Below, piece after piece: positions 1 through 46,699 of a stretch of 46,699 bases of DNA. Both the position numbers and the translations under genes were made by a program. The stretch covers positions 1 to 46,699 of the IMG/VR virus record IMGVR_UViG_3300025168_000151; one strand, 5' to 3'. Source of the stretch: a virus. A model generated the notes under the pieces. It had not been told where the DNA came from. It was given only the letters and a program-made list of their open reading frames with translations, and ran no database searches. Position 1 is the stretch's first letter. Each line of letters starts with the position of its first letter.

Positions 1-43
1 TCAGAAACATAGATGCTGTAATTAAGCTCTATTTGTTAACGCT

Positions 44-256
44 ATGATTCATGTCTTTGCTCTTATCGTCATTATAGGAGAGACCGTCCTAAGCGATGAC
101 GCATGTCGGAGAACCCTGTGTTTTCGTGATGTATACGAATGCTCTCGTTTTGTTCGAGCATTGACGCGAGAAGAAAGCGCAACCATCGAGCCAGTAGGGG
201 CTTACTGCAAGCCAATCCTTATTGACCCTAAGCAAGAGGGGATCAAGGTGTACTGA
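44..256 (+). CDS. Small exported cysteine-containing phage protein
   Basis: A 70-residue protein with a hydrophobic N-terminus (about residues 3-17) that looks like a signal peptide or membrane anchor, followed by a charged domain with four cysteines (21, 26, 33, 55) that could form two disulphides outside the cytoplasm. Its TGA stop overlaps the ATG of the next gene by one base, which supports real translation. Similar short exported proteins occur beside lysis genes of marine phages as far as I recall, so an envelope role around lysis is possible. I do not recognise a named family and assign no function. Confidence 0.65.
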   Translation: MIHVFALIVIIGETVLSDDACRRTLCFRDVYECSRFVRALTREESATIEPVGAYCKPILIDPKQEGIKVY

Positions 257-1155
257 TGATCATTGGCTCCGAGAATCCTGTTGGTAGCTATTCTGCGATC
301 CAGTCAAATTCAACAGAAACTCTCCGAATTAGCCTCTCCTCCGAGATGATGCAAGAGCTTGATCTTACTCAAGATCAAACAGTAAAAGGCTCAGTGTCCG
401 AAGATGGCAAGTCAATAACACTTAATACTGATAATGGTCGTGTACAGATTTCTGGCAACTTTTCAGAAGTTTCTGGCGAAGATATCAATGTTAGAGTTAG
501 ATCAACAGACATTCCTGTTGCAGGAAAAACAAAGCAGACAGGACAAGTACAAGGGCAAGCGCCCACAAGAAGCTCTGAGTTAGATGAAATCTTTGAGGGC
601 GTTTCAGACAAGATAGACAACAGCCCAGAGTTTAAGAAGTTGATAGAAGATCTTAAGAGCGAAATCAAATGGAACGGCGATAACGCTTCTGGAGATATAG
701 ATATTCTTCAGGGCGCTCCGGTACATATAGAATTTTCTAAAATGGAATTGAAGGACTCCAGAGCCAGCGTCTGGGAAGAAGCCCCAGAATCACGAGAACC
801 CAAGCTAGGCGAAAACTCTGTAGATTTTGGTGAAGGTGAAATAAACTCTGGAGAAGATGAGTGGGGTGGTTTTGGAAGAGCGGTTGTTCCTGATATGGAA
901 GGCTGGTCTGTAAACATTAACCACGAGCTATCTAACGGCGACAATGTTTGGCTTACGGGCAGGGTAGAGGCAGATAACCACGCACGGCTGTCAATGTGGT
1001 TTGACAACAGCGGCACTGCTGCCTATGCCTTGCAGAACGTGGGAACCATTCAAGCTAAGATAGAGTCGATGGGGTTAATAGTTGACCTGTTAGGCATAGC
1101 TCCTTATCCCAAAGAAGGTGAGCGGCTCAAAAGTACGTTTATGATAGAGGTTTAA
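256..1155 (+). CDS. Hypothetical protein with FliK-like C-terminal region
   Basis: A 299-residue acidic, Ser/Gly/Glu-rich protein with no cysteine and no membrane segment. Residues 20-75 form a small beta-rich domain. The middle (75-205) is low-complexity and probably disordered. Residues about 210-285 alternate short beta strands with a helix (a strand pair around 'VWLTGRVEAD', then a helix, then 'SMGLIVDLLGI'), a pattern resembling the C-terminal domain of the flagellar hook-length control protein FliK. I infer this from pattern only. It lies just before the holin and lysozyme in the same operon. It could be a virion-assembly or length-control factor, or unrelated to FliK. Confidence 0.6.
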   Translation: MIIGSENPVGSYSAIQSNSTETLRISLSSEMMQELDLTQDQTVKGSVSEDGKSITLNTDNGRVQISGNFSEVSGEDINVRVRSTDIPVAGKTKQTGQVQGQAPTRSSELDEIFEGVSDKIDNSPEFKKLIEDLKSEIKWNGDNASGDIDILQGAPVHIEFSKMELKDSRASVWEEAPESREPKLGENSVDFGEGEINSGEDEWGGFGRAVVPDMEGWSVNINHELSNGDNVWLTGRVEADNHARLSMWFDNSGTAAYALQNVGTIQAKIESMGLIVDLLGIAPYPKEGERLKSTFMIEV

Positions 1156-1156
1156 A

Positions 1157-1630
1157 ATGAAGTTAAAAGGATTACTTACGTCCTTGGCCCCTACTGTAGG
1201 AAAGGCCATAGGTGGGCCGATGGGCGGAATGGCTGTCAAGCTGGTAGCTGATAAGCTTGGGGTGAGTAATACTACCGATCCCCGTAAGCTCGAAAAGTAT
1301 ATTGAGGAGAATCCTGAGTCTATTGTCTTGTTACAGGAAGCAGAGAATGAGTTCTCAAAGACCTTGGAAGATCGTCATATAGACTTGGAAAATTTTAAAG
1401 TAGAGGTTCAAGATCGGCAGGCGGCTAGAGAGATATTTGGAGAAGATCCAACGCCAAAGATATTCGCCATCATAAGCCTGCTAGGTTTTCTTTGTTATAT
1501 ATTTTTAGTGACCTTCCGCGCAGAGGCTGTGGATGATGCCTTGGCTAATATTATCTTGGGTTACCTCGGAGGGCTAATATCAGGTATTAGCGCCTTTTTC
1601 TTCGGATCAAGCAACAACAGAGGTCAGTAA
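1157..1630 (+). CDS. Putative holin (GTA/3TM holin type)
   Basis: A 157-residue protein. The N-terminal 30 residues are an amphipathic Gly/Ala-rich segment, followed by a charged helical region (41-98) and two clear membrane segments, about 102-120 and 131-150, with a short polar C-terminus. This architecture matches the holins I know from gene transfer agents and many phages (GTA_holin_3TM type). The lysozyme start codon overlaps its stop, giving a holin-endolysin pair. It would permeabilise the inner membrane at lysis. The weakly hydrophobic N-terminal segment may be the third membrane pass. Confidence 0.75.
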   Translation: MKLKGLLTSLAPTVGKAIGGPMGGMAVKLVADKLGVSNTTDPRKLEKYIEENPESIVLLQEAENEFSKTLEDRHIDLENFKVEVQDRQAAREIFGEDPTPKIFAIISLLGFLCYIFLVTFRAEAVDDALANIILGYLGGLISGISAFFFGSSNNRGQ

Positions 1631-2052
1631 TGGATCAATTGATAGAGATGCTAAAGCGGCATGAGGGGATGAAGACTCATGCTTACAAGTGTTCTGAAGG
1701 CAAGATCACTGTCGGAGTTGGAAGAAATATAGATAAGCAGGGTGGTATAGGTCTATCTGAAGATGAGATAGAATACTTGCTACAGAATGATATAGAGCGT
1801 GTCATTGTAGAATTGTCATCTGAATATGAATGGTTTGGTTCTTTAGATGATGTGCGTAAAGATGTAATGATTAACATCGCATTTAATCTTGGCATTACAA
1901 GATTGCGTGGTTTTAAGAAAGCTCTTGCCGCAATGGAGGTGGCAGACTACAAGACAGCGTCTACAGAGTTCTTGGATTCTAGGTGGGCAAAGCAAGTAGG
2001 CGGTCGAGCATTGGAACTTAGTGATATTTTGTCGGTAGGCTCTTATGTCTAA
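1630..2052 (+). CDS. Endolysin, GH24 (T4-type) lysozyme
   Basis: A 140-residue muramidase that would cleave the glycan backbone of peptidoglycan. The N-terminal 'LKRHEG' motif supplies catalytic Glu12, and 'ITVGVGRN' gives Thr27. The position of T4 Asp20 is Cys21, so the triad is Glu-8-Cys-5-Thr. The Cys form is common in GH24 endolysins and is known to be functional. There is no signal or SAR segment at the N-terminus, so export must rely on the upstream holin. The length is slightly shorter than T4 lysozyme (164). It overlaps the next gene by 8 bases. Confidence 0.93.
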   Translation: MDQLIEMLKRHEGMKTHAYKCSEGKITVGVGRNIDKQGGIGLSEDEIEYLLQNDIERVIVELSSEYEWFGSLDDVRKDVMINIAFNLGITRLRGFKKALAAMEVADYKTASTEFLDSRWAKQVGGRALELSDILSVGSYV

Positions 2053-2473
2053 CCCATATATCTTTACTGCTGCTGTATCTAAAATTGTTGATGGGGACAC
2101 AATGTATGTTACTGACATCAATCTGGGTTTTGGCGTTGTTAATCGGGGTGATACTGGGCGGGGTATTTGTTTGCGCCTTAATGGAATCGACACTCCAGAA
2201 TCTCGGACAAGAGATTTGGAAGAAAAGCGTTATGGACTCGCAGCCAAGGCGTTTGTCAAGGCGTTTGCGCCTGTAGGCACTGAAGTTATTTTAAGGACTT
2301 ACAAGAAAGGCAAGTACGGACGTTGGTTGGCGGATATTAAAGTAGGTAATAAGTGGCTGTGCAAAGAGCTTATTAACAATCATCACGCAGTTGTATACGA
2401 AGGTCAGAACAAAAAAGATATAAAAGAAGCTCATCTAGCAAATAGGCTAAAGGTGAATTTAGATGTTGGTTAA
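2045..2473 (+). CDS. Staphylococcal nuclease-like (SNase/thermonuclease) domain protein
   Basis: A 142-residue SNase-fold protein. It shows 'KIVDGDTM' near the N-terminus, 'LRLNGIDTPES' at about 43-53 and 'KYGRWLADI' at about 90-98. Arg44, Glu52 and Arg93 correspond to the catalytic Arg35/Glu43/Arg87 of staphylococcal nuclease. No signal peptide is seen, so it acts in the cytoplasm or is carried in the virion. It lies between the lysozyme and the tail hub and overlaps both neighbours. Possible roles are host DNA degradation or help with DNA entry; the position inside a late operon favours a late or virion role, which is inference. Confidence 0.9.
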   Translation: MSNPYIFTAAVSKIVDGDTMYVTDINLGFGVVNRGDTGRGICLRLNGIDTPESRTRDLEEKRYGLAAKAFVKAFAPVGTEVILRTYKKGKYGRWLADIKVGNKWLCKELINNHHAVVYEGQNKKDIKEAHLANRLKVNLDVG

Positions 2474-4310
2474 ATATAAGTTTGCTCCGGGCGTAAATAA
2501 AGAAGGCACAAAGTATACCGCTGATACCGGATGGTATGATTCAGATAAAATTAGATTTCGTAAAGGCCGTCCAGAGCAAATAGGCGGGTGGCAGAAATAC
2601 TCATCTAATACATTCCTTGGAATATGCAGGTCTATACATGACTGGAAGGCCGCTGCCGCTACAGACTATCTAGGTCTTGGCACTACTCTAAAGTATTACA
2701 TAAATAGAGGAGATGCTTACTATGACATTACCCCAATTAGATTAACCACTGCTGCGGGTGATGTTACATTTTCGGCAGCAAACGGGGATGCGACTCTTAC
2801 TGTTGCAGACACTAGTCACGGGGCGCAGCAAGGAGACTTTGTTACATACTCTGGCGCTGTTAGTTTGGGCGGGAATATAACTGCCCCCGTTCTAAATCAA
2901 GAATATCAAGTAGCTTCTATCATAGATGGCAACTCCTACAGGATAGAGGCAAAGGACGCTGGAGGCTCGGAAGTTTTAGCTAATTCTTCTGATACTGGCA
3001 ATGGCGGTTCTTCAATCGTTGGAAAGTATCAAATAAATGTAGGTCTTAATACTTTTGTCCCGTCTACTGGATTTGGCGCGGGAACTTTTGGTTCTTCTGC
3101 GTGGGGTGGCTCCACCGTCATAAGCGCCGGGAATCAATTAAGGCTGTACAGTGAGGATACTTTTGGCGATGACCTCATAATAAATCCTAGAGGTGGAAAC
3201 ATATTTTACTGGGATGAAAGCTCAGGACTTACAACTAGAGCTGCTACCCTAGAAAGTAATGCCGCTGCATCCAACTGTCCAATTCTTTCGCTTCAAATAA
3301 TGGTGTCTGATACGGACAGGCACGTTATAGCTTTTGGGACAAATGGAATAGGCTCTTCAGCATTAGACCCTCTCTTTATCAGGTGGTCAGACCAAGAAAA
3401 TCCTTTTGACTGGACTCCAACAGCAACAAACACTTCGGGCGGAGTTTCTCTCCCTGCTGGCTCTTTCATTATGGGAGCGGTTAAGACTAGGCAAGAGATA
3501 TTAATCTTTACGGATAACAGCATTCATTCAATGCGTTTTTCGGGGTCTCCATTTACCTATCAGTTTTCTCTGATAAGTGAAGGTTTCTCTATGGTCTCTC
3601 CAAAAGCTGCGACTAGCGCAGGAGATGTTGTTTACTTTATGGATCGTGGCGGATTCTATGTTTACAACGGAGCTATTCAGAGACTCACTTGTTCTGTTCT
3701 TGACTATGTATTTAGCAATATAAATCAGTCTGAGATATTCAAAGTATTTGCTACAACTAGTGTGGATTTTTCAGAGATAACGTGGTTCTACCCGATAGGG
3801 TCTGGCAATACAGAATGCACTAACTATGTTACATACAATTTTAAAGAAGATACTTGGTCTGTAGGAACTTTGGATAGGGGTGCGTGGATTCCCGCCAATA
3901 CTAGAAATTTTCCAATTGCCGCAGAGAACACTCAAGTTAACTCAAATTATCTTTATTTTCATGAGCGAGGCTTTGATGCCGATGGCGAGGCTATGAACTC
4001 GTACATTGAGTCTGGCGGAATAGAGCTTGGCGATGGTGAGCAGTTCATGTTCTTGTCTCGCATGATCCCTGACTTTGAGTTCCGTGGAACAGCAGCATCA
4101 GCAGCTATGGACATTACAGTTAAGGGGAAGGATTTCCCTTTAGAAGATTCACAGACGTTGTCATCGTCTACTGTGACATCAAGTACGAAGCAAACTTTTA
4201 TACGCGCTAGAGCAAGAGAGACTATAATCAGAATACAAAGCACGGGGACTGGTTACGGCTGGACTCTTGGTGACCTTAGATTTGATCTTAGATCTGACGG
4301 GAGAAGGTAA
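2463..4310 (+). CDS. Tail hub / packaged DNA stabilisation protein (P22 gp10-like)
   Basis: A 615-residue, beta-rich protein. The opening 'KFAPGVNKEGTKY..GWYDSDKIRFRKGRPEQIGGW' region is the conserved N-terminus of the P22 gp10-like tail hub or nozzle family as I know it. Later stretches (about 290-450) carry repeated beta-propeller-like strands. It would plug and stabilise the portal vertex after packaging and support the tail fibre. It starts inside the end of the SNase gene and touches the following small gene, so it is translationally coupled. Length is close to that of other podoviral tail hubs. Confidence 0.8.
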   Translation: MLVKYKFAPGVNKEGTKYTADTGWYDSDKIRFRKGRPEQIGGWQKYSSNTFLGICRSIHDWKAAAATDYLGLGTTLKYYINRGDAYYDITPIRLTTAAGDVTFSAANGDATLTVADTSHGAQQGDFVTYSGAVSLGGNITAPVLNQEYQVASIIDGNSYRIEAKDAGGSEVLANSSDTGNGGSSIVGKYQINVGLNTFVPSTGFGAGTFGSSAWGGSTVISAGNQLRLYSEDTFGDDLIINPRGGNIFYWDESSGLTTRAATLESNAAASNCPILSLQIMVSDTDRHVIAFGTNGIGSSALDPLFIRWSDQENPFDWTPTATNTSGGVSLPAGSFIMGAVKTRQEILIFTDNSIHSMRFSGSPFTYQFSLISEGFSMVSPKAATSAGDVVYFMDRGGFYVYNGAIQRLTCSVLDYVFSNINQSEIFKVFATTSVDFSEITWFYPIGSGNTECTNYVTYNFKEDTWSVGTLDRGAWIPANTRNFPIAAENTQVNSNYLYFHERGFDADGEAMNSYIESGGIELGDGEQFMFLSRMIPDFEFRGTAASAAMDITVKGKDFPLEDSQTLSSSTVTSSTKQTFIRARARETIIRIQSTGTGYGWTLGDLRFDLRSDGRR

Positions 4311-4507
4311 TGTCTGAACAAAGACAAGTAGTGCTTCCTATTGCTCCGCAGCAATACGACTACAATAATGAGCTTACAAACCGAAGAACAGTAGAGAGAT
4401 CCTTTCGAGAAGTTCAAGATACTTTGAATGTTGTTGCTGACAAGAGTGATAGAGATGCCTCTCTTGCTATACGGAAATATCATTTTATGTTTATGGGCGC
4501 GAAATGA
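4310..4507 (+). CDS. Small virion-module protein, unknown function
   Basis: A 65-residue protein with an N-terminal 'VVLPIAPQQYD' segment and a charged helix rich in Arg and Glu (about 22-50). I recall short proteins with this 'LPLAPQQYD' opening directly after tail hub genes in other phages, so a small tail-associated or chaperone role is plausible. The preceding gene's stop overlaps its start and it overlaps the next gene by 4 bases. No catalytic motif is visible. Confidence 0.65.
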   Translation: MSEQRQVVLPIAPQQYDYNNELTNRRTVERSFREVQDTLNVVADKSDRDASLAIRKYHFMFMGAK

Positions 4508-4833
4508 CAGACGTTATAAAGGTTCTTGGTCAGCTTGATGCTGCCGCTACAACTACTGAGGTTTTGTATACTACGCCGGATTTAACGGTCACAACAATCA
4601 GTTCGTTTGTGGCGTGTAACCGTAGTGGCTCTACTCCGACATTTAGACTTAGCATTCATGTTAATAATGCGGGTGCAGATAACAAACAGTTTTTATATTA
4701 TGATAAGCAACTAAGTGCTAATGACACATTGACTGCTGTAATAGGTATAACTTTAGGGCAAGGCGATGTTATGAAAGTGTATTCTAGTTCTACTGATGTC
4801 AGTTTCAATGTGTTTGGTGTGGAGACAAGCTAA
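4504..4833 (+). CDS. Small beta-rich structural protein
   Basis: A 109-residue protein made mostly of predicted beta strands with Ser/Thr-rich loops, 'FVACNRSGSTPTFRLSIHV' being typical. The pattern resembles small phage virion proteins such as head-fibre, decoration or tail appendage domains. It overlaps both neighbours by a few bases inside the tail module. I assign only a likely structural role. Confidence 0.6.
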   Translation: MTDVIKVLGQLDAAATTTEVLYTTPDLTVTTISSFVACNRSGSTPTFRLSIHVNNAGADNKQFLYYDKQLSANDTLTAVIGITLGQGDVMKVYSSSTDVSFNVFGVETS

Positions 4834-5765
4834 TGAACAACATGATTCCGCCGTTACAGGCGAATGCGAATGACCTAGCAAAATACGGCAGATACGGTGA
4901 CTCAATGCTAGTTCACATGAACCCTGCCGAGGTTCAAGGGATAGCGTCTTTATCTCCCACCGGACAATTAACAACCAATCCTGTCACTGGGCAACCAGAA
5001 GCCTTCCTACCTTTCATAGCCCCCCTTATAGCTCAGTTTGTCCCCGGCGCTTTAGGTGCGGTGGGTCTTGGTGGTCTTGGTGCAGCGGCTGCTGGAGCGC
5101 CCGGTCTGACAGCAGCATTAACCTCCGGGCTAATGACTGGAGTTGTAGAAGGTGACCTTGGTAAAGGCATAATGGCTGGCATTACAAGCTTTGGTATGGG
5201 CAAGGCTCTGGGTGCAGCAAGTGATGCTGCTAATCTTGGAGCGCAAGTTGGAGATGTGGCGGATGCTAGTCAGGCTGTCTCATCTACTGCCAATGCCTTG
5301 TCTAAGGCTGGGCAATCGATTCCTGCTGTTGGTAGTGGAGGCTTTGAAACTTTAACTCCAGCAATGGAGCAAGCCGGGGCTATGACAAATACTCCTGAGG
5401 AACTTGCCAGCATTGGCGCTCAACAAAATTTAAGAGTTGCTCAATCTGCTCTTGATACAGGAAGACAAGGCTTAACTGGAGCGGACAGAATAGGCTCTCT
5501 CTTTACTAAAGATGGGGCAAAGGCTGGCTTAGAAGCTTTCATGAAGCCTGAAGCCATACTGCCCACTGCGATTGGTGCTGGCAACATAGCCCAGACCGAG
5601 GCTATGGAGCAAATGCAAGCCGTAGGTAAAGCGCAGGAAGCAAAGAGAATGAGGAGACGGGAGATGGATAGAGGTGTCCTGTCTGGTGCAGCTAAATTTG
5701 CCCAACCAAATAACCCTTTTGCCGGAGTATTCAATAAGCCCGGACTAAGCGCGTTTAGTGGATAG
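4833..5765 (+). CDS. Internal virion / DNA-ejection candidate with hydrophobic Gly-Ala core
   Basis: A 310-residue protein. Residues about 45-125 are a long hydrophobic Gly/Ala-rich stretch ('FIAPLIAQFVPGALGAVGLG' and beyond) like the membrane-active regions of podoviral ejection proteins. The middle is helical and polar, and the C-terminus (from about 260) is basic with 'KRMRRREMDRG'. The combination suggests a protein stored in the capsid that inserts into the host membrane during DNA entry. It has no known enzymatic motif. The context, just after the tail hub and before other Gly/Ala-rich proteins, supports this inference. Confidence 0.55.
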   Translation: MNNMIPPLQANANDLAKYGRYGDSMLVHMNPAEVQGIASLSPTGQLTTNPVTGQPEAFLPFIAPLIAQFVPGALGAVGLGGLGAAAAGAPGLTAALTSGLMTGVVEGDLGKGIMAGITSFGMGKALGAASDAANLGAQVGDVADASQAVSSTANALSKAGQSIPAVGSGGFETLTPAMEQAGAMTNTPEELASIGAQQNLRVAQSALDTGRQGLTGADRIGSLFTKDGAKAGLEAFMKPEAILPTAIGAGNIAQTEAMEQMQAVGKAQEAKRMRRREMDRGVLSGAAKFAQPNNPFAGVFNKPGLSAFSG

Positions 5766-5774
5766 GAATTTACT

Positions 5775-7646
5775 ATGAGACAAGAAGACGAAGAAGCAAT
5801 GGTTGAAAGAATGTCGAACCCATATGGAGAGGCTGGATTTGGAGTAGGCGAAGTTCTTGGTCGTGGCGCAGCTAAAAGACAGCAAGAGATTTTAACAGGC
5901 GCAGAATATTCTGCTAATCAAGCGCCTCCGGGCTATCGCCCCGGATTTGATCCTGAGTATTTGTACTTCGGAGATCCTCGGTATTCAGACTATGCGGCTC
6001 TTCTGCCGGGGGTTTATGGGCAACCCCCTGTTGCTGGAACTCCCCCTGTTGCTGGAACTCCTGTTGATGGAATGCCAGATATTGGAAGTCTTCCTAGAGG
6101 TACGTTAGAAAATCTGACGCAAGCTAATGTTGAAGATGCTATGAAGCTTATAGCCGGAGGCCAATACGACATCTATAGTTTGGCTGATGAGCTGGAATTA
6201 GATCGTGGCACTGCAATGACCGCATACGATAAGTATCTTATAGATACCTTTGGTATGGGGACATTTAATCCTGATGTTGATGAGCTTTCTGAAGACGATA
6301 TTCAAAAATACTTCGGCATAGCTAATCAGCAGGGATATAGTCCAGAGCAGCTATCTCGTATCTTTGGGATACCTTTAGACCAGTCTCGATCATCGTTGGC
6401 ATCGCAATATTTCAAAGATATTCCTGTTGACGAAGATTACAGCGATAATGAAGCTCAACAAGTTTATGACTTGTACCGCTCTGGACGTATGGGCGTTACA
6501 GGAATATCTAATTACTTTGGAATTCCTTCAGCAGATGTCCAAAGAATTCTTGGCGATATAGAGGGTGCTGGAGGTATTGTTGCAAACATCCCCTCAACCA
6601 CGGCTACAGCTACAGCTGACACAACCACATCTAACACAGCCGACACAACCACAGTTAACACAGCTACAGCCAACACAGCTACAGCCGACACAGCTACAGT
6701 TGCCAGCCCACTTGCAGGCATAGAGGTTGATGGCGATTACTCTTCTACAGAAGCCGATCAAGTCTATGATATGTATGTGGCTGGGCAGGTTACGCCACTG
6801 CAAATATCTCAATACTTTGATATTCCCTTGGGCGAGATTAACACAGCTCTTTCTGACATTGGTGAAAGTAGAAGCGCAGTTGCTGGATCAACAACTGGCG
6901 CATCTGAAGATTCCGTTGTCACTCCAGTATCAACTGCGCTAGATCTTTACAATGCTGGCACTGCAATACCACAAGATCAAATTAGAGAAGCTCTTGTGTA
7001 CGCACAAGCTAATGGCATCTCTTTTTCAGAATTAGACCGTATGTTTGACGCGCCTGATGGTAGCGCACAGGATGCAGCAGCAGCTCTAGGCTTGGCTGCT
7101 AGTTCTGGCGGTATTGTAGGTATGGCTGAGGGTGGTGGTTTCCCTGATCTTAGCGGTGATGGAGAGATTACTCAAGAAGATATCTTGATGGGTCGAGGTG
7201 TTATTAATAAAGCTGAGGGCGGCTACATAGGCCGAGACCAGTTAGATGGCCTTATAAAGATGACTCGTGATGCAATTCTTGGTGACGCTGAGAATGCTGA
7301 TCAAGTCATACAAGAATTTATCTCTGTCTTTGGAAACGAAGCGTTTCAGCAATTAAGAGAGCAAGTGCTTCAAGCTCAGGTTCCTGATGCCCAGACAGAG
7401 GGCATGATCGAGGGGCAGGGCGGCGGGATGGATGATGAGATTATGGGCATGATAGGCAATCAACAGCCAGTAGCAGTATCTCCCGGCGAATATATAGTTC
7501 CTGCCGATGTGGTTGCATCCCTTGGAGATGGAAGCAGTGATGCCGGATCAAGCAAGTTAGATACAATGCTGGACGATGTCAGGATGGCTAAGACAGGCAG
7601 AACTATTCAGCCCGGAAAGATTAATGACAGGGTGATTCCTGCATAA
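5775..7646 (+). CDS. Large virion protein with repeated helical modules and an EF-hand/dockerin-like loop
   Basis: A 623-residue protein. It contains about four copies of a 35-45-residue helical module (about 170-205, 220-262, 320-360 and 384-425), each shaped like 'Y..G.....I..YFGIP...V' and reminiscent of helix-turn-helix. A Thr/Ala linker (about 273-309) separates modules two and three. At about 457-470 'DLSGDGEITQED' fits a calcium-binding EF-hand/dockerin loop. The C-terminal part ('VAVSPGEYIVPADVV') is a sequence I recall from marine phage virion proteins. It begins 9 bases after the previous gene. A structural or ejection role is likely; no enzymatic function is assigned. Confidence 0.7.
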   Translation: MRQEDEEAMVERMSNPYGEAGFGVGEVLGRGAAKRQQEILTGAEYSANQAPPGYRPGFDPEYLYFGDPRYSDYAALLPGVYGQPPVAGTPPVAGTPVDGMPDIGSLPRGTLENLTQANVEDAMKLIAGGQYDIYSLADELELDRGTAMTAYDKYLIDTFGMGTFNPDVDELSEDDIQKYFGIANQQGYSPEQLSRIFGIPLDQSRSSLASQYFKDIPVDEDYSDNEAQQVYDLYRSGRMGVTGISNYFGIPSADVQRILGDIEGAGGIVANIPSTTATATADTTTSNTADTTTVNTATANTATADTATVASPLAGIEVDGDYSSTEADQVYDMYVAGQVTPLQISQYFDIPLGEINTALSDIGESRSAVAGSTTGASEDSVVTPVSTALDLYNAGTAIPQDQIREALVYAQANGISFSELDRMFDAPDGSAQDAAAALGLAASSGGIVGMAEGGGFPDLSGDGEITQEDILMGRGVINKAEGGYIGRDQLDGLIKMTRDAILGDAENADQVIQEFISVFGNEAFQQLREQVLQAQVPDAQTEGMIEGQGGGMDDEIMGMIGNQQPVAVSPGEYIVPADVVASLGDGSSDAGSSKLDTMLDDVRMAKTGRTIQPGKINDRVIPA

Positions 7647-8104
7647 TGCACATAAGAAAGCTTACAACTAGCGATGAAGACTTCAGGAAAGTAGTTGATT
7701 TTCTTATAGAAAATTTTGTCCCTGAACATAATATGGGAAGACTTAGTGCTGCTGACTTGCATCTTAAGAAAGCTCTTAACTGGGTTATTCTTAATATTAA
7801 AGAGGCTGCTTTTGTTGTCGAAGATGATGATGGCAAGGTTGTTGGTTCTATTGGTTTGAACAGAACCTCGCCTTGGTATTCTGATGCAGAGTATATTGCG
7901 GATGGTTGGATCTATGTTCTTCCAGAGCATAGGAAGAGTGGCGTGGCAGGTATGCTGGTTGATAAAGCAAAAGAATTTGCCGAAGAAAAAGAACTGCCTT
8001 TAATTATCGGTATCTTTAGCAAAGAAGATGCCATTGCTAAAGCGGGTATTATGAACAAACTTGGATTGATTACGGTTGGCGGATTATTCGCCGCAGGAGT
8101 TTAA
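7646..8104 (+). CDS. GNAT-family N-acetyltransferase
   Basis: A 152-residue protein with the GNAT layout: beta strands at 'AAFVVEDDDGKVVGSIGL' (about 54-71), then 'GWIYVLPEHRKSGVAGMLV', which contains the acetyl-CoA pyrophosphate-binding R-K-S-G-V-A loop at about 96-101, and a C-terminal 'GL' strand region. It would transfer an acetyl group from acetyl-CoA to an amine; the substrate is unknown. It is embedded between two virion protein genes with a TAATG junction, so it is expressed late. It may modify a virion protein or a host target; context alone cannot decide. Confidence 0.85.
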   Translation: MHIRKLTTSDEDFRKVVDFLIENFVPEHNMGRLSAADLHLKKALNWVILNIKEAAFVVEDDDGKVVGSIGLNRTSPWYSDAEYIADGWIYVLPEHRKSGVAGMLVDKAKEFAEEKELPLIIGIFSKEDAIAKAGIMNKLGLITVGGLFAAGV

Positions 8105-8106
8105 CT

Positions 8107-9123
8107 ATGTGTGGTGGCGGCGGCGGTGGCGGTACAAATACCGTACAACAAACGATACAAGAGATCCCAGAACAGTTAGCTCCTTACTATGACGAGCTGC
8201 TAGGGCGGGGTACGTTTCAATCTTTACAGCCATATACTCCCTATCCTGAGAAGCGGCTTGCTGAGTTCTCGCCATTTGAGCAGGATGCTATGGCAGGAAT
8301 TGGTGCGCTTGCTGAGACGGGAACTCCAGAGGCAATGCAGTCTGCTATAACAGGCAGTGAGTATGCTGCCTATAAAGATCCTTATGCCGAGGCGGTTAGA
8401 AGCGACCCTATTACTGCGGCTATGATAAATACAATAGGCGCGGCACAGCCTGAGCAAGTAGGAACTCTGGGGGATATCAGCACCTATGACACCTACATGA
8501 GTCCTTATCAGCAGAAAGTTACCGACATAGCCAAGCGCGAGGCATCGAGAGCTTCTGAGATTCAAGGTGCAGATATAGGACAGCAAGCAGCATTGGCTGG
8601 TGGCTTGGGAGGGTATAGAGAAGCTATCATGCAGGCAGAGCGTCAGCGTAACTTGGGTCAACAGCTTTCTGATATACAAGTTCAGGGTGACCAACAAGCA
8701 TTTGAGTCAGCTCAGAGAGCCTTCGATACGGACAGAAGTGCTAGGGAGTCTGCCGCTCAGTTGGGTATACAAGGTTATGGTGCGCTTCAAACTGACATTA
8801 CAGGTCGTTTGAGGGCAGCTCAACAGGCTGCTGATCTTGCGTCTAAAGATCAAGCAATGGAAATTACAAGACTTGGTGAGCTGGCTGGTGCTGGTCAACA
8901 GCAGAGAGGATTGTTGCAGCAGAGCTATGACACTGGCTATCAAGATTTCTTACGCCAACAAGCGTTCCCTCTGGAGCAATTATCCCTTTACAGTAATTTG
9001 GTTAGAGGCTTGCCTATGCAGCCGGGAACCACACAAGTTCTATATGGTCAGCAGCCTACAATGGCACAGCAATTACTGGGCAGTGGTATAGCTGCGGCTG
9101 GTTTATATGGCGCAACTCGTTAG
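8107..9123 (+). CDS. Gln/Ala-rich internal virion protein candidate
   Basis: A 338-residue protein starting with Met-Cys and seven glycines, followed by 'TNTVQQTIQEIPEQLAPYY'. It is rich in Gln, Ala and Gly and predicted to be almost wholly helical, with a 'SPYQQKVTDIAKREASRAS' segment in the middle. I recall proteins with this opening (Cys-Gly run then a proline-led helix) next to ejection genes in marine podoviruses. It probably forms part of the internal core or ejectosome. It lies two bases after the acetyltransferase stop. No catalytic motif is visible. Confidence 0.65.
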   Translation: MCGGGGGGGTNTVQQTIQEIPEQLAPYYDELLGRGTFQSLQPYTPYPEKRLAEFSPFEQDAMAGIGALAETGTPEAMQSAITGSEYAAYKDPYAEAVRSDPITAAMINTIGAAQPEQVGTLGDISTYDTYMSPYQQKVTDIAKREASRASEIQGADIGQQAALAGGLGGYREAIMQAERQRNLGQQLSDIQVQGDQQAFESAQRAFDTDRSARESAAQLGIQGYGALQTDITGRLRAAQQAADLASKDQAMEITRLGELAGAGQQQRGLLQQSYDTGYQDFLRQQAFPLEQLSLYSNLVRGLPMQPGTTQVLYGQQPTMAQQLLGSGIAAAGLYGATR

Positions 9124-9133
9124 GAGATAGAGT

Positions 9134-11098
9134 ATGTATAACATCCTTGAGGTTGAGGATAAGATAAAAGGTTTCCCTGATCAGGCTTTGATGAAAGAAG
9201 CCCAGTTTCCTAGCGGCGATGTGCCGCAGTTTCTTATTGTCTCAGAATTGCAGCGCCGAAATGAAATGCGTAAGTCTTATTCGGCTATGCAAGAGCCAAC
9301 GCAAACTGTCCCGATTGCCCAGCAGGTGGTGGCAGAGGCAAGTCAAGGCATTGCTGGGATGATGGGTGGCAATCCAATGCTTCCTCCTACTATGCAAGCT
9401 CAGGCTCCTATGCAAGCCCCTATGCAGGCTCCTATGCAACGTCCTATGCAGCCTCCTATGGCTGCTCCTATGCAGCCCCCTATGGCTGCTCCTCAAGCCC
9501 CTGCTGGGATAGTTGGTATGCAAGAGGGAAGGACTGCTCCAACTTTGAGAAGAACAAGTAATCAAGTTTCTGCTGTTGATGCAGCTATTGAAAGTTTGAA
9601 ATCTCAAGGTAGGGATTCCTCCGTATATTCTCAGGCTGAATTGAGACGAATGGGAGAAGATATACTTGGGACGGATACCATTCCTTCATTAGTTAGTCAG
9701 GGATACAAGGAGTTTCGCCCCGATCTTGGTGATACCTATGAGCTAGAATCAATGGATGATAACTTTTTTAGATCGCCTAACCATCCTTTTAATAGGGCAA
9801 AGGATGCCATCGCTAGTGGGGTGTCAACGATGACTTCACCTATGGGCGGCACATCAGTTGCTAGAGACATAGAGGGACAACAAAGAGTTGAGCTAGGAGA
9901 ATCCGCTAGACAGGAAGGAGAAAGAGTAGCAAAATTTATTAGAGAAGATGAAGATCTTGGGGTTCTGGGAGAAGTCCTGACAGGTGGCTATGGTTTAATG
10001 CAAGATAATCTAAGTAGACCTATATCAAGTCTCAAGTCTATGGTTAAAGACCTTCCTTATATGTTTGCAGGAACCCCTTTAAATGCATCAACAGGAAATA
10101 CAATTGGATCATTTGATTCTGGGGACATGACTGCTGAAGAGTTGCAGAGTCAATTAGTTGCTCTTGACCAAGGGCAAGTCCCAACAGATCAAGTTGATAC
10201 CAAGGCTAATGAGATAGTCATAAACCAAGACGCTCTGATGGGGTCTCAGTTAGGATATGGATTTAATCTACCTCCTAGCTCTAGTCGGGCTGTGGCTACG
10301 GACATATCTAGACTTGTCGATAAAGAAATGTCTCTTGATGGAATTATGTCTGGTATTAACGCACAGGCTGGTAAGCTACCAGAGATCCCCGGAGGAGCAG
10401 ACTTTTCCTCCATAGCTAAGGCTAGAGCCAATCGTGGCGAGGCGGCAGCTACAAGGATGGAAGAGCTTGTTGAATCTATCCAGAGCAAAGCTAAGTCGGA
10501 AGCTCTTAATATGGCCCTTATAAACATTGGGGCGGGTATTGCCGGAGGTGATCTTGCGGGTGGTTTAGATCGCGCAGGTTCAGCCGCCGGGAAAATAGCT
10601 AGTGATGCTAGGAAGTCTACTCAAGCTCTTGAGCTTCAGGGTATTTCTATGGCTGAAGAAGCAGCTAGGTCTGGAGAAGATATACAGATTCAGGAAGCTC
10701 TTAGTGACTTACAAAGGTTCTCTGTTGAACAGGGTGTTGCGAAAGATCAGAGAGATTATAATCTTGAGCTTATTAAGAATACGTCAAATCGTGATATTAA
10801 TTTTAAAAAGCTTGCGGCTGACATTGCTCAATCAGAAAATATCAGCAAAAGAAGCGTCCTTAGCTTGATTGGTACTGTCATTAAAGAAGAAGCTGACAGC
10901 GCGAAAAATTTAGGGGAGCAGTACAACGCAGGAGAAAGAGCTTTGAGATTGTATAGTCCATTTGCTGGTCTTTTTGGGCTTGCCTCTTTGTCCCCGGATG
11001 ATTTGACAAATGCGCTTGGGCAGATTGGATCTGTTCAAACTACAGCCGCAACTAATACTGGTGATTTAGCTGCTGAATTAGAGGCTTTTATAGACTAA
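9134..11098 (+). CDS. Large helical internal virion protein candidate with Met-Gln-Pro repeats
   Basis: A 654-residue protein. The N-terminus ('KIKGFPDQALMKEAQFPSG' then 'SELQRRNEMR') is one I associate with marine phage internal proteins. Residues about 87-125 are a run of 'PMQAPMQ/PPMAAPMQ' repeats, likely a flexible linker. Residues about 440-500 hold a long helix ending in a Gly/Ala-rich hydrophobic segment, and the rest is charged helix. Its stop codon overlaps the ATG of the giant gene (TAATG), so the two are coupled. I infer a DNA-ejection or core role. Confidence 0.65.
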   Translation: MYNILEVEDKIKGFPDQALMKEAQFPSGDVPQFLIVSELQRRNEMRKSYSAMQEPTQTVPIAQQVVAEASQGIAGMMGGNPMLPPTMQAQAPMQAPMQAPMQRPMQPPMAAPMQPPMAAPQAPAGIVGMQEGRTAPTLRRTSNQVSAVDAAIESLKSQGRDSSVYSQAELRRMGEDILGTDTIPSLVSQGYKEFRPDLGDTYELESMDDNFFRSPNHPFNRAKDAIASGVSTMTSPMGGTSVARDIEGQQRVELGESARQEGERVAKFIREDEDLGVLGEVLTGGYGLMQDNLSRPISSLKSMVKDLPYMFAGTPLNASTGNTIGSFDSGDMTAEELQSQLVALDQGQVPTDQVDTKANEIVINQDALMGSQLGYGFNLPPSSSRAVATDISRLVDKEMSLDGIMSGINAQAGKLPEIPGGADFSSIAKARANRGEAAATRMEELVESIQSKAKSEALNMALINIGAGIAGGDLAGGLDRAGSAAGKIASDARKSTQALELQGISMAEEAARSGEDIQIQEALSDLQRFSVEQGVAKDQRDYNLELIKNTSNRDINFKKLAADIAQSENISKRSVLSLIGTVIKEEADSAKNLGEQYNAGERALRLYSPFAGLFGLASLSPDDLTNALGQIGSVQTTAATNTGDLAAELEAFID

Positions 11099-14000
11099 TG
11101 AAATTTAATTATGAGAAGGCCGTAGCTGCTGGTTACAACGATCAACAGATTGCAAGTTTTCTTTCGCCAAAATTAAACTTCAATCTAGAAAGCGCTCTGT
11201 CTTCTGGTTATCAGTATGAACAGATAGTTCCTTTCTTGGTAAGTAATTTTGGTGAGGATGACACAAGCGTTCTTGGTCAGATAAAGGAAACCGCGAAGGG
11301 TGTTCCTCGTGGTTTCGCCAACACTTTCCTTGGGGCTGGCGAAGGTCTGGCTGAGTTAGCTGACGCTGCAACAAACTTCGTGGGCTACGAGGATCTAATA
11401 GATTCTGGCGAGGAGAACGAGTTAGTTCGCCTTGCAAGCGAAGGCAGGGACTATATTAATAAAACGCTAGGAGCAGACGAGCGTTATGAAGATAAATGGC
11501 TGACCAAGCTTGGTGATGCTGTTGGTTCTTTTGCTGGGTTCTTTGTTCCCGGTGGTGCGCTCAAGGCTGTTGGCGCTGGATCTAAACTTATTGGCGGATC
11601 AAGCCTTGCGTTAGCTACAAGCTCTGGTGCTGGAGAGCAAGCACAAAGAATACAGATGGCTAGGCAGCAGGGAATTGATGTCAGTCAGGATCAAGAAGAC
11701 AAAGCTATTGGTTTGGGCGGATTAATTGGAACTAGTGAGGTTCTTGCTCCCCTTAGCTTGCTCAAGAAATTTAGAAGACTTCCTGATAAAGAAGCAGATA
11801 CTTTCTTTTCTCGTGTATCTAGTGCTGTAAAGACAGGTCTTGCTGAAGGTACTCAGGAAGCAACGGCTGGCGCTCTTCAAAGCGCGGTTGAAAAGTATAC
11901 ATACAATGAGAGCCTCCCTCTTGGCGAGACTCTGTATGATCAAGTAATTGAGGACGCAAGCTTAGGTGGTGCTGCTGGTGTAATAGCAGACCTTGCTCTT
12001 GGCAGTTTTTCCAGAAGAGTCAGAGATGGCGCTGCAACAGAGGCTGAGTTTGAGAGAGAGCGTCAGCTAAGAGCAGCCGAAGAGATCCGTCTTGCAGAAG
12101 ACCGTCAAGAAGTATCAGATTATGTAGCCCAGCAGGACAGCACAAACCCTGAGTCTGTTGTTAATGTAGAGGAGATCCTCCTCTTGCCTGCTCCAGATCC
12201 AGTTGATATTCGGACTGACGAGGATCAGGTAAGCTATGCCAGCAACATATCCAACAGTCTTAATTATAACTTCCCTACAGCTACATCGTTCACTTACCGA
12301 ACCAATGATATAACTGACCCAGAAACTGGCGAGGTTACAGGATCAAATTACAATATCGTTGATCAACTTGGTAACACCTACGGCGCTTCTCCAATTACCA
12401 CAAGAGAAGCGGCAGCTACGGTGGCTGGCAGATTGAACGACAAGCTTCTTGACCGAACCTTAAGTAGGTCTGTCAAAGATACTTTAGAAACTTCTCCTAT
12501 TTCATATGACGAGAGATCAACCGAGACTCTTTTGCGTATAGGTAATCGAGTTCTGAACCCTCGTTCAAACTTAATTACAGACATTGAGTTGAACTCCGCA
12601 GCAACAGAGAACATAGATACTCGTGTTGAGGAGGACAGACGAAGACTGTATATAGAATCTTTGCCGCTTGATCAGGCGCTGTACTATCTTCAGGAAGGGC
12701 CGAAACAGAATAGGGCGAAAAGCAAGGCTGAGATGATGCGCTTGCTGTCTCCTACTCAGAGGATCAACTTACGCAGAAGGGAAAGAGGTCTTCCTGAAAC
12801 CAAGTTCTTTACTGTGCAAGAGGCAAGAAGAGAGCTGAAGGATTCGTTTGGTAACCTAGCTAATAAAAAGTTTGAGTCACCGGAAGTCAAAGAAAAAATT
12901 GATTCCTTACAAAACGCTAGGACTTATCTCAATTTAAATGTAAGCAAGAACATTACCCCGGCGCAAATACAAAAGCTGCTTAATGAAAAGAACATTGCCT
13001 CAGACATTAATAGCCCAGAGATAAACGCTCTGGCTCGTAGTTTTGTAGGGGTTAAATCTGTATCTGACATGAATGTTGGAGACAGAAGAGTCTTTTACAA
13101 AAAGATAACAGCCCTGCCGCGCTTAGATAATTCGACTAAGCTTCCCGTATTTGAACTCAAGCCATTTACAAACTCACAATTTATAGCATCTGTTGAAGCA
13201 GTTAATAACACTGGGGATTTCAGCAACGAGACTATATCAGAAGCTGCACAGATTAAGCCTGAAGATCCTCGTTATGAGGATAAGATTGAGTCTATAAGAA
13301 AAGAATTACGCAAGCAGAAAGTTATTAGTAGCGGCAAAGTCCCTGCGTTTGACAGCAGGATCAAGGCAGAAGCAGAACAAATTCCTTTGACGGAAGAAGT
13401 TGAGACCGTCACTGATGAGCAGATTACTCCAGAGGTTGTCGAAGAGGTTGTCGAAGAGGTTGAAGAGCAAGCTGTAAGCCCAGATGTTCTGGAAAGAATA
13501 CAGACTAGCCTGAGAAGTTATCTTGACGCTAAGGGTTTGAAAGAAGTTGGTGTCAATGTGGACTACGCCCTAAGAAATGTGGTGATGGACGCTGACGGCA
13601 ATCTTAGATACGGCATCCGAAGGCGCAAGCTTAATGATGAGTATGAGTCAGCGCCTCAGACAGAGCTTGATAGAGTTTTTATTAAAGAAGAACTTGCTGA
13701 AGATTCTGCTGAAGGGTTCTACTCCCGCGACATGAACCAGATATTCCTAGCTGCTGATAGGCTTGCCAACTTTGAGGGCATGACCGAAGAGCAAATGCAA
13801 TCAGAGCTTGCTTCTATTCTTAATCACGAGATGGTTCACGCAATGCGTAACCTAGATCTCTGGACTGAGAGTGAGTGGAAGATACTCAGCAATGCCGCTG
13901 CTAAGATAAAAAATAGTAACGGGCAGACATATCTTGCTGAAGCCCAATCCCTCTATAGCGACAAAATTCCCAGCATACAGGTTGAGGAATCTGTTGCTAA

Positions 14001-17000
14001 CCTTATACGAGGCACAATTAACGGTAACACTAAGCTTGGCGGTAAGCCCAGAAACTTGATTAACAAGATGGTCAACTTCTTTGAGAGGATCAGAAACTTC
14101 TTACGAGGCTCTGGCTACAGAAGTTTCAATGACATTCTTTCTGACATCGAGTCTGGTGTTGTGGGCGGCAGAGAGAGGGGCGTTGTCAGGACAGCAAGGA
14201 GAGCGCAAGAAGAAGCTGAGTTAGAAAATTTCTGGAATGCTGACTCTGACATTTTGTATTCAAGAACAAAAGCTCCCAAGAAAACTCAGAAAGCCTACAA
14301 GTTATTTAGAATAAATCCCAATGATCCGGGTAAATTGTTTCCATTATATGTAGATTCTAAGACTCCTGTTCCTACGAATAAGTGGGTAACAGCTACAGAT
14401 GGTGGATACAGCTTTCTTTCTGATAATGGTAAGCGGTATACCCCAGCTAAGACAGGAGTGTCTAGGCCAGTAAGTAAGAAAGTTGCGAAGGAAGCTTACA
14501 AACTTGGTTATGTTAAAAATCCTGATGTAAAAACAATTACCGCTGTAGCGTATCGTCCGGGCTGGCACTCTGGAGATCTTCCATCATCTCAGCATATAGG
14601 TGGCATCAGTGAGAACTCTATTGGGAGAAGAAAAGACTTTAGACAAAACGATCAGGTGTGGGCAGAGATAGAAGTTGCTGACGATAGGTCTGATTATTGG
14701 CAGGACTTAGCTAACTCAAGAGCATCTACTGTAAGGTCTGGCCCTAGAAGAGGAATGCTTAATCTTGGTGAGGCTCATTTAACTAACGAAGGTGAAATTC
14801 CAAAGGGTGGTTATTACAGATATAAAACTAACCCAGAGATGGAGGGCAACTGGTTAATTAGCGGTGAGATAAAAATTAACAGGGTTTTGTCTGACGCTGA
14901 GGTAAATAAATTAAATAGAGATGCTGGCAGAACACTTGACTTACCAAGAATAAAGAAAGGTTTAGGCAATAAGTCAGGCCAAAGATTGGACTCTAGAGAT
15001 GTTCTTTATTCTAGAAAGTCTGCCCCCGCAGCCGTAAGCAATATATTCCCCACGGCAAAAAGTAGAAAGTTAGATCCCACAGAGACTGTTCTTGTCAGTG
15101 ATTTTCAAGAGTATATAAAAGACGAGCCATTCAAAAAGAATATGATCATCGTTAAAAGCTATGACGATCTTCGTAAAGATAAAAGTCTAAGGACTGATGG
15201 ACAGAAAGCATTAGCTTTTGTAGATCATATCAAGAATAACTTACTGTATTTATTTGATTCTGTTCCTCCTGAAGTAAGGACTAGATCTTCTAAGTGGTAT
15301 GAAGGCGCTAACCGATTGATGCAGAATCTTGCCGATAAGCACGGCATAAGTTTATCTCAAGCCTCCGCTCTTGCTGCAAACCTTTCACCACAAAAGGATT
15401 GGTACATGAACGCCAGCCTTGCAGAGAGAACAGCAGATATATTCTTTGAGAAGGCCAACGAACCTTTCACTCCTGAGATGGGGAAGAAAGCTAAAGAGCT
15501 TTATGTAAACGCGAAAGCCGTGTCTGCAAAGAAGAAGAAAATTAACAAAAAGATATTGGACGGGATCAAAGGTAAGTCTCTGTCTGATATTATAGCTGAG
15601 GGCGCTACACTTGTTGAGCAGGCTATGTGGATTCGCACTTACGATCAAACATACAATAGTCCTAGCTACCGAATCGTTGCCCCAGAAGGTGATTACCTAC
15701 AGTACGCAAAGACAAAAGGTGGAAACGATGCCCGTATTGCGTGGGGATCGTTTAATGAGATAGCAAAAGGCATCAAGGCTATTTCAGATCCAGACCTTAA
15801 GTCTGTCTCTACCAGTCTTGGTGCAGCCAACAAAGTAAGAAACTTCTACAATAATATCTATGACCCCTCTTCAGAGCTAGGGTTTGTGACAATAGATACT
15901 CACGCTGTTGGAGCGGGTCTTTTACGCCCAGTAAGCGGTGACTCAGATCAAGTAAGTGCAAACTTTGGAACTCTAAAAGGTTCTTCAAGCAGTTCTAAAA
16001 CTGGGTATCGGGGCATGTACCCCTTCTATGAAGAAGCCTACAAGCAGGCAGCAGCAGAGCGCGGCGTACTTCCAAGAGAGATGCAGTCTATAACGTGGGA
16101 AGCTGTGCGCGGTTTGTTTTCTCCTTCTTATAAATCCAGTAAAAAGAATGTTGCGTTTGTCAACAGTGTCTGGAAAGATTATAATCGCAAGAATATTGAT
16201 CTTGATGAAGCAAGAGAGAGGATATTAAATCATGCCGGACGTATCACAAATCCAGACTGGACAAGATCCGATAGTGGATCAGTTGCGGAAGATGCAACTT
16301 CCAGTTACGAGAGCCAACTACCTAGCAGTGGCGTACCCGGACAGACCGGACAACTTCCTACTGGAGGCGGAAGAAGAGGCAATGTTGCCGCAACAACTAC
16401 AGATGAATCAAACGTCCTAGCGGCGCAGAAATCTGAGGCAACAAACAGAGAATCACAAAGGCTCAGGGTTGGGAATCACGTTGATGTCCTTGAGTCTAGG
16501 AGAGCGCCGGGATCGGTTGCCTCTGCTACTACTTATGAAAACCTCAAGACTCAGGCAGAAAACAGGGCGTACAACGCTGGTGACTATGCCTCCCCTATGT
16601 CTTTCGAGACTCCCACTTATACCTACCAAGAGGCTGGCCTAGCTGGCCCAGCTCGTGGCTTCTTGTATCAAGTTGCTGACAAGCTGCTTGGCCTTAAGTA
16701 TGTCGAAGACTCGATCAACAAAAAGAGAAGAGATGCGGGACTCAAGGAGATACCTACCTTAGCATCTCCTTACAAAGGCGAGGAGCGCGTTGCGGGAATA
16801 GTTGGGGGCAAGATAAGGGACTTTGATCAAAACCAGCTACGTCCATTCGTAGAGTCTATGGTTTCCAATGATGTGTCTCGAAAGGAGATGGATGATTTTC
16901 TAATCTTGAGACATGCTGTTGAGCGCAATGCCAGAATCAGAAGCATTAACCCAGCCATTAAAGAGGCCGGAGCAGGGATGTTGGATGGTCAGGCTCTTAC

Positions 17001-19515
17001 TGATACCTATGTTAAATCCAAAATGGCATCTCTTTACGGTATGCAGTGGAACGATACTACTGGTTCTTGGACTGGCGGTAATGGCAGAGCGCAAGTTCTA
17101 AACTCCTTAGCTAGTACGTTTGATGGCTTCACTAAAGGTACTCTAACAGAGTTGCGTGATGGCGGTCTGATCTCTGCTCAGGATTTCAATACGCTTTCTA
17201 GATACTACAAGTATTACGCCCCGCTCAAGGGCAAATTAGTTGAGGATGATGTTGCCTCTGAGCTTTCTCAGGGATCTACCGGGATAGGCGGCAGCTATAC
17301 CATTGTTGGTCAGGAAGTTAAGACTGCTATGGGAAGACAGAGCGAGGCATTCTCTCCGCTCTCTACGGCGATTGCTGATAGAGAGAGGGCTGTTGTTCGT
17401 GCTACTAAGAATAAAGAGATAGGTCAGAATCTTGTAGAATTGATACGCGCCAACCCTAACCAAGAGTTTTGGGAAGTCATAGATAAAGATAACCCTGTGT
17501 ATAAGAGGGCTTTTAAAACTAGATATGTATACGCTGGTAAAGATCCATCTATACCTGTTGGTACTGTCCGGTCTGATTTGACAGGAGTCAAAGACAAGAG
17601 TGCTTGGTTTAAGAAAAAGATTGTAGAGCCATCAGCATCGTCACCCATTCTTCGTGATGATTTACTTGGCGTTAAAATAGATGGTGAACAAGTTTATATA
17701 GATATTCGTGGTGATGAGAGGCTAAGAAACTCTCTTATGAACCTTGATGCTGACACTATGAATTTCCTGACTAAGTCTTTGTCAAAAGCAAGCAGGTTCT
17801 TGTCGTATGTAAATACTAGTCTTAACCCTGAGTTTGTTGTTGGTAACTTTGCCAGAGACATACAGACAGCAATCAATAATATTATTGGTGAGCAGACGAT
17901 GGTGGGCGGGAAGGCTCTGAAAACCAAGGGTCTTAAGCGTAGCGTTATTAAAGAGACTGTCCCTAGTATCAAAGATTTTTACAAGGGCTACCGGAACAGC
18001 AAGAATAGAACTGCACAGCAGATCAAAGACTTTGATGAGTATATAAAGTCTGGCGCTAAGACAGACTGGTTTGTTTCTAGAGCGCCTGATCAAGTTTCAA
18101 GCACCATAGATAACTTGATTGAAATGCAAAAGGGTACATTCTCAGGTAACTTTAGGAAGAGATACGAAAATATTAGAGACTTTGTCGATGATACAAATTC
18201 CGCCGTTGAGAACGGTGTGCGCTTCGCTACCTTTAAGAAAGCCAGAGACTTGTTTGTTGAAAATGGTATACCAAGAGATGAAGCTATCGCCCAAGCTGCT
18301 ACCCTTGCTAAAAACCTGACTGTAAATTTCAATAGAAAAGGTGAAGCAGGCAATCTTCTGAATAGTCTTTACATATTCTTCAACGCTTCGGTGCAGGGTA
18401 CGGTTAATTTTGCTCGTGGCTTGAACGTATTTGACCCAGAGTCTTCTCGTAAGAAGCAAGCTATGGTTGGTTCTATGGTTGGATTCGGTGCGTTAATGGC
18501 GTATATGAATTCCCTTCTTAGTGACGATGATGAGTCTGGGCGGTCTTACTATTCCCAGATACCCGCATTTGAGAAAGAGCGAAACATTATCATAATGAAA
18601 AGTATCTTTGATCCTGACGCGCCGCCTGAACAATACTATAAGATACCTCTTCCTTACGGATACAATGTCTTTCATGTCCTTGGCACATCAATTATGGATT
18701 CGATGTCCGGCGCTCAGTCTAAGGAAGAAGCTGCGGCATCTTTAGTTACCTCATCTCTAGGGTCATTCTCTCCAGTAGGTTTTGGTTCTTCAGATAATTA
18801 CTTCAATGCCATTGCGAGGGGCATAACTCCTACTGTTGGTCAACCAATTGTTGAAATACTTGCTAATGAAAATTACTTTGGTAGTCCTGTATATTCTGAA
18901 AGTCAGTATGGTCAGGATGTTCCTGCTAGTCAGATGGCATTCCGCACAACACCAGAAGTATTTAAGAGGTCAGCTAAATTTTTAAACTCAATATCTGGCG
19001 GTGATGAAAGTGAGGGAGGGATGCTAGATTTTTCTCCTGATACTATGAATCATATGTTTAAGTTTGCTCTTGGTGGCACAGGTGCTTTCGGTATTCGGAG
19101 TATGAATGCGCTAGAGAAAGGGCTTACAGACCTTGAGGTTACTCCCAATGAAGTTCCTTTTTACAGAAAAATAGTTGGTGAGGTTAATGACTTCGATCAG
19201 CAGACAGATTTTTATGATCGCAAGGATACATTAGACGCTAAATACAGGCAGTCAAAAATAGAAACCGGGACAGACAGAAGAGGTTATGTTATTAAAAACA
19301 AAAACTTCCTTCGTCTTCGCCCGGTTATGAACAATGCTCAAGCAAGAATAAGAGCATTAAATAAAAGACTTAATTTGCTTCAATCAAGAGCAGCGGATTC
19401 AACAATTAATGCTATAACTTTTGCTCGTGAACAAGAGAAGATACAGGAGCAGAAATCTCAGATTTATAAGCAGTTTAATCGCAGGTACGATTCTCTTATT
19501 GGCAGGAACCAATAA
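11098..19515 (+). CDS. Giant polyvalent protein with zincin-like peptidase and several phage polyvalent domains
   Basis: A 2805-residue protein. In order: two copies of an 'A..(A/S)GY..(Q)QI..FL' repeat (about 3-50); Gly/Ala-rich membrane-active helices (60-310); a zincin-like peptidase with 'HEMVH' at 910-914; a domain around 1060-1290 ('KAYKLFRINPNDPGKLFPLY', 'GYYRYKTNPEMEGNW') known to me from other phage polyvalent proteins; a domain around 1340-1700 with 'ANLSPQKDWYMN' (1427) and 'IDTHAVGAG' (1598); a Ser/Gly/Thr-rich bridge at 1711-1774 overlying an out-of-frame ORF; and a helical half (1830-2805) with a 'SLNPEFVVGNFARDIQTA' segment near 2240, similar to LPD38. Polyvalent proteins are thought to enter the host with phage DNA. 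The last 20 bases overlap the convergent nuclease gene. Confidence 0.88.
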   Translation: MKFNYEKAVAAGYNDQQIASFLSPKLNFNLESALSSGYQYEQIVPFLVSNFGEDDTSVLGQIKETAKGVPRGFANTFLGAGEGLAELADAATNFVGYEDLIDSGEENELVRLASEGRDYINKTLGADERYEDKWLTKLGDAVGSFAGFFVPGGALKAVGAGSKLIGGSSLALATSSGAGEQAQRIQMARQQGIDVSQDQEDKAIGLGGLIGTSEVLAPLSLLKKFRRLPDKEADTFFSRVSSAVKTGLAEGTQEATAGALQSAVEKYTYNESLPLGETLYDQVIEDASLGGAAGVIADLALGSFSRRVRDGAATEAEFERERQLRAAEEIRLAEDRQEVSDYVAQQDSTNPESVVNVEEILLLPAPDPVDIRTDEDQVSYASNISNSLNYNFPTATSFTYRTNDITDPETGEVTGSNYNIVDQLGNTYGASPITTREAAATVAGRLNDKLLDRTLSRSVKDTLETSPISYDERSTETLLRIGNRVLNPRSNLITDIELNSAATENIDTRVEEDRRRLYIESLPLDQALYYLQEGPKQNRAKSKAEMMRLLSPTQRINLRRRERGLPETKFFTVQEARRELKDSFGNLANKKFESPEVKEKIDSLQNARTYLNLNVSKNITPAQIQKLLNEKNIASDINSPEINALARSFVGVKSVSDMNVGDRRVFYKKITALPRLDNSTKLPVFELKPFTNSQFIASVEAVNNTGDFSNETISEAAQIKPEDPRYEDKIESIRKELRKQKVISSGKVPAFDSRIKAEAEQIPLTEEVETVTDEQITPEVVEEVVEEVEEQAVSPDVLERIQTSLRSYLDAKGLKEVGVNVDYALRNVVMDADGNLRYGIRRRKLNDEYESAPQTELDRVFIKEELAEDSAEGFYSRDMNQIFLAADRLANFEGMTEEQMQSELASILNHEMVHAMRNLDLWTESEWKILSNAAAKIKNSNGQTYLAEAQSLYSDKIPSIQVEESVANLIRGTINGNTKLGGKPRNLINKMVNFFERIRNFLRGSGYRSFNDILSDIESGVVGGRERGVVRTARRAQEEAELENFWNADSDILYSRTKAPKKTQKAYKLFRINPNDPGKLFPLYVDSKTPVPTNKWVTATDGGYSFLSDNGKRYTPAKTGVSRPVSKKVAKEAYKLGYVKNPDVKTITAVAYRPGWHSGDLPSSQHIGGISENSIGRRKDFRQNDQVWAEIEVADDRSDYWQDLANSRASTVRSGPRRGMLNLGEAHLTNEGEIPKGGYYRYKTNPEMEGNWLISGEIKINRVLSDAEVNKLNRDAGRTLDLPRIKKGLGNKSGQRLDSRDVLYSRKSAPAAVSNIFPTAKSRKLDPTETVLVSDFQEYIKDEPFKKNMIIVKSYDDLRKDKSLRTDGQKALAFVDHIKNNLLYLFDSVPPEVRTRSSKWYEGANRLMQNLADKHGISLSQASALAANLSPQKDWYMNASLAERTADIFFEKANEPFTPEMGKKAKELYVNAKAVSAKKKKINKKILDGIKGKSLSDIIAEGATLVEQAMWIRTYDQTYNSPSYRIVAPEGDYLQYAKTKGGNDARIAWGSFNEIAKGIKAISDPDLKSVSTSLGAANKVRNFYNNIYDPSSELGFVTIDTHAVGAGLLRPVSGDSDQVSANFGTLKGSSSSSKTGYRGMYPFYEEAYKQAAAERGVLPREMQSITWEAVRGLFSPSYKSSKKNVAFVNSVWKDYNRKNIDLDEARERILNHAGRITNPDWTRSDSGSVAEDATSSYESQLPSSGVPGQTGQLPTGGGRRGNVAATTTDESNVLAAQKSEATNRESQRLRVGNHVDVLESRRAPGSVASATTYENLKTQAENRAYNAGDYASPMSFETPTYTYQEAGLAGPARGFLYQVADKLLGLKYVEDSINKKRRDAGLKEIPTLASPYKGEERVAGIVGGKIRDFDQNQLRPFVESMVSNDVSRKEMDDFLILRHAVERNARIRSINPAIKEAGAGMLDGQALTDTYVKSKMASLYGMQWNDTTGSWTGGNGRAQVLNSLASTFDGFTKGTLTELRDGGLISAQDFNTLSRYYKYYAPLKGKLVEDDVASELSQGSTGIGGSYTIVGQEVKTAMGRQSEAFSPLSTAIADRERAVVRATKNKEIGQNLVELIRANPNQEFWEVIDKDNPVYKRAFKTRYVYAGKDPSIPVGTVRSDLTGVKDKSAWFKKKIVEPSASSPILRDDLLGVKIDGEQVYIDIRGDERLRNSLMNLDADTMNFLTKSLSKASRFLSYVNTSLNPEFVVGNFARDIQTAINNIIGEQTMVGGKALKTKGLKRSVIKETVPSIKDFYKGYRNSKNRTAQQIKDFDEYIKSGAKTDWFVSRAPDQVSSTIDNLIEMQKGTFSGNFRKRYENIRDFVDDTNSAVENGVRFATFKKARDLFVENGIPRDEAIAQAATLAKNLTVNFNRKGEAGNLLNSLYIFFNASVQGTVNFARGLNVFDPESSRKKQAMVGSMVGFGALMAYMNSLLSDDDESGRSYYSQIPAFEKERNIIIMKSIFDPDAPPEQYYKIPLPYGYNVFHVLGTSIMDSMSGAQSKEEAAASLVTSSLGSFSPVGFGSSDNYFNAIARGITPTVGQPIVEILANENYFGSPVYSESQYGQDVPASQMAFRTTPEVFKRSAKFLNSISGGDESEGGMLDFSPDTMNHMFKFALGGTGAFGIRSMNALEKGLTDLEVTPNEVPFYRKIVGEVNDFDQQTDFYDRKDTLDAKYRQSKIETGTDRRGYVIKNKNFLRLRPVMNNAQARIRALNKRLNLLQSRAADSTINAITFAREQEKIQEQKSQIYKQFNRRYDSLIGRNQ
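16232..16420 (+). CDS. Overprinted small phage protein inside the giant gene
   Basis: A 62-residue ORF in the +1 frame relative to the giant gene. Its sequence looks more protein-like than the overlying frame: 'DPIVDQLRKMQLPVTRANYL' then 'AVAYPDRPDNFLLEAEEEAM' and 'LPQQLQ'. I recall separate small proteins of this pattern ('LP.T..NYL.LAY', acidic tail, 'LPEQLQ') in many phages, between genes homologous to the two halves of the giant protein. An AGAGAGGA Shine-Dalgarno lies about 9 bases before the ATG. The giant frame here encodes only low-complexity Ser/Gly/Thr/Pro residues, as expected for the passive frame of an overlap. Function unknown. Confidence 0.6.
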   Translation: MPDVSQIQTGQDPIVDQLRKMQLPVTRANYLAVAYPDRPDNFLLEAEEEAMLPQQLQMNQTS

Positions 19516-19927
19516 CAGAAAACTCCGATAGAGGGATATAGCAACAAGGATCTACGTCTTGCCAATCCCCTCGGTCTTTTCTGCCGCCCATAGCTACGTC
19601 ATATTTGCAGTGAATTATGTCACACCTAGCTATCTTGTCCGTCCACTTGACGATCAAGTAAGTATCTTTCCCAGACACACCAAACAACAATCGCGCTGTC
19701 ATCATCTTCGACATACTGATCATGAATGTCGGGAACTTATCCATCTCAAATGTTCTGCACTTGAATTCCATAAAGGCTACTATCTCTCCGTCCCTCTCGG
19801 CAGCGAAGTCTAAGTGGTACTGAATTGGCAACTTGTTAAGCTTGCAATGCCACTTATTAGATATTAATTCTGCTAAGTCATTCTCTCTTGCTAGATCTTC
19901 TTTGCTTTCGTATTGCGTCCTCGACAT
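19496..19927 (-). CDS. Putative PD-(D/E)XK-type nuclease
   Basis: A 143-residue protein. Residues about 38-60 read 'YHLDFAAERDGEIVAFMEFK', giving the D-(x)n-E-x-K signature of the PD-(D/E)XK fold, with a preceding helix 'ENDLAELISNKW'. It probably cuts DNA, perhaps in recombination or host DNA breakdown; the substrate is unknown. It is the last gene of the minus-strand recombination operon, and its 3' end overlaps the 3' end of the giant gene by 20 bases. No terminator is evident in that overlap. Confidence 0.65.
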   Translation of the reverse strand: MSRTQYESKEDLARENDLAELISNKWHCKLNKLPIQYHLDFAAERDGEIVAFMEFKCRTFEMDKFPTFMISMSKMMTARLLFGVSGKDTYLIVKWTDKIARCDIIHCKYDVAMGGRKDRGDWQDVDPCCYIPLSEFSVIGSCQ

Positions 19928-20030
19928 GTGGTTTCTCCAGTAGTAATTCTAGTAGTTCTTCTATGTTCTTTAGCCTTTGTAAAACAGTCTCTGCTTCTTC
20001 TTGAGAAGTAAATTTCAAGACAATTTCCAT
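19878..20030 (-). CDS. Short coiled-coil protein
   Basis: A 50-residue ORF with a good Shine-Dalgarno (TGAGGT, 6-7 bases before the ATG). Its middle, 'VLQRLKNIEELLELLLEK', is a leucine-rich helix with heptad spacing, followed by a basic C-terminus. It overlaps the NinB-like gene upstream by 16 bases and the nuclease gene downstream by 50 bases, the tight packing typical of this operon. It could be an oligomerising accessory or regulatory peptide. No homologue is known to me. Confidence 0.5.
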   Translation of the reverse strand: MEIVLKFTSQEEAETVLQRLKNIEELLELLLEKPHVEDAIRKQRRSSKRE

Positions 20031-20473
20031 TCGTTTACCTCATTGATTTGATCTTCATCTAAACTCCTAGCAGGAGGGGGTATTGAGAAACCCATACTCC
20101 CCGCTAAAACAAATAGCGTTTCTATTAGTCTTCCATAGGTTTCAGTGTTAGTGTCCTCGCTTCTTTTGTTTGGCCTTCTCTTCTCACCAAACTTAGTATC
20201 AACTACAGTCTCGCCAAAAGTCTGGCACAATATTTCTTCATGCATCTCACCCTCAGTGAGACCAACAAACTCTCCAAAAGACCTGACCCACTTGCGGTAG
20301 TAACCTTCCTGTCTTCGACTGCGAGAGTCTCTATAGCTGCTGATCTCCACAGACAAACCCTTGTCGCATTTGTTTAGCAACGCTGCCATCAGATGGATGT
20401 CATTAGGGCTTGCGTGTGCAGCCATAATAATTATCTTATCTATGTCTTCAGTATCTTCTATTCTGAATTTCAT
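20015..20473 (-). CDS. NinB/Orf-like recombination protein (tentative)
   Basis: A 152-residue protein. The second half has a 'YYRKWVRSFGEFVGLTEGEM' helix pair, then 'LCQTFGE', and ends in 'RLIETLFVLAGSMGFSIPPP'. This arrangement resembles NinB (lambda Orf) family proteins, which load recombinases on single-stranded DNA. I base this on pattern, not on a strong motif. It sits between the YbcO-like gene (4-base overlap) and a short coiled-coil gene, inside the recombination operon, which fits. An unrelated early protein is possible. Confidence 0.5.
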   Translation of the reverse strand: MKFRIEDTEDIDKIIIMAAHASPNDIHLMAALLNKCDKGLSVEISSYRDSRSRRQEGYYRKWVRSFGEFVGLTEGEMHEEILCQTFGETVVDTKFGEKRRPNKRSEDTNTETYGRLIETLFVLAGSMGFSIPPPARSLDEDQINEVNEWKLS

Positions 20474-20799
20474 AGTTCAATAACCCCGTCATTAACCCTC
20501 CTGATAAGAGTCTGAATAACTAGATACAAGAACTGTTCGGACTGATCGATGTCCCTCATGTACTGATTATCCATCTTGCTTACTTCATACTTATCGAATG
20601 CGCTGTGGCATTTCATGCACAGATCAGCAACGCAAAGGTCATGCCCCTTGATGCCTTTGCCCTTACCGAAACTGTGTTGCCTTAAGCCAGAGTAATGCGC
20701 GGCAACCACAGTGCCATCATCGACACCGCAGTTGACGCAGCTTTGCCCTTTGGCAGCAGCAAGTAACTTCTTAGAACGAATGCTAGAAGGGGATGTCAT
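20470..20799 (-). CDS. YbcO/DUF1364-like HNH-type nuclease
   Basis: A 109-residue protein. It opens with 'SKKLLAAAKGQSCVNCGVDD', followed by 'VVAAHYSGLRQ', 'GIKGHDLCVADLCMKCHSAFD'. The paired Cys motifs (CVNC and CMKC) and the His residues match the YbcO/DUF1364 family, a treble-clef/HNH-like prophage nuclease group often found among ninB/ninG-type genes. It would bind zinc and probably cut branched or single-stranded DNA. It overlaps the SSB-like gene by 17 bases. Confidence 0.8.
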   Translation of the reverse strand: MTSPSSIRSKKLLAAAKGQSCVNCGVDDGTVVAAHYSGLRQHSFGKGKGIKGHDLCVADLCMKCHSAFDKYEVSKMDNQYMRDIDQSEQFLYLVIQTLIRRVNDGVIEL

Positions 20800-21226
20800 C
20801 GTCTATAAAGTCACTTGAAGGAGTTGGCGCGGCCTGTGGTGCAGGCTGTTGCACATACTGTGGCGCAGGTTGTGGGGCTTGCTGCGGTACAGGTTGTGGT
20901 GCAGACTGTTGATACTGAGGAGCCTGCTGTTGCGCGTCTGGGTTATAGTAAACTTCAGATGACAACGAAAGGTACGGGCTTCCACCTCCTTGAGGTATGG
21001 CCTCCCAAGCAGACATCTGTATCTTCATCTGCTTCCCGTCCTTCGCCATCTGAATAAGCAACTTCATCATGTCTGGTGTGACCTCGATGTTGCCGCTGTA
21101 ATCTGGTCTGCGCTTCCTGTTGGCAGACGCAGCCTGTGTTCCTAAGATAGAGCAGCAGTTGCCCCCATCTTGCTTGACCCAAAGACCGCCCTCTCTACTG
21201 CTAGGGTATTGCTTCTTACCTTCCAT
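20783..21226 (-). CDS. SSB-like single-stranded DNA-binding protein
   Basis: A 147-residue protein. Residues 14-92 form a compact beta-rich domain ('GGLWVKQDGG', 'SGNIEVTPDMMKLLIQMAKD', 'SPYLSLSSEVYY'). Then comes a Pro/Gln/Ala-rich linker (about 98-135) and an acidic tip 'DDDIPF' at 142-147, nearly identical to the protein-recruiting tip of bacterial SSB. I infer it coats ssDNA and recruits host or phage partners through this tip. The N-terminal fold is not a recognisable standard OB domain by eye. It sits beside the annealing protein, as SSBs commonly do. Confidence 0.75.
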   Translation of the reverse strand: MEGKKQYPSSREGGLWVKQDGGNCCSILGTQAASANRKRRPDYSGNIEVTPDMMKLLIQMAKDGKQMKIQMSAWEAIPQGGGSPYLSLSSEVYYNPDAQQQAPQYQQSAPQPVPQQAPQPAPQYVQQPAPQAAPTPSSDFIDDDIPF

Positions 21227-21235
21227 ATGTTTCTC

Positions 21236-21865
21236 CTATTGAAACTTTCGTATTTCATTGCTGCACCATTGCCTAAACTCCTGAGCTTCTTGTTCACTCA
21301 GCTTGCCAGTAATGTGTGCGTTTGCGCTTAAACAATCGATGATTTGCTTTTTACTTTCGGCACTTGAAATTATATCTTTAAGTCCCTCAAGCGTTAGCTC
21401 TGTTTGCTCCTCATCTTCCCCAACGACAGGCTCAGATGGCACGGAGTGATCCATACCCCCCTCTGCCTGCCTCCAAAGCTTAATCCCAAGACCAAACATT
21501 CCAAGACATTTAACTAGGCATCTCATCCTAGTATCCTGTACCTGTCTACTGGTCGGGTTAACCACTGAAGCTTTTGATTTACCACTCTGCATTACGGGTA
21601 ACCACATTGATCTCTCAATGTAATCCTCGTGAATCATCTCTTCATTGAGGTGAACTCTGACCGTGCAGTTAACCATCACTGAACCATCAGGGTGACGAGT
21701 CTCATCGTGGAATGTGTAGAAACTAGCGGGGTAATGAGTAACGAATATAGACCAAGCATCTGCCCAGTTAAGGTATGAGTTCCCATCATACCCTTTCTGT
21801 AGCATCCCATTTAGATTCATATCGTAAAGCTTGAACCACATCTCCCTTATTCTAGCGTGTGACAT
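21236..21865 (-). CDS. Single-strand annealing protein, Sak/DUF1071 (Rad52-like) type
   Basis: A 209-residue protein. It shows 'GNSYLNWADAWSIFVTHYP' near the N-terminus, a beta sheet ('VMVNCTVRVHLNEEMIHEDY'), 'LPVM' and 'RCLVKCLGMFGLGIKLW' at about 135-152. These are the hallmarks of DUF1071 proteins, which anneal complementary single strands in phage recombination. The C-terminal quarter is acidic and likely binds partners. It lies next to an SSB-like protein and two genes from a RecB-like exonuclease, the standard two-component recombinase set. Confidence 0.85.
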   Translation of the reverse strand: MSHARIREMWFKLYDMNLNGMLQKGYDGNSYLNWADAWSIFVTHYPASFYTFHDETRHPDGSVMVNCTVRVHLNEEMIHEDYIERSMWLPVMQSGKSKASVVNPTSRQVQDTRMRCLVKCLGMFGLGIKLWRQAEGGMDHSVPSEPVVGEDEEQTELTLEGLKDIISSAESKKQIIDCLSANAHITGKLSEQEAQEFRQWCSNEIRKFQ

Positions 21866-22067
21866 ACCCGCTCTCCTTAATCATCTTGACGATTTCATTT
21901 CCTTTCATCTTGTAGAAAAGGGAGATGCTAATATCTATCTTTGTTCTTTTGCCATTGGTAAATATCAAAATTTTCTCCCCACTTATTTGCAACTTAACGG
22001 CATCGTTTTTGAACTGACCCATAATGCCTATTGCCTTTCGGTAAAATTCCTCATCCTGTTCTATCAT
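21852..22067 (-). CDS. Small hypothetical protein of the recombination operon
   Basis: A 71-residue protein starting at 22067, chosen because GGAGG lies 4 bases before this ATG, within the end of the upstream exonuclease gene. The sequence is basic and mixed alpha/beta ('DAVKLQISGEKILIFTNGKR', 'GNEIVKMIKESGY'). Its 3' end overlaps the start of the annealing protein by 14 bases, so all three genes are coupled. I do not recognise the family. Confidence 0.65.
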   Translation of the reverse strand: MIEQDEEFYRKAIGIMGQFKNDAVKLQISGEKILIFTNGKRTKIDISISLFYKMKGNEIVKMIKESGYVTR

Positions 22068-22929
22068 CACTCCTCCACTGATCGCAGAATTTACTGACCC
22101 TACAATAATCTTGCAGACATCTTGTTGGCTCACCTCTGCGGTGTTCAACAAATACTTTTTCTGAGGATTCTTTGCAGTGTTTATCTGCCTCTACCTCGTT
22201 GTCGTACAATTTTATTGCCCTCTTCCTACCCTTCTTCATGACAGCCCACTTCTCACCACGCAGCCAACGCTGTTTGTCTGTGCAGAATGCTACTGGTTCG
22301 CCCAGCATGTCAGCTAATTTAGCGTCAGCGTGTTCATCCAGATAGCCCTCAATGATGCGGGTCTGTTCATCTGGTTCAGTGATAGGGATATCAATGATTA
22401 CTATGGGAGCTTGCGGGTAATTGGCATTGTTCTCTGCCTCCCTCTGCTTCCAATCTCTTAGCACCGCTATTATCTGTAACTCTGAGACCTCTTGCTTCTT
22501 AGCATTTCTTACTAGCCAAGCATAACAATTGAGCTGATCTACCCATTCTTCTTTGCCATAGATAACTGACCAGACTGACGTACATTTGTAGTCAGCTATG
22601 GATATCGTGCCGTCCGGGTTTACTTTCTGCACATCAATAGCGCCAGAGATCTTCCAATCTTTGTGTTTGATATGCAGTCTTTCTTCCAAGATATAATCCC
22701 AAGAAGCTTCGGCCTCAAACATATTGTGAACCGCAGTTCCAAGGACAGCCCAAAGCTTGTCACTCACATCTTCTGTTAACTCATCCCAGTATTTCTTTCT
22801 CAATATGTTTATTCGAGGTGAGCCAATCATAGTGGTCACGCTTATCTCAGCGTCACCCATTGAGTAATTGTCTTTGGATAGAGCCTTGTATACAGGCTCT
22901 GGCAGATTGTGCTTATTAGTTATCTTCAT
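22051..22929 (-). CDS. RecB-like PD-(D/E)XK exonuclease
   Basis: A 292-residue nuclease. The motifs are in RecB-family order: His68 in 'GTAVHNMFE', Asp99 in 'GAIDV', the catalytic 'DYK' at 113-115, and a Q-x-x-x-Y motif at 132-136 ('QLNCY'). The C-terminus has Cys residues ('CLQDYCRVSKFCDQW') at about 271-284 that could bind metal or a Cas4-like iron-sulphur cluster, though fewer than four are well spaced. It probably resects double-strand ends to make the ssDNA used by the annealing protein downstream. Confidence 0.85.
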   Translation of the reverse strand: MKITNKHNLPEPVYKALSKDNYSMGDAEISVTTMIGSPRINILRKKYWDELTEDVSDKLWAVLGTAVHNMFEAEASWDYILEERLHIKHKDWKISGAIDVQKVNPDGTISIADYKCTSVWSVIYGKEEWVDQLNCYAWLVRNAKKQEVSELQIIAVLRDWKQREAENNANYPQAPIVIIDIPITEPDEQTRIIEGYLDEHADAKLADMLGEPVAFCTDKQRWLRGEKWAVMKKGRKRAIKLYDNEVEADKHCKESSEKVFVEHRRGEPTRCLQDYCRVSKFCDQWRSDDRTG

Positions 22930-23147
22930 AAGACTCTGAACACTCGGCAGGCATCGCCTTCTCTATGCACAGTGAAGCGCTTTTCACTGTCTTTGTTAGA
23001 CCTGATGCTTGCCTGAGACCTGACGTTAGTTTCTTTCATGTCATCAAAAGGAACCAATACGCTGTCACCGATCTCCATCTTGTCGAATGGGATCAGCGTC
23101 TGTCTTACCTTTGGGATTGGTACATCTTTCTGTATTTCTAGACTCAT
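22926..23147 (-). CDS. Small early protein ('PIPK...' family), unknown function
   Basis: A 73-residue protein. 'EIQKDVPIPKVRQ' then 'PFDKMEIGDSVLVP' and a C-terminal 'KRFTVHREGDACRVFRVL' are a pattern I know from short phage early proteins, in which a beta-hairpin domain follows a 'PFDKM..GDS' turn. The function of that family is not known to me; DNA or regulatory binding is possible. It overlaps the exonuclease gene by 4 bases. Confidence 0.7.
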   Translation of the reverse strand: MSLEIQKDVPIPKVRQTLIPFDKMEIGDSVLVPFDDMKETNVRSQASIRSNKDSEKRFTVHREGDACRVFRVL

Positions 23148-23238
23148 TTAAATATTCTCCGTATTGGTTATCATCACTAAAGTCTGGCAAGATACCAGCC
23201 TCTTGTAGCTCTAAAACGTATTGACCTATCTTACTCAT
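23065..23238 (-). CDS. Possible short first gene of the recombination operon
   Basis: A 57-residue ORF with ATG at 23238 and a Shine-Dalgarno GAGGT 7 bases upstream. It begins 'MSKIGQYVLELQEAGILPDF', which looks like genuine helix, but the C-terminal third is charged and less convincing and overlaps the next gene by 83 bases. If real, only 26 bases separate it from the divergent RusA gene and the two ribosome sites lie back to back. If not real, the gap to RusA is 117 bases and would hold divergent promoters. Confidence 0.4.
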   Translation of the reverse strand: MSKIGQYVLELQEAGILPDFSDDNQYGEYLNESRNTERCTNPKGKTDADPIRQDGDR

Positions 23239-23264
23239 ATCAATTACCTCGGAGGGTGATATTA

Positions 23265-23657
23265 ATGTTGCACAATGTTGATGTCAACGCTAATATCATT
23301 TATGAATGTGTTGTCAAGGGCGAACCTGCATCAAAAGCTAACAGCAGACGCTTGGTTACAATCGGAGGAAGGCCGCGATTCATCAAGTCTAGGAAGGCTT
23401 TGGACTATGTAAAGGCTTTCGAGGAACAGGTTGATGCTCTCGATGATCTTATCGAGTGTGATGTTGCCGCCCACATAACCATTCATTACAAGACACGCAG
23501 GCCAGACCTAGATGAGTCAGTCATTCTAGATTGTCTGCAAGGAGTGGCATACAAAAATGACAGACAAGTTAAAGAAAAGCACATCTACTGGGCGCTCGAC
23601 AGAGAAAATCCACGCTCCATTATTAGGCTCGTTGCTATCAAAAGAGATAGCGCGTAA
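23265..23657 (+). CDS. rusA: RusA-type Holliday junction resolvase
   Basis: A 130-residue protein from ATG at 23265, with GGAGGG 8 bases upstream; a GTG nine bases earlier is in frame but less well placed. It shows 'GEPASKANSRRLV' early, 'RRPDLDES' (Asp81, Asp83) and 'CLQGVAYKNDRQV' (Asp99), which are the conserved catalytic aspartates and 'KNDRQV' tail of RusA. It would resolve four-way junctions left by replication and recombination. Length matches RusA (about 120). The following small gene starts within it. Confidence 0.93.
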   Translation: MLHNVDVNANIIYECVVKGEPASKANSRRLVTIGGRPRFIKSRKALDYVKAFEEQVDALDDLIECDVAAHITIHYKTRRPDLDESVILDCLQGVAYKNDRQVKEKHIYWALDRENPRSIIRLVAIKRDSA

Positions 23658-23910
23658 GCTTATTGATCGCAGTTTCAGGGATCTCTGCTTGGCAGATGAG
23701 TCTATAAAAGCTTTAGAATTTTTCACATCTGACGATCTAATTAAACACTGCGAAGACGCTGATATAGATGCGGTTTGGGTCAAAGACTCCGCTCTAGATA
23801 TGGTCAAGCGTTCAACGGTGCAACGTCAGTATTTACTTAAAGGAATCACAAAAGAACTGAGGGGTCAAAATGGGGGTCATAGACGAAATCGTAGAGGGGA
23901 TCTACGATGA
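23557..23910 (+). CDS. Small hypothetical protein between RusA and primase
   Basis: A 117-residue protein overlapping RusA by 101 bases and the primase-helicase by 41. The middle ('LIDRSFRDLCLADESIKALE', 'DDLIKHCEDADIDAVWVKDS') is well-formed helix with mixed charge, and it covers the otherwise empty 212 bases between the two genes, which supports it. The Shine-Dalgarno AAGGAG is about 12 bases from the ATG, a little far. The C-terminus in the primase overlap ('GGHRRNRRGDLR') is basic and probably unconstrained. No function is assigned. Confidence 0.6.
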   Translation: MTDKLKKSTSTGRSTEKIHAPLLGSLLSKEIARKLIDRSFRDLCLADESIKALEFFTSDDLIKHCEDADIDAVWVKDSALDMVKRSTVQRQYLLKGITKELRGQNGGHRRNRRGDLR

Positions 23911-25588
23911 TTGCAGGATAGTCTGTCCTGCTTGCGGCAACGATAGGAAAAAGAAAAACGTCAAAACTTTGTCGGTCACAATAGGATCTGACGCTAAACT
24001 TTATTACTGTCATCACTGTACCGCATCTGGTGCAGTTAAAATTCAATCAGCTTACGAACGATTACCTAAACAAAAGGTCGTTCATATCCAATCTAATAGG
24101 GATAACGCCGTGCTAGAGGAATTCCTTTCGAGCCGGGGCATTCCTATGTCTGCGGTAAACACAGAGGTTATAACAGGTAAGAAGTATTTTAATGGTAGCG
24201 GTGAGCTGCCTGCGGTGGGGTTTGTCTATGCGTCAGGCTCAGAGAGAGCGGTCAAGTGGCGGTCTACTGAAGGCAAGCACTTCACTCAGGATGGTGCGGC
24301 GAGGTGGCTGTACGGCCTTGAGAGGGTCTCTAAGGAAGATGAGCAGCTAGTGATATGCGAAGGTGAGGTTGATGTCCTCGCCCTGTCAGCAGCTAGTGTG
24401 ACGGCTGTGTCATGCCCTAATGGTGCGCCTCAGAAAGTAAGTAACAACAGGATCAATCCAGAGGATGATAATAAATTTAGTTATCTCTGGGATGCTCGTG
24501 AAATCATTACTAACATTCCCAAAATTATATTAGCTACTGACAGTGATCAGGCAGGCGAAGCCTTGGCTGAAGAGATAGCTAGGCGAGTGGGCAGGGCGAA
24601 GTGTTGGAGGGTTAACTTTCCTGATGGATGCAAGGATAGTAATGATGTCTTGCTCAATCACGGCGCGGAGAAACTTGCTGACCTGATAGCCAACCCTACA
24701 CCTATGCCATTGAAGGGCGTGTATGCGGCACAGGATTACGCTAACGAGGTCAGGCATATCTATACCGAGGGCGTGGGTAGCGGGGTGTCCACTGGGCTAC
24801 AGTCAGTAGATGATCTCTTCACTATCAGCGAGGGGCAATTGTCTGTAGTGACGGGGCTACCTAGCTCTGGCAAGAGTGAATTCATTGACCAAATCATGAT
24901 CAATATGGCACAGAAAAGTCACTGGAAGTTTGCTATCTGTTCCTTTGAGAACCCGCCTCATTTTCATATAGCTAAACTGGCTGAGAAGATTATAGGCAAA
25001 CCGTTTTTTGACGGCCCGAATCAACGGATCAGCAACGAGGAACTGGACACAGCAATTGACTTTATTGACAAGCATTTTGTTTTCTTAGATCAAAAGGATG
25101 GCGTTGTCTCTTCGATAGATAGCATCATAGATAGGGCGAAGCAGGCGGTACTCAGGCTAGGTGTCAGGGGTCTGGTGATAGATCCCTATAACTACATCGA
25201 GCAGGATGGCACAGAAGAGCATATCTCTATCTCTGCAATGCTAACGAAGGTCACTACATTCTGTAAGGCTCACGGTATCCACTGTTGGTTTGTCGCGCAC
25301 CCTGCCAAAGTTTATCCCAAGGAGGACGGAACATACCCGGTTCCTAAAGGAATGAGTATCTCTGGTAGCGCTGCTTGGTTTGCTAAGGCTGACTTGGGTA
25401 TCACTGTACACAGGACGGATGATGACGTTGAGGTTCACTGTTGGAAATGCAGGTTCAAATGGGTGGGAAAACAAGGGGTTACGAATCTTAATTATGACTT
25501 ACTCAGCGGCAGGTACTCAGAACAAAACGCCATCAGATCATACTCTCCAACCACAAAAGTTAACTGGTATGACGAAGTCGATATCTGA
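23870..25588 (+). CDS. Bifunctional primase-helicase (T7 gp4-like)
   Basis: A 572-residue protein, close to T7 gp4 in length. Zinc ribbon at the N-terminus: CPAC (19-22) and CHHC (47-50). TOPRIM core: Glu in 'LVICEGEVDVLAL', then 'ILATDSDQAG' and 'KDSNDVL'. Helicase half: Walker A 'GLPSSGKS' at about 328-335 and Walker B 'GLVIDPYNY' near 433. It would synthesise primers and unwind DNA at the fork. SD GAGGGG is 5 bases from the ATG. A polymerase partner is not in this window, so the host enzyme is presumably used. Confidence 0.94.
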   Translation: MGVIDEIVEGIYDDCRIVCPACGNDRKKKNVKTLSVTIGSDAKLYYCHHCTASGAVKIQSAYERLPKQKVVHIQSNRDNAVLEEFLSSRGIPMSAVNTEVITGKKYFNGSGELPAVGFVYASGSERAVKWRSTEGKHFTQDGAARWLYGLERVSKEDEQLVICEGEVDVLALSAASVTAVSCPNGAPQKVSNNRINPEDDNKFSYLWDAREIITNIPKIILATDSDQAGEALAEEIARRVGRAKCWRVNFPDGCKDSNDVLLNHGAEKLADLIANPTPMPLKGVYAAQDYANEVRHIYTEGVGSGVSTGLQSVDDLFTISEGQLSVVTGLPSSGKSEFIDQIMINMAQKSHWKFAICSFENPPHFHIAKLAEKIIGKPFFDGPNQRISNEELDTAIDFIDKHFVFLDQKDGVVSSIDSIIDRAKQAVLRLGVRGLVIDPYNYIEQDGTEEHISISAMLTKVTTFCKAHGIHCWFVAHPAKVYPKEDGTYPVPKGMSISGSAAWFAKADLGITVHRTDDDVEVHCWKCRFKWVGKQGVTNLNYDLLSGRYSEQNAIRSYSPTTKVNWYDEVDI

Positions 25589-25994
25589 TTTGGGAACCAG
25601 AGAAATTCACGACAGGCATAGCGTCATGATCGAGGGCGGGATAATACCTCGCGCAAAAGTAATGGATCAGTTGATTGTTGATAAGTTGTTGATGGATGGC
25701 AGGATAACCTTGAGTCAGCATATGGCTGCTGAATTATTTTTAAGTCAAGCTGAACGCGCCTGTATAAATATTCGGGCGCAAAAATATGATGCGATTCCGG
25801 CAGGCAATGGCAAGAAGGATAACTTTAGTAATGGTTACGGTGCTTTCAGCAAGACTGTCACTCTTGTCAAGAAAGGTTTGGGAGTAGAATATGCTATGGT
25901 TTTATATGATTGTCTGATATCAAATGAGTTGGCTGAAAATAATTTCAGTCTGCTTACTGATAGTCTTGACCTTATTGTTAACCGCAGAATGTAG
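25569..25994 (+). CDS. Hypothetical protein downstream of primase-helicase
   Basis: A 141-residue protein from ATG at 25569, overlapping the primase-helicase by 20 bases; a longer in-frame reading extends upstream but only through the primase coding region. It is helical and mildly basic ('KVMDQLIVDKLLMDGRITLS', 'QHMAAELFLSQAERACINIR', 'VTLVKKGLGVEYAMVLYDCL'). The pattern of an N-terminal helix pair, Gly-rich loop and second pair resembles small regulatory or DNA-binding phage proteins, perhaps an antiterminator-like one, but I cannot name a family. It is the last plus-strand gene before the convergent early operon. Confidence 0.6.
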   Translation: MTKSISDLGTREIHDRHSVMIEGGIIPRAKVMDQLIVDKLLMDGRITLSQHMAAELFLSQAERACINIRAQKYDAIPAGNGKKDNFSNGYGAFSKTVTLVKKGLGVEYAMVLYDCLISNELAENNFSLLTDSLDLIVNRRM

Positions 25995-25995
25995 T

Positions 25996-26059
25996 GCAGC
26001 AGTCTCTATCGCACCACAAAATAAAATCGGGGGAATACGATAGAGTAAGGGGCTGCTGC
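25996..26059. terminator. Two-arm stem-loop between convergent operons
   Basis: GCAGCAG (25996-26002) pairs with CTGCTGC (26053-26059), and CTATCG (26006-26011) pairs with CGATAG (26038-26043), with unpaired bases between the two arms. It lies between the plus-strand gene ending at 25994 and the minus-strand gene ending at 26073, the place for a bidirectional terminator. No U-tract follows, so it may instead be a transcript-end stabiliser. TCGGGGG (26027-26033) can alternatively pair with CCCCCGA (26076-26082), giving a competing fold. Confidence 0.5.
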
Positions 26060-26072
26060 GCCACCCTTGGAG

Positions 26073-26303
26073 TCACCCCCGACTACGTTCTTTGTAAGGT
26101 ATGAACCCTAAGTGAGTCAACCTATCTTTTAACTTCACTTCCCAAGTCAATACACGTTCGCACCTGTGCTGTTTAGCTTTAGTCTTGGCGAACTGCTCAA
26201 CCTTACTCTCTATATCTTCTGACCCTTCTCCTTTGACTATGAATTTAAAGAGTCTCTGACCCCCATTACTCAGTTCTATCTTTACTTTTGCAATCCCAAT
26301 CAT
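26073..26303 (-). CDS. Small hypothetical protein, end of the early operon
   Basis: A 76-residue protein. Start chosen at 26303 because GGGGAT lies 7 bases before it; an ATG 15 bases earlier is also in frame. It is a compact alpha/beta protein: a beta hairpin ('AKVKIELSNGGQRLFKFIVK'), a helix ('SKVEQFAKTKAKQH'), then 'VLTWEVKLKDRLTHL'. It could bind nucleic acid or protein. It overlaps the upstream gene by 38 bases. No recognised family. Confidence 0.65.
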   Translation of the reverse strand: MIGIAKVKIELSNGGQRLFKFIVKGEGSEDIESKVEQFAKTKAKQHRCERVLTWEVKLKDRLTHLGFIPYKERSRG

Positions 26304-26466
26304 CGTCTTGATCCCCATCAATAACACTATTTATAAAGTCTTCAGCAGTGGTAAATTTTAAATCGGTATCAGCTTTTTGTTTGAAGATTCTATCCCAGTT
26401 ATCGTTGTATTTTTTCTTGTCTACCTTGCGCTGAGAGCTACCCTTCCCGCCGTGCCACTGTGCCAT
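26266..26466 (-). CDS. Small early protein with 'WHGGKGS' N-terminus
   Basis: A 66-residue protein. The opening 'AQWHGGKGSSQRKVDKKKYN' with 'DNWDRIF' is one I recall in many short phage early genes, where a basic Gly-rich turn is followed by a helix; its function is not known to me. The C-terminus is acidic ('DGDQDDDWD'). Start is well placed, 2 bases from the upstream gene. Confidence 0.75.
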   Translation of the reverse strand: MAQWHGGKGSSQRKVDKKKYNDNWDRIFKQKADTDLKFTTAEDFINSVIDGDQDDDWDCKSKDRTE

Positions 26467-26468
26467 TG

Positions 26469-26807
26469 CTAATCTTCCTCGATATCATTTGTATCAAAAT
26501 AAAATTCATCGTCATCATCGAAGTTAATGTCAGCCTCATCAAAGTCAAGATCTTCTACTGACTGTAAGCCCTCGTCATATTTAATATCATCAATCAGAAT
26601 GTCGATCTGTTTAGTCATGACCTCTAAACTTTGATGCAGCATAGCGATGTTAGACCATAGGAATGCATCCTTATTCCCTGCGGTTGCGTGTTCTTTGATC
26701 CTGATACACCTCCGCTCGATCTCTGCTGCTGTATTGTATATGACATCTCTTGATTCCTGCTTATCAATATCATTCCTGCTACGATTAATACTAATGACAT
26801 TACTCAT
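26469..26807 (-). CDS. Hypothetical early protein with acidic tail
   Basis: A 112-residue protein. Residues about 20-75 are helical ('VIYNTAAEIERRCIRIKEHA', 'MTKQIDILIDDIKY') and suggest a coiled coil, and residues 78-112 are strongly acidic (Asp/Glu-rich, 'DEADINFDDDDEF'). Acidic tails like this can mimic DNA, so a role in inhibiting a host DNA-binding protein is conceivable but unsupported. It is followed 2 bases later by the next gene. Confidence 0.65.
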   Translation of the reverse strand: MSNVISINRSRNDIDKQESRDVIYNTAAEIERRCIRIKEHATAGNKDAFLWSNIAMLHQSLEVMTKQIDILIDDIKYDEGLQSVEDLDFDEADINFDDDDEFYFDTNDIEED

Positions 26808-26815
26808 GTGAACTC

Positions 26816-27073
26816 CTAGTTAATTGTGGCTCCGTCTCTGGTTTCTTTCTTGGCATCTATGACACCCTTTAACATTGCAAACACCCATTCTTCTGGCAGG
26901 TCTTTGTCTTGGCCGTCCGGCCTGTCGTAAACGACAAGGTCTGACAGCACCTCGATCAGTGCCGCAGCCACCGACACTCTTGAAATATTATCGGCCTTAT
27001 CGTTTAGCACTTCAGTAATTGCTATGCCAACGAAGTCCATTTGTTCATTAAATTCTTTGTAAGTGATATCCAT
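26816..27073 (-). CDS. Small hypothetical early protein
   Basis: An 85-residue helical protein ('FVGIAITEVLNDKADNISRV', 'SVAAALIEVLSDLVVYD'). Start set at 27073 because AGGAGG lies 6 bases upstream; an ATG three bases earlier is also possible but too close to the Shine-Dalgarno. Likely soluble. No motif known to me. It is packed between small early genes. Confidence 0.65.
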   Translation of the reverse strand: MDITYKEFNEQMDFVGIAITEVLNDKADNISRVSVAAALIEVLSDLVVYDRPDGQDKDLPEEWVFAMLKGVIDAKKETRDGATIN

Positions 27074-27083
27074 CATCGTCCTC

Positions 27084-27290
27084 CTAGTCATAGATATTAA
27101 ACAATTGCTCAGGCGTAACTGTCTCTAGTATCAGATACTGCAAGAGTCTAGCCTCTTCTTTTGCCACAACTCGAATGCCAAAAGAAACATCTCTCTTATC
27201 TTTAACTAGGCAGTGTGATACCTGAGTAAGTTTGGCTAGATACTCGGCCTCTTCTAACGCAGCCACAGTATCAGTGAATAAAGATGTCAC
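27084..27290 (-). CDS. Small hypothetical early protein, GTG start
   Basis: A 68-residue protein beginning with GTG, which overlaps the upstream stop as GTGA, so it is coupled to the acidic peptide gene. The sequence 'AALEEAEYLAKLTQVSHCLV' then 'FGIRVVAKEEARLLQYLILE' follows an alpha-beta pattern I recall in other phage early genes. No function is assigned. Confidence 0.65.
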   Translation of the reverse strand: MTSLFTDTVAALEEAEYLAKLTQVSHCLVKDKRDVSFGIRVVAKEEARLLQYLILETVTPEQLFNIYD

Positions 27291-27412
27291 TCTTCGTCCT
27301 CCTCTTCCTCCTCATCTTCTCGCTGAGGCATAGGGTGAGGATCATAGTCCTCATCACCTACTCGATTAGGGTCATCAGGTGTATCTCTCCAATCTATACA
27401 GATTCGTCCCAT
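27287..27412 (-). CDS. Very acidic 41-residue early peptide
   Basis: The ORF starts at 27412 with AAGGAG 7 bases upstream, one of the best ribosome sites in this operon. It reads 'GRICIDWRDTPDDPNRVGDE' and ends in a run of Glu/Asp. Its stop forms a GTGA junction with the next gene's start. The strong charge recalls DNA-mimic or anti-host peptides, which is speculative. The region is otherwise an unexplained 120-base gap. Confidence 0.6.
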   Translation of the reverse strand: MGRICIDWRDTPDDPNRVGDEDYDPHPMPQREDEEEEEDEE

Positions 27413-27422
27413 CTTCTTCTCC

Positions 27423-27611
27423 TTATTCGCAATTGATACTGGTGGAATATTCCGGCCATCCGAAATCCCCGCCGCTCTCTCGATACAGAGCGGTCATCGA
27501 GCAATACTCTGAGTGATGGCGGACAGCTTCCTCTGTGTCTGACTTCCCTGCAAATCCCAGTGCAATAATTGTAAGGGCAAAGAGAATCAATAGCTTGTGT
27601 GAGTCATTCAT
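27423..27611 (-). CDS. Small membrane-anchored early protein
   Basis: A 62-residue protein from ATG at 27611, with a hydrophobic segment 'LLILFALTIIALGFAG' (about 7-23) serving as signal or membrane anchor. The rest is polar and holds two Cys, with 'ALYRESGGDFGWPEY' near the end. I recall small exported phage proteins with 'GGD(Y/F)GWP(D/E)Y' near their C-termini. It probably sits in the inner membrane or periplasm. It shares one base with the upstream stop (TGATG). Confidence 0.7.
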   Translation of the reverse strand: MNDSHKLLILFALTIIALGFAGKSDTEEAVRHHSEYCSMTALYRESGGDFGWPEYSTSINCE

Positions 27612-27790
27612 CACGCGCCCCTCCGATATGTATACTTAACACCCTTGTGTCTGATCACTCGCTTGCGTCCTATCACTAGGTCACTGCTCGTTGTAGCTAT
27701 GTAACCTCGATAGACAGAGAAGGTTCTGTCTACCGACACAAGTCGAAGGAATGGATTCAAGTTAGCCAGTAATATTTTTAGTCTAAACAT
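27611..27790 (-). CDS. Small basic hypothetical protein
   Basis: A 59-residue protein starting at 27790, where GGAGG lies 6 bases upstream; an earlier in-frame stretch runs through the upstream gene and is rejected. It is basic (ends 'RKRVIRHKGVKYTYRRGA') with a hydrophobic N-terminal helix. It could bind nucleic acid or the membrane surface. It overlaps the cysteine-peptidase-like gene by 8 bases. Confidence 0.6.
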   Translation of the reverse strand: MFRLKILLANLNPFLRLVSVDRTFSVYRGYIATTSSDLVIGRKRVIRHKGVKYTYRRGA

Positions 27791-28187
27791 TGTGAACCTC
27801 CGGTGTCCAATAAGTGTTGACTGGTCTATAGGTGCAGTCCCAAGTGTCGAAACAAGCTCCGTCAACTATTGCTGTGAGATGGCGAGAGTTTCTGACGATG
27901 GCATTGTCAGGGTGATTCTCCCAGTCCCGCAGCTTGATCAGCTTCCCGTTGGAATTCCTCGGACACTTATTTTTTTTCCAACCGATTCTTTTCAGATACT
28001 CCATCCAAACAATGTCCTGATTAGGCCAAGCGCACATCTCTAAACCGACTGCCATCAGGTCTTCAAAAACACTCTTGTACGACATTCCGGTTGCGTTACT
28101 TATTGCCCTGACTACGCAGTCATTTTTAAACTTGCGATTGATTCTTGCTGATTCGCACTGCTCAATAAAGGGGAGATGCTGCATCAT
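27783..28187 (-). CDS. Putative papain-like cysteine peptidase-fold protein
   Basis: A 134-residue protein. Cys24 sits at the start of a helix ('NDCVVRAISNATGMSYKSVF'), as in papain-like enzymes, and His103 opens a beta strand ('HLTAIVDG') followed by 'FDTWDCTYRPV' with candidate Asp residues (114, 117). This Cys-helix then His-strand pattern matches small papain-like proteins I know from phages and plasmids. Its target could be a host factor; this is inference. It is in the early operon, one base from the next gene. Confidence 0.55.
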   Translation of the reverse strand: MMQHLPFIEQCESARINRKFKNDCVVRAISNATGMSYKSVFEDLMAVGLEMCAWPNQDIVWMEYLKRIGWKKNKCPRNSNGKLIKLRDWENHPDNAIVRNSRHLTAIVDGACFDTWDCTYRPVNTYWTPEVHNV

Positions 28188-28471
28188 TACGCAACCCTCC
28201 TGTCTTTGTTGTAACCCTTGAGAGATGCTGTCACGACCTCTGTGACGCGAGTGTGAGAGGCGATGAACTGTCTGCTAAGTTTCTTACGAACGGCGCTCAT
28301 GTCGAGCGTGGCGCGTTCTGATACTGACACTGTTAGGTAATGCTCAGTGCCGCAGTATCTGCCCTCACCCTCAGCCTTGAGGCTTTCTATTAGAGCTTTC
28401 TTGTGATCGTTTAGCTCGGCAATCTGTGCTGATAACTCTGCGATCTGGTCTACTGTGTTGATATGTTTCAT
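28187..28471 (-). CDS. Coiled-coil early protein
   Basis: A 94-residue protein. An N-terminal coiled coil ('AELSAQIAELNDHKKALIES', about 11-33) leads into 'GRYCGTEHYLTVSVSERATL' and a conserved-looking 'DMSAVRKKLSRQFIASHTRV' region. The layout (coil, then beta strands, then 'D...V..KL') resembles Gp157/host-nuclease-inhibitor-like phage proteins, but I cannot confirm that. It overlaps the peptidase-like gene by 1 base. Confidence 0.7.
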   Translation of the reverse strand: MKHINTVDQIAELSAQIAELNDHKKALIESLKAEGEGRYCGTEHYLTVSVSERATLDMSAVRKKLSRQFIASHTRVTEVVTASLKGYNKDRRVA

Positions 28472-28488
28472 GTGGAACCCTCCAAGGT

Positions 28489-28695
28489 TTATTTAACTGA
28501 ATCAATTAAGCCATCTTTCATAGTGATTTCTGCGAAGAACTCTCGCCCCTGACCAGTGATATGAGGGCGATTAGCACCGACTAAATAGCCATCTCTGCGG
28601 TACTCTTCTCCGAACATACTGGTCTCGATAAATTTTAAAGGCTCTCCAACCTGAGTCTTGAGTTCTTTTTTGCTCTTGTAATTAAATATAATCAT
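28489..28695 (-). CDS. Small early protein, unknown function
   Basis: A 68-residue protein starting 'IIFNYKSKKELKTQVGEPLK' and containing 'RDGYLVGANRPHITGQGREF', a pattern I recall from early genes of other phages without assigned function. The upstream leader contains CACTTGGAGT before the ATG, like the leaders of the ArdC and neighbouring genes. It is likely soluble and alpha/beta. Confidence 0.7.
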   Translation of the reverse strand: MIIFNYKSKKELKTQVGEPLKFIETSMFGEEYRRDGYLVGANRPHITGQGREFFAEITMKDGLIDSVK

Positions 28696-28736
28696 GCGTC
28701 TTACTCCAAGTGATGGCCCCTGTCAGGGCGGTTGAA

Positions 28737-28958
28737 TTAGAATTGAGCAAGTTTGTAACTAAGCTCGTCTTTTGATGAACAGTAGCGGTCATTCTTTAAC
28801 AAAGAATCATCGCCGCCATCGATCCAGTAACCGATGTCTCGACCAATGCGATCTATTTCAATTGTTAGCCCCAGTTTAGCCGCTTGGAGCCTGATCTTGC
28901 TTAAAGGTACAGTCTTGCTCTGATTAAGGTTTTTATTTAACAATGTTGCCAGTTTCAT
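28737..28958 (-). CDS. Small early protein, unknown function
   Basis: A 73-residue protein. After a basic helix ('LLNKNLNQSKTVPLSKIRLQ') it has 'IDRIGRDIGYWIDGGDDSLL' and ends 'CSSKDELSYKLAQF'. I recall the 'GYWI' plus 'S..E..YKL' pattern in phage early proteins. The SD is CGGAG before ACACATC and ATG. A hairpin terminator for the upstream ArdC gene lies in its leader. Confidence 0.7.
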   Translation of the reverse strand: MKLATLLNKNLNQSKTVPLSKIRLQAAKLGLTIEIDRIGRDIGYWIDGGDDSLLKNDRYCSSKDELSYKLAQF

Positions 28959-28978
28959 GATGTGTCTCCGTTAAGAAT

Positions 28979-28994
28979 GCCCCCTTGCGGGGGC
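28979..28994 (-). terminator. GC-rich hairpin terminator after ArdC gene
   Basis: GCCCCC (28979-28984), loop TTGC, GGGGGC (28989-28994): a perfect 6-bp stem in the gap between the ArdC-like gene (ends 29003) and the next minus-strand gene. On the minus strand it is followed by ATTCTT, a poor U-tract, so it may act as a partial terminator or attenuator that separates ArdC from the downstream small genes. Confidence 0.6.
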
Positions 28995-29002
28995 GTTAAT
29001 AT

Positions 29003-29935
29003 TTAAGCGGCCTTCTCGGCTGCTTCTTCAGTAGATTGCAGTGACTTGAGGTGTGCTAGCGCCTTCTGCGCCTTCGCTGCTGCTTTAAAGAATAGCTTTT
29101 CGTCATTCTCTAACGCCTTCATCCAACTGGCTAAGTATTGCGCGTGGTCTGGTGCAGGGGTGTGTTCTATTCCTAGCTCGGCTGAGGCGAACACTGCACA
29201 TAGCTCCGCGCATAGCTCCTCCTTCGCATAGTTCTCATGATTGCGCTCATAGATCTCAGGGCGATTGAGGCGCGACCTGTGTCCTGTCCAGTGACCCAGT
29301 TCGTGCAGCGCAGTGCCGTAGTAGCCTTGCTGCTTTGCTGCGTCTGTGTCACCTATAAAATCAGTGATTGCGGGTAGGACTATGTGGTCACCTATTGGTG
29401 AGTAGTGGGCTGAGTTGCTGCCTTCGACAATGCGAATGTCAGCCCCGCAGTTCGCTATGAAATCCTCGGCATTTGCGAGGGTCTCGACAGGGTCACGCTC
29501 GACCGTGACTAGCGCCTCAGCGCCTACCTGCTGCGCGTTCCAGAGAGCCACCGCTCTGAAGAATAGCCCAGTCTTTTGATCGCCTTTTGAATCTAACACT
29601 GGCTTGCCCTTGGCATCTTTTAGCTTGGTAGGCATAGGGGTTAGCACATAGGCGGAAGCCTTCTCGCCCTTTGGCACTGGCGTGTCGGTAGACTCCCAAC
29701 CCTTGTAGGTAGACCATCTGGGGTCGTTGAAGCCGTTCTGCTCGGCTGCGATCCATAGCAGGAATACGTTGCCGCCTGTGTAAAAATTTCCTGTCACGCA
29801 GTTATGGTGAGATCCGTTAGCCATTTGGCCCTTCCACGGCTTAACCCAGTTCGCGCCGTGTTCTTTCATCTGTGCAAGTACCTTGCGTGTAAGGTCAGCC
29901 TGTGGGTTGCGATGTTGCTTAGTAGATGTTGCCAT
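29003..29935 (-). CDS. ardC: ArdC-like antirestriction protein (ssDNA-binding domain plus zincin)
   Basis: A 310-residue protein. The N-terminal domain (about 1-150) has 'DLTRKVLAQMKEHGANWVKP', 'TGNFYTGGNVFLLWIAAEQN' and 'WSTYKGWESTDTPVPKGEKA', the ArdC N-terminal (DUF1738) signature, which binds ssDNA. The C-terminal half is a zincin: HELGH at 211-215 with a Glu ligand candidate in 'EELCAELCAVFA'. Such proteins protect incoming DNA from restriction. Codon use is noticeably more GC-rich than in its neighbours. It has its own leader, with a block shared with the 30507 region. Confidence 0.93.
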   Translation of the reverse strand: MATSTKQHRNPQADLTRKVLAQMKEHGANWVKPWKGQMANGSHHNCVTGNFYTGGNVFLLWIAAEQNGFNDPRWSTYKGWESTDTPVPKGEKASAYVLTPMPTKLKDAKGKPVLDSKGDQKTGLFFRAVALWNAQQVGAEALVTVERDPVETLANAEDFIANCGADIRIVEGSNSAHYSPIGDHIVLPAITDFIGDTDAAKQQGYYGTALHELGHWTGHRSRLNRPEIYERNHENYAKEELCAELCAVFASAELGIEHTPAPDHAQYLASWMKALENDEKLFFKAAAKAQKALAHLKSLQSTEEAAEKAA

Positions 29936-29944
29936 TGTGTGTCA

Positions 29945-30009
29945 CTCCAAGTGATATTAAGATTATAAAGTCGTATTGCTGATATTAATGATATTGAATC
30001 TATTGTCAA
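29945..30009 (-). promoter_or_regulatory. Early regulatory block upstream of ArdC
   Basis: On the minus strand this region reads TTGACA (30009-30004), then TAATAT 16 bases on (29987-29982), a fair sigma70 candidate, with a perfect TATAAT further downstream (29967-29962). The core, plus strand TGATATTAATGATAT (29980-29994) with GTATTG just before it, contains two TGATAT copies 9 bases apart. Nearly the same block precedes the gene at 30506. It is probably an early promoter with a regulator site. Confidence 0.5.
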
Positions 30010-30013
30010 ACTT

Positions 30014-30211
30014 TTATTTCGAAAAATCTGCGTAAGCTTTTTTTGCTTCTATCACTATCTCATTTTGTCGCTGTGGCTCCGCGCACATAATCAAGGCCCA
30101 AATCACTGCCTGCGTTTCCGGCATCCAGTGATAGTCGTGCCACGCCTGATCGTGCCATTTTGTTTTCAAATGACGCTTAACTTCTCTCACAAATTTTTGA
30201 GTAATTTTCAT
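30014..30211 (-). CDS. Small hypothetical early protein
   Basis: A 65-residue basic, aromatic-rich protein ('KITQKFVREVKRHLKTKWHD', 'HDYHWMPETQAVIWALIMCA', 'NEIVIEAKKAYADF'). It has a positive N-terminal helix followed by a hydrophobic segment, and could be membrane-associated or nucleic-acid-binding. It follows the 97-residue gene by 1 base and presumably shares its promoter. No family known to me. Confidence 0.6.
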   Translation of the reverse strand: MKITQKFVREVKRHLKTKWHDQAWHDYHWMPETQAVIWALIMCAEPQRQNEIVIEAKKAYADFSK

Positions 30212-30212
30212 T

Positions 30213-30506
30213 TTACTGCTCCTGATAATAGTCGTGATTTTTGATCTGCCACTTTTCAGTAACAGGCTTTCCTAACTCGTCCTCGTCAGTGACTATATAA
30301 ACTACTGTCTTTTTTACTAGGGCATAGCGCCATCCACTCATTCCTGCAACGCCCTCTCCGCCTACCCAGACTCTGTGAGGATACTCGGCGGCCATACTCA
30401 CTGAATACTCGTCTCGCTCATCATTTTTTGAGTACTCAAAATTGTTGCCGTGATCCTTCTCAATAAAGTTGCCTATCGGATTTTCTGTGTAAGTGTAGTA
30501 AGTCAT
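30213..30506 (-). CDS. Hypothetical early protein (first gene of the minus-strand early operon)
   Basis: A 97-residue protein, mostly beta strands ('YPHRVWVGGEGVAGMSGWRY', 'VKKTVVYIVTDEDELGKPVT'), with an aromatic-rich N-terminus 'TYYTYTENPIG'. The SD is GGAG within GGAGCGACACA before the ATG. It is the first minus-strand gene below the divergent control region and so is probably transcribed earliest. Function unknown. Confidence 0.65.
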   Translation of the reverse strand: MTYYTYTENPIGNFIEKDHGNNFEYSKNDERDEYSVSMAAEYPHRVWVGGEGVAGMSGWRYALVKKTVVYIVTDEDELGKPVTEKWQIKNHDYYQEQ

Positions 30507-30774
30507 TGTGTCGCTCCAGTGTTTAAAATTTTAAAGTCAAACCGTATTGGTGATGTTAATGATATCAACGGCCATTGCAAGGAAAAATTTAATTATTTTT
30601 AGTGTTGTTGTAAGTCATTGATATTAAAGGCAATCAACGATAGCAACAAATCAATAGTAGGGGCAGGGGTCAGGCTATCGTGCAGTGAGCGGCCTGTGTG
30701 AAGCTCTCAGGGCTATTGTATAAATTTTAATCAATTGCGGGTATTATCGGGATAAACTTATGGAGTAAATCAAT
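30507..30774. promoter_or_regulatory. Divergent control region between early and packaging modules
   Basis: A 268-bp non-coding region separating the minus-strand early genes from terS. Near its left end (plus 30531-30566) is a block with TTAAAGTC, GTATTGG and TGATGTTAATGATATC, matching the ArdC leader. On the minus strand TAAAAT (30536-30531) could be a -10. At 30611-30635 is one half of an inverted repeat (TAAGTCATTGATATTA core). Toward terS, TATAAATTTTAAT (30719-30731) is an AT-rich -10-like stretch. It is probably a hub for early and late transcription; the exact start sites cannot be seen. Confidence 0.55.
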
Positions 30775-31245
30775 ATGGGCAAACCTAGATCAGGATTAAC
30801 AGATAAACAGCGGCTCTTCGCAACGTGCGTGGGAAGTCGAGGCATGACGTATTCAGCGGCATATAGCGAAGTATACGATTGCGACAATATGGCAAGCGCT
30901 ACTATAAGGAGGGAAGCCAGTAAACTAATGGCAAACCCCGACATCACCACTATGGTCAATAGGCTATTAGTAGCTAAGGAGGGTCAGATACAAGCCTCAG
31001 CCCTCTCGGACAGAGAGCAAGTTCTTAGCAAACTTCGGGGGTGGATGGAATGCGCCGAGGGTGCAGACGCGATGAAAATAAGATCTGCCGAGCTATTGGG
31101 CAAGAGTGTCGGCCTATTTAAAGATGTAGTCGAACAGAAGCAAGAGACCACTAGTGCAGATATCGAGGCCAAGCTACAGGCCAAGCTCGAACTACTATTA
31201 GCAAGTCAGGAGACAAAAGAATCCGATACAAAAGATTTGCACTAG
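30775..31245 (+). CDS. terS: Terminase small subunit
   Basis: A 156-residue protein. N-terminal residues about 7-60 form a helix-turn-helix of the terminase small subunit type ('LTDKQRLFATCVGSRGMTYS', 'AAYSEVY', 'MASATIRREASKLMANPDIT'). The middle is a helix pair, and the C-terminus (about 118-156) is a charged coil ('IEAKLQAKLELLLAS') for oligomerisation or for contact with the large subunit. It recognises phage DNA for packaging. It is flanked by an inverted repeat (30611-30635 and 31520-31545), and the repeat array begins just after its stop. Confidence 0.85.
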   Translation: MGKPRSGLTDKQRLFATCVGSRGMTYSAAYSEVYDCDNMASATIRREASKLMANPDITTMVNRLLVAKEGQIQASALSDREQVLSKLRGWMECAEGADAMKIRSAELLGKSVGLFKDVVEQKQETTSADIEAKLQAKLELLLASQETKESDTKDLH

Positions 31246-31257
31246 CATTGTTACGCC

Positions 31258-31416
31258 TGACACATTTAATGTAGTTGACCTATCGTTCAGCAATGACACG
31301 CTTAACTATGATTGACTAATCGTTCCATAATAATATGCGTGACACTTTTTATAAGCAGACAATCGTTCCACAACCAATTTATATGATCGTTCCATAATCA
31401 CCTGATCGTGTGTGCC
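31258..31416. repeat. Array of degenerate tandem repeats after terS
   Basis: Three units start with TGACAC at 31258, 31294 and 31340 (36 and 46 bp apart); the first two carry TTGAC(C/T) and all three carry ATCGTTC. Further ATCGTTCC copies occur at 31319, 31362 and 31386, and a degenerate TGATCGTG at 31403. It is an iteron-like arrangement in a non-coding region immediately after the terminase small-subunit gene. It could be the packaging recognition site, a replication origin or operators. The units were aligned by eye and their boundaries are approximate. Confidence 0.65.
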
Positions 31417-31576
31417 ACCCCCACCCCCCCTGACAGCTAGGCCGGGTATATGTGATATATACATAGTGATATACTCAAACAATTACCTACTTTTGGACAT
31501 ACCCCCCCTATGTTTTCTAGATTGCCCAATAATATCAATGACTTAGCTTCGTGCTGGTCAAATTTTGTACAGAAAA
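31417..31576. other. AT-rich and C-tract non-coding stretch with palindrome
   Basis: Part of the 566-bp gap between terS and terL (31246-31811). It holds several C-runs (for example 31502-31508), an AT-rich imperfect palindrome around 31447-31465 (TATGTGATATATACATA, arms TATGT and ACATA), and at 31520-31545 the inverted mate of the 30611-30635 repeat. No convincing ORF is present. The combination of repeats, AT-rich palindrome and neighbouring iterons would suit an origin or packaging start, which is inference. Confidence 0.45.
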
Positions 31577-31598
31577 GGGGTAGGAATCCTAGTACCCC
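31577..31598. other. Small hairpin in the terS-terL gap
   Basis: GGGGTA (31577-31582) pairs with TACCCC (31593-31598) around a 10-base loop, giving a 6-bp stem followed by a C-run. It is in the non-coding gap, with no U-tract after it, so I cannot say whether it acts as RNA or DNA structure. It may be a packaging or processing element. Confidence 0.35.
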
Positions 31599-31619
31599 CC
31601 AAATATTTTGCAAAAAAAA

Positions 31620-31648
31620 TTGACCTTACTCTTGTCAAGAGGCACAAT
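31620..31648 (+). promoter_or_regulatory. Candidate sigma70-like promoter upstream of terL
   Basis: TTGACC (31620-31625) is followed, after exactly 17 bases, by CACAAT (31643-31648), matching the -35/-10 consensus at 5 and 4 of 6 positions. It points toward terL, 164 bases upstream of its start. A terminator-like hairpin (31717-31746) lies between it and terL, so if active, terL may be attenuated. Confidence 0.45.
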
Positions 31649-31716
31649 ATGTTAAAATTTATTACACTTGTGTCTTAAGGATTACCCTTGTTAAGGGCTT
31701 CTCTTATACGTTTGCA

Positions 31717-31746
31717 ATACCTACTTCTAGGTATTCCTAATTTTTT
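31717..31746 (+). terminator. Hairpin plus T-tract upstream of terL
   Basis: ATACCTA (31717-31723), loop CTTC, TAGGTAT (31728-31734): a perfect 7-bp stem, then a tract of T's (31741-31746) after a short gap. This resembles a Rho-independent terminator for plus-strand transcripts from terS and the upstream promoter. It might separate terS from terL expression or be an attenuator. Confidence 0.5.
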
Positions 31747-31770
31747 AAATTAAGGATAACGCTTTCAAGA

Positions 31771-31797
31771 GAAATCCTTGTTAGTGAAATCCTTGTT
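31771..31797 (+). repeat. Direct repeat in terL leader
   Basis: GAAATCCTTGTT occurs at 31771-31782 and again at 31786-31797, a perfect 12-base direct repeat at 15-base pitch immediately upstream of terL. A related CCCTTGTT occurs at 31685-31692. The tandem arrangement suggests a binding site for a regulator of terL or a translational element. No protein is known for it. Confidence 0.5.
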
Positions 31798-31811
31798 TTC
31801 AAAAAGGCGAG

Positions 31812-33332
31812 TTGCGCTTGGATATTGATCAAAATTTAATCAATACATTAGATAGCGTCCCTGTTGAGGACAAGCAAGAGATCCTTAGCCTTCTTGAGCA
31901 GCTTGAAGAAGCGAAGACGATTGAGTCTGCTAGGGCTGGATACATAGATTTTGTACGCACGATGTGGCCTGCCTTCATTGATGGTGAGCATCACAAGATA
32001 ATGGCTTCGGCCTTTGAGCGTATTGCTCGTGGTGAGTTAAAGCGGTTAATAGTTAATATGCCGCCCAGACACACTAAAAGCGAGTTTGCTAGTTACATGC
32101 TCCCGGCTTGGTTCTTGGGGCAGTACCCGAATAAGAAGATAATACAAACAGCCCACACAGCAGAGCTTTCTGTTGGATTTGGTAGGCGAGTTCGTAACCT
32201 TGTAGATAGCGAGGATTTTAAAAAGGTTTTCCCAGAGTTGACTCTTAGGCCCGACTCCAAGGCTGCTGGGAGGTGGAGTACCAGTGCTGGTGGTGAATAT
32301 TTCGCTATTGGTGTTGGTGGTGCTGTTACAGGAAAAGGTGCAGACCTGCTCATTATCGATGATCCCCACTCGGAGCAGGAAGGACAAAGTGCTGACCCCA
32401 CTGTGTTTGATCGAACCTATGAATGGTACACATCCGGGCCTCGTCAACGCCTTCAACCCGGAGGCGCTATTGTTATAGTAATGACGCGATGGCATATGCG
32501 TGATTTAACCGGGAAGATAACTAAGTCTGCCTCTCAACGGGCTGGAACAGATCAATGGGAAGTCATTGAGTTCCCTGCCATCATGTATGAGGGGTCTGAC
32601 AAAGAGAAGCCACTGTGGCCTCAGTTCTGGAGTAAAGAAGAACTGGATGCCCTGAAGGCAGAACTCCCGCCTTCTAAGTGGAACGCCCAATACCAACAGA
32701 ACCCCACTGCTGAAGAGGGGGCGATGGTTAAGAAGGATTGGTGGAAGATCTGGGATAGTGAGACTCCCCCACCCTGCGAATTTGTTATCCAGTCTTGGGA
32801 TACTGCCTTCTTAAAAACACAACGAGCTGACTACTCTGCCTGTACAACGTGGGGCGTGTTCTATGCGCCTGATGATGACGGGAAGAGTCAGCCTAACATT
32901 ATACTGCTTGATGCCTACAAAGAGCGTTTGGAGTTCCCAGAGCTTAAACAGAAGGCATATGAGATGTGGCAGATAATGCAGCCTGACGCTTTTATAGTGG
33001 AAGCCAAGGCCGCTGGAACGCCTTTGATCTTTGAGTTAAGGGCGATGGGCATTCCGGTTTCTGAGTTCACGCCCTCTAGAGGTAACGACAAGATAGCTAG
33101 GGTTAACGCCGTGGCAGATCTGTTCGCCTCTGGTATAGTCTGGTGTCCAGAGACTCGCTTTGCTGAAGAGGTAATCGATGAGTTTGCAGCTTTCCCTGTA
33201 GGAGAGCATGATGACTTGGTTGATTCATCTACTCAGGCGCTGCTTAGGTTTAGGCAGGGCGGCTTCTTGAAGTTGAAGAGTGACGAAGAGGATGAGCCAT
33301 TCTATGGCGGGAAGGCAATCAGTTATTATTGA
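31812..33332 (+). CDS. terL: Terminase large subunit
   Basis: A 506-residue DNA packaging ATPase-nuclease. Walker A 'MPPRHTKS' at 83-90 and Walker B 'LLIIDDPHS' at about 179-187 drive translocation; the nuclease half begins 'VIQSWDTAF' (Asp330) and ends with 'GEHDDLVDSSTQAL' near 470, with conserved acidic residues. There is no ATG or GTG near the start; it begins at TTG 31812 or TTG 31818, the latter having GGCGAG 6 bases upstream, so the start is a rare codon. It overlaps the next gene by 29 bases. Confidence 0.95.
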   Translation: MRLDIDQNLINTLDSVPVEDKQEILSLLEQLEEAKTIESARAGYIDFVRTMWPAFIDGEHHKIMASAFERIARGELKRLIVNMPPRHTKSEFASYMLPAWFLGQYPNKKIIQTAHTAELSVGFGRRVRNLVDSEDFKKVFPELTLRPDSKAAGRWSTSAGGEYFAIGVGGAVTGKGADLLIIDDPHSEQEGQSADPTVFDRTYEWYTSGPRQRLQPGGAIVIVMTRWHMRDLTGKITKSASQRAGTDQWEVIEFPAIMYEGSDKEKPLWPQFWSKEELDALKAELPPSKWNAQYQQNPTAEEGAMVKKDWWKIWDSETPPPCEFVIQSWDTAFLKTQRADYSACTTWGVFYAPDDDGKSQPNIILLDAYKERLEFPELKQKAYEMWQIMQPDAFIVEAKAAGTPLIFELRAMGIPVSEFTPSRGNDKIARVNAVADLFASGIVWCPETRFAEEVIDEFAAFPVGEHDDLVDSSTQALLRFRQGGFLKLKSDEEDEPFYGGKAISYY

Positions 33333-33915
33333 TCTCAAAGAAGAAGAAAAAAAGATCGAGACTGAGATTAGGGAATGGTCATCTAATGTTATTGAGATGC
33401 CAAATCCTAATTTTAAGAATATCCCTACTTGTCCCTATGCTAAGGCAGCTTGGGAGAAGGGTTTAGTTAAGATTGTTTTTGATCATGACGGCAACGACAA
33501 GCAGTTGTTGAAGTATATCTCTAGTTATGATGATGACTATGAGTTAGTTATTGTCGTTGAGACTGACTATGATGAAGATCAAGATGGCTTTCATGAAGGG
33601 CTTGGTGAAGTTAACAGCCTGATAAGCCAAGATGTTTGGGATGATTCAGACCTGTGGGTTATGGGTTTTCATCCCTCTGATGATGAAAGTGAAGTTCTGG
33701 ACGCTGAAAGTTTTGAGCCTGTTAGCGAATACAGCTATGGGCTTATTTTTATTCAAAGACTTTCTCTTCTTCAAGAAGCCTCTGATAAGCTTACGCTTAC
33801 GGGTTACTATGATGTGTATCAGGACAACCCTGAAATAACTGAGATGTACGAAATCCGTAAAGACTATTACAGGAGATTCCTCGATGCTAGGCAAACAAAA
33901 AAGTATGCGCGGTAA
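33304..33915 (+). CDS. Hypothetical acidic protein between terminase and portal
   Basis: A 203-residue protein from ATG at 33304 (in-frame GTG 33280 and ATG 33292 are earlier options). Residues about 38-60 read 'NPNFKNIPTCPYAKAAWEKG', which I recall from uncharacterised marine phage proteins. The rest is acidic and alpha/beta ('LVIVVETDYDEDQDGFHEGL', 'WVMGFHPSDD'). It overlaps terL's end and the following basic protein gene. Role unknown; position suggests packaging or capsid assembly support. Confidence 0.75.
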   Translation: MAGRQSVIIDLKEEEKKIETEIREWSSNVIEMPNPNFKNIPTCPYAKAAWEKGLVKIVFDHDGNDKQLLKYISSYDDDYELVIVVETDYDEDQDGFHEGLGEVNSLISQDVWDDSDLWVMGFHPSDDESEVLDAESFEPVSEYSYGLIFIQRLSLLQEASDKLTLTGYYDVYQDNPEITEMYEIRKDYYRRFLDARQTKKYAR

Positions 33916-34177
33916 AGTAAAAGCAATGGGCGGCGGCAAAGCTGTTCAAAAGAAAAAGATGATGGGCGGCGGCAAAACTGCTGCTAAGAAAGTTATGGGA
34001 ATGAAGTCTGGAAAAGCAGCACCCAAGAAAATGATGGGTGGTGGTAAAACTGCTGCCAAGAAAGTAATGGGTATGAGATCCGGCAAAAAAGTTAACCAAC
34101 TTAAGAAGATGAAGTCTGGTGGAGTGTGCCGTGGAATGGGCGCTGCAACCAAGGGCGGAAACTTTGAGGTCGTTTAA
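33884..34177 (+). CDS. Basic Gly/Lys/Met repeat protein before the portal gene
   Basis: A 97-residue, very basic protein with GGAG 8 bases before the ATG. It holds two near-identical copies of a unit built from 'KMMGGGKTAAKKVMGM' and 'SGK' at about 24-69, plus one diverged copy at the start. The C-terminus is 'SGGVCRGMGAATKGGNFEVV'. Such peptides occur in marine phages near structural genes as I recall. The charge suits DNA binding or packaging with the genome. It is followed immediately by the portal ATG. Confidence 0.75.
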   Translation: MLGKQKSMRGKVKAMGGGKAVQKKKMMGGGKTAAKKVMGMKSGKAAPKKMMGGGKTAAKKVMGMRSGKKVNQLKKMKSGGVCRGMGAATKGGNFEVV

Positions 34178-36642
34178 TGGCTGTTGAAAAAGCTTTAATT
34201 AGCAATCCGCTTGCCATAGATGCCGAAGAGGCTATTGAGGTTAGCATAGTTAACCCTGAAGCAGTTTCTATCGAGACTGAAGATGGAGGCGTTATTCTGG
34301 ATTTTAATTCAGAAGACGGCTTTATGGATGATGAGATAGTACACGGGTCTAATTTAGCGGAATACATTGATCCTCCGGTCTTAGAGATGATTGGCTCAGA
34401 TCTTGTTGGCATGTATAACGCTGACAAAGAAAGCCGAGCTGACTGGGAAGAGTCCTATGTCAGAGGATTAGATTTGCTGGGCCTTCGATTTGAAGACCGT
34501 ACTATGCCTTGGGCTGGAGCTTGCGGTGTCTTTCACCCAATGCTTGCTGAAGCTGTGGTTCGTTTTCAGGCTCAGACAATTCAAGAAATATTCCCTGCCA
34601 GTGGGCCAGCAAAGACGGCTGTTGTGGGCAAACTCACTGACGCTAAGTCTAAACAAGCTGGTCGTGTTCAAGATTACCTAAACTATTTAATGACACAGAG
34701 AATGTCTGAGTATCGGTCTGAGACTGAAAAGCTCTTGTTTTCTTTGCCAATTGCAGGATCTGCTTTTAGAAAAGTTTATTTCGACCCCAACCTGAACAGA
34801 CCTTGCAGTATGTTTGTTCCGGCAGAAGATTTTGTTGTTAGCTATGGTGCTTCTGATCTTGAGAATTGCGAACGTGCAACTCATGTGATGAAAAAAACCC
34901 CTAATGATATTAGGAAGCTTCAAGTTTCTGGGTTCTACAGAGACGTTGATCTGCCTGCCCCTGCCCCAGACATTGGAGAGATCCAAGAAAAGTACAACAG
35001 GCTTACTGGTGACAGCGCAAACTATGAGGTTGACCACAGACATACCCTGCTGGAGATGGTTGTTGACTATGACCTGCCCGGTTTTGAGGATATGCAAGAC
35101 GGGGAAGAGACTGGCATAGCGTTACCCTATGTAATTACTATCGATAAAGGCTCTAGAAAGGTTTTATCGATCAAGCGTAACTGGAATGAAGAAGATCCGC
35201 AGAAAATAAAGGTGGAACACTTCGTTCATTACACCTATTTGCCGGGCTTAGGCTTCTACGGATTCGGTTTAGTCCACATGATAGGTGGATTAAGCAAGTC
35301 AGCCACCTCATTACTGCGTCAATTAGTTGACGCTGGTACTTTGGCAAACCTTCCGGGTGGTTTGAAGGCGCGTGGCCTCAAGATTAAGGGTGATGACACC
35401 CCGATTATGCCGGGAGAGTTCCGTGATGTGGACGTTCCGGGCGGTACTATACGCGATAACATCAGCTTTATGCCGTATAAGGAGCCGTCTAACGTCCTTT
35501 ATCAGCTATTAGGTGACATTGTGTCGGAAGGCAGGCGATTTGCCTCTGCTGCTGACGTAAAAGCCTCTGATATGAACGCTGAAGCCCCAGTTGGTACGAC
35601 ATTAGCCATACTTGAGCGCGAAATGAAGGTGTTGAGCGCAGTTCAGGCGCGTGTTCACGCTGCAATGGGGGCAGAATTAAAGATATTAAGCCGATTAGTG
35701 CATGATTATGGGCCTCAACGCTACCCATATGACGATTCAGAAGAACCACTAGCGGCAGAAGACTTCGATGATCGCATAGATATCATTCCTGTTAGCGATC
35801 CGAACAGTGGCACGATGGCCCAACGCATTATGCAGTATCAAGCTGCGTTGCAACTCTCAGCCTCAGCGCCACAGATGTATGACCTACCATTACTTCATCG
35901 TCAAATGATTGAAGTGCTGGGCATAAGGGATGCAGACAAGATTATTCCAACGGATAAGGACATTAAGCCTACAGATCCTGTCACTGAGAACATGATGATC
36001 ATGACGGGAGAGCCTGTTAAAGCCTTCGCATACCAAGATCACGAGGCCCACATACAAACTCATATGGCTGCTATGGAAGATCCTAAGATTCTTAAGATGC
36101 TTGCAATGGCTCCAGATGCAAAAGTGAAACAGGCGGCTATGATGGCGCATATAGCAGAGCATGTTGCTTTCCTCTATCGACAACAGATAGAAAAAGAGCT
36201 AGGTGTTGAACTGCCTCCGCCAGATGAACCATTACCAGAAGATATTGAATTCAGGTTATCCAAGCTCGTTGCCCCTGCCGCTGCACAACTCACCGGGAAG
36301 GGCAAGAGAGAGATGGAAGCCCAACGCATACAGGAGCAGATGAAAGATCCAATCATCCAGCTCCAACAAGCTGAATTGCAGCTCAAGGCCAAGCAAGCTC
36401 AAGACAAAGCTCAAACCGATATGGCTAGGATTCAAGTTGATCTTCAAAAGAGTAAGGAGAAGAACGAGCTTGAAAGAGAGAAGTTGTCTCAAGAAGTCAA
36501 AGTTGAGGGCGTTAAGATTGGTGTTCGCGTAGCTGAGGATGCATCTAGAGAAGAGATAGAGAGATCTCGGATGCAGTCAAAGGATATGCTTGATGGCGTT
36601 AAAGTCGGTGTCGAAATAGCGAAGGAGCTATCTGGTGAGTGA
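34177..36642 (+). CDS. Portal protein (podovirus type)
   Basis: An 821-residue portal, which would form the dodecameric channel at the capsid vertex. It has the conserved N-terminal layout ('ADWEESYVRGLDLLGLRFED', 'ACGVFHPMLAEAVVRFQAQT'), a clip/stem region ('EHFVHYTYLPGLGFYGFGLV', about 345-365) and 'SADVKASDMNAEAPVGTTLA' (about 450-475). The last 170 residues are a long charged coiled helix rich in Gln/Lys/Glu, like the barrel extension of P22-type portals. Its stop overlaps the next gene's GTG. Confidence 0.92.
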   Translation: MAVEKALISNPLAIDAEEAIEVSIVNPEAVSIETEDGGVILDFNSEDGFMDDEIVHGSNLAEYIDPPVLEMIGSDLVGMYNADKESRADWEESYVRGLDLLGLRFEDRTMPWAGACGVFHPMLAEAVVRFQAQTIQEIFPASGPAKTAVVGKLTDAKSKQAGRVQDYLNYLMTQRMSEYRSETEKLLFSLPIAGSAFRKVYFDPNLNRPCSMFVPAEDFVVSYGASDLENCERATHVMKKTPNDIRKLQVSGFYRDVDLPAPAPDIGEIQEKYNRLTGDSANYEVDHRHTLLEMVVDYDLPGFEDMQDGEETGIALPYVITIDKGSRKVLSIKRNWNEEDPQKIKVEHFVHYTYLPGLGFYGFGLVHMIGGLSKSATSLLRQLVDAGTLANLPGGLKARGLKIKGDDTPIMPGEFRDVDVPGGTIRDNISFMPYKEPSNVLYQLLGDIVSEGRRFASAADVKASDMNAEAPVGTTLAILEREMKVLSAVQARVHAAMGAELKILSRLVHDYGPQRYPYDDSEEPLAAEDFDDRIDIIPVSDPNSGTMAQRIMQYQAALQLSASAPQMYDLPLLHRQMIEVLGIRDADKIIPTDKDIKPTDPVTENMMIMTGEPVKAFAYQDHEAHIQTHMAAMEDPKILKMLAMAPDAKVKQAAMMAHIAEHVAFLYRQQIEKELGVELPPPDEPLPEDIEFRLSKLVAPAAAQLTGKGKREMEAQRIQEQMKDPIIQLQQAELQLKAKQAQDKAQTDMARIQVDLQKSKEKNELEREKLSQEVKVEGVKIGVRVAEDASREEIERSRMQSKDMLDGVKVGVEIAKELSGE

Positions 36643-36835
36643 TGTTTTTAGTAATGATGCGTTAAGGGTTGTAAGAGAAGGTATCCGATCAATGATGAAT
36701 GATGTTAGTGATCACGTCAGTACGGGTAGCTGTAAGACCTTTGATGAATACTCTAAGTGTTGCGGGATGATAGAAGGTCTTGCTATGGCTGAGAGAGAAA
36801 TCCTTGATATAAATCAAAGGATTGAAAGCGCGTAA
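36635..36835 (+). CDS. Small helical protein after portal
   Basis: A 66-residue protein with GTG start overlapping the portal stop; AAGGAG lies 7 bases upstream. Helical: 'ALRVVREGIRSMMNDVSDHV', then 'YSKCCGMIEGLAMAEREILD'. I recall the 'CGMIEGLA.AEREIL' helix in short marine phage proteins next to portals. It may bind the portal or act in assembly; no function is proven. A small hairpin (CCGCA-TTA-TGCGG, 36840-36852) follows. Confidence 0.75.
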   Translation: MSDVFSNDALRVVREGIRSMMNDVSDHVSTGSCKTFDEYSKCCGMIEGLAMAEREILDINQRIESA

Positions 36836-36896
36836 TTCTCCGCATTATGCGGTGCAAGTGACTCTGGACACTATCTTCCAGTGCTGAGGAAATGAA

Positions 36897-37310
36897 ATGA
36901 GCAACGCTGCTACTGTAGAAATTGGATCGGTTACTGCCAAGGTGGAGACAAATGACGAGACAGATGTTGAGTCAAAGCCCACTCAGTTACCTGAGCCTGC
37001 TGGATATAAGATATTAATAGCATTGCCTGAAGTTGATGAAAAGACTGATGGTGGAATCATTAAAGCGCAGTCAACAAGACAACAAGAAGAAGTTGGTTCT
37101 ATTGTCGGGTTTGTCATGAAGCTTGGCCCAGATGCTTATCAGGATAAGGAAAAGTTTCCTAATGGCCCCTACTGTAAAGAGGGCGATTTCATTCTGATGA
37201 GGTCTTATTCTGGAACTAGGTTTTCTATACATGAACGAGAGTTCAGGCTTATTAATGATGACAGCGTAGAAGCTATTGTTGACGATCCAAGAGGCATTAG
37301 AAAAGTATGA
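36897..37310 (+). CDS. GroES-like co-chaperonin domain protein (T4 gp31 type)
   Basis: A 137-residue protein. Residues about 35-130 fit the GroES fold: 'AGYKILIALPEVDEKTDGGI', a mobile-loop-like 'KAQSTRQQEEVGSIVGFVMK', 'GPYCKEGDFILMRSYSGTRF' and 'LINDDSVEAIV'. In T4, gp31 replaces GroES to let GroEL fold the major capsid protein; the position here just before the scaffold and capsid genes fits that role. An acidic N-terminal extension (1-33) precedes the domain. It overlaps the scaffold gene by 4 bases. Confidence 0.75.
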   Translation: MSNAATVEIGSVTAKVETNDETDVESKPTQLPEPAGYKILIALPEVDEKTDGGIIKAQSTRQQEEVGSIVGFVMKLGPDAYQDKEKFPNGPYCKEGDFILMRSYSGTRFSIHEREFRLINDDSVEAIVDDPRGIRKV

Positions 37311-38314
37311 GTGATACAGATCTGTACGAAGAGACTAGCAGTGAAGACAAGTTTTTTGGCGTGAGAACTCAGATTGGCAAGAAAGCTGGGCCAGTTGAGA
37401 CAGAGTCAGCAAGCGATATTGAAGTCACCGTTGTTGATGACACTCCGAAAGATGACAAGAACAGACCTACGTTTGGAGAGGATACTCCAGCCGATGATGG
37501 TATTACTGAAGAAGAACTAAAAGGCTACAAAGGTTCTACTCAGAAAAGAATAAGCAAGCTTGTTGCCATTAATAATGATGACAGAAGAAAAAGAGAAGAT
37601 GCCGAGAAGATGCGCGATGAAGCTGTTCGCGTAGCTCAAGAGCTTGTTCAAAAGAACAAGAGCTATGAGTCTATGATAAATCGTGGCGAGACAGCTCTTA
37701 TTGATTCTGTGAAGCAAAAAGCAAAACTTGACTATGAGAATGCCAAGAGTAGTTATAAAAATGCTCATGAAGAAGGCGATACTGATAGGATAGTTGCTAC
37801 TCAAGAAGCTTTAAATCTTGCTCAGTATGAGTTAAAAGAGATAGAGAGAAAGGAAAACGGTAGGCAGTTTGCTCAAAAAACTAGGGAAGCTCAGGCTCAA
37901 CAAGCTACTCAAGTTCAAGCACAGCCTCAACCGCAACCTCTTTCTGATAAGCAAAGAAATTGGAAGGAAGACAATCCTTGGTTTCTGAATCCTAGTTACA
38001 AGGATATGACTGCTTTAGCTTACGGGATGCATGAGAAGTTAATTAAAGATGAAAGATTAGACCCGTCAAGCGATGAATACTATAATAGGATTGACGCTAC
38101 AATGCGTCAAAAGTTTCCTGAATACTTTGGTGAAGATGATCGCTCTGGGAGAGTAGTTCCTTCTGCACCGAGCAGGGTAAACGTGGTTGCCCCAGCCAGT
38201 AGAAATAATGGCGCAAAACCACGCACAGTAGAACTAACTCCCAGCCAAGTTTCTCTCGCAAAGAGACTTGGACTCACTAACGAGCAATACGCCAGACAAC
38301 TCATGAAGGGGTAA
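37307..38314 (+). CDS. Putative capsid scaffolding protein
   Basis: A 335-residue, strongly acidic, helical protein. Residues about 88-215 form a coiled coil ('DRRKREDAEKMRDEAVRVAQ', 'ALNLAQYELKEIERKENGRQ'), followed by a Gln/Pro-rich linker ('QAQPQPQPLSDKQ') and a small C-terminal domain with basic patches. This is typical of scaffold proteins, and it precedes the capsid genes by three kilobases. It would drive procapsid assembly and be removed or cleaved before packaging; no protease is visible here. Confidence 0.75.
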   Translation: MSDTDLYEETSSEDKFFGVRTQIGKKAGPVETESASDIEVTVVDDTPKDDKNRPTFGEDTPADDGITEEELKGYKGSTQKRISKLVAINNDDRRKREDAEKMRDEAVRVAQELVQKNKSYESMINRGETALIDSVKQKAKLDYENAKSSYKNAHEEGDTDRIVATQEALNLAQYELKEIERKENGRQFAQKTREAQAQQATQVQAQPQPQPLSDKQRNWKEDNPWFLNPSYKDMTALAYGMHEKLIKDERLDPSSDEYYNRIDATMRQKFPEYFGEDDRSGRVVPSAPSRVNVVAPASRNNGAKPRTVELTPSQVSLAKRLGLTNEQYARQLMKG

Positions 38315-38317
38315 TTA

Positions 38318-38770
38318 ATGGCTAATCAGCGCACACCACGCTCTAACGAGAGCAGACAAACCGAAGCTAGAGTTAACGATAGCTGGCTTCCAGCATCAGT
38401 GTTACCCGTCCCTGATCCTAAAGACGGCTGGGCTTTTCGATGGATAAGAACCAGCGTTCTAGGACAGCCAGATAACACTAACGTCTCTCAGAAGATGAGA
38501 GAAGGCTGGGTTCCTGTTAAGTCAGATGATCATCCAGAGATGCAAGTCATGTCTGATTTGAACTCGCGTTTTGTCGGGAACATCGAAGTTGGTGGGCTTT
38601 TGCTTTGCAAAGCTCCTCAAGAAGAGATGGATAAACGACAAGAGTATTATCAGCAAATGGCTGCTAACCAGATGGAATCTGTAGACAATAGCTTCTTAAG
38701 AGAAAACGATCCCCGTATGCCTATGTTAAAACCTGACAGGACTACGAGGACTTCTTTTGGAAAAAGCTGA
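38318..38770 (+). CDS. Small virion-associated protein, unknown function
   Basis: A 150-residue protein with an aromatic, conserved-looking core 'DGWAFRWIRTSVLGQPDNTN' then 'VSQKMREGWVPVKSDDHPEM' (about 40-75), a pattern I know from proteins between scaffold and capsid genes in marine phages. The end is helical and basic ('EEMDKRQEYYQQMAANQME'). It may be an assembly factor or minor head protein. Four bases after the scaffold stop. Confidence 0.7.
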   Translation: MANQRTPRSNESRQTEARVNDSWLPASVLPVPDPKDGWAFRWIRTSVLGQPDNTNVSQKMREGWVPVKSDDHPEMQVMSDLNSRFVGNIEVGGLLLCKAPQEEMDKRQEYYQQMAANQMESVDNSFLRENDPRMPMLKPDRTTRTSFGKS

Positions 38771-38787
38771 TACCGTTAAGGTTCGGC

Positions 38788-38793
38788 TATAAT
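38788..38793 (+). promoter_or_regulatory. Candidate -10 element before decoration/capsid genes
   Basis: A perfect TATAAT in the 37-bp gap before the decoration gene (plus strand), 15 bases upstream of its ATG. I see no good -35 at the usual distance (AGCTGA only). With the strong terminator at 40364, it would bracket the two abundant head proteins as a separate unit. Confidence 0.35.
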
Positions 38794-38807
38794 TGAGGTA
38801 ATTCCTA

Positions 38808-39395
38808 ATGGCTGCAACCGCAACCCCTATGGGAGCGGAACCAGTTGGCACTTTGTCTGCCAGTGGTTCCTTCTCCGGCAAGATGCGACATATAAAGATC
38901 GCTAGTGGCTATGCTGCTAACATCTTTTATGGCGATTTTGTAAAAATGGTAGCTGCTGGTGTTGTTCAAAAAGACACTGGTACTACTACGTTGACACCTG
39001 TTGGTGTGTTTATGGGCTGTGCTTTTACAGATCCCACCACTAAGCAGATGACGTTCTCTCAGATGTGGCCCACAGGAACAGTAGCTTCTGATGCTGTTGC
39101 TTATGTCATTGATGACCCCGATGCTGTATTCAGGATGCAGGGTGATGCTTCTTTAGCTCAATCTGATCTTGGTAACAATGTCGCGGTTGTACAGACTGCT
39201 GGCTCAACTGATATAGGCCGAAGCAAAAATGCTTTGGATAGTTCAACTGCCGCAACAACTGGCACACTTCCTTTGCGAATTGTGGAATTTGTTAACGGCC
39301 CAGACAGTGCAGTTGGTGATGCCTTTACTGATGCCTTAGTGTTCTTTAACTTTGGTGACCATCAGTATCGTCAAACTACTGGCACAGGCACATAA
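38808..39395 (+). CDS. Putative capsid decoration protein
   Basis: A 195-residue beta-rich protein. It shows 'MRHIKIASGYAANIFYGDFV' near residue 25, 'PVGVFMGCAFTDPTTKQMTF' in the middle and 'RIVEFVNGPDSAVGDAFTDA' in the C-terminal part. This order is one I recall from the small head-decoration family found just before major capsid genes in marine podoviruses. It would bind the capsid surface to stabilise it. It lies 12 bases before the major capsid gene. Confidence 0.75.
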   Translation: MAATATPMGAEPVGTLSASGSFSGKMRHIKIASGYAANIFYGDFVKMVAAGVVQKDTGTTTLTPVGVFMGCAFTDPTTKQMTFSQMWPTGTVASDAVAYVIDDPDAVFRMQGDASLAQSDLGNNVAVVQTAGSTDIGRSKNALDSSTAATTGTLPLRIVEFVNGPDSAVGDAFTDALVFFNFGDHQYRQTTGTGT

Positions 39396-39407
39396 GGAGA
39401 CTAGCGA

Positions 39408-40346
39408 ATGGCGATTTCAAGAGCGCAAATGCTCAAAGAGCTACTTCCGGGTCTTAACGCCCTGTTTGGCTTAGAGTATGAAAAGTACGAAGACGAACAC
39501 ACTATGATCTACGAAAGTGAATCATCTGATCGTTCGTTTGAAGAAGAAGTCAAGCTAAGTGGTTTTGGCGCGGCTCCTGTGAAGGCTGAAGGTAGCGCGA
39601 TATCTTACGATTCCGCACAAGAATCTTTCACTGCCCGTTATAACCACGAGACCGTAGCAATGGGTTTCAGCATTACAGAAGAAGCTATGGAGGATAACCT
39701 CTATGACTCTCTGTCTGCTCGTTACACTAAAGCTCTGGCACGAGGTATGGCTTACACGAAGCAGGTTAAATCTGCTTTCCCCCTTAACAATGGTTTCTCC
39801 AATGCCTTTCAATCTGGCGATGGCGTAAACTTGTTCACTGCTGCTGGCGATGGTGTTGCTGGCGGTAATGGTCATCCCCTTGTTAATGGTGGTACTAACA
39901 GCAACCGTCCGGTAACTGCTGCCGATTTGAATGAAGTCTCTCTGGAAGACGCTGTGATTAACATCGCTGCGTATACCGATGAGCGAGGTCTTCTTATCGC
40001 TGCCCGTCCTCGGCGTTTGATTGTTCCGCCTGCATTGATGTTTGTTGCTACTCGCCTACTGGAAACAGAGGGTCGAGTCGGTACAGCCGATAACGACATC
40101 AACGCACTTCGTAATAACGGTTCTATTCCAGAAGGGTATAGCGTCAATCATTATTTGACTGACAGCAATGCTTTCTTCTTGATTACCGATATTCCGAACG
40201 GCATGAAGCATTTCGAGCGTACTCCGCTTGAGACTTCAATGGATGGAGACTTCGATACTGGTAACGTGCGCTACAAAGCGCGTGAGCGTTATTCGTTCGG
40301 CGTATCTGATCCGCTGGGAATCTACGGTTCTCCCGGTACTTCGTAA
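39408..40346 (+). CDS. Major capsid protein
   Basis: A 312-residue protein with 'ELLPGLNALFGLEYEKYEDE' at the N-terminus, 'RYNHETVAMGFSITEEAMED' (about 75-95), 'GRPRRLIVPPALMFVATRLL'-like core region (about 200-222) and 'FGVSDPLGIYGSPGTS' at the end. The pattern, length and position fit an HK97-fold capsid protein of the phage Mu-gpT-like type. A strong UUCG-loop terminator follows 18 bases after its stop. It probably forms the bulk of the virion. Confidence 0.88.
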   Translation: MAISRAQMLKELLPGLNALFGLEYEKYEDEHTMIYESESSDRSFEEEVKLSGFGAAPVKAEGSAISYDSAQESFTARYNHETVAMGFSITEEAMEDNLYDSLSARYTKALARGMAYTKQVKSAFPLNNGFSNAFQSGDGVNLFTAAGDGVAGGNGHPLVNGGTNSNRPVTAADLNEVSLEDAVINIAAYTDERGLLIAARPRRLIVPPALMFVATRLLETEGRVGTADNDINALRNNGSIPEGYSVNHYLTDSNAFFLITDIPNGMKHFERTPLETSMDGDFDTGNVRYKARERYSFGVSDPLGIYGSPGTS

Positions 40347-40363
40347 GAAGTGCATGTCAGATT

Positions 40364-40387
40364 GGGGGCTTCGGCCCCCTTTCTTTT
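40364..40387 (+). terminator. Rho-independent terminator after the capsid gene
   Basis: GGGGGC (40364-40369), loop TTCG (UUCG tetraloop), GCCCCC (40374-40379), then a T-rich tail TTTCTTTT (40380-40387). This is the best terminator in the window and probably caps the capsid transcript. It may also stabilise the 3' end. Confidence 0.92.
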
Positions 40388-40400
40388 AGAAGCTGCATTT

Positions 40401-40516
40401 TTGCAGTGAATGAGCTATGCTTTTATTAATCCGGGGCTAACCCGCTTATCTGACCGTCCCCGGCGGACGAACATGCAGACAGATACGCAACATAACTCGC
40501 ATGTGAGGAACTACCT
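40401..40516 (+). promoter_or_regulatory. Candidate promoter and structured leader of the next late unit
   Basis: TTGCAG (40401-40406), 17-base spacer, TATTAA (40424-40429), each matching the sigma70 consensus at 4 of 6 positions. The transcript would begin near CCGGGG (40431-40436), which can pair with CCCCGG 21 bases further on to form a long-loop hairpin before the next gene. The CTGCA-TTTT-TGCAG hairpin (40392-40405) lies just upstream. It could restart transcription after the capsid terminator; the role of the hairpin is unknown. Confidence 0.45.
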
Positions 40517-40993
40517 ATGGGTACTACAACTTTCTCTGGCCCGGTAAAAGCGGGAACTATCTCCAATACTACCGGAACAACTCTCGGCAAGGACGTAAAG
40601 AACACGGGCCAAGTGACTATGGCTCAGACGTTCTCAACTGGCACTTCGCTTTCTGCTGGAGCCTCTGCTGCGAACGCTACTACTGTAGTTATTCCAGCCA
40701 ACTCTCAAATTATTGACATCGTAATAGAATGCCCTTCAGCTATGGCGGGTGCTACAGCAGTGCTGAGTATTGGCGATAGTGTTGGCGGTAACGCTACATT
40801 TCTTAACACCTTCTCTATTACAGTGGCCTCTGGCGTAGGTCGAAAGTATCCTACCACTGAAGCTGGCGGCGCTCTTGCTTGGGCAGACACTGGAACTGCG
40901 GATAAGAAACTGACTTGGACTACTACCGGAGCCACTAGTGGTGGTGAAATTAGAGCGACTGTCCTGTATCAACAAAACATTAATCTCTCCTAA
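40517..40993 (+). CDS. Beta-rich virion protein after the capsid gene
   Basis: A 158-residue protein rich in Thr/Ser/Gly/Ala. It opens with 'GTTTFSGPVKAGTISNTTGT', an N-terminus I recall in small marine phage head- or tail-appendage proteins, and has a beta-sandwich pattern ('VVIPANSQIIDIVIECPSAM', 'GGEIRATVLYQQNI'). It probably decorates the capsid or tail. Its leader carries the hairpin described above. Confidence 0.7.
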   Translation: MGTTTFSGPVKAGTISNTTGTTLGKDVKNTGQVTMAQTFSTGTSLSAGASAANATTVVIPANSQIIDIVIECPSAMAGATAVLSIGDSVGGNATFLNTFSITVASGVGRKYPTTEAGGALAWADTGTADKKLTWTTTGATSGGEIRATVLYQQNINLS

Positions 40994-41033
40994 ATTGGGT
41001 TATTAAAAATTACTTAATTTTAAGGAGTAATAT

Positions 41034-41441
41034 ATGGCTGATTTAGTTACCTCTCAAACTATTCAGGATGGCGCTAGAGTTGCCATCCTGAAGTTTACAA
41101 ATGTAAGTGATGGTAATGGCGAGGCGGGTGTTGTTAAGGTTAATGCGTCCTCTCTTGGTGCAGATCCCCTAACCGGGAAAGCGTGTAGCGGAGTTGTTGT
41201 ATCTAGAATACAGTTCGTTACTTATAAGATGGATGTCAAAATAGAATTTGAGGCAACGGCAAATACTTTAATTGCCTATCTTCCTGAAAATTATTCTGAC
41301 GATTTAGATTACAGAGATTTTAGCGGCATACCAAATAACTCTGCTGGCGGCAAGACTGGAAATATAGTCTTTACAACCACTGGTGCTGCGTCAGGAGATG
41401 CTTACTCAATAGTAATGACTTTAAATAAGACTTACACATAA
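41034..41441 (+). CDS. Small beta-rich virion protein
   Basis: A 135-residue protein with AAGGAG upstream. Strands such as 'GARVAILKFTNVSDGNGEAG', 'SRIQFVTYKMDVKIEFEATA' and 'YSIVMTLNKTYT' suggest an all-beta structural protein. It resembles short phage proteins between capsid and connector genes. It abuts the run of small basic genes that follows. Confidence 0.7.
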   Translation: MADLVTSQTIQDGARVAILKFTNVSDGNGEAGVVKVNASSLGADPLTGKACSGVVVSRIQFVTYKMDVKIEFEATANTLIAYLPENYSDDLDYRDFSGIPNNSAGGKTGNIVFTTTGAASGDAYSIVMTLNKTYT

Positions 41442-41442
41442 C

Positions 41443-41631
41443 ATGAGAAGGTATTACGGCGGCGGAACAGTAGCCAAGTTTAAAGATGGCGGAAGCACCA
41501 AGGATGCTTGCTACCGAAAGGTTAAGGCAAGATACAAGGTGTTTCCCTCTGCTTACGCTTCTGGTGCTATAGCTAAGTGTCGCAAGGTTGGCGCTGCTAA
41601 TTGGGGTAATAAATCCAATGGCAGTTCGTAA
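41443..41631 (+). CDS. Small basic Cys-containing protein ('KDACYRKVKARY' family)
   Basis: A 62-residue protein. 'GGSTKDACYRKVKARYKVFP' then 'SAYASGAIAKCRKVGAANWG' is a pattern I know well from short basic proteins of marine phages and some giant viruses. It contains two Cys and a high Lys/Arg content, suggesting nucleic acid binding or packing. It overlaps the following gene by 14 bases. Function is not established. Confidence 0.8.
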   Translation: MRRYYGGGTVAKFKDGGSTKDACYRKVKARYKVFPSAYASGAIAKCRKVGAANWGNKSNGSS

Positions 41632-41896
41632 AACCGAGAAAGGCGCAGCGTTAAAGCGCTGGTTTAAAGAAGACTGGAAGGATGTCAAAACCGGAAAGGC
41701 TTGTGGCAGAAAGAAAGGCGATAAGAGAGGTACTCCTTATTGTCGCCCAACAAAGAAAGTCTCTAGCAAGACCCCTAAGACATCAGGAGAAATGAGCGCC
41801 GCAGAAAAGAAAAAGAAAGTGGCTGAGAAGAAGAAGCTTGGTCAGCCTGCTGGTAAGCCTAGAAGAGTTTCCGCTGTCAAAAGAAAAACTAAGTAG
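41618..41896 (+). CDS. Small very basic protein
   Basis: A 92-residue protein starting at ATG 41618. It holds 'LKRWFKEDWKDVKTGKACGR' and 'KKGDKRGTPYCRPTKKVSSK', and ends in a Lys/Arg-rich tail. The Trp-Lys rich N-terminus plus 'SSKTPKT' is a pattern I recall from marine phage and giant-virus small basic proteins. It is likely DNA- or RNA-binding and possibly packaged. In-frame TTG 41588 gives an unlikely N-terminal extension. Confidence 0.75.
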   Translation: MAVRKTEKGAALKRWFKEDWKDVKTGKACGRKKGDKRGTPYCRPTKKVSSKTPKTSGEMSAAEKKKKVAEKKKLGQPAGKPRRVSAVKRKTK

Positions 41897-41920
41897 TAAA
41901 AAAGTTAGAGGTGAAAGCTA

Positions 41921-42052
41921 ATGGTTACGTTTACTGATGCAAAAAAACGTAAAATGATTAAAGATCTTAGAAAGGCTTCTAAGTCACACGCTGGTCAAGC
42001 AGATATACTTGAAAAATCATTACCAAAAAGTAAGTCAGTAAAAAAGAAATGA
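41921..42052 (+). CDS. Very short basic protein
   Basis: A 43-residue ORF ('VTFTDAKKRKMIKDLRKASK' then 'SHAGQADILEKSLPK') with a purine-rich leader, whose stop overlaps the next ATG by 4 bases (ATGA). I recall the 'ASK.HAGQA..L' pattern in tiny phage proteins of this region. Basic and helical. No function known. Confidence 0.7.
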   Translation: MVTFTDAKKRKMIKDLRKASKSHAGQADILEKSLPKSKSVKKK

Positions 42053-42375
42053 GTCTTTCTAAATCCGAAAAAGAAAAACTTAAAAGGTATAAGCTTGAAG
42101 GTCTTAATAAGCCCAAGAAGACACCAAGCCATCCTACCAAGAAAGGAATCGTTGCTACTAGAGTTGATGACAAAATAAAGATTATAAGGTTTGGTGACCA
42201 GAAGATGGGGCATAACTATTCTTCTGAGGCAAGAAAAGCATTTAAAAGCAGGCACGGAAAGAATATAGCTAAAGGCCCAAGCAGTGCTGCGTACTGGGCA
42301 AACAAATTATTTTGGTCTGGTTCTGAGGGCAGCAAGAAAAGTCCCCCTAAGTCTCAGAAGAAGAAGTATGTGTAA
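42049..42375 (+). CDS. Basic protein with 'SHPTKKGIVATRV' motif
   Basis: A 108-residue protein. The central domain is 'PSHPTKKGIVATRVDDKIKI', 'IRFGDQKMGHNYSSEARKAF', 'KSRHGKNIAKGPSSAAYWAN', seen by me in many marine phages as a short basic protein of unknown role. The many Lys/His and aromatic residues could bind nucleic acid. The C-terminal tail is Lys/Ser-rich. It shares one base with the next start. Confidence 0.75.
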   Translation: MSLSKSEKEKLKRYKLEGLNKPKKTPSHPTKKGIVATRVDDKIKIIRFGDQKMGHNYSSEARKAFKSRHGKNIAKGPSSAAYWANKLFWSGSEGSKKSPPKSQKKKYV

Positions 42376-42623
42376 TGCTCAGTAGATCACAGATGGGTAA
42401 AGAGATTATGGAATCACCTGCTCAAAAGATTAAAAAGGTTATGTCCGAGTACAAAGCTGGAGATCTTAAGAGTGGCTCTGGTGAAAAAGTAACCAGTCGT
42501 GATCAGGCGGTTGCTATCGCTATGTCTGAATCTGATTCTGTTGAGAAGAAATTCGATGGTGGTAGGATTATTAACCGTGACGGCAGAGCTGTCCGTGGAT
42601 TAACCAGAGGCGTAATCAGATAA
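42375..42623 (+). CDS. DUF6496-like small basic protein
   Basis: An 82-residue protein. 'IKKVMSEYKAGDLKSGSGEK' then 'VTSRDQAVAIAMSES' is the DUF6496 signature as I remember it, found in phages and some bacteria. The function of the family is not known. The C-terminus ends in 'RAVRGLTRGVIR', basic. It touches the head-tail connector gene by one base. Confidence 0.75.
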   Translation: MLSRSQMGKEIMESPAQKIKKVMSEYKAGDLKSGSGEKVTSRDQAVAIAMSESDSVEKKFDGGRIINRDGRAVRGLTRGVIR

Positions 42624-43318
42624 TGGCTACTAGCGGATCATACTCTTTTAATCTAGATATAGGCGATATCATAGAAGAGTCCTATGAGAGGGCTGGAGTA
42701 GAGCTTAGGAGCGGCTATGATTACAGAACCGCTAGGAGAAGCTTGGATCTTTTGATGCTTGAGTGGCAGAACAGAGGGTTAAACCTCTGGACGGTGCAGT
42801 TTGCTAATATCACGCTAACTCCGGGGACGGGTCGTTACGTCTTGCCTTCAAAAGAATTAGATATTATTGAGGCATTTATAAGAACAGATTCTGGAAACAC
42901 CTCTAGCCAGTCTGATCTGATGATGCAGAGAATATCTATAAGTCAGTATTCTCATCTAACAAATAAGTTAACTGAAGCTAGACCTTTACAGTTTTGGATT
43001 GAGAAAGAACCCTCTCAGATAGCAATCAACCTTTGGCCTGTGCCAGATACTGCTGAAACATATACGTTATGTTATTACTATATGGAGAGAGTGCAAGATT
43101 CTGGCAAGCCTTCTTCTAACAATATGGATGTCCCGTCAAGGTGGTTGCCTTGCCTTGTTGCTGGTTTGGCATATCAAATCAGTGTAAAAAGACCAGAGGT
43201 TTCTGAAAGAGCGCCGTTGCTTAAGCAAGTTTATGATGAGCAATGGGAGTATTGTTCTGACGCAGATAGAGAGAAAGCTGCTTTATATGTTGTGCCGGGA
43301 GGCTATCAATACTTATGA
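42623..43318 (+). CDS. Head-tail connector (P22 gp4-like)
   Basis: A 231-residue protein with 'DIIEESYERAGVELRSGYDY' at the N-terminus, 'LMLEWQNRGLNLWTVQFANI' (about 48-68), beta strands in the middle and 'LPCLVAGLAYQISVKRPEVS' (about 172-192). This is the P22 gp4/tail accessory family as I know it. It would bind the portal base after packaging and help keep DNA in place. It overlaps the following gene by 4 bases. Confidence 0.8.
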   Translation: MATSGSYSFNLDIGDIIEESYERAGVELRSGYDYRTARRSLDLLMLEWQNRGLNLWTVQFANITLTPGTGRYVLPSKELDIIEAFIRTDSGNTSSQSDLMMQRISISQYSHLTNKLTEARPLQFWIEKEPSQIAINLWPVPDTAETYTLCYYYMERVQDSGKPSSNNMDVPSRWLPCLVAGLAYQISVKRPEVSERAPLLKQVYDEQWEYCSDADREKAALYVVPGGYQYL

Positions 43319-43632
43319 GTAGTTATGCTAATGGCAAACGAGCCTTTGGGATGTGTGACCGCACAGGCTTCAGATACAACCTCAGAGATTTAGTTCCTCA
43401 GATAGAGGATGGTAGACCTAATGGTATGCTGGTTGGTCGTGATGTTCTTGACAAAGATCAGCCTCAATTACAATTAGGTAGAATAAGAATGAATGACCCT
43501 CAAGCTTTAAGAGATCCAAGACCTGATAGAGGCTTGGCGGCTAGTAGAAGGTTGTTCTCTTGGAACCCTGTTGGTCTTGTCGGACTAGATATGTTCGGGC
43601 AGGTTGGCACTGTTAGGGTAGAGATAAGCTGA
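43315..43632 (+). CDS. Small virion-module protein with 'RPNGMLVGRDVLD' motif
   Basis: A 105-residue protein. 'RAFGMCDRTGFRYNLRDLVP' then 'RPNGMLVGRDVLD' and 'LQLGRIRMNDPQALRDPRPD' follow a conserved pattern that I recall between connector and adaptor genes in many phages. Function is unknown, but the tight position suggests a tail or connector component. It shares one base with the adaptor gene. Confidence 0.75.
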   Translation: MSSYANGKRAFGMCDRTGFRYNLRDLVPQIEDGRPNGMLVGRDVLDKDQPQLQLGRIRMNDPQALRDPRPDRGLAASRRLFSWNPVGLVGLDMFGQVGTVRVEIS

Positions 43633-44273
43633 TGGCTTGGACATATACGACATTAAAGACGGCTATACAAGATTACTTGCAAACCACTGAGTCTAGCTTT
43701 GTCAGCAATCTTCCTACGTTTATTACTCAGGCAGAAGAAAGAATACTTAGAACCGTTCAACTCCCAGACTTCAAGAAGAACGTCACCGCAAACGTAAGTA
43801 ATGGCAATCAATATTTAGCAATGCCATCTGATTTTTTGTCTCAATATTCAATGGCAATTGATAACTCAGGATATGAATACCTTCTTTTTAAAGATACTAA
43901 CTTTATCAGAGAAGTTTCTCCAGACGTTACTGCTAAGGGCGTTCCTAAATATTACGGAATATTTGATGATTCTAATTTCATACTTGGCCCTACGCCAAAT
44001 GCAGATTTTTTTGTCGAGCTTCATTATTTGTATAAGCCTTTGTCTATATCATTAGATCCTAGCGGAACAAGTTGGCTGGGAACAAATGCTGAGAACTCGA
44101 TGCTGTATGGCTCTCTTATAGAAGCATATACTTATCTTAAGGGAGATCCAGACCTGATGTCTTTGTATCAATCAAAGTTTGATGAGTCTCTTGCCCAGCT
44201 TAAAATACTTGGCGAAGGCTACAATACAACAGACAACTACAGAAGTGGTTCTGTCTTTGTTAGGAGAGGCTAA
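43632..44273 (+). CDS. Adaptor/head-tail joining protein (SU10-adaptor-like)
   Basis: A 213-residue protein. N-terminus 'WTYTTLKTAIQDYLQTTESS', 'LPTFITQAEERILRTVQLPD', a middle 'VPKYYGIFDDSNFILGPTPN' and a final helix region 'LMSLYQSKFDESLAQL'. This layout matches the Escherichia phage SU10 adaptor-type connector as I know it. It would form a ring between the portal and the tail. Overlaps the next gene by one base. Confidence 0.75.
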   Translation: MAWTYTTLKTAIQDYLQTTESSFVSNLPTFITQAEERILRTVQLPDFKKNVTANVSNGNQYLAMPSDFLSQYSMAIDNSGYEYLLFKDTNFIREVSPDVTAKGVPKYYGIFDDSNFILGPTPNADFFVELHYLYKPLSISLDPSGTSWLGTNAENSMLYGSLIEAYTYLKGDPDLMSLYQSKFDESLAQLKILGEGYNTTDNYRSGSVFVRRG

Positions 44274-44566
44274 TGCTTGGAGTAGAGGGTGAGACAAGTT
44301 CAGGTATGAAGTTTGAAGTTCATACAACGTCTCATCGAGGTTGGACTCCAGAAGAGTTGTCTGAAAGAGCTATGGAAAAGTTTATTGCTGTTAGCGATAC
44401 AGCAGACCCATTACTAAAAGCCCAAGCTTTTGCATTCAGAGAAAACGTAAAAAGTCTTTTTGTTTTTTACATGAAGGAAGCTATTAGGTCTGACAGAACA
44501 ACTGTCAGTGCCAAGCTTAACCAACAAGGTCACGCTGAATTGGCTGGCATTATAAGTAAACTATAG
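44273..44566 (+). CDS. Small helical protein near tail fibre genes
   Basis: A 97-residue protein ('KFEVHTTSHRGWTPEELSER', 'ERAMEKFIAVSDTADPLLKA', 'VFYMKEAIRSDRTTVSAKLN'). I recall the 'HRG.TPEE..E.....I.VS.TA.P' pattern in phage proteins in the same place. Helical and soluble. No function known. Confidence 0.75.
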   Translation: MLGVEGETSSGMKFEVHTTSHRGWTPEELSERAMEKFIAVSDTADPLLKAQAFAFRENVKSLFVFYMKEAIRSDRTTVSAKLNQQGHAELAGIISKL

Positions 44567-44578
44567 GAGAAGCCCCTT

Positions 44579-45028
44579 ATGGCTATTAGTCAAGCAATGT
44601 GTACAAGCTTCAAAAAGGAGCTTCTTAACGGCATACACGCATTTGGAACAACAGTTGCTCGTGGTGGCACAACGGCGGATACATTTAATCTTGCCCTGTA
44701 CACAAACTCTGCAACGCTAGGCGCAGCAACTACGGCGTACACTACGTCTAACGAAGTGTCTGGAACAGGGTATACAGCTAAAGGAGCGGCGTTAACGGCA
44801 GTAGCACCTACTAGCTCTGGAACCACAGCTTTTACTGACTTTAATAATCTGACTTTTTCTACAGCTACCATTACAGCTCGTGGCGCTATGATTTTTAATG
44901 ACACACAGTCTGGAGATCCTGCTGTTGCTATCTTGGATTTTGGTGGCGATAAGACATCAACTGCTGGCGATTTTACTATTGTGTTTCCTACCGCTGATGC
45001 TAGTAACGCGATTATACGGATCGCCTAG
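44579..45028 (+). CDS. Beta-rich virion appendage protein
   Basis: A 149-residue Thr/Ala/Ser-rich protein. 'FKKELLNGIHAFGTTV', 'FNLALYTNSATLGAATTAYT', 'NEVSGTGYTAKGAALTAVAP' and 'AVAILDFGGDKTSTAGDFTI' follow a well-conserved pattern in small marine phage virion proteins. It probably forms part of the tail or a head-tail appendage, with a beta-jelly-like fold. Confidence 0.75.
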   Translation: MAISQAMCTSFKKELLNGIHAFGTTVARGGTTADTFNLALYTNSATLGAATTAYTTSNEVSGTGYTAKGAALTAVAPTSSGTTAFTDFNNLTFSTATITARGAMIFNDTQSGDPAVAILDFGGDKTSTAGDFTIVFPTADASNAIIRIA

Positions 45029-45031
45029 TAG

Positions 45032-45712
45032 ATGGCTGACGGTTGGGGTCGTAACACTTGGAGTTCAGGCTCTTGGGGTGAAGGGGTTGATGTAACCGTC
45101 CGTCTCGGTGGTTGGGGCAGAGGCTCGTGGGGACAAGATTCGTGGGGGGAGTCTACAGGACTTTCCGCTACAGGGTTTGTGGGAGCTGTATCTGTACAAG
45201 AAGGAGGCTCTGTATTCGTTACCGGGGTTGCTGGAACAACGACTCTTGGTGAAGTCGTTGCTAACGCCGATGGCGATATTGATGTTCTTGGTAATGCTTG
45301 TACAGGACAAATAGGAACAGCGTCTGTCACCGCAGATGCAAGTGTATCTGTAACAGGAGTTGTGGGGACAACTAGTCTTGGTTCTGCTGGGGTTTTAGGA
45401 TCTGTAATAGTAGAACCGACAGGGGTTGTAGGCACAACGAGTCTTGGCAATGTTGCACCAATAATTAATGGACAGTTTGATGTAACAGGAGTTTCGGGAA
45501 CAACTGTTTTAGGATCAGCTACTGTAGATCTTCAGTTGCTTGTTAATGTTACTGGAGTTCAAGGCACTACGGCATTAGGTGCTGCTTCTGTAGATGCATC
45601 AACAATTATTAATGTTACTGGAGTTGAGGCTGTTGGTCATGTTGGACATGCCTTGGTATGGGGTAGAATAGTGCCTAACCCCGGAACTATTTGGAAGGAG
45701 ATCGCGGCGTGA
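45032..45712 (+). CDS. Repeat-containing virion protein (Trp-Gly N-terminus, beta repeats)
   Basis: A 226-residue protein. Residues 1-40 contain Gly-Trp motifs ('GWGRNTWSSGSWGEG', 'GWGRGSWGQDSWGES'). Residues about 42-215 are roughly eight imperfect copies of a 22-residue unit with the core 'VTGVxGTTxLGxAxV'. This suggests an elongated beta-rich fibre or baseplate-like element. It overlaps the zinc-ribbon gene by 4 bases (GTGA). It sits next to the tail fibre, and may be an attachment component. Confidence 0.75.
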   Translation: MADGWGRNTWSSGSWGEGVDVTVRLGGWGRGSWGQDSWGESTGLSATGFVGAVSVQEGGSVFVTGVAGTTTLGEVVANADGDIDVLGNACTGQIGTASVTADASVSVTGVVGTTSLGSAGVLGSVIVEPTGVVGTTSLGNVAPIINGQFDVTGVSGTTVLGSATVDLQLLVNVTGVQGTTALGAASVDASTIINVTGVEAVGHVGHALVWGRIVPNPGTIWKEIAA

Positions 45713-45921
45713 AGATATTTAATAAAGCAAAAACAATTAATGGCGTTGTAGATACCAATCACGAAATAGAAATAGTTTGTGCTGATTGTGGTTATGATTT
45801 AGATGAATCAGAGTTTGCAGCAGATACTTGTTCAAATTGCGGAGCGGCTTTGTCGCTAAGACAAAACACAACGATTTATGCAACTAGCGTCCCGGCTGCG
45901 GCTGGCGATGTTTCGCTATAG
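45709..45921 (+). CDS. Small zinc-ribbon protein
   Basis: A 70-residue protein from GTG at 45709. The Cys pairs CADC and CSNC are separated by 14 residues ('GYDLDESEFAADT'), a zinc ribbon. The rest is a beta strand tail. I have seen similar proteins next to tail fibre genes in marine phages. It may bind metal to stabilise a virion structure, or bind nucleic acid. Confidence 0.75.
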   Translation: MKIFNKAKTINGVVDTNHEIEIVCADCGYDLDESEFAADTCSNCGAALSLRQNTTIYATSVPAAAGDVSL

Positions 45922-45936
45922 TCACTGGAGATATAG

Positions 45937-46699
45937 ATGGCTACTTATGATAATGACCTTAGATTAAAAGAAATTGCCACAGGTGACGAAAGCGGAACTT
46001 GGGGTACGAGTACAAATGTAAACCTTGATTTAATTGCTGATAGTTTTAGTTTAGGCACTAAGCAAATGGCTTCTGATGCTAACCAAACTTTCACTATGCC
46101 TGACGCTACGGCGGATGGGGTTCGTTCGCTATACCTCAAAATTACCTCGGCGGGTTCTCTTACGGCTACACGCGAGGTAACACTTGGCCCAAACACTATA
46201 TCTAAAGTATGGATAATCGAAAACGCTACTACTGGAAGTCAAATTATTACGATCAAGCAAGGTTCTGGTGCTACGGTGAATGTGGCTAACGGCTCCAAGA
46301 CAATGGTCGTTACTGACGGGGCGGGTACAGGTGCGGCTGTATTTAACGCCAGCCCAACAGTTACTGCGGGTACGGTAACAAGTGTCGGTGGTACGGGTAC
46401 AGTTAACGGGATTAGTCTGTCTGGCACTGTTACAAGCTCAGGTAACCTGACGCTTGGTGGAGCTTTGTCTGGCGTTAACTTAACCTCTCAAGTTACAGGC
46501 ACACTCCCTATCGCTAATGGCGGTACGGGTACAACAGCAACAACTTTTGCAAATCTAACTAGCAACGTAACAGGTACACTTCCTGTTGCTAACGGCGGAA
46601 CTAACGGCACTACTGCGGCTACGGCTAGAGCAAGTCTTTCAGCTAATTCTTTGCCAGTTCTTAAAAGCGGAAATTACACCGCAGCAGTAGGCGAGTTTG
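45937..46699 (+). CDS. Tail fibre protein, truncated by window end
   Basis: The first 254 residues of a tail fibre. N-terminus 'YDNDLRLKEIATGDESGTWG' is the virion-attachment region I know from other phage fibres. From residue about 135 it carries beta-helix repeats ('TSVGGTGTVNGISLSGTVTS', then 'GTLPIANGGTGTTATTFAN' and 'GTLPVANGGTNGTTAATA'). It would bind the host receptor. The reading is open to the last base, so the C-terminal receptor part lies outside. Confidence 0.85.
   Translation, partial: MATYDNDLRLKEIATGDESGTWGTSTNVNLDLIADSFSLGTKQMASDANQTFTMPDATADGVRSLYLKITSAGSLTATREVTLGPNTISKVWIIENATTGSQIITIKQGSGATVNVANGSKTMVVTDGAGTGAAVFNASPTVTAGTVTSVGGTGTVNGISLSGTVTSSGNLTLGGALSGVNLTSQVTGTLPIANGGTGTTATTFANLTSNVTGTLPVANGGTNGTTAATARASLSANSLPVLKSGNYTAAVGEF

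Follow-up and report, generated by a model that had tools for sequence, protein, structure and literature searches.

The window analysed here, a 46,699-nucleotide stretch of viral DNA (IMG/VR record IMGVR_UViG_3300025168_000151), has as its largest gene a giant reading frame at 11098–19515 on the plus strand, encoding a protein of 2805 amino acids. Wholly within it, on the same strand and in its +1 frame, lies an intact ORF of 62 codons (16232–16420, plus strand) that opens with ATG and encodes 62 amino acids; the giant gene reads straight through it, and the same nesting is found in L001, the nearest relative, and in many other relatives. This raises the question as to whether the small ORF is a gene in its own right or a chance ORF and, if a gene, what ties it to the protein in which it is embedded. 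The initial annotation took it for a real overprinted gene and the giant frame above it for filler, and suggested a homologue search and a comparison of selection in the two frames as checks. Openness by itself is weak evidence for a gene: when the giant frame is resampled synonymously, the +1 stretch over the small ORF stays stop-free in 34% of the draws, so that a chance ORF is rejected on conservation and not on openness. The +2 frame is open in none of 86 nested loci.

Conservation, as read from sequence comparison, is strong evidence for the small gene. L001 retains both frames, and its small protein is 84% identical to that of the window. Among giant-frame codons that encode identical residues in the two phages, silent changes are found in 5 of 54 over the small ORF and in 1041 of 2388 elsewhere (Fisher p 7.6e-8); the small ORF is the only part of the giant gene with such a synonymous collapse. 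Out of 2,740 segments of 62 codons, the one with the lowest synonymous change (4 changes, 16255–16440) falls on the small ORF, the minimum in segments clear of it being 10. A control +1 ORF of the same 62 codons in the same giant gene (16913–17101) contains two stops in L001, and its synonymous change is unremarkable. Judged by this evolutionary evidence, the ORF at 16232–16420 is a real protein-coding gene; together with its homologues, the synonymous collapse bears out the overprinting that the initial annotation had proposed, and more broadly than stated there.

The two frames can also be set against each other in 14 other pairs of phages, which are related to one another and not all fully independent. 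In the pooled counts, changes silent in the giant frame that alter the small protein occur at 0.32 of the flank silent-site rate, changes that alter the giant protein and are silent in the small one at 0.57, and doubly silent changes at 0.96 (nine changes only); just two changes in total introduce a stop into the small frame. The suggested two-frame comparison (0.32 versus 0.57) thus finds the small frame better conserved than the giant frame in these pairs. Over the overlap, identity of the small protein versus the giant frame is 0.80 versus 0.70 and 0.70 versus 0.57 in the two closer bins. In these comparisons the inner frame is thus under stronger purifying selection than the outer one, as expected of a nested gene. 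The claim that the giant frame is mere filler has a mixed fate. Between the window and L001, small-altering changes run at 0.26 and giant-altering changes at 0.14, against 0.15 in the flanks, so that in the window lineage the Ser/Gly-rich giant-frame stretch is not mere filler; in other lineages the giant frame is indeed relaxed over the overlap.

The small gene also carries the signals of its own start. A Shine-Dalgarno-like element read from the sequence, GAGAGAGG (16215–16222, plus strand), lies 5' of the small-gene ATG, as had been proposed; its computed anti-Shine-Dalgarno duplex is -8.2 kcal/mol, compared with a mean of -4.9 kcal/mol expected under giant-frame synonymous resampling. Across the family the average is likewise -8.2 versus -4.9 kcal/mol (Wilcoxon 5e-12), a test that is somewhat inflated because starts were partly picked by Shine-Dalgarno score, with a single ATG candidate in 53 of 68 overlapping tree loci. 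The 113 chosen starts comprise 108 ATG, 4 GTG and 1 TTG codons. As both the ATG and the Shine-Dalgarno are encoded inside the frame of the upstream domain described below, the small protein is probably started independently, by internal initiation.

The search for homologues of the 62-residue protein, using scans with the upstream domain and with the small protein itself, yields 169 distinct DNA copies encoding 154 distinct proteins, mostly in IMG/VR phages; the uncultivated phages that carry it number well over a hundred. The pattern noticed at the outset, ‘LP.T..NYL..AY’, proves to be the core of this family, with consensus PxTRENYLxLAYP. The accompanying claim of likeness to known short phage proteins does not hold for the PHROGs, Pfam and named phage records searched, and the resemblance is therefore to an uncatalogued family: 69 family members have no match in PHROGs, two have chance-level Pfam matches to Agd3_C only (best E 0.0036), a family profile finds nothing convincing among PDB sequences, single-sequence searches of PHROGs, Pfam and named phages return nothing significant, and neither does a six-frame search in which three members were run against 50,697 phage records. 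A profile search does find one divergent copy in a named phage, Rhodobacteraceae phage LS06-2018-MD07 (L016:9965-10177), where it is unannotated and the sole CDS annotated at that place is the large one. In 295 bacterial genomes of one order, a profile search gives one match, in a genome already known as a carrier. Prophage-like loci of this kind lie in Jannaschia seohaensis DSM 25227 (L097: DUF7178 ORF 7996-10119, small gene 9617-9802) and Pseudofulvimonas gallinarii DSM 21944 (L099). No paper was found on a small gene nested in a DUF7178 gene. The family is thus uncatalogued in the protein-family libraries searched. Gene finders usually discard genes nested inside others, and the family, despite its 169 distinct copies, has therefore stayed outside those libraries. 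The window's small protein is acidic (pI 4.2, net charge -5), with three short predicted helices, in line with a median pI of 4.5 and a net negative charge in 80% of members; its structure is predicted with modest confidence (pLDDT 74), and a fold search with the resulting model gives no match.

The part of the giant protein directly upstream is a DUF7178-type domain with a C-terminal extension (15160–16263, plus strand; residues 1355–1722), beside which the small gene always lies. It matches PF23802 with E 7.5e-22 and 78.6 bits, above the curated cut-off of 27, and all 67 rows of the DUF7178 alignment match PF23802 at the E limit used. Its AlphaFold2 model has a pLDDT of 94.4, and the domain extends some 11 codons into the small gene, in keeping with the initial annotation's view that the upstream domain ends where the small gene starts. 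Invariant in the 67 rows are the motifs SPQ, DW..N, G...K (G221, K225) and DTH (D246-T-H). A fold search of the PDB with this model gives no significant match, the best being AGOG (E 4, probability 0.12, TM 0.36), and the viral proteins that match are uncharacterised. The Pfam matches listed do not include HhH-GPD, which has no significant fold match either. The invariant G-x3-K and D-T-H nonetheless recall the motif of HhH-GPD DNA glycosylases, whose catalytic Lys and Asp are arranged as G-x3-K ... [VI]DTH, and the domain is possibly HhH-GPD-like. No paper mentioning DUF7178 was found.

Downstream, the giant protein continues into a C-terminal module (16468–19491, plus strand; residues 1791–2798) with homology to phrog_14770/616 and an LPD38 domain (PF18857) at residues 2485–2688 that scores 132 bits against a cut-off of 27, as expected of a multidomain polyvalent protein. 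The phrog_14770 homology block begins some 16 codons after the small-gene stop, at residue 1791; a second half beginning soon after that stop had been correctly anticipated. In the N-terminal half, residues ~930–940 contain HEMVHA, a zinc-peptidase-like HExxH motif. A DUF7178-type domain and an LPD38 module also share one very long ORF in L103 and L107, and in L074 (15121-17364) the LPD38-type module forms an ORF of its own, lying 3' of the DUF7178 ORF.

The association between the small gene and this domain is close. A DUF7178-type domain lies upstream in all 169 distinct copies, and in all 91 distinct copies recovered by two scans in which the small protein was the sole query. In 165 of the 169 the small gene overlaps the domain in the +1 frame, and the register is fixed: in the copies laid out, the codon of an invariant domain Trp (motif AGGI..P.W) typically falls on that of a near-invariant Gly of the small protein. 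In the window this point lies at 16258–16261 (plus strand), where TGG at 16258–16260 (giant residue 1721) overlaps GGA at 16259–16261 (small-protein residue 10). The four remaining copies (L040, L104, L106 and L224) are separate genes, from which it follows that the small protein can have a gene of its own. In L040 (2400–2840) the DUF7178 C-terminus carries an additional ART-like domain (VLYHGTNQADLKKL); the small gene comes after it, is unnested and has the same core as the nested small gene of its relative L044. Conversely, eleven loci carry a DUF7178-type domain and no small gene: L014 (zth2-2), L015 (CRP-738), L065, L068, L075, L078, L081, L098, L103, L105 and L107. In most of them the +1 frame has stops, and in L107 it is open by chance, with no family match; the domain can therefore manage without the small gene. 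Based on this linkage, the small gene would be an obligate partner of the DUF7178-type domain, lying in the +1 frame over its end, with its first codons overlapping the domain's last conserved residues, the invariant Trp on the Gly.

Other explanations of the conserved overlap have to be weighed against a nested protein-coding gene. A conserved RNA or DNA element (a recoding signal, promoter or packaging site) might suppress synonymous change without any protein being made, and between the window and L001 total substitution is indeed low over the small ORF, in a dip that extends slightly past the stop codon. In the other pairs, however, substitutions follow a codon pattern in the small frame, whose wobble positions are the freest (in L126/L127, for instance, the three giant positions give 0.21, 0.02 and 0.05); doubly silent changes run at the flank rate and stop changes are almost absent, rates that largely refute such an element, and distant copies share the protein, at 25–50% identity, rather than the DNA. 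This explanation is thus extremely improbable. A programmed frameshift out of the DUF7178 frame, giving a DUF7178–small fusion instead of a free small protein, would agree with the +1 register fixed in 165 of 169 copies. It is nevertheless very improbable, in view of start codons kept together with their Shine-Dalgarno elements and of the separate genes in L040, L104, L106 and L224, which lie in other registers or past the stop codon.

How the overlap is laid out differs between lineages. In a tree of 78 DUF7178 domains, 11 have a domain frame that comes to a stop within the small gene, 21 have one that terminates no more than 600 nt beyond it, and 36 have one that reads on; the small gene is separate in 3 and absent in 7. 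The outcome is decided by small codon changes just after the Gly codon: in relatives with an upstream stop, GGG AAT GAC reads TGG GAA TGA in the other frame, and in the window GGA CAA GAT reads TGG ACA AGA, with no stop. The DUF7178 frame may accordingly stop inside the small gene, end just past it or, as in the window, continue into a large C-terminal module, in which case read-through would yield a fused giant protein with the small gene still intact.

The initial annotation had pictured three ancestral genes, the first of which lost its stop and was fused. The three-gene part is supported by relatives whose upstream gene terminates within the small gene and is followed by a separate gene. 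The LPD38 part of the window, by contrast, has no detectable homology to the downstream gene of the unfused phages (hhalign probability 0.3%), and those three genes are therefore not a simple unfused version of the window's giant gene. As to stop loss, the AU test rejects a single clade of read-through loci (p 0.0008, unrooted tree), so the read-through state has changed more than once; since the tree is unrooted, fusion by stop loss and splitting by stop gain are not polarised. Past the 3' end of the small gene, identity jumps from 71% to 98% in L111/L112, falls from 80% to 54% in L118/L122 and, in L045/L050, rises from 82% to 96–100% and then returns. Such sharp changes suggest that the 3' end of the small gene is a recombination joint, connecting the DUF7178 part to different downstream modules. 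The reverse direction, in which the nested, read-through state is ancestral and was later split by stop gains in the DUF7178 frame, is unlikely though not negligible: on an unrooted tree one change is enough either way, and read-through is the commonest state sampled (36 of 78). Against it, downstream partners differ between lineages and similarity often breaks at the small-gene 3' end, for which repeated joining of modules is a better fit than repeated splitting.

In terms of function, the neighbourhood points to the virion. In unfused relatives the gene order is T7-like: a tail protein (phrog_376) is followed by two smaller genes and then by DUF7178, the small gene and an internal virion protein (phrog_6651). 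In the window the giant gene follows a DNA ejection protein gene, and the N-terminal part of its product weakly matches virion RNA polymerase. Iyer et al. (2017, PMC5512222) proposed that polyvalent proteins accompany the DNA into the host. The gene linkage thus argues for a partnership between the small protein and the DUF7178-type protein within a DNA-ejection module; the linkage, like the coding selection, the register and the overlap states, is itself a computational result. Very probably, then, the ORF is a genuine small gene and an obligate DUF7178 partner lying over the domain end, with its own start and an acidic product that would bind the DUF7178-type protein. Binding would involve the protein made from the same message, and the small protein could act either as a chaperone or adaptor for packaging the DUF7178-type protein in the virion, or by inhibiting and so silencing it in the producing cell.

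That it is specifically an antidote, silencing an injected, DNA-acting DUF7178 enzyme in the producing cell, and not a chaperone or adaptor, is a minority possibility of some weight. The small protein is acidic and its gene is directly downstream, overlapping and always linked; the invariant G221, K225 and D246-T-H recall the motif of HhH-GPD enzymes, and the fold match to AGOG is very weak. An antidote is less easily reconciled with the lack of a significant PDB fold match for DUF7178, with the absence of HhH-GPD from its Pfam matches and with the 11 DUF7178 loci that have no small gene. A binding partner of either kind remains our preferred reading. It is a doubtful extension that an injected DUF7178 effector has the small gene, hidden from the libraries because it is nested, as its obligate regulator, and that different C-terminal modules are swapped at a joint marked by the gene's 3' end.

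The locus offers a clear case of overlap evolution, in which the separate, partly overlapped, nested and nested-in-a-fused-giant states are all alive today, in a fixed register and with both frames measurable. The small protein gives DUF7178, a phage ejection-module domain of unknown function, a partner that can be put to the test, and hidden genes would be worth looking for at the domain joints of other polyvalent giants.

By comparison with the polyvalent proteins (PMC5512222), the window's giant protein is of the same kind in combining LPD38 (PF18857) and DUF7178 (PF23802) beside ejection-type virion genes; unlike in that description, in whose text the word ‘overlap’ is absent, a nested small gene is added. 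The T7-type internal virion protein module is similar in that L060 and L121 carry the pair directly upstream of phrog_6651 and downstream of phrog_376; it differs in that no T7 counterpart was identified for DUF7178 or for the small protein. Nested or overprinted genes are well known in phages, such as Rz/Rz1 of lambda and B, E and K of phiX174. As in those systems, a short gene lies wholly inside another, in a different frame and with its own start and Shine-Dalgarno. Unlike in lambda Rz/Rz1 and phiX174, the small frame here looks older and is better conserved in most lineages, and the DUF7178 host frame varies from a stop inside the small gene to full read-through, with one fixed register kept across diverse phages.
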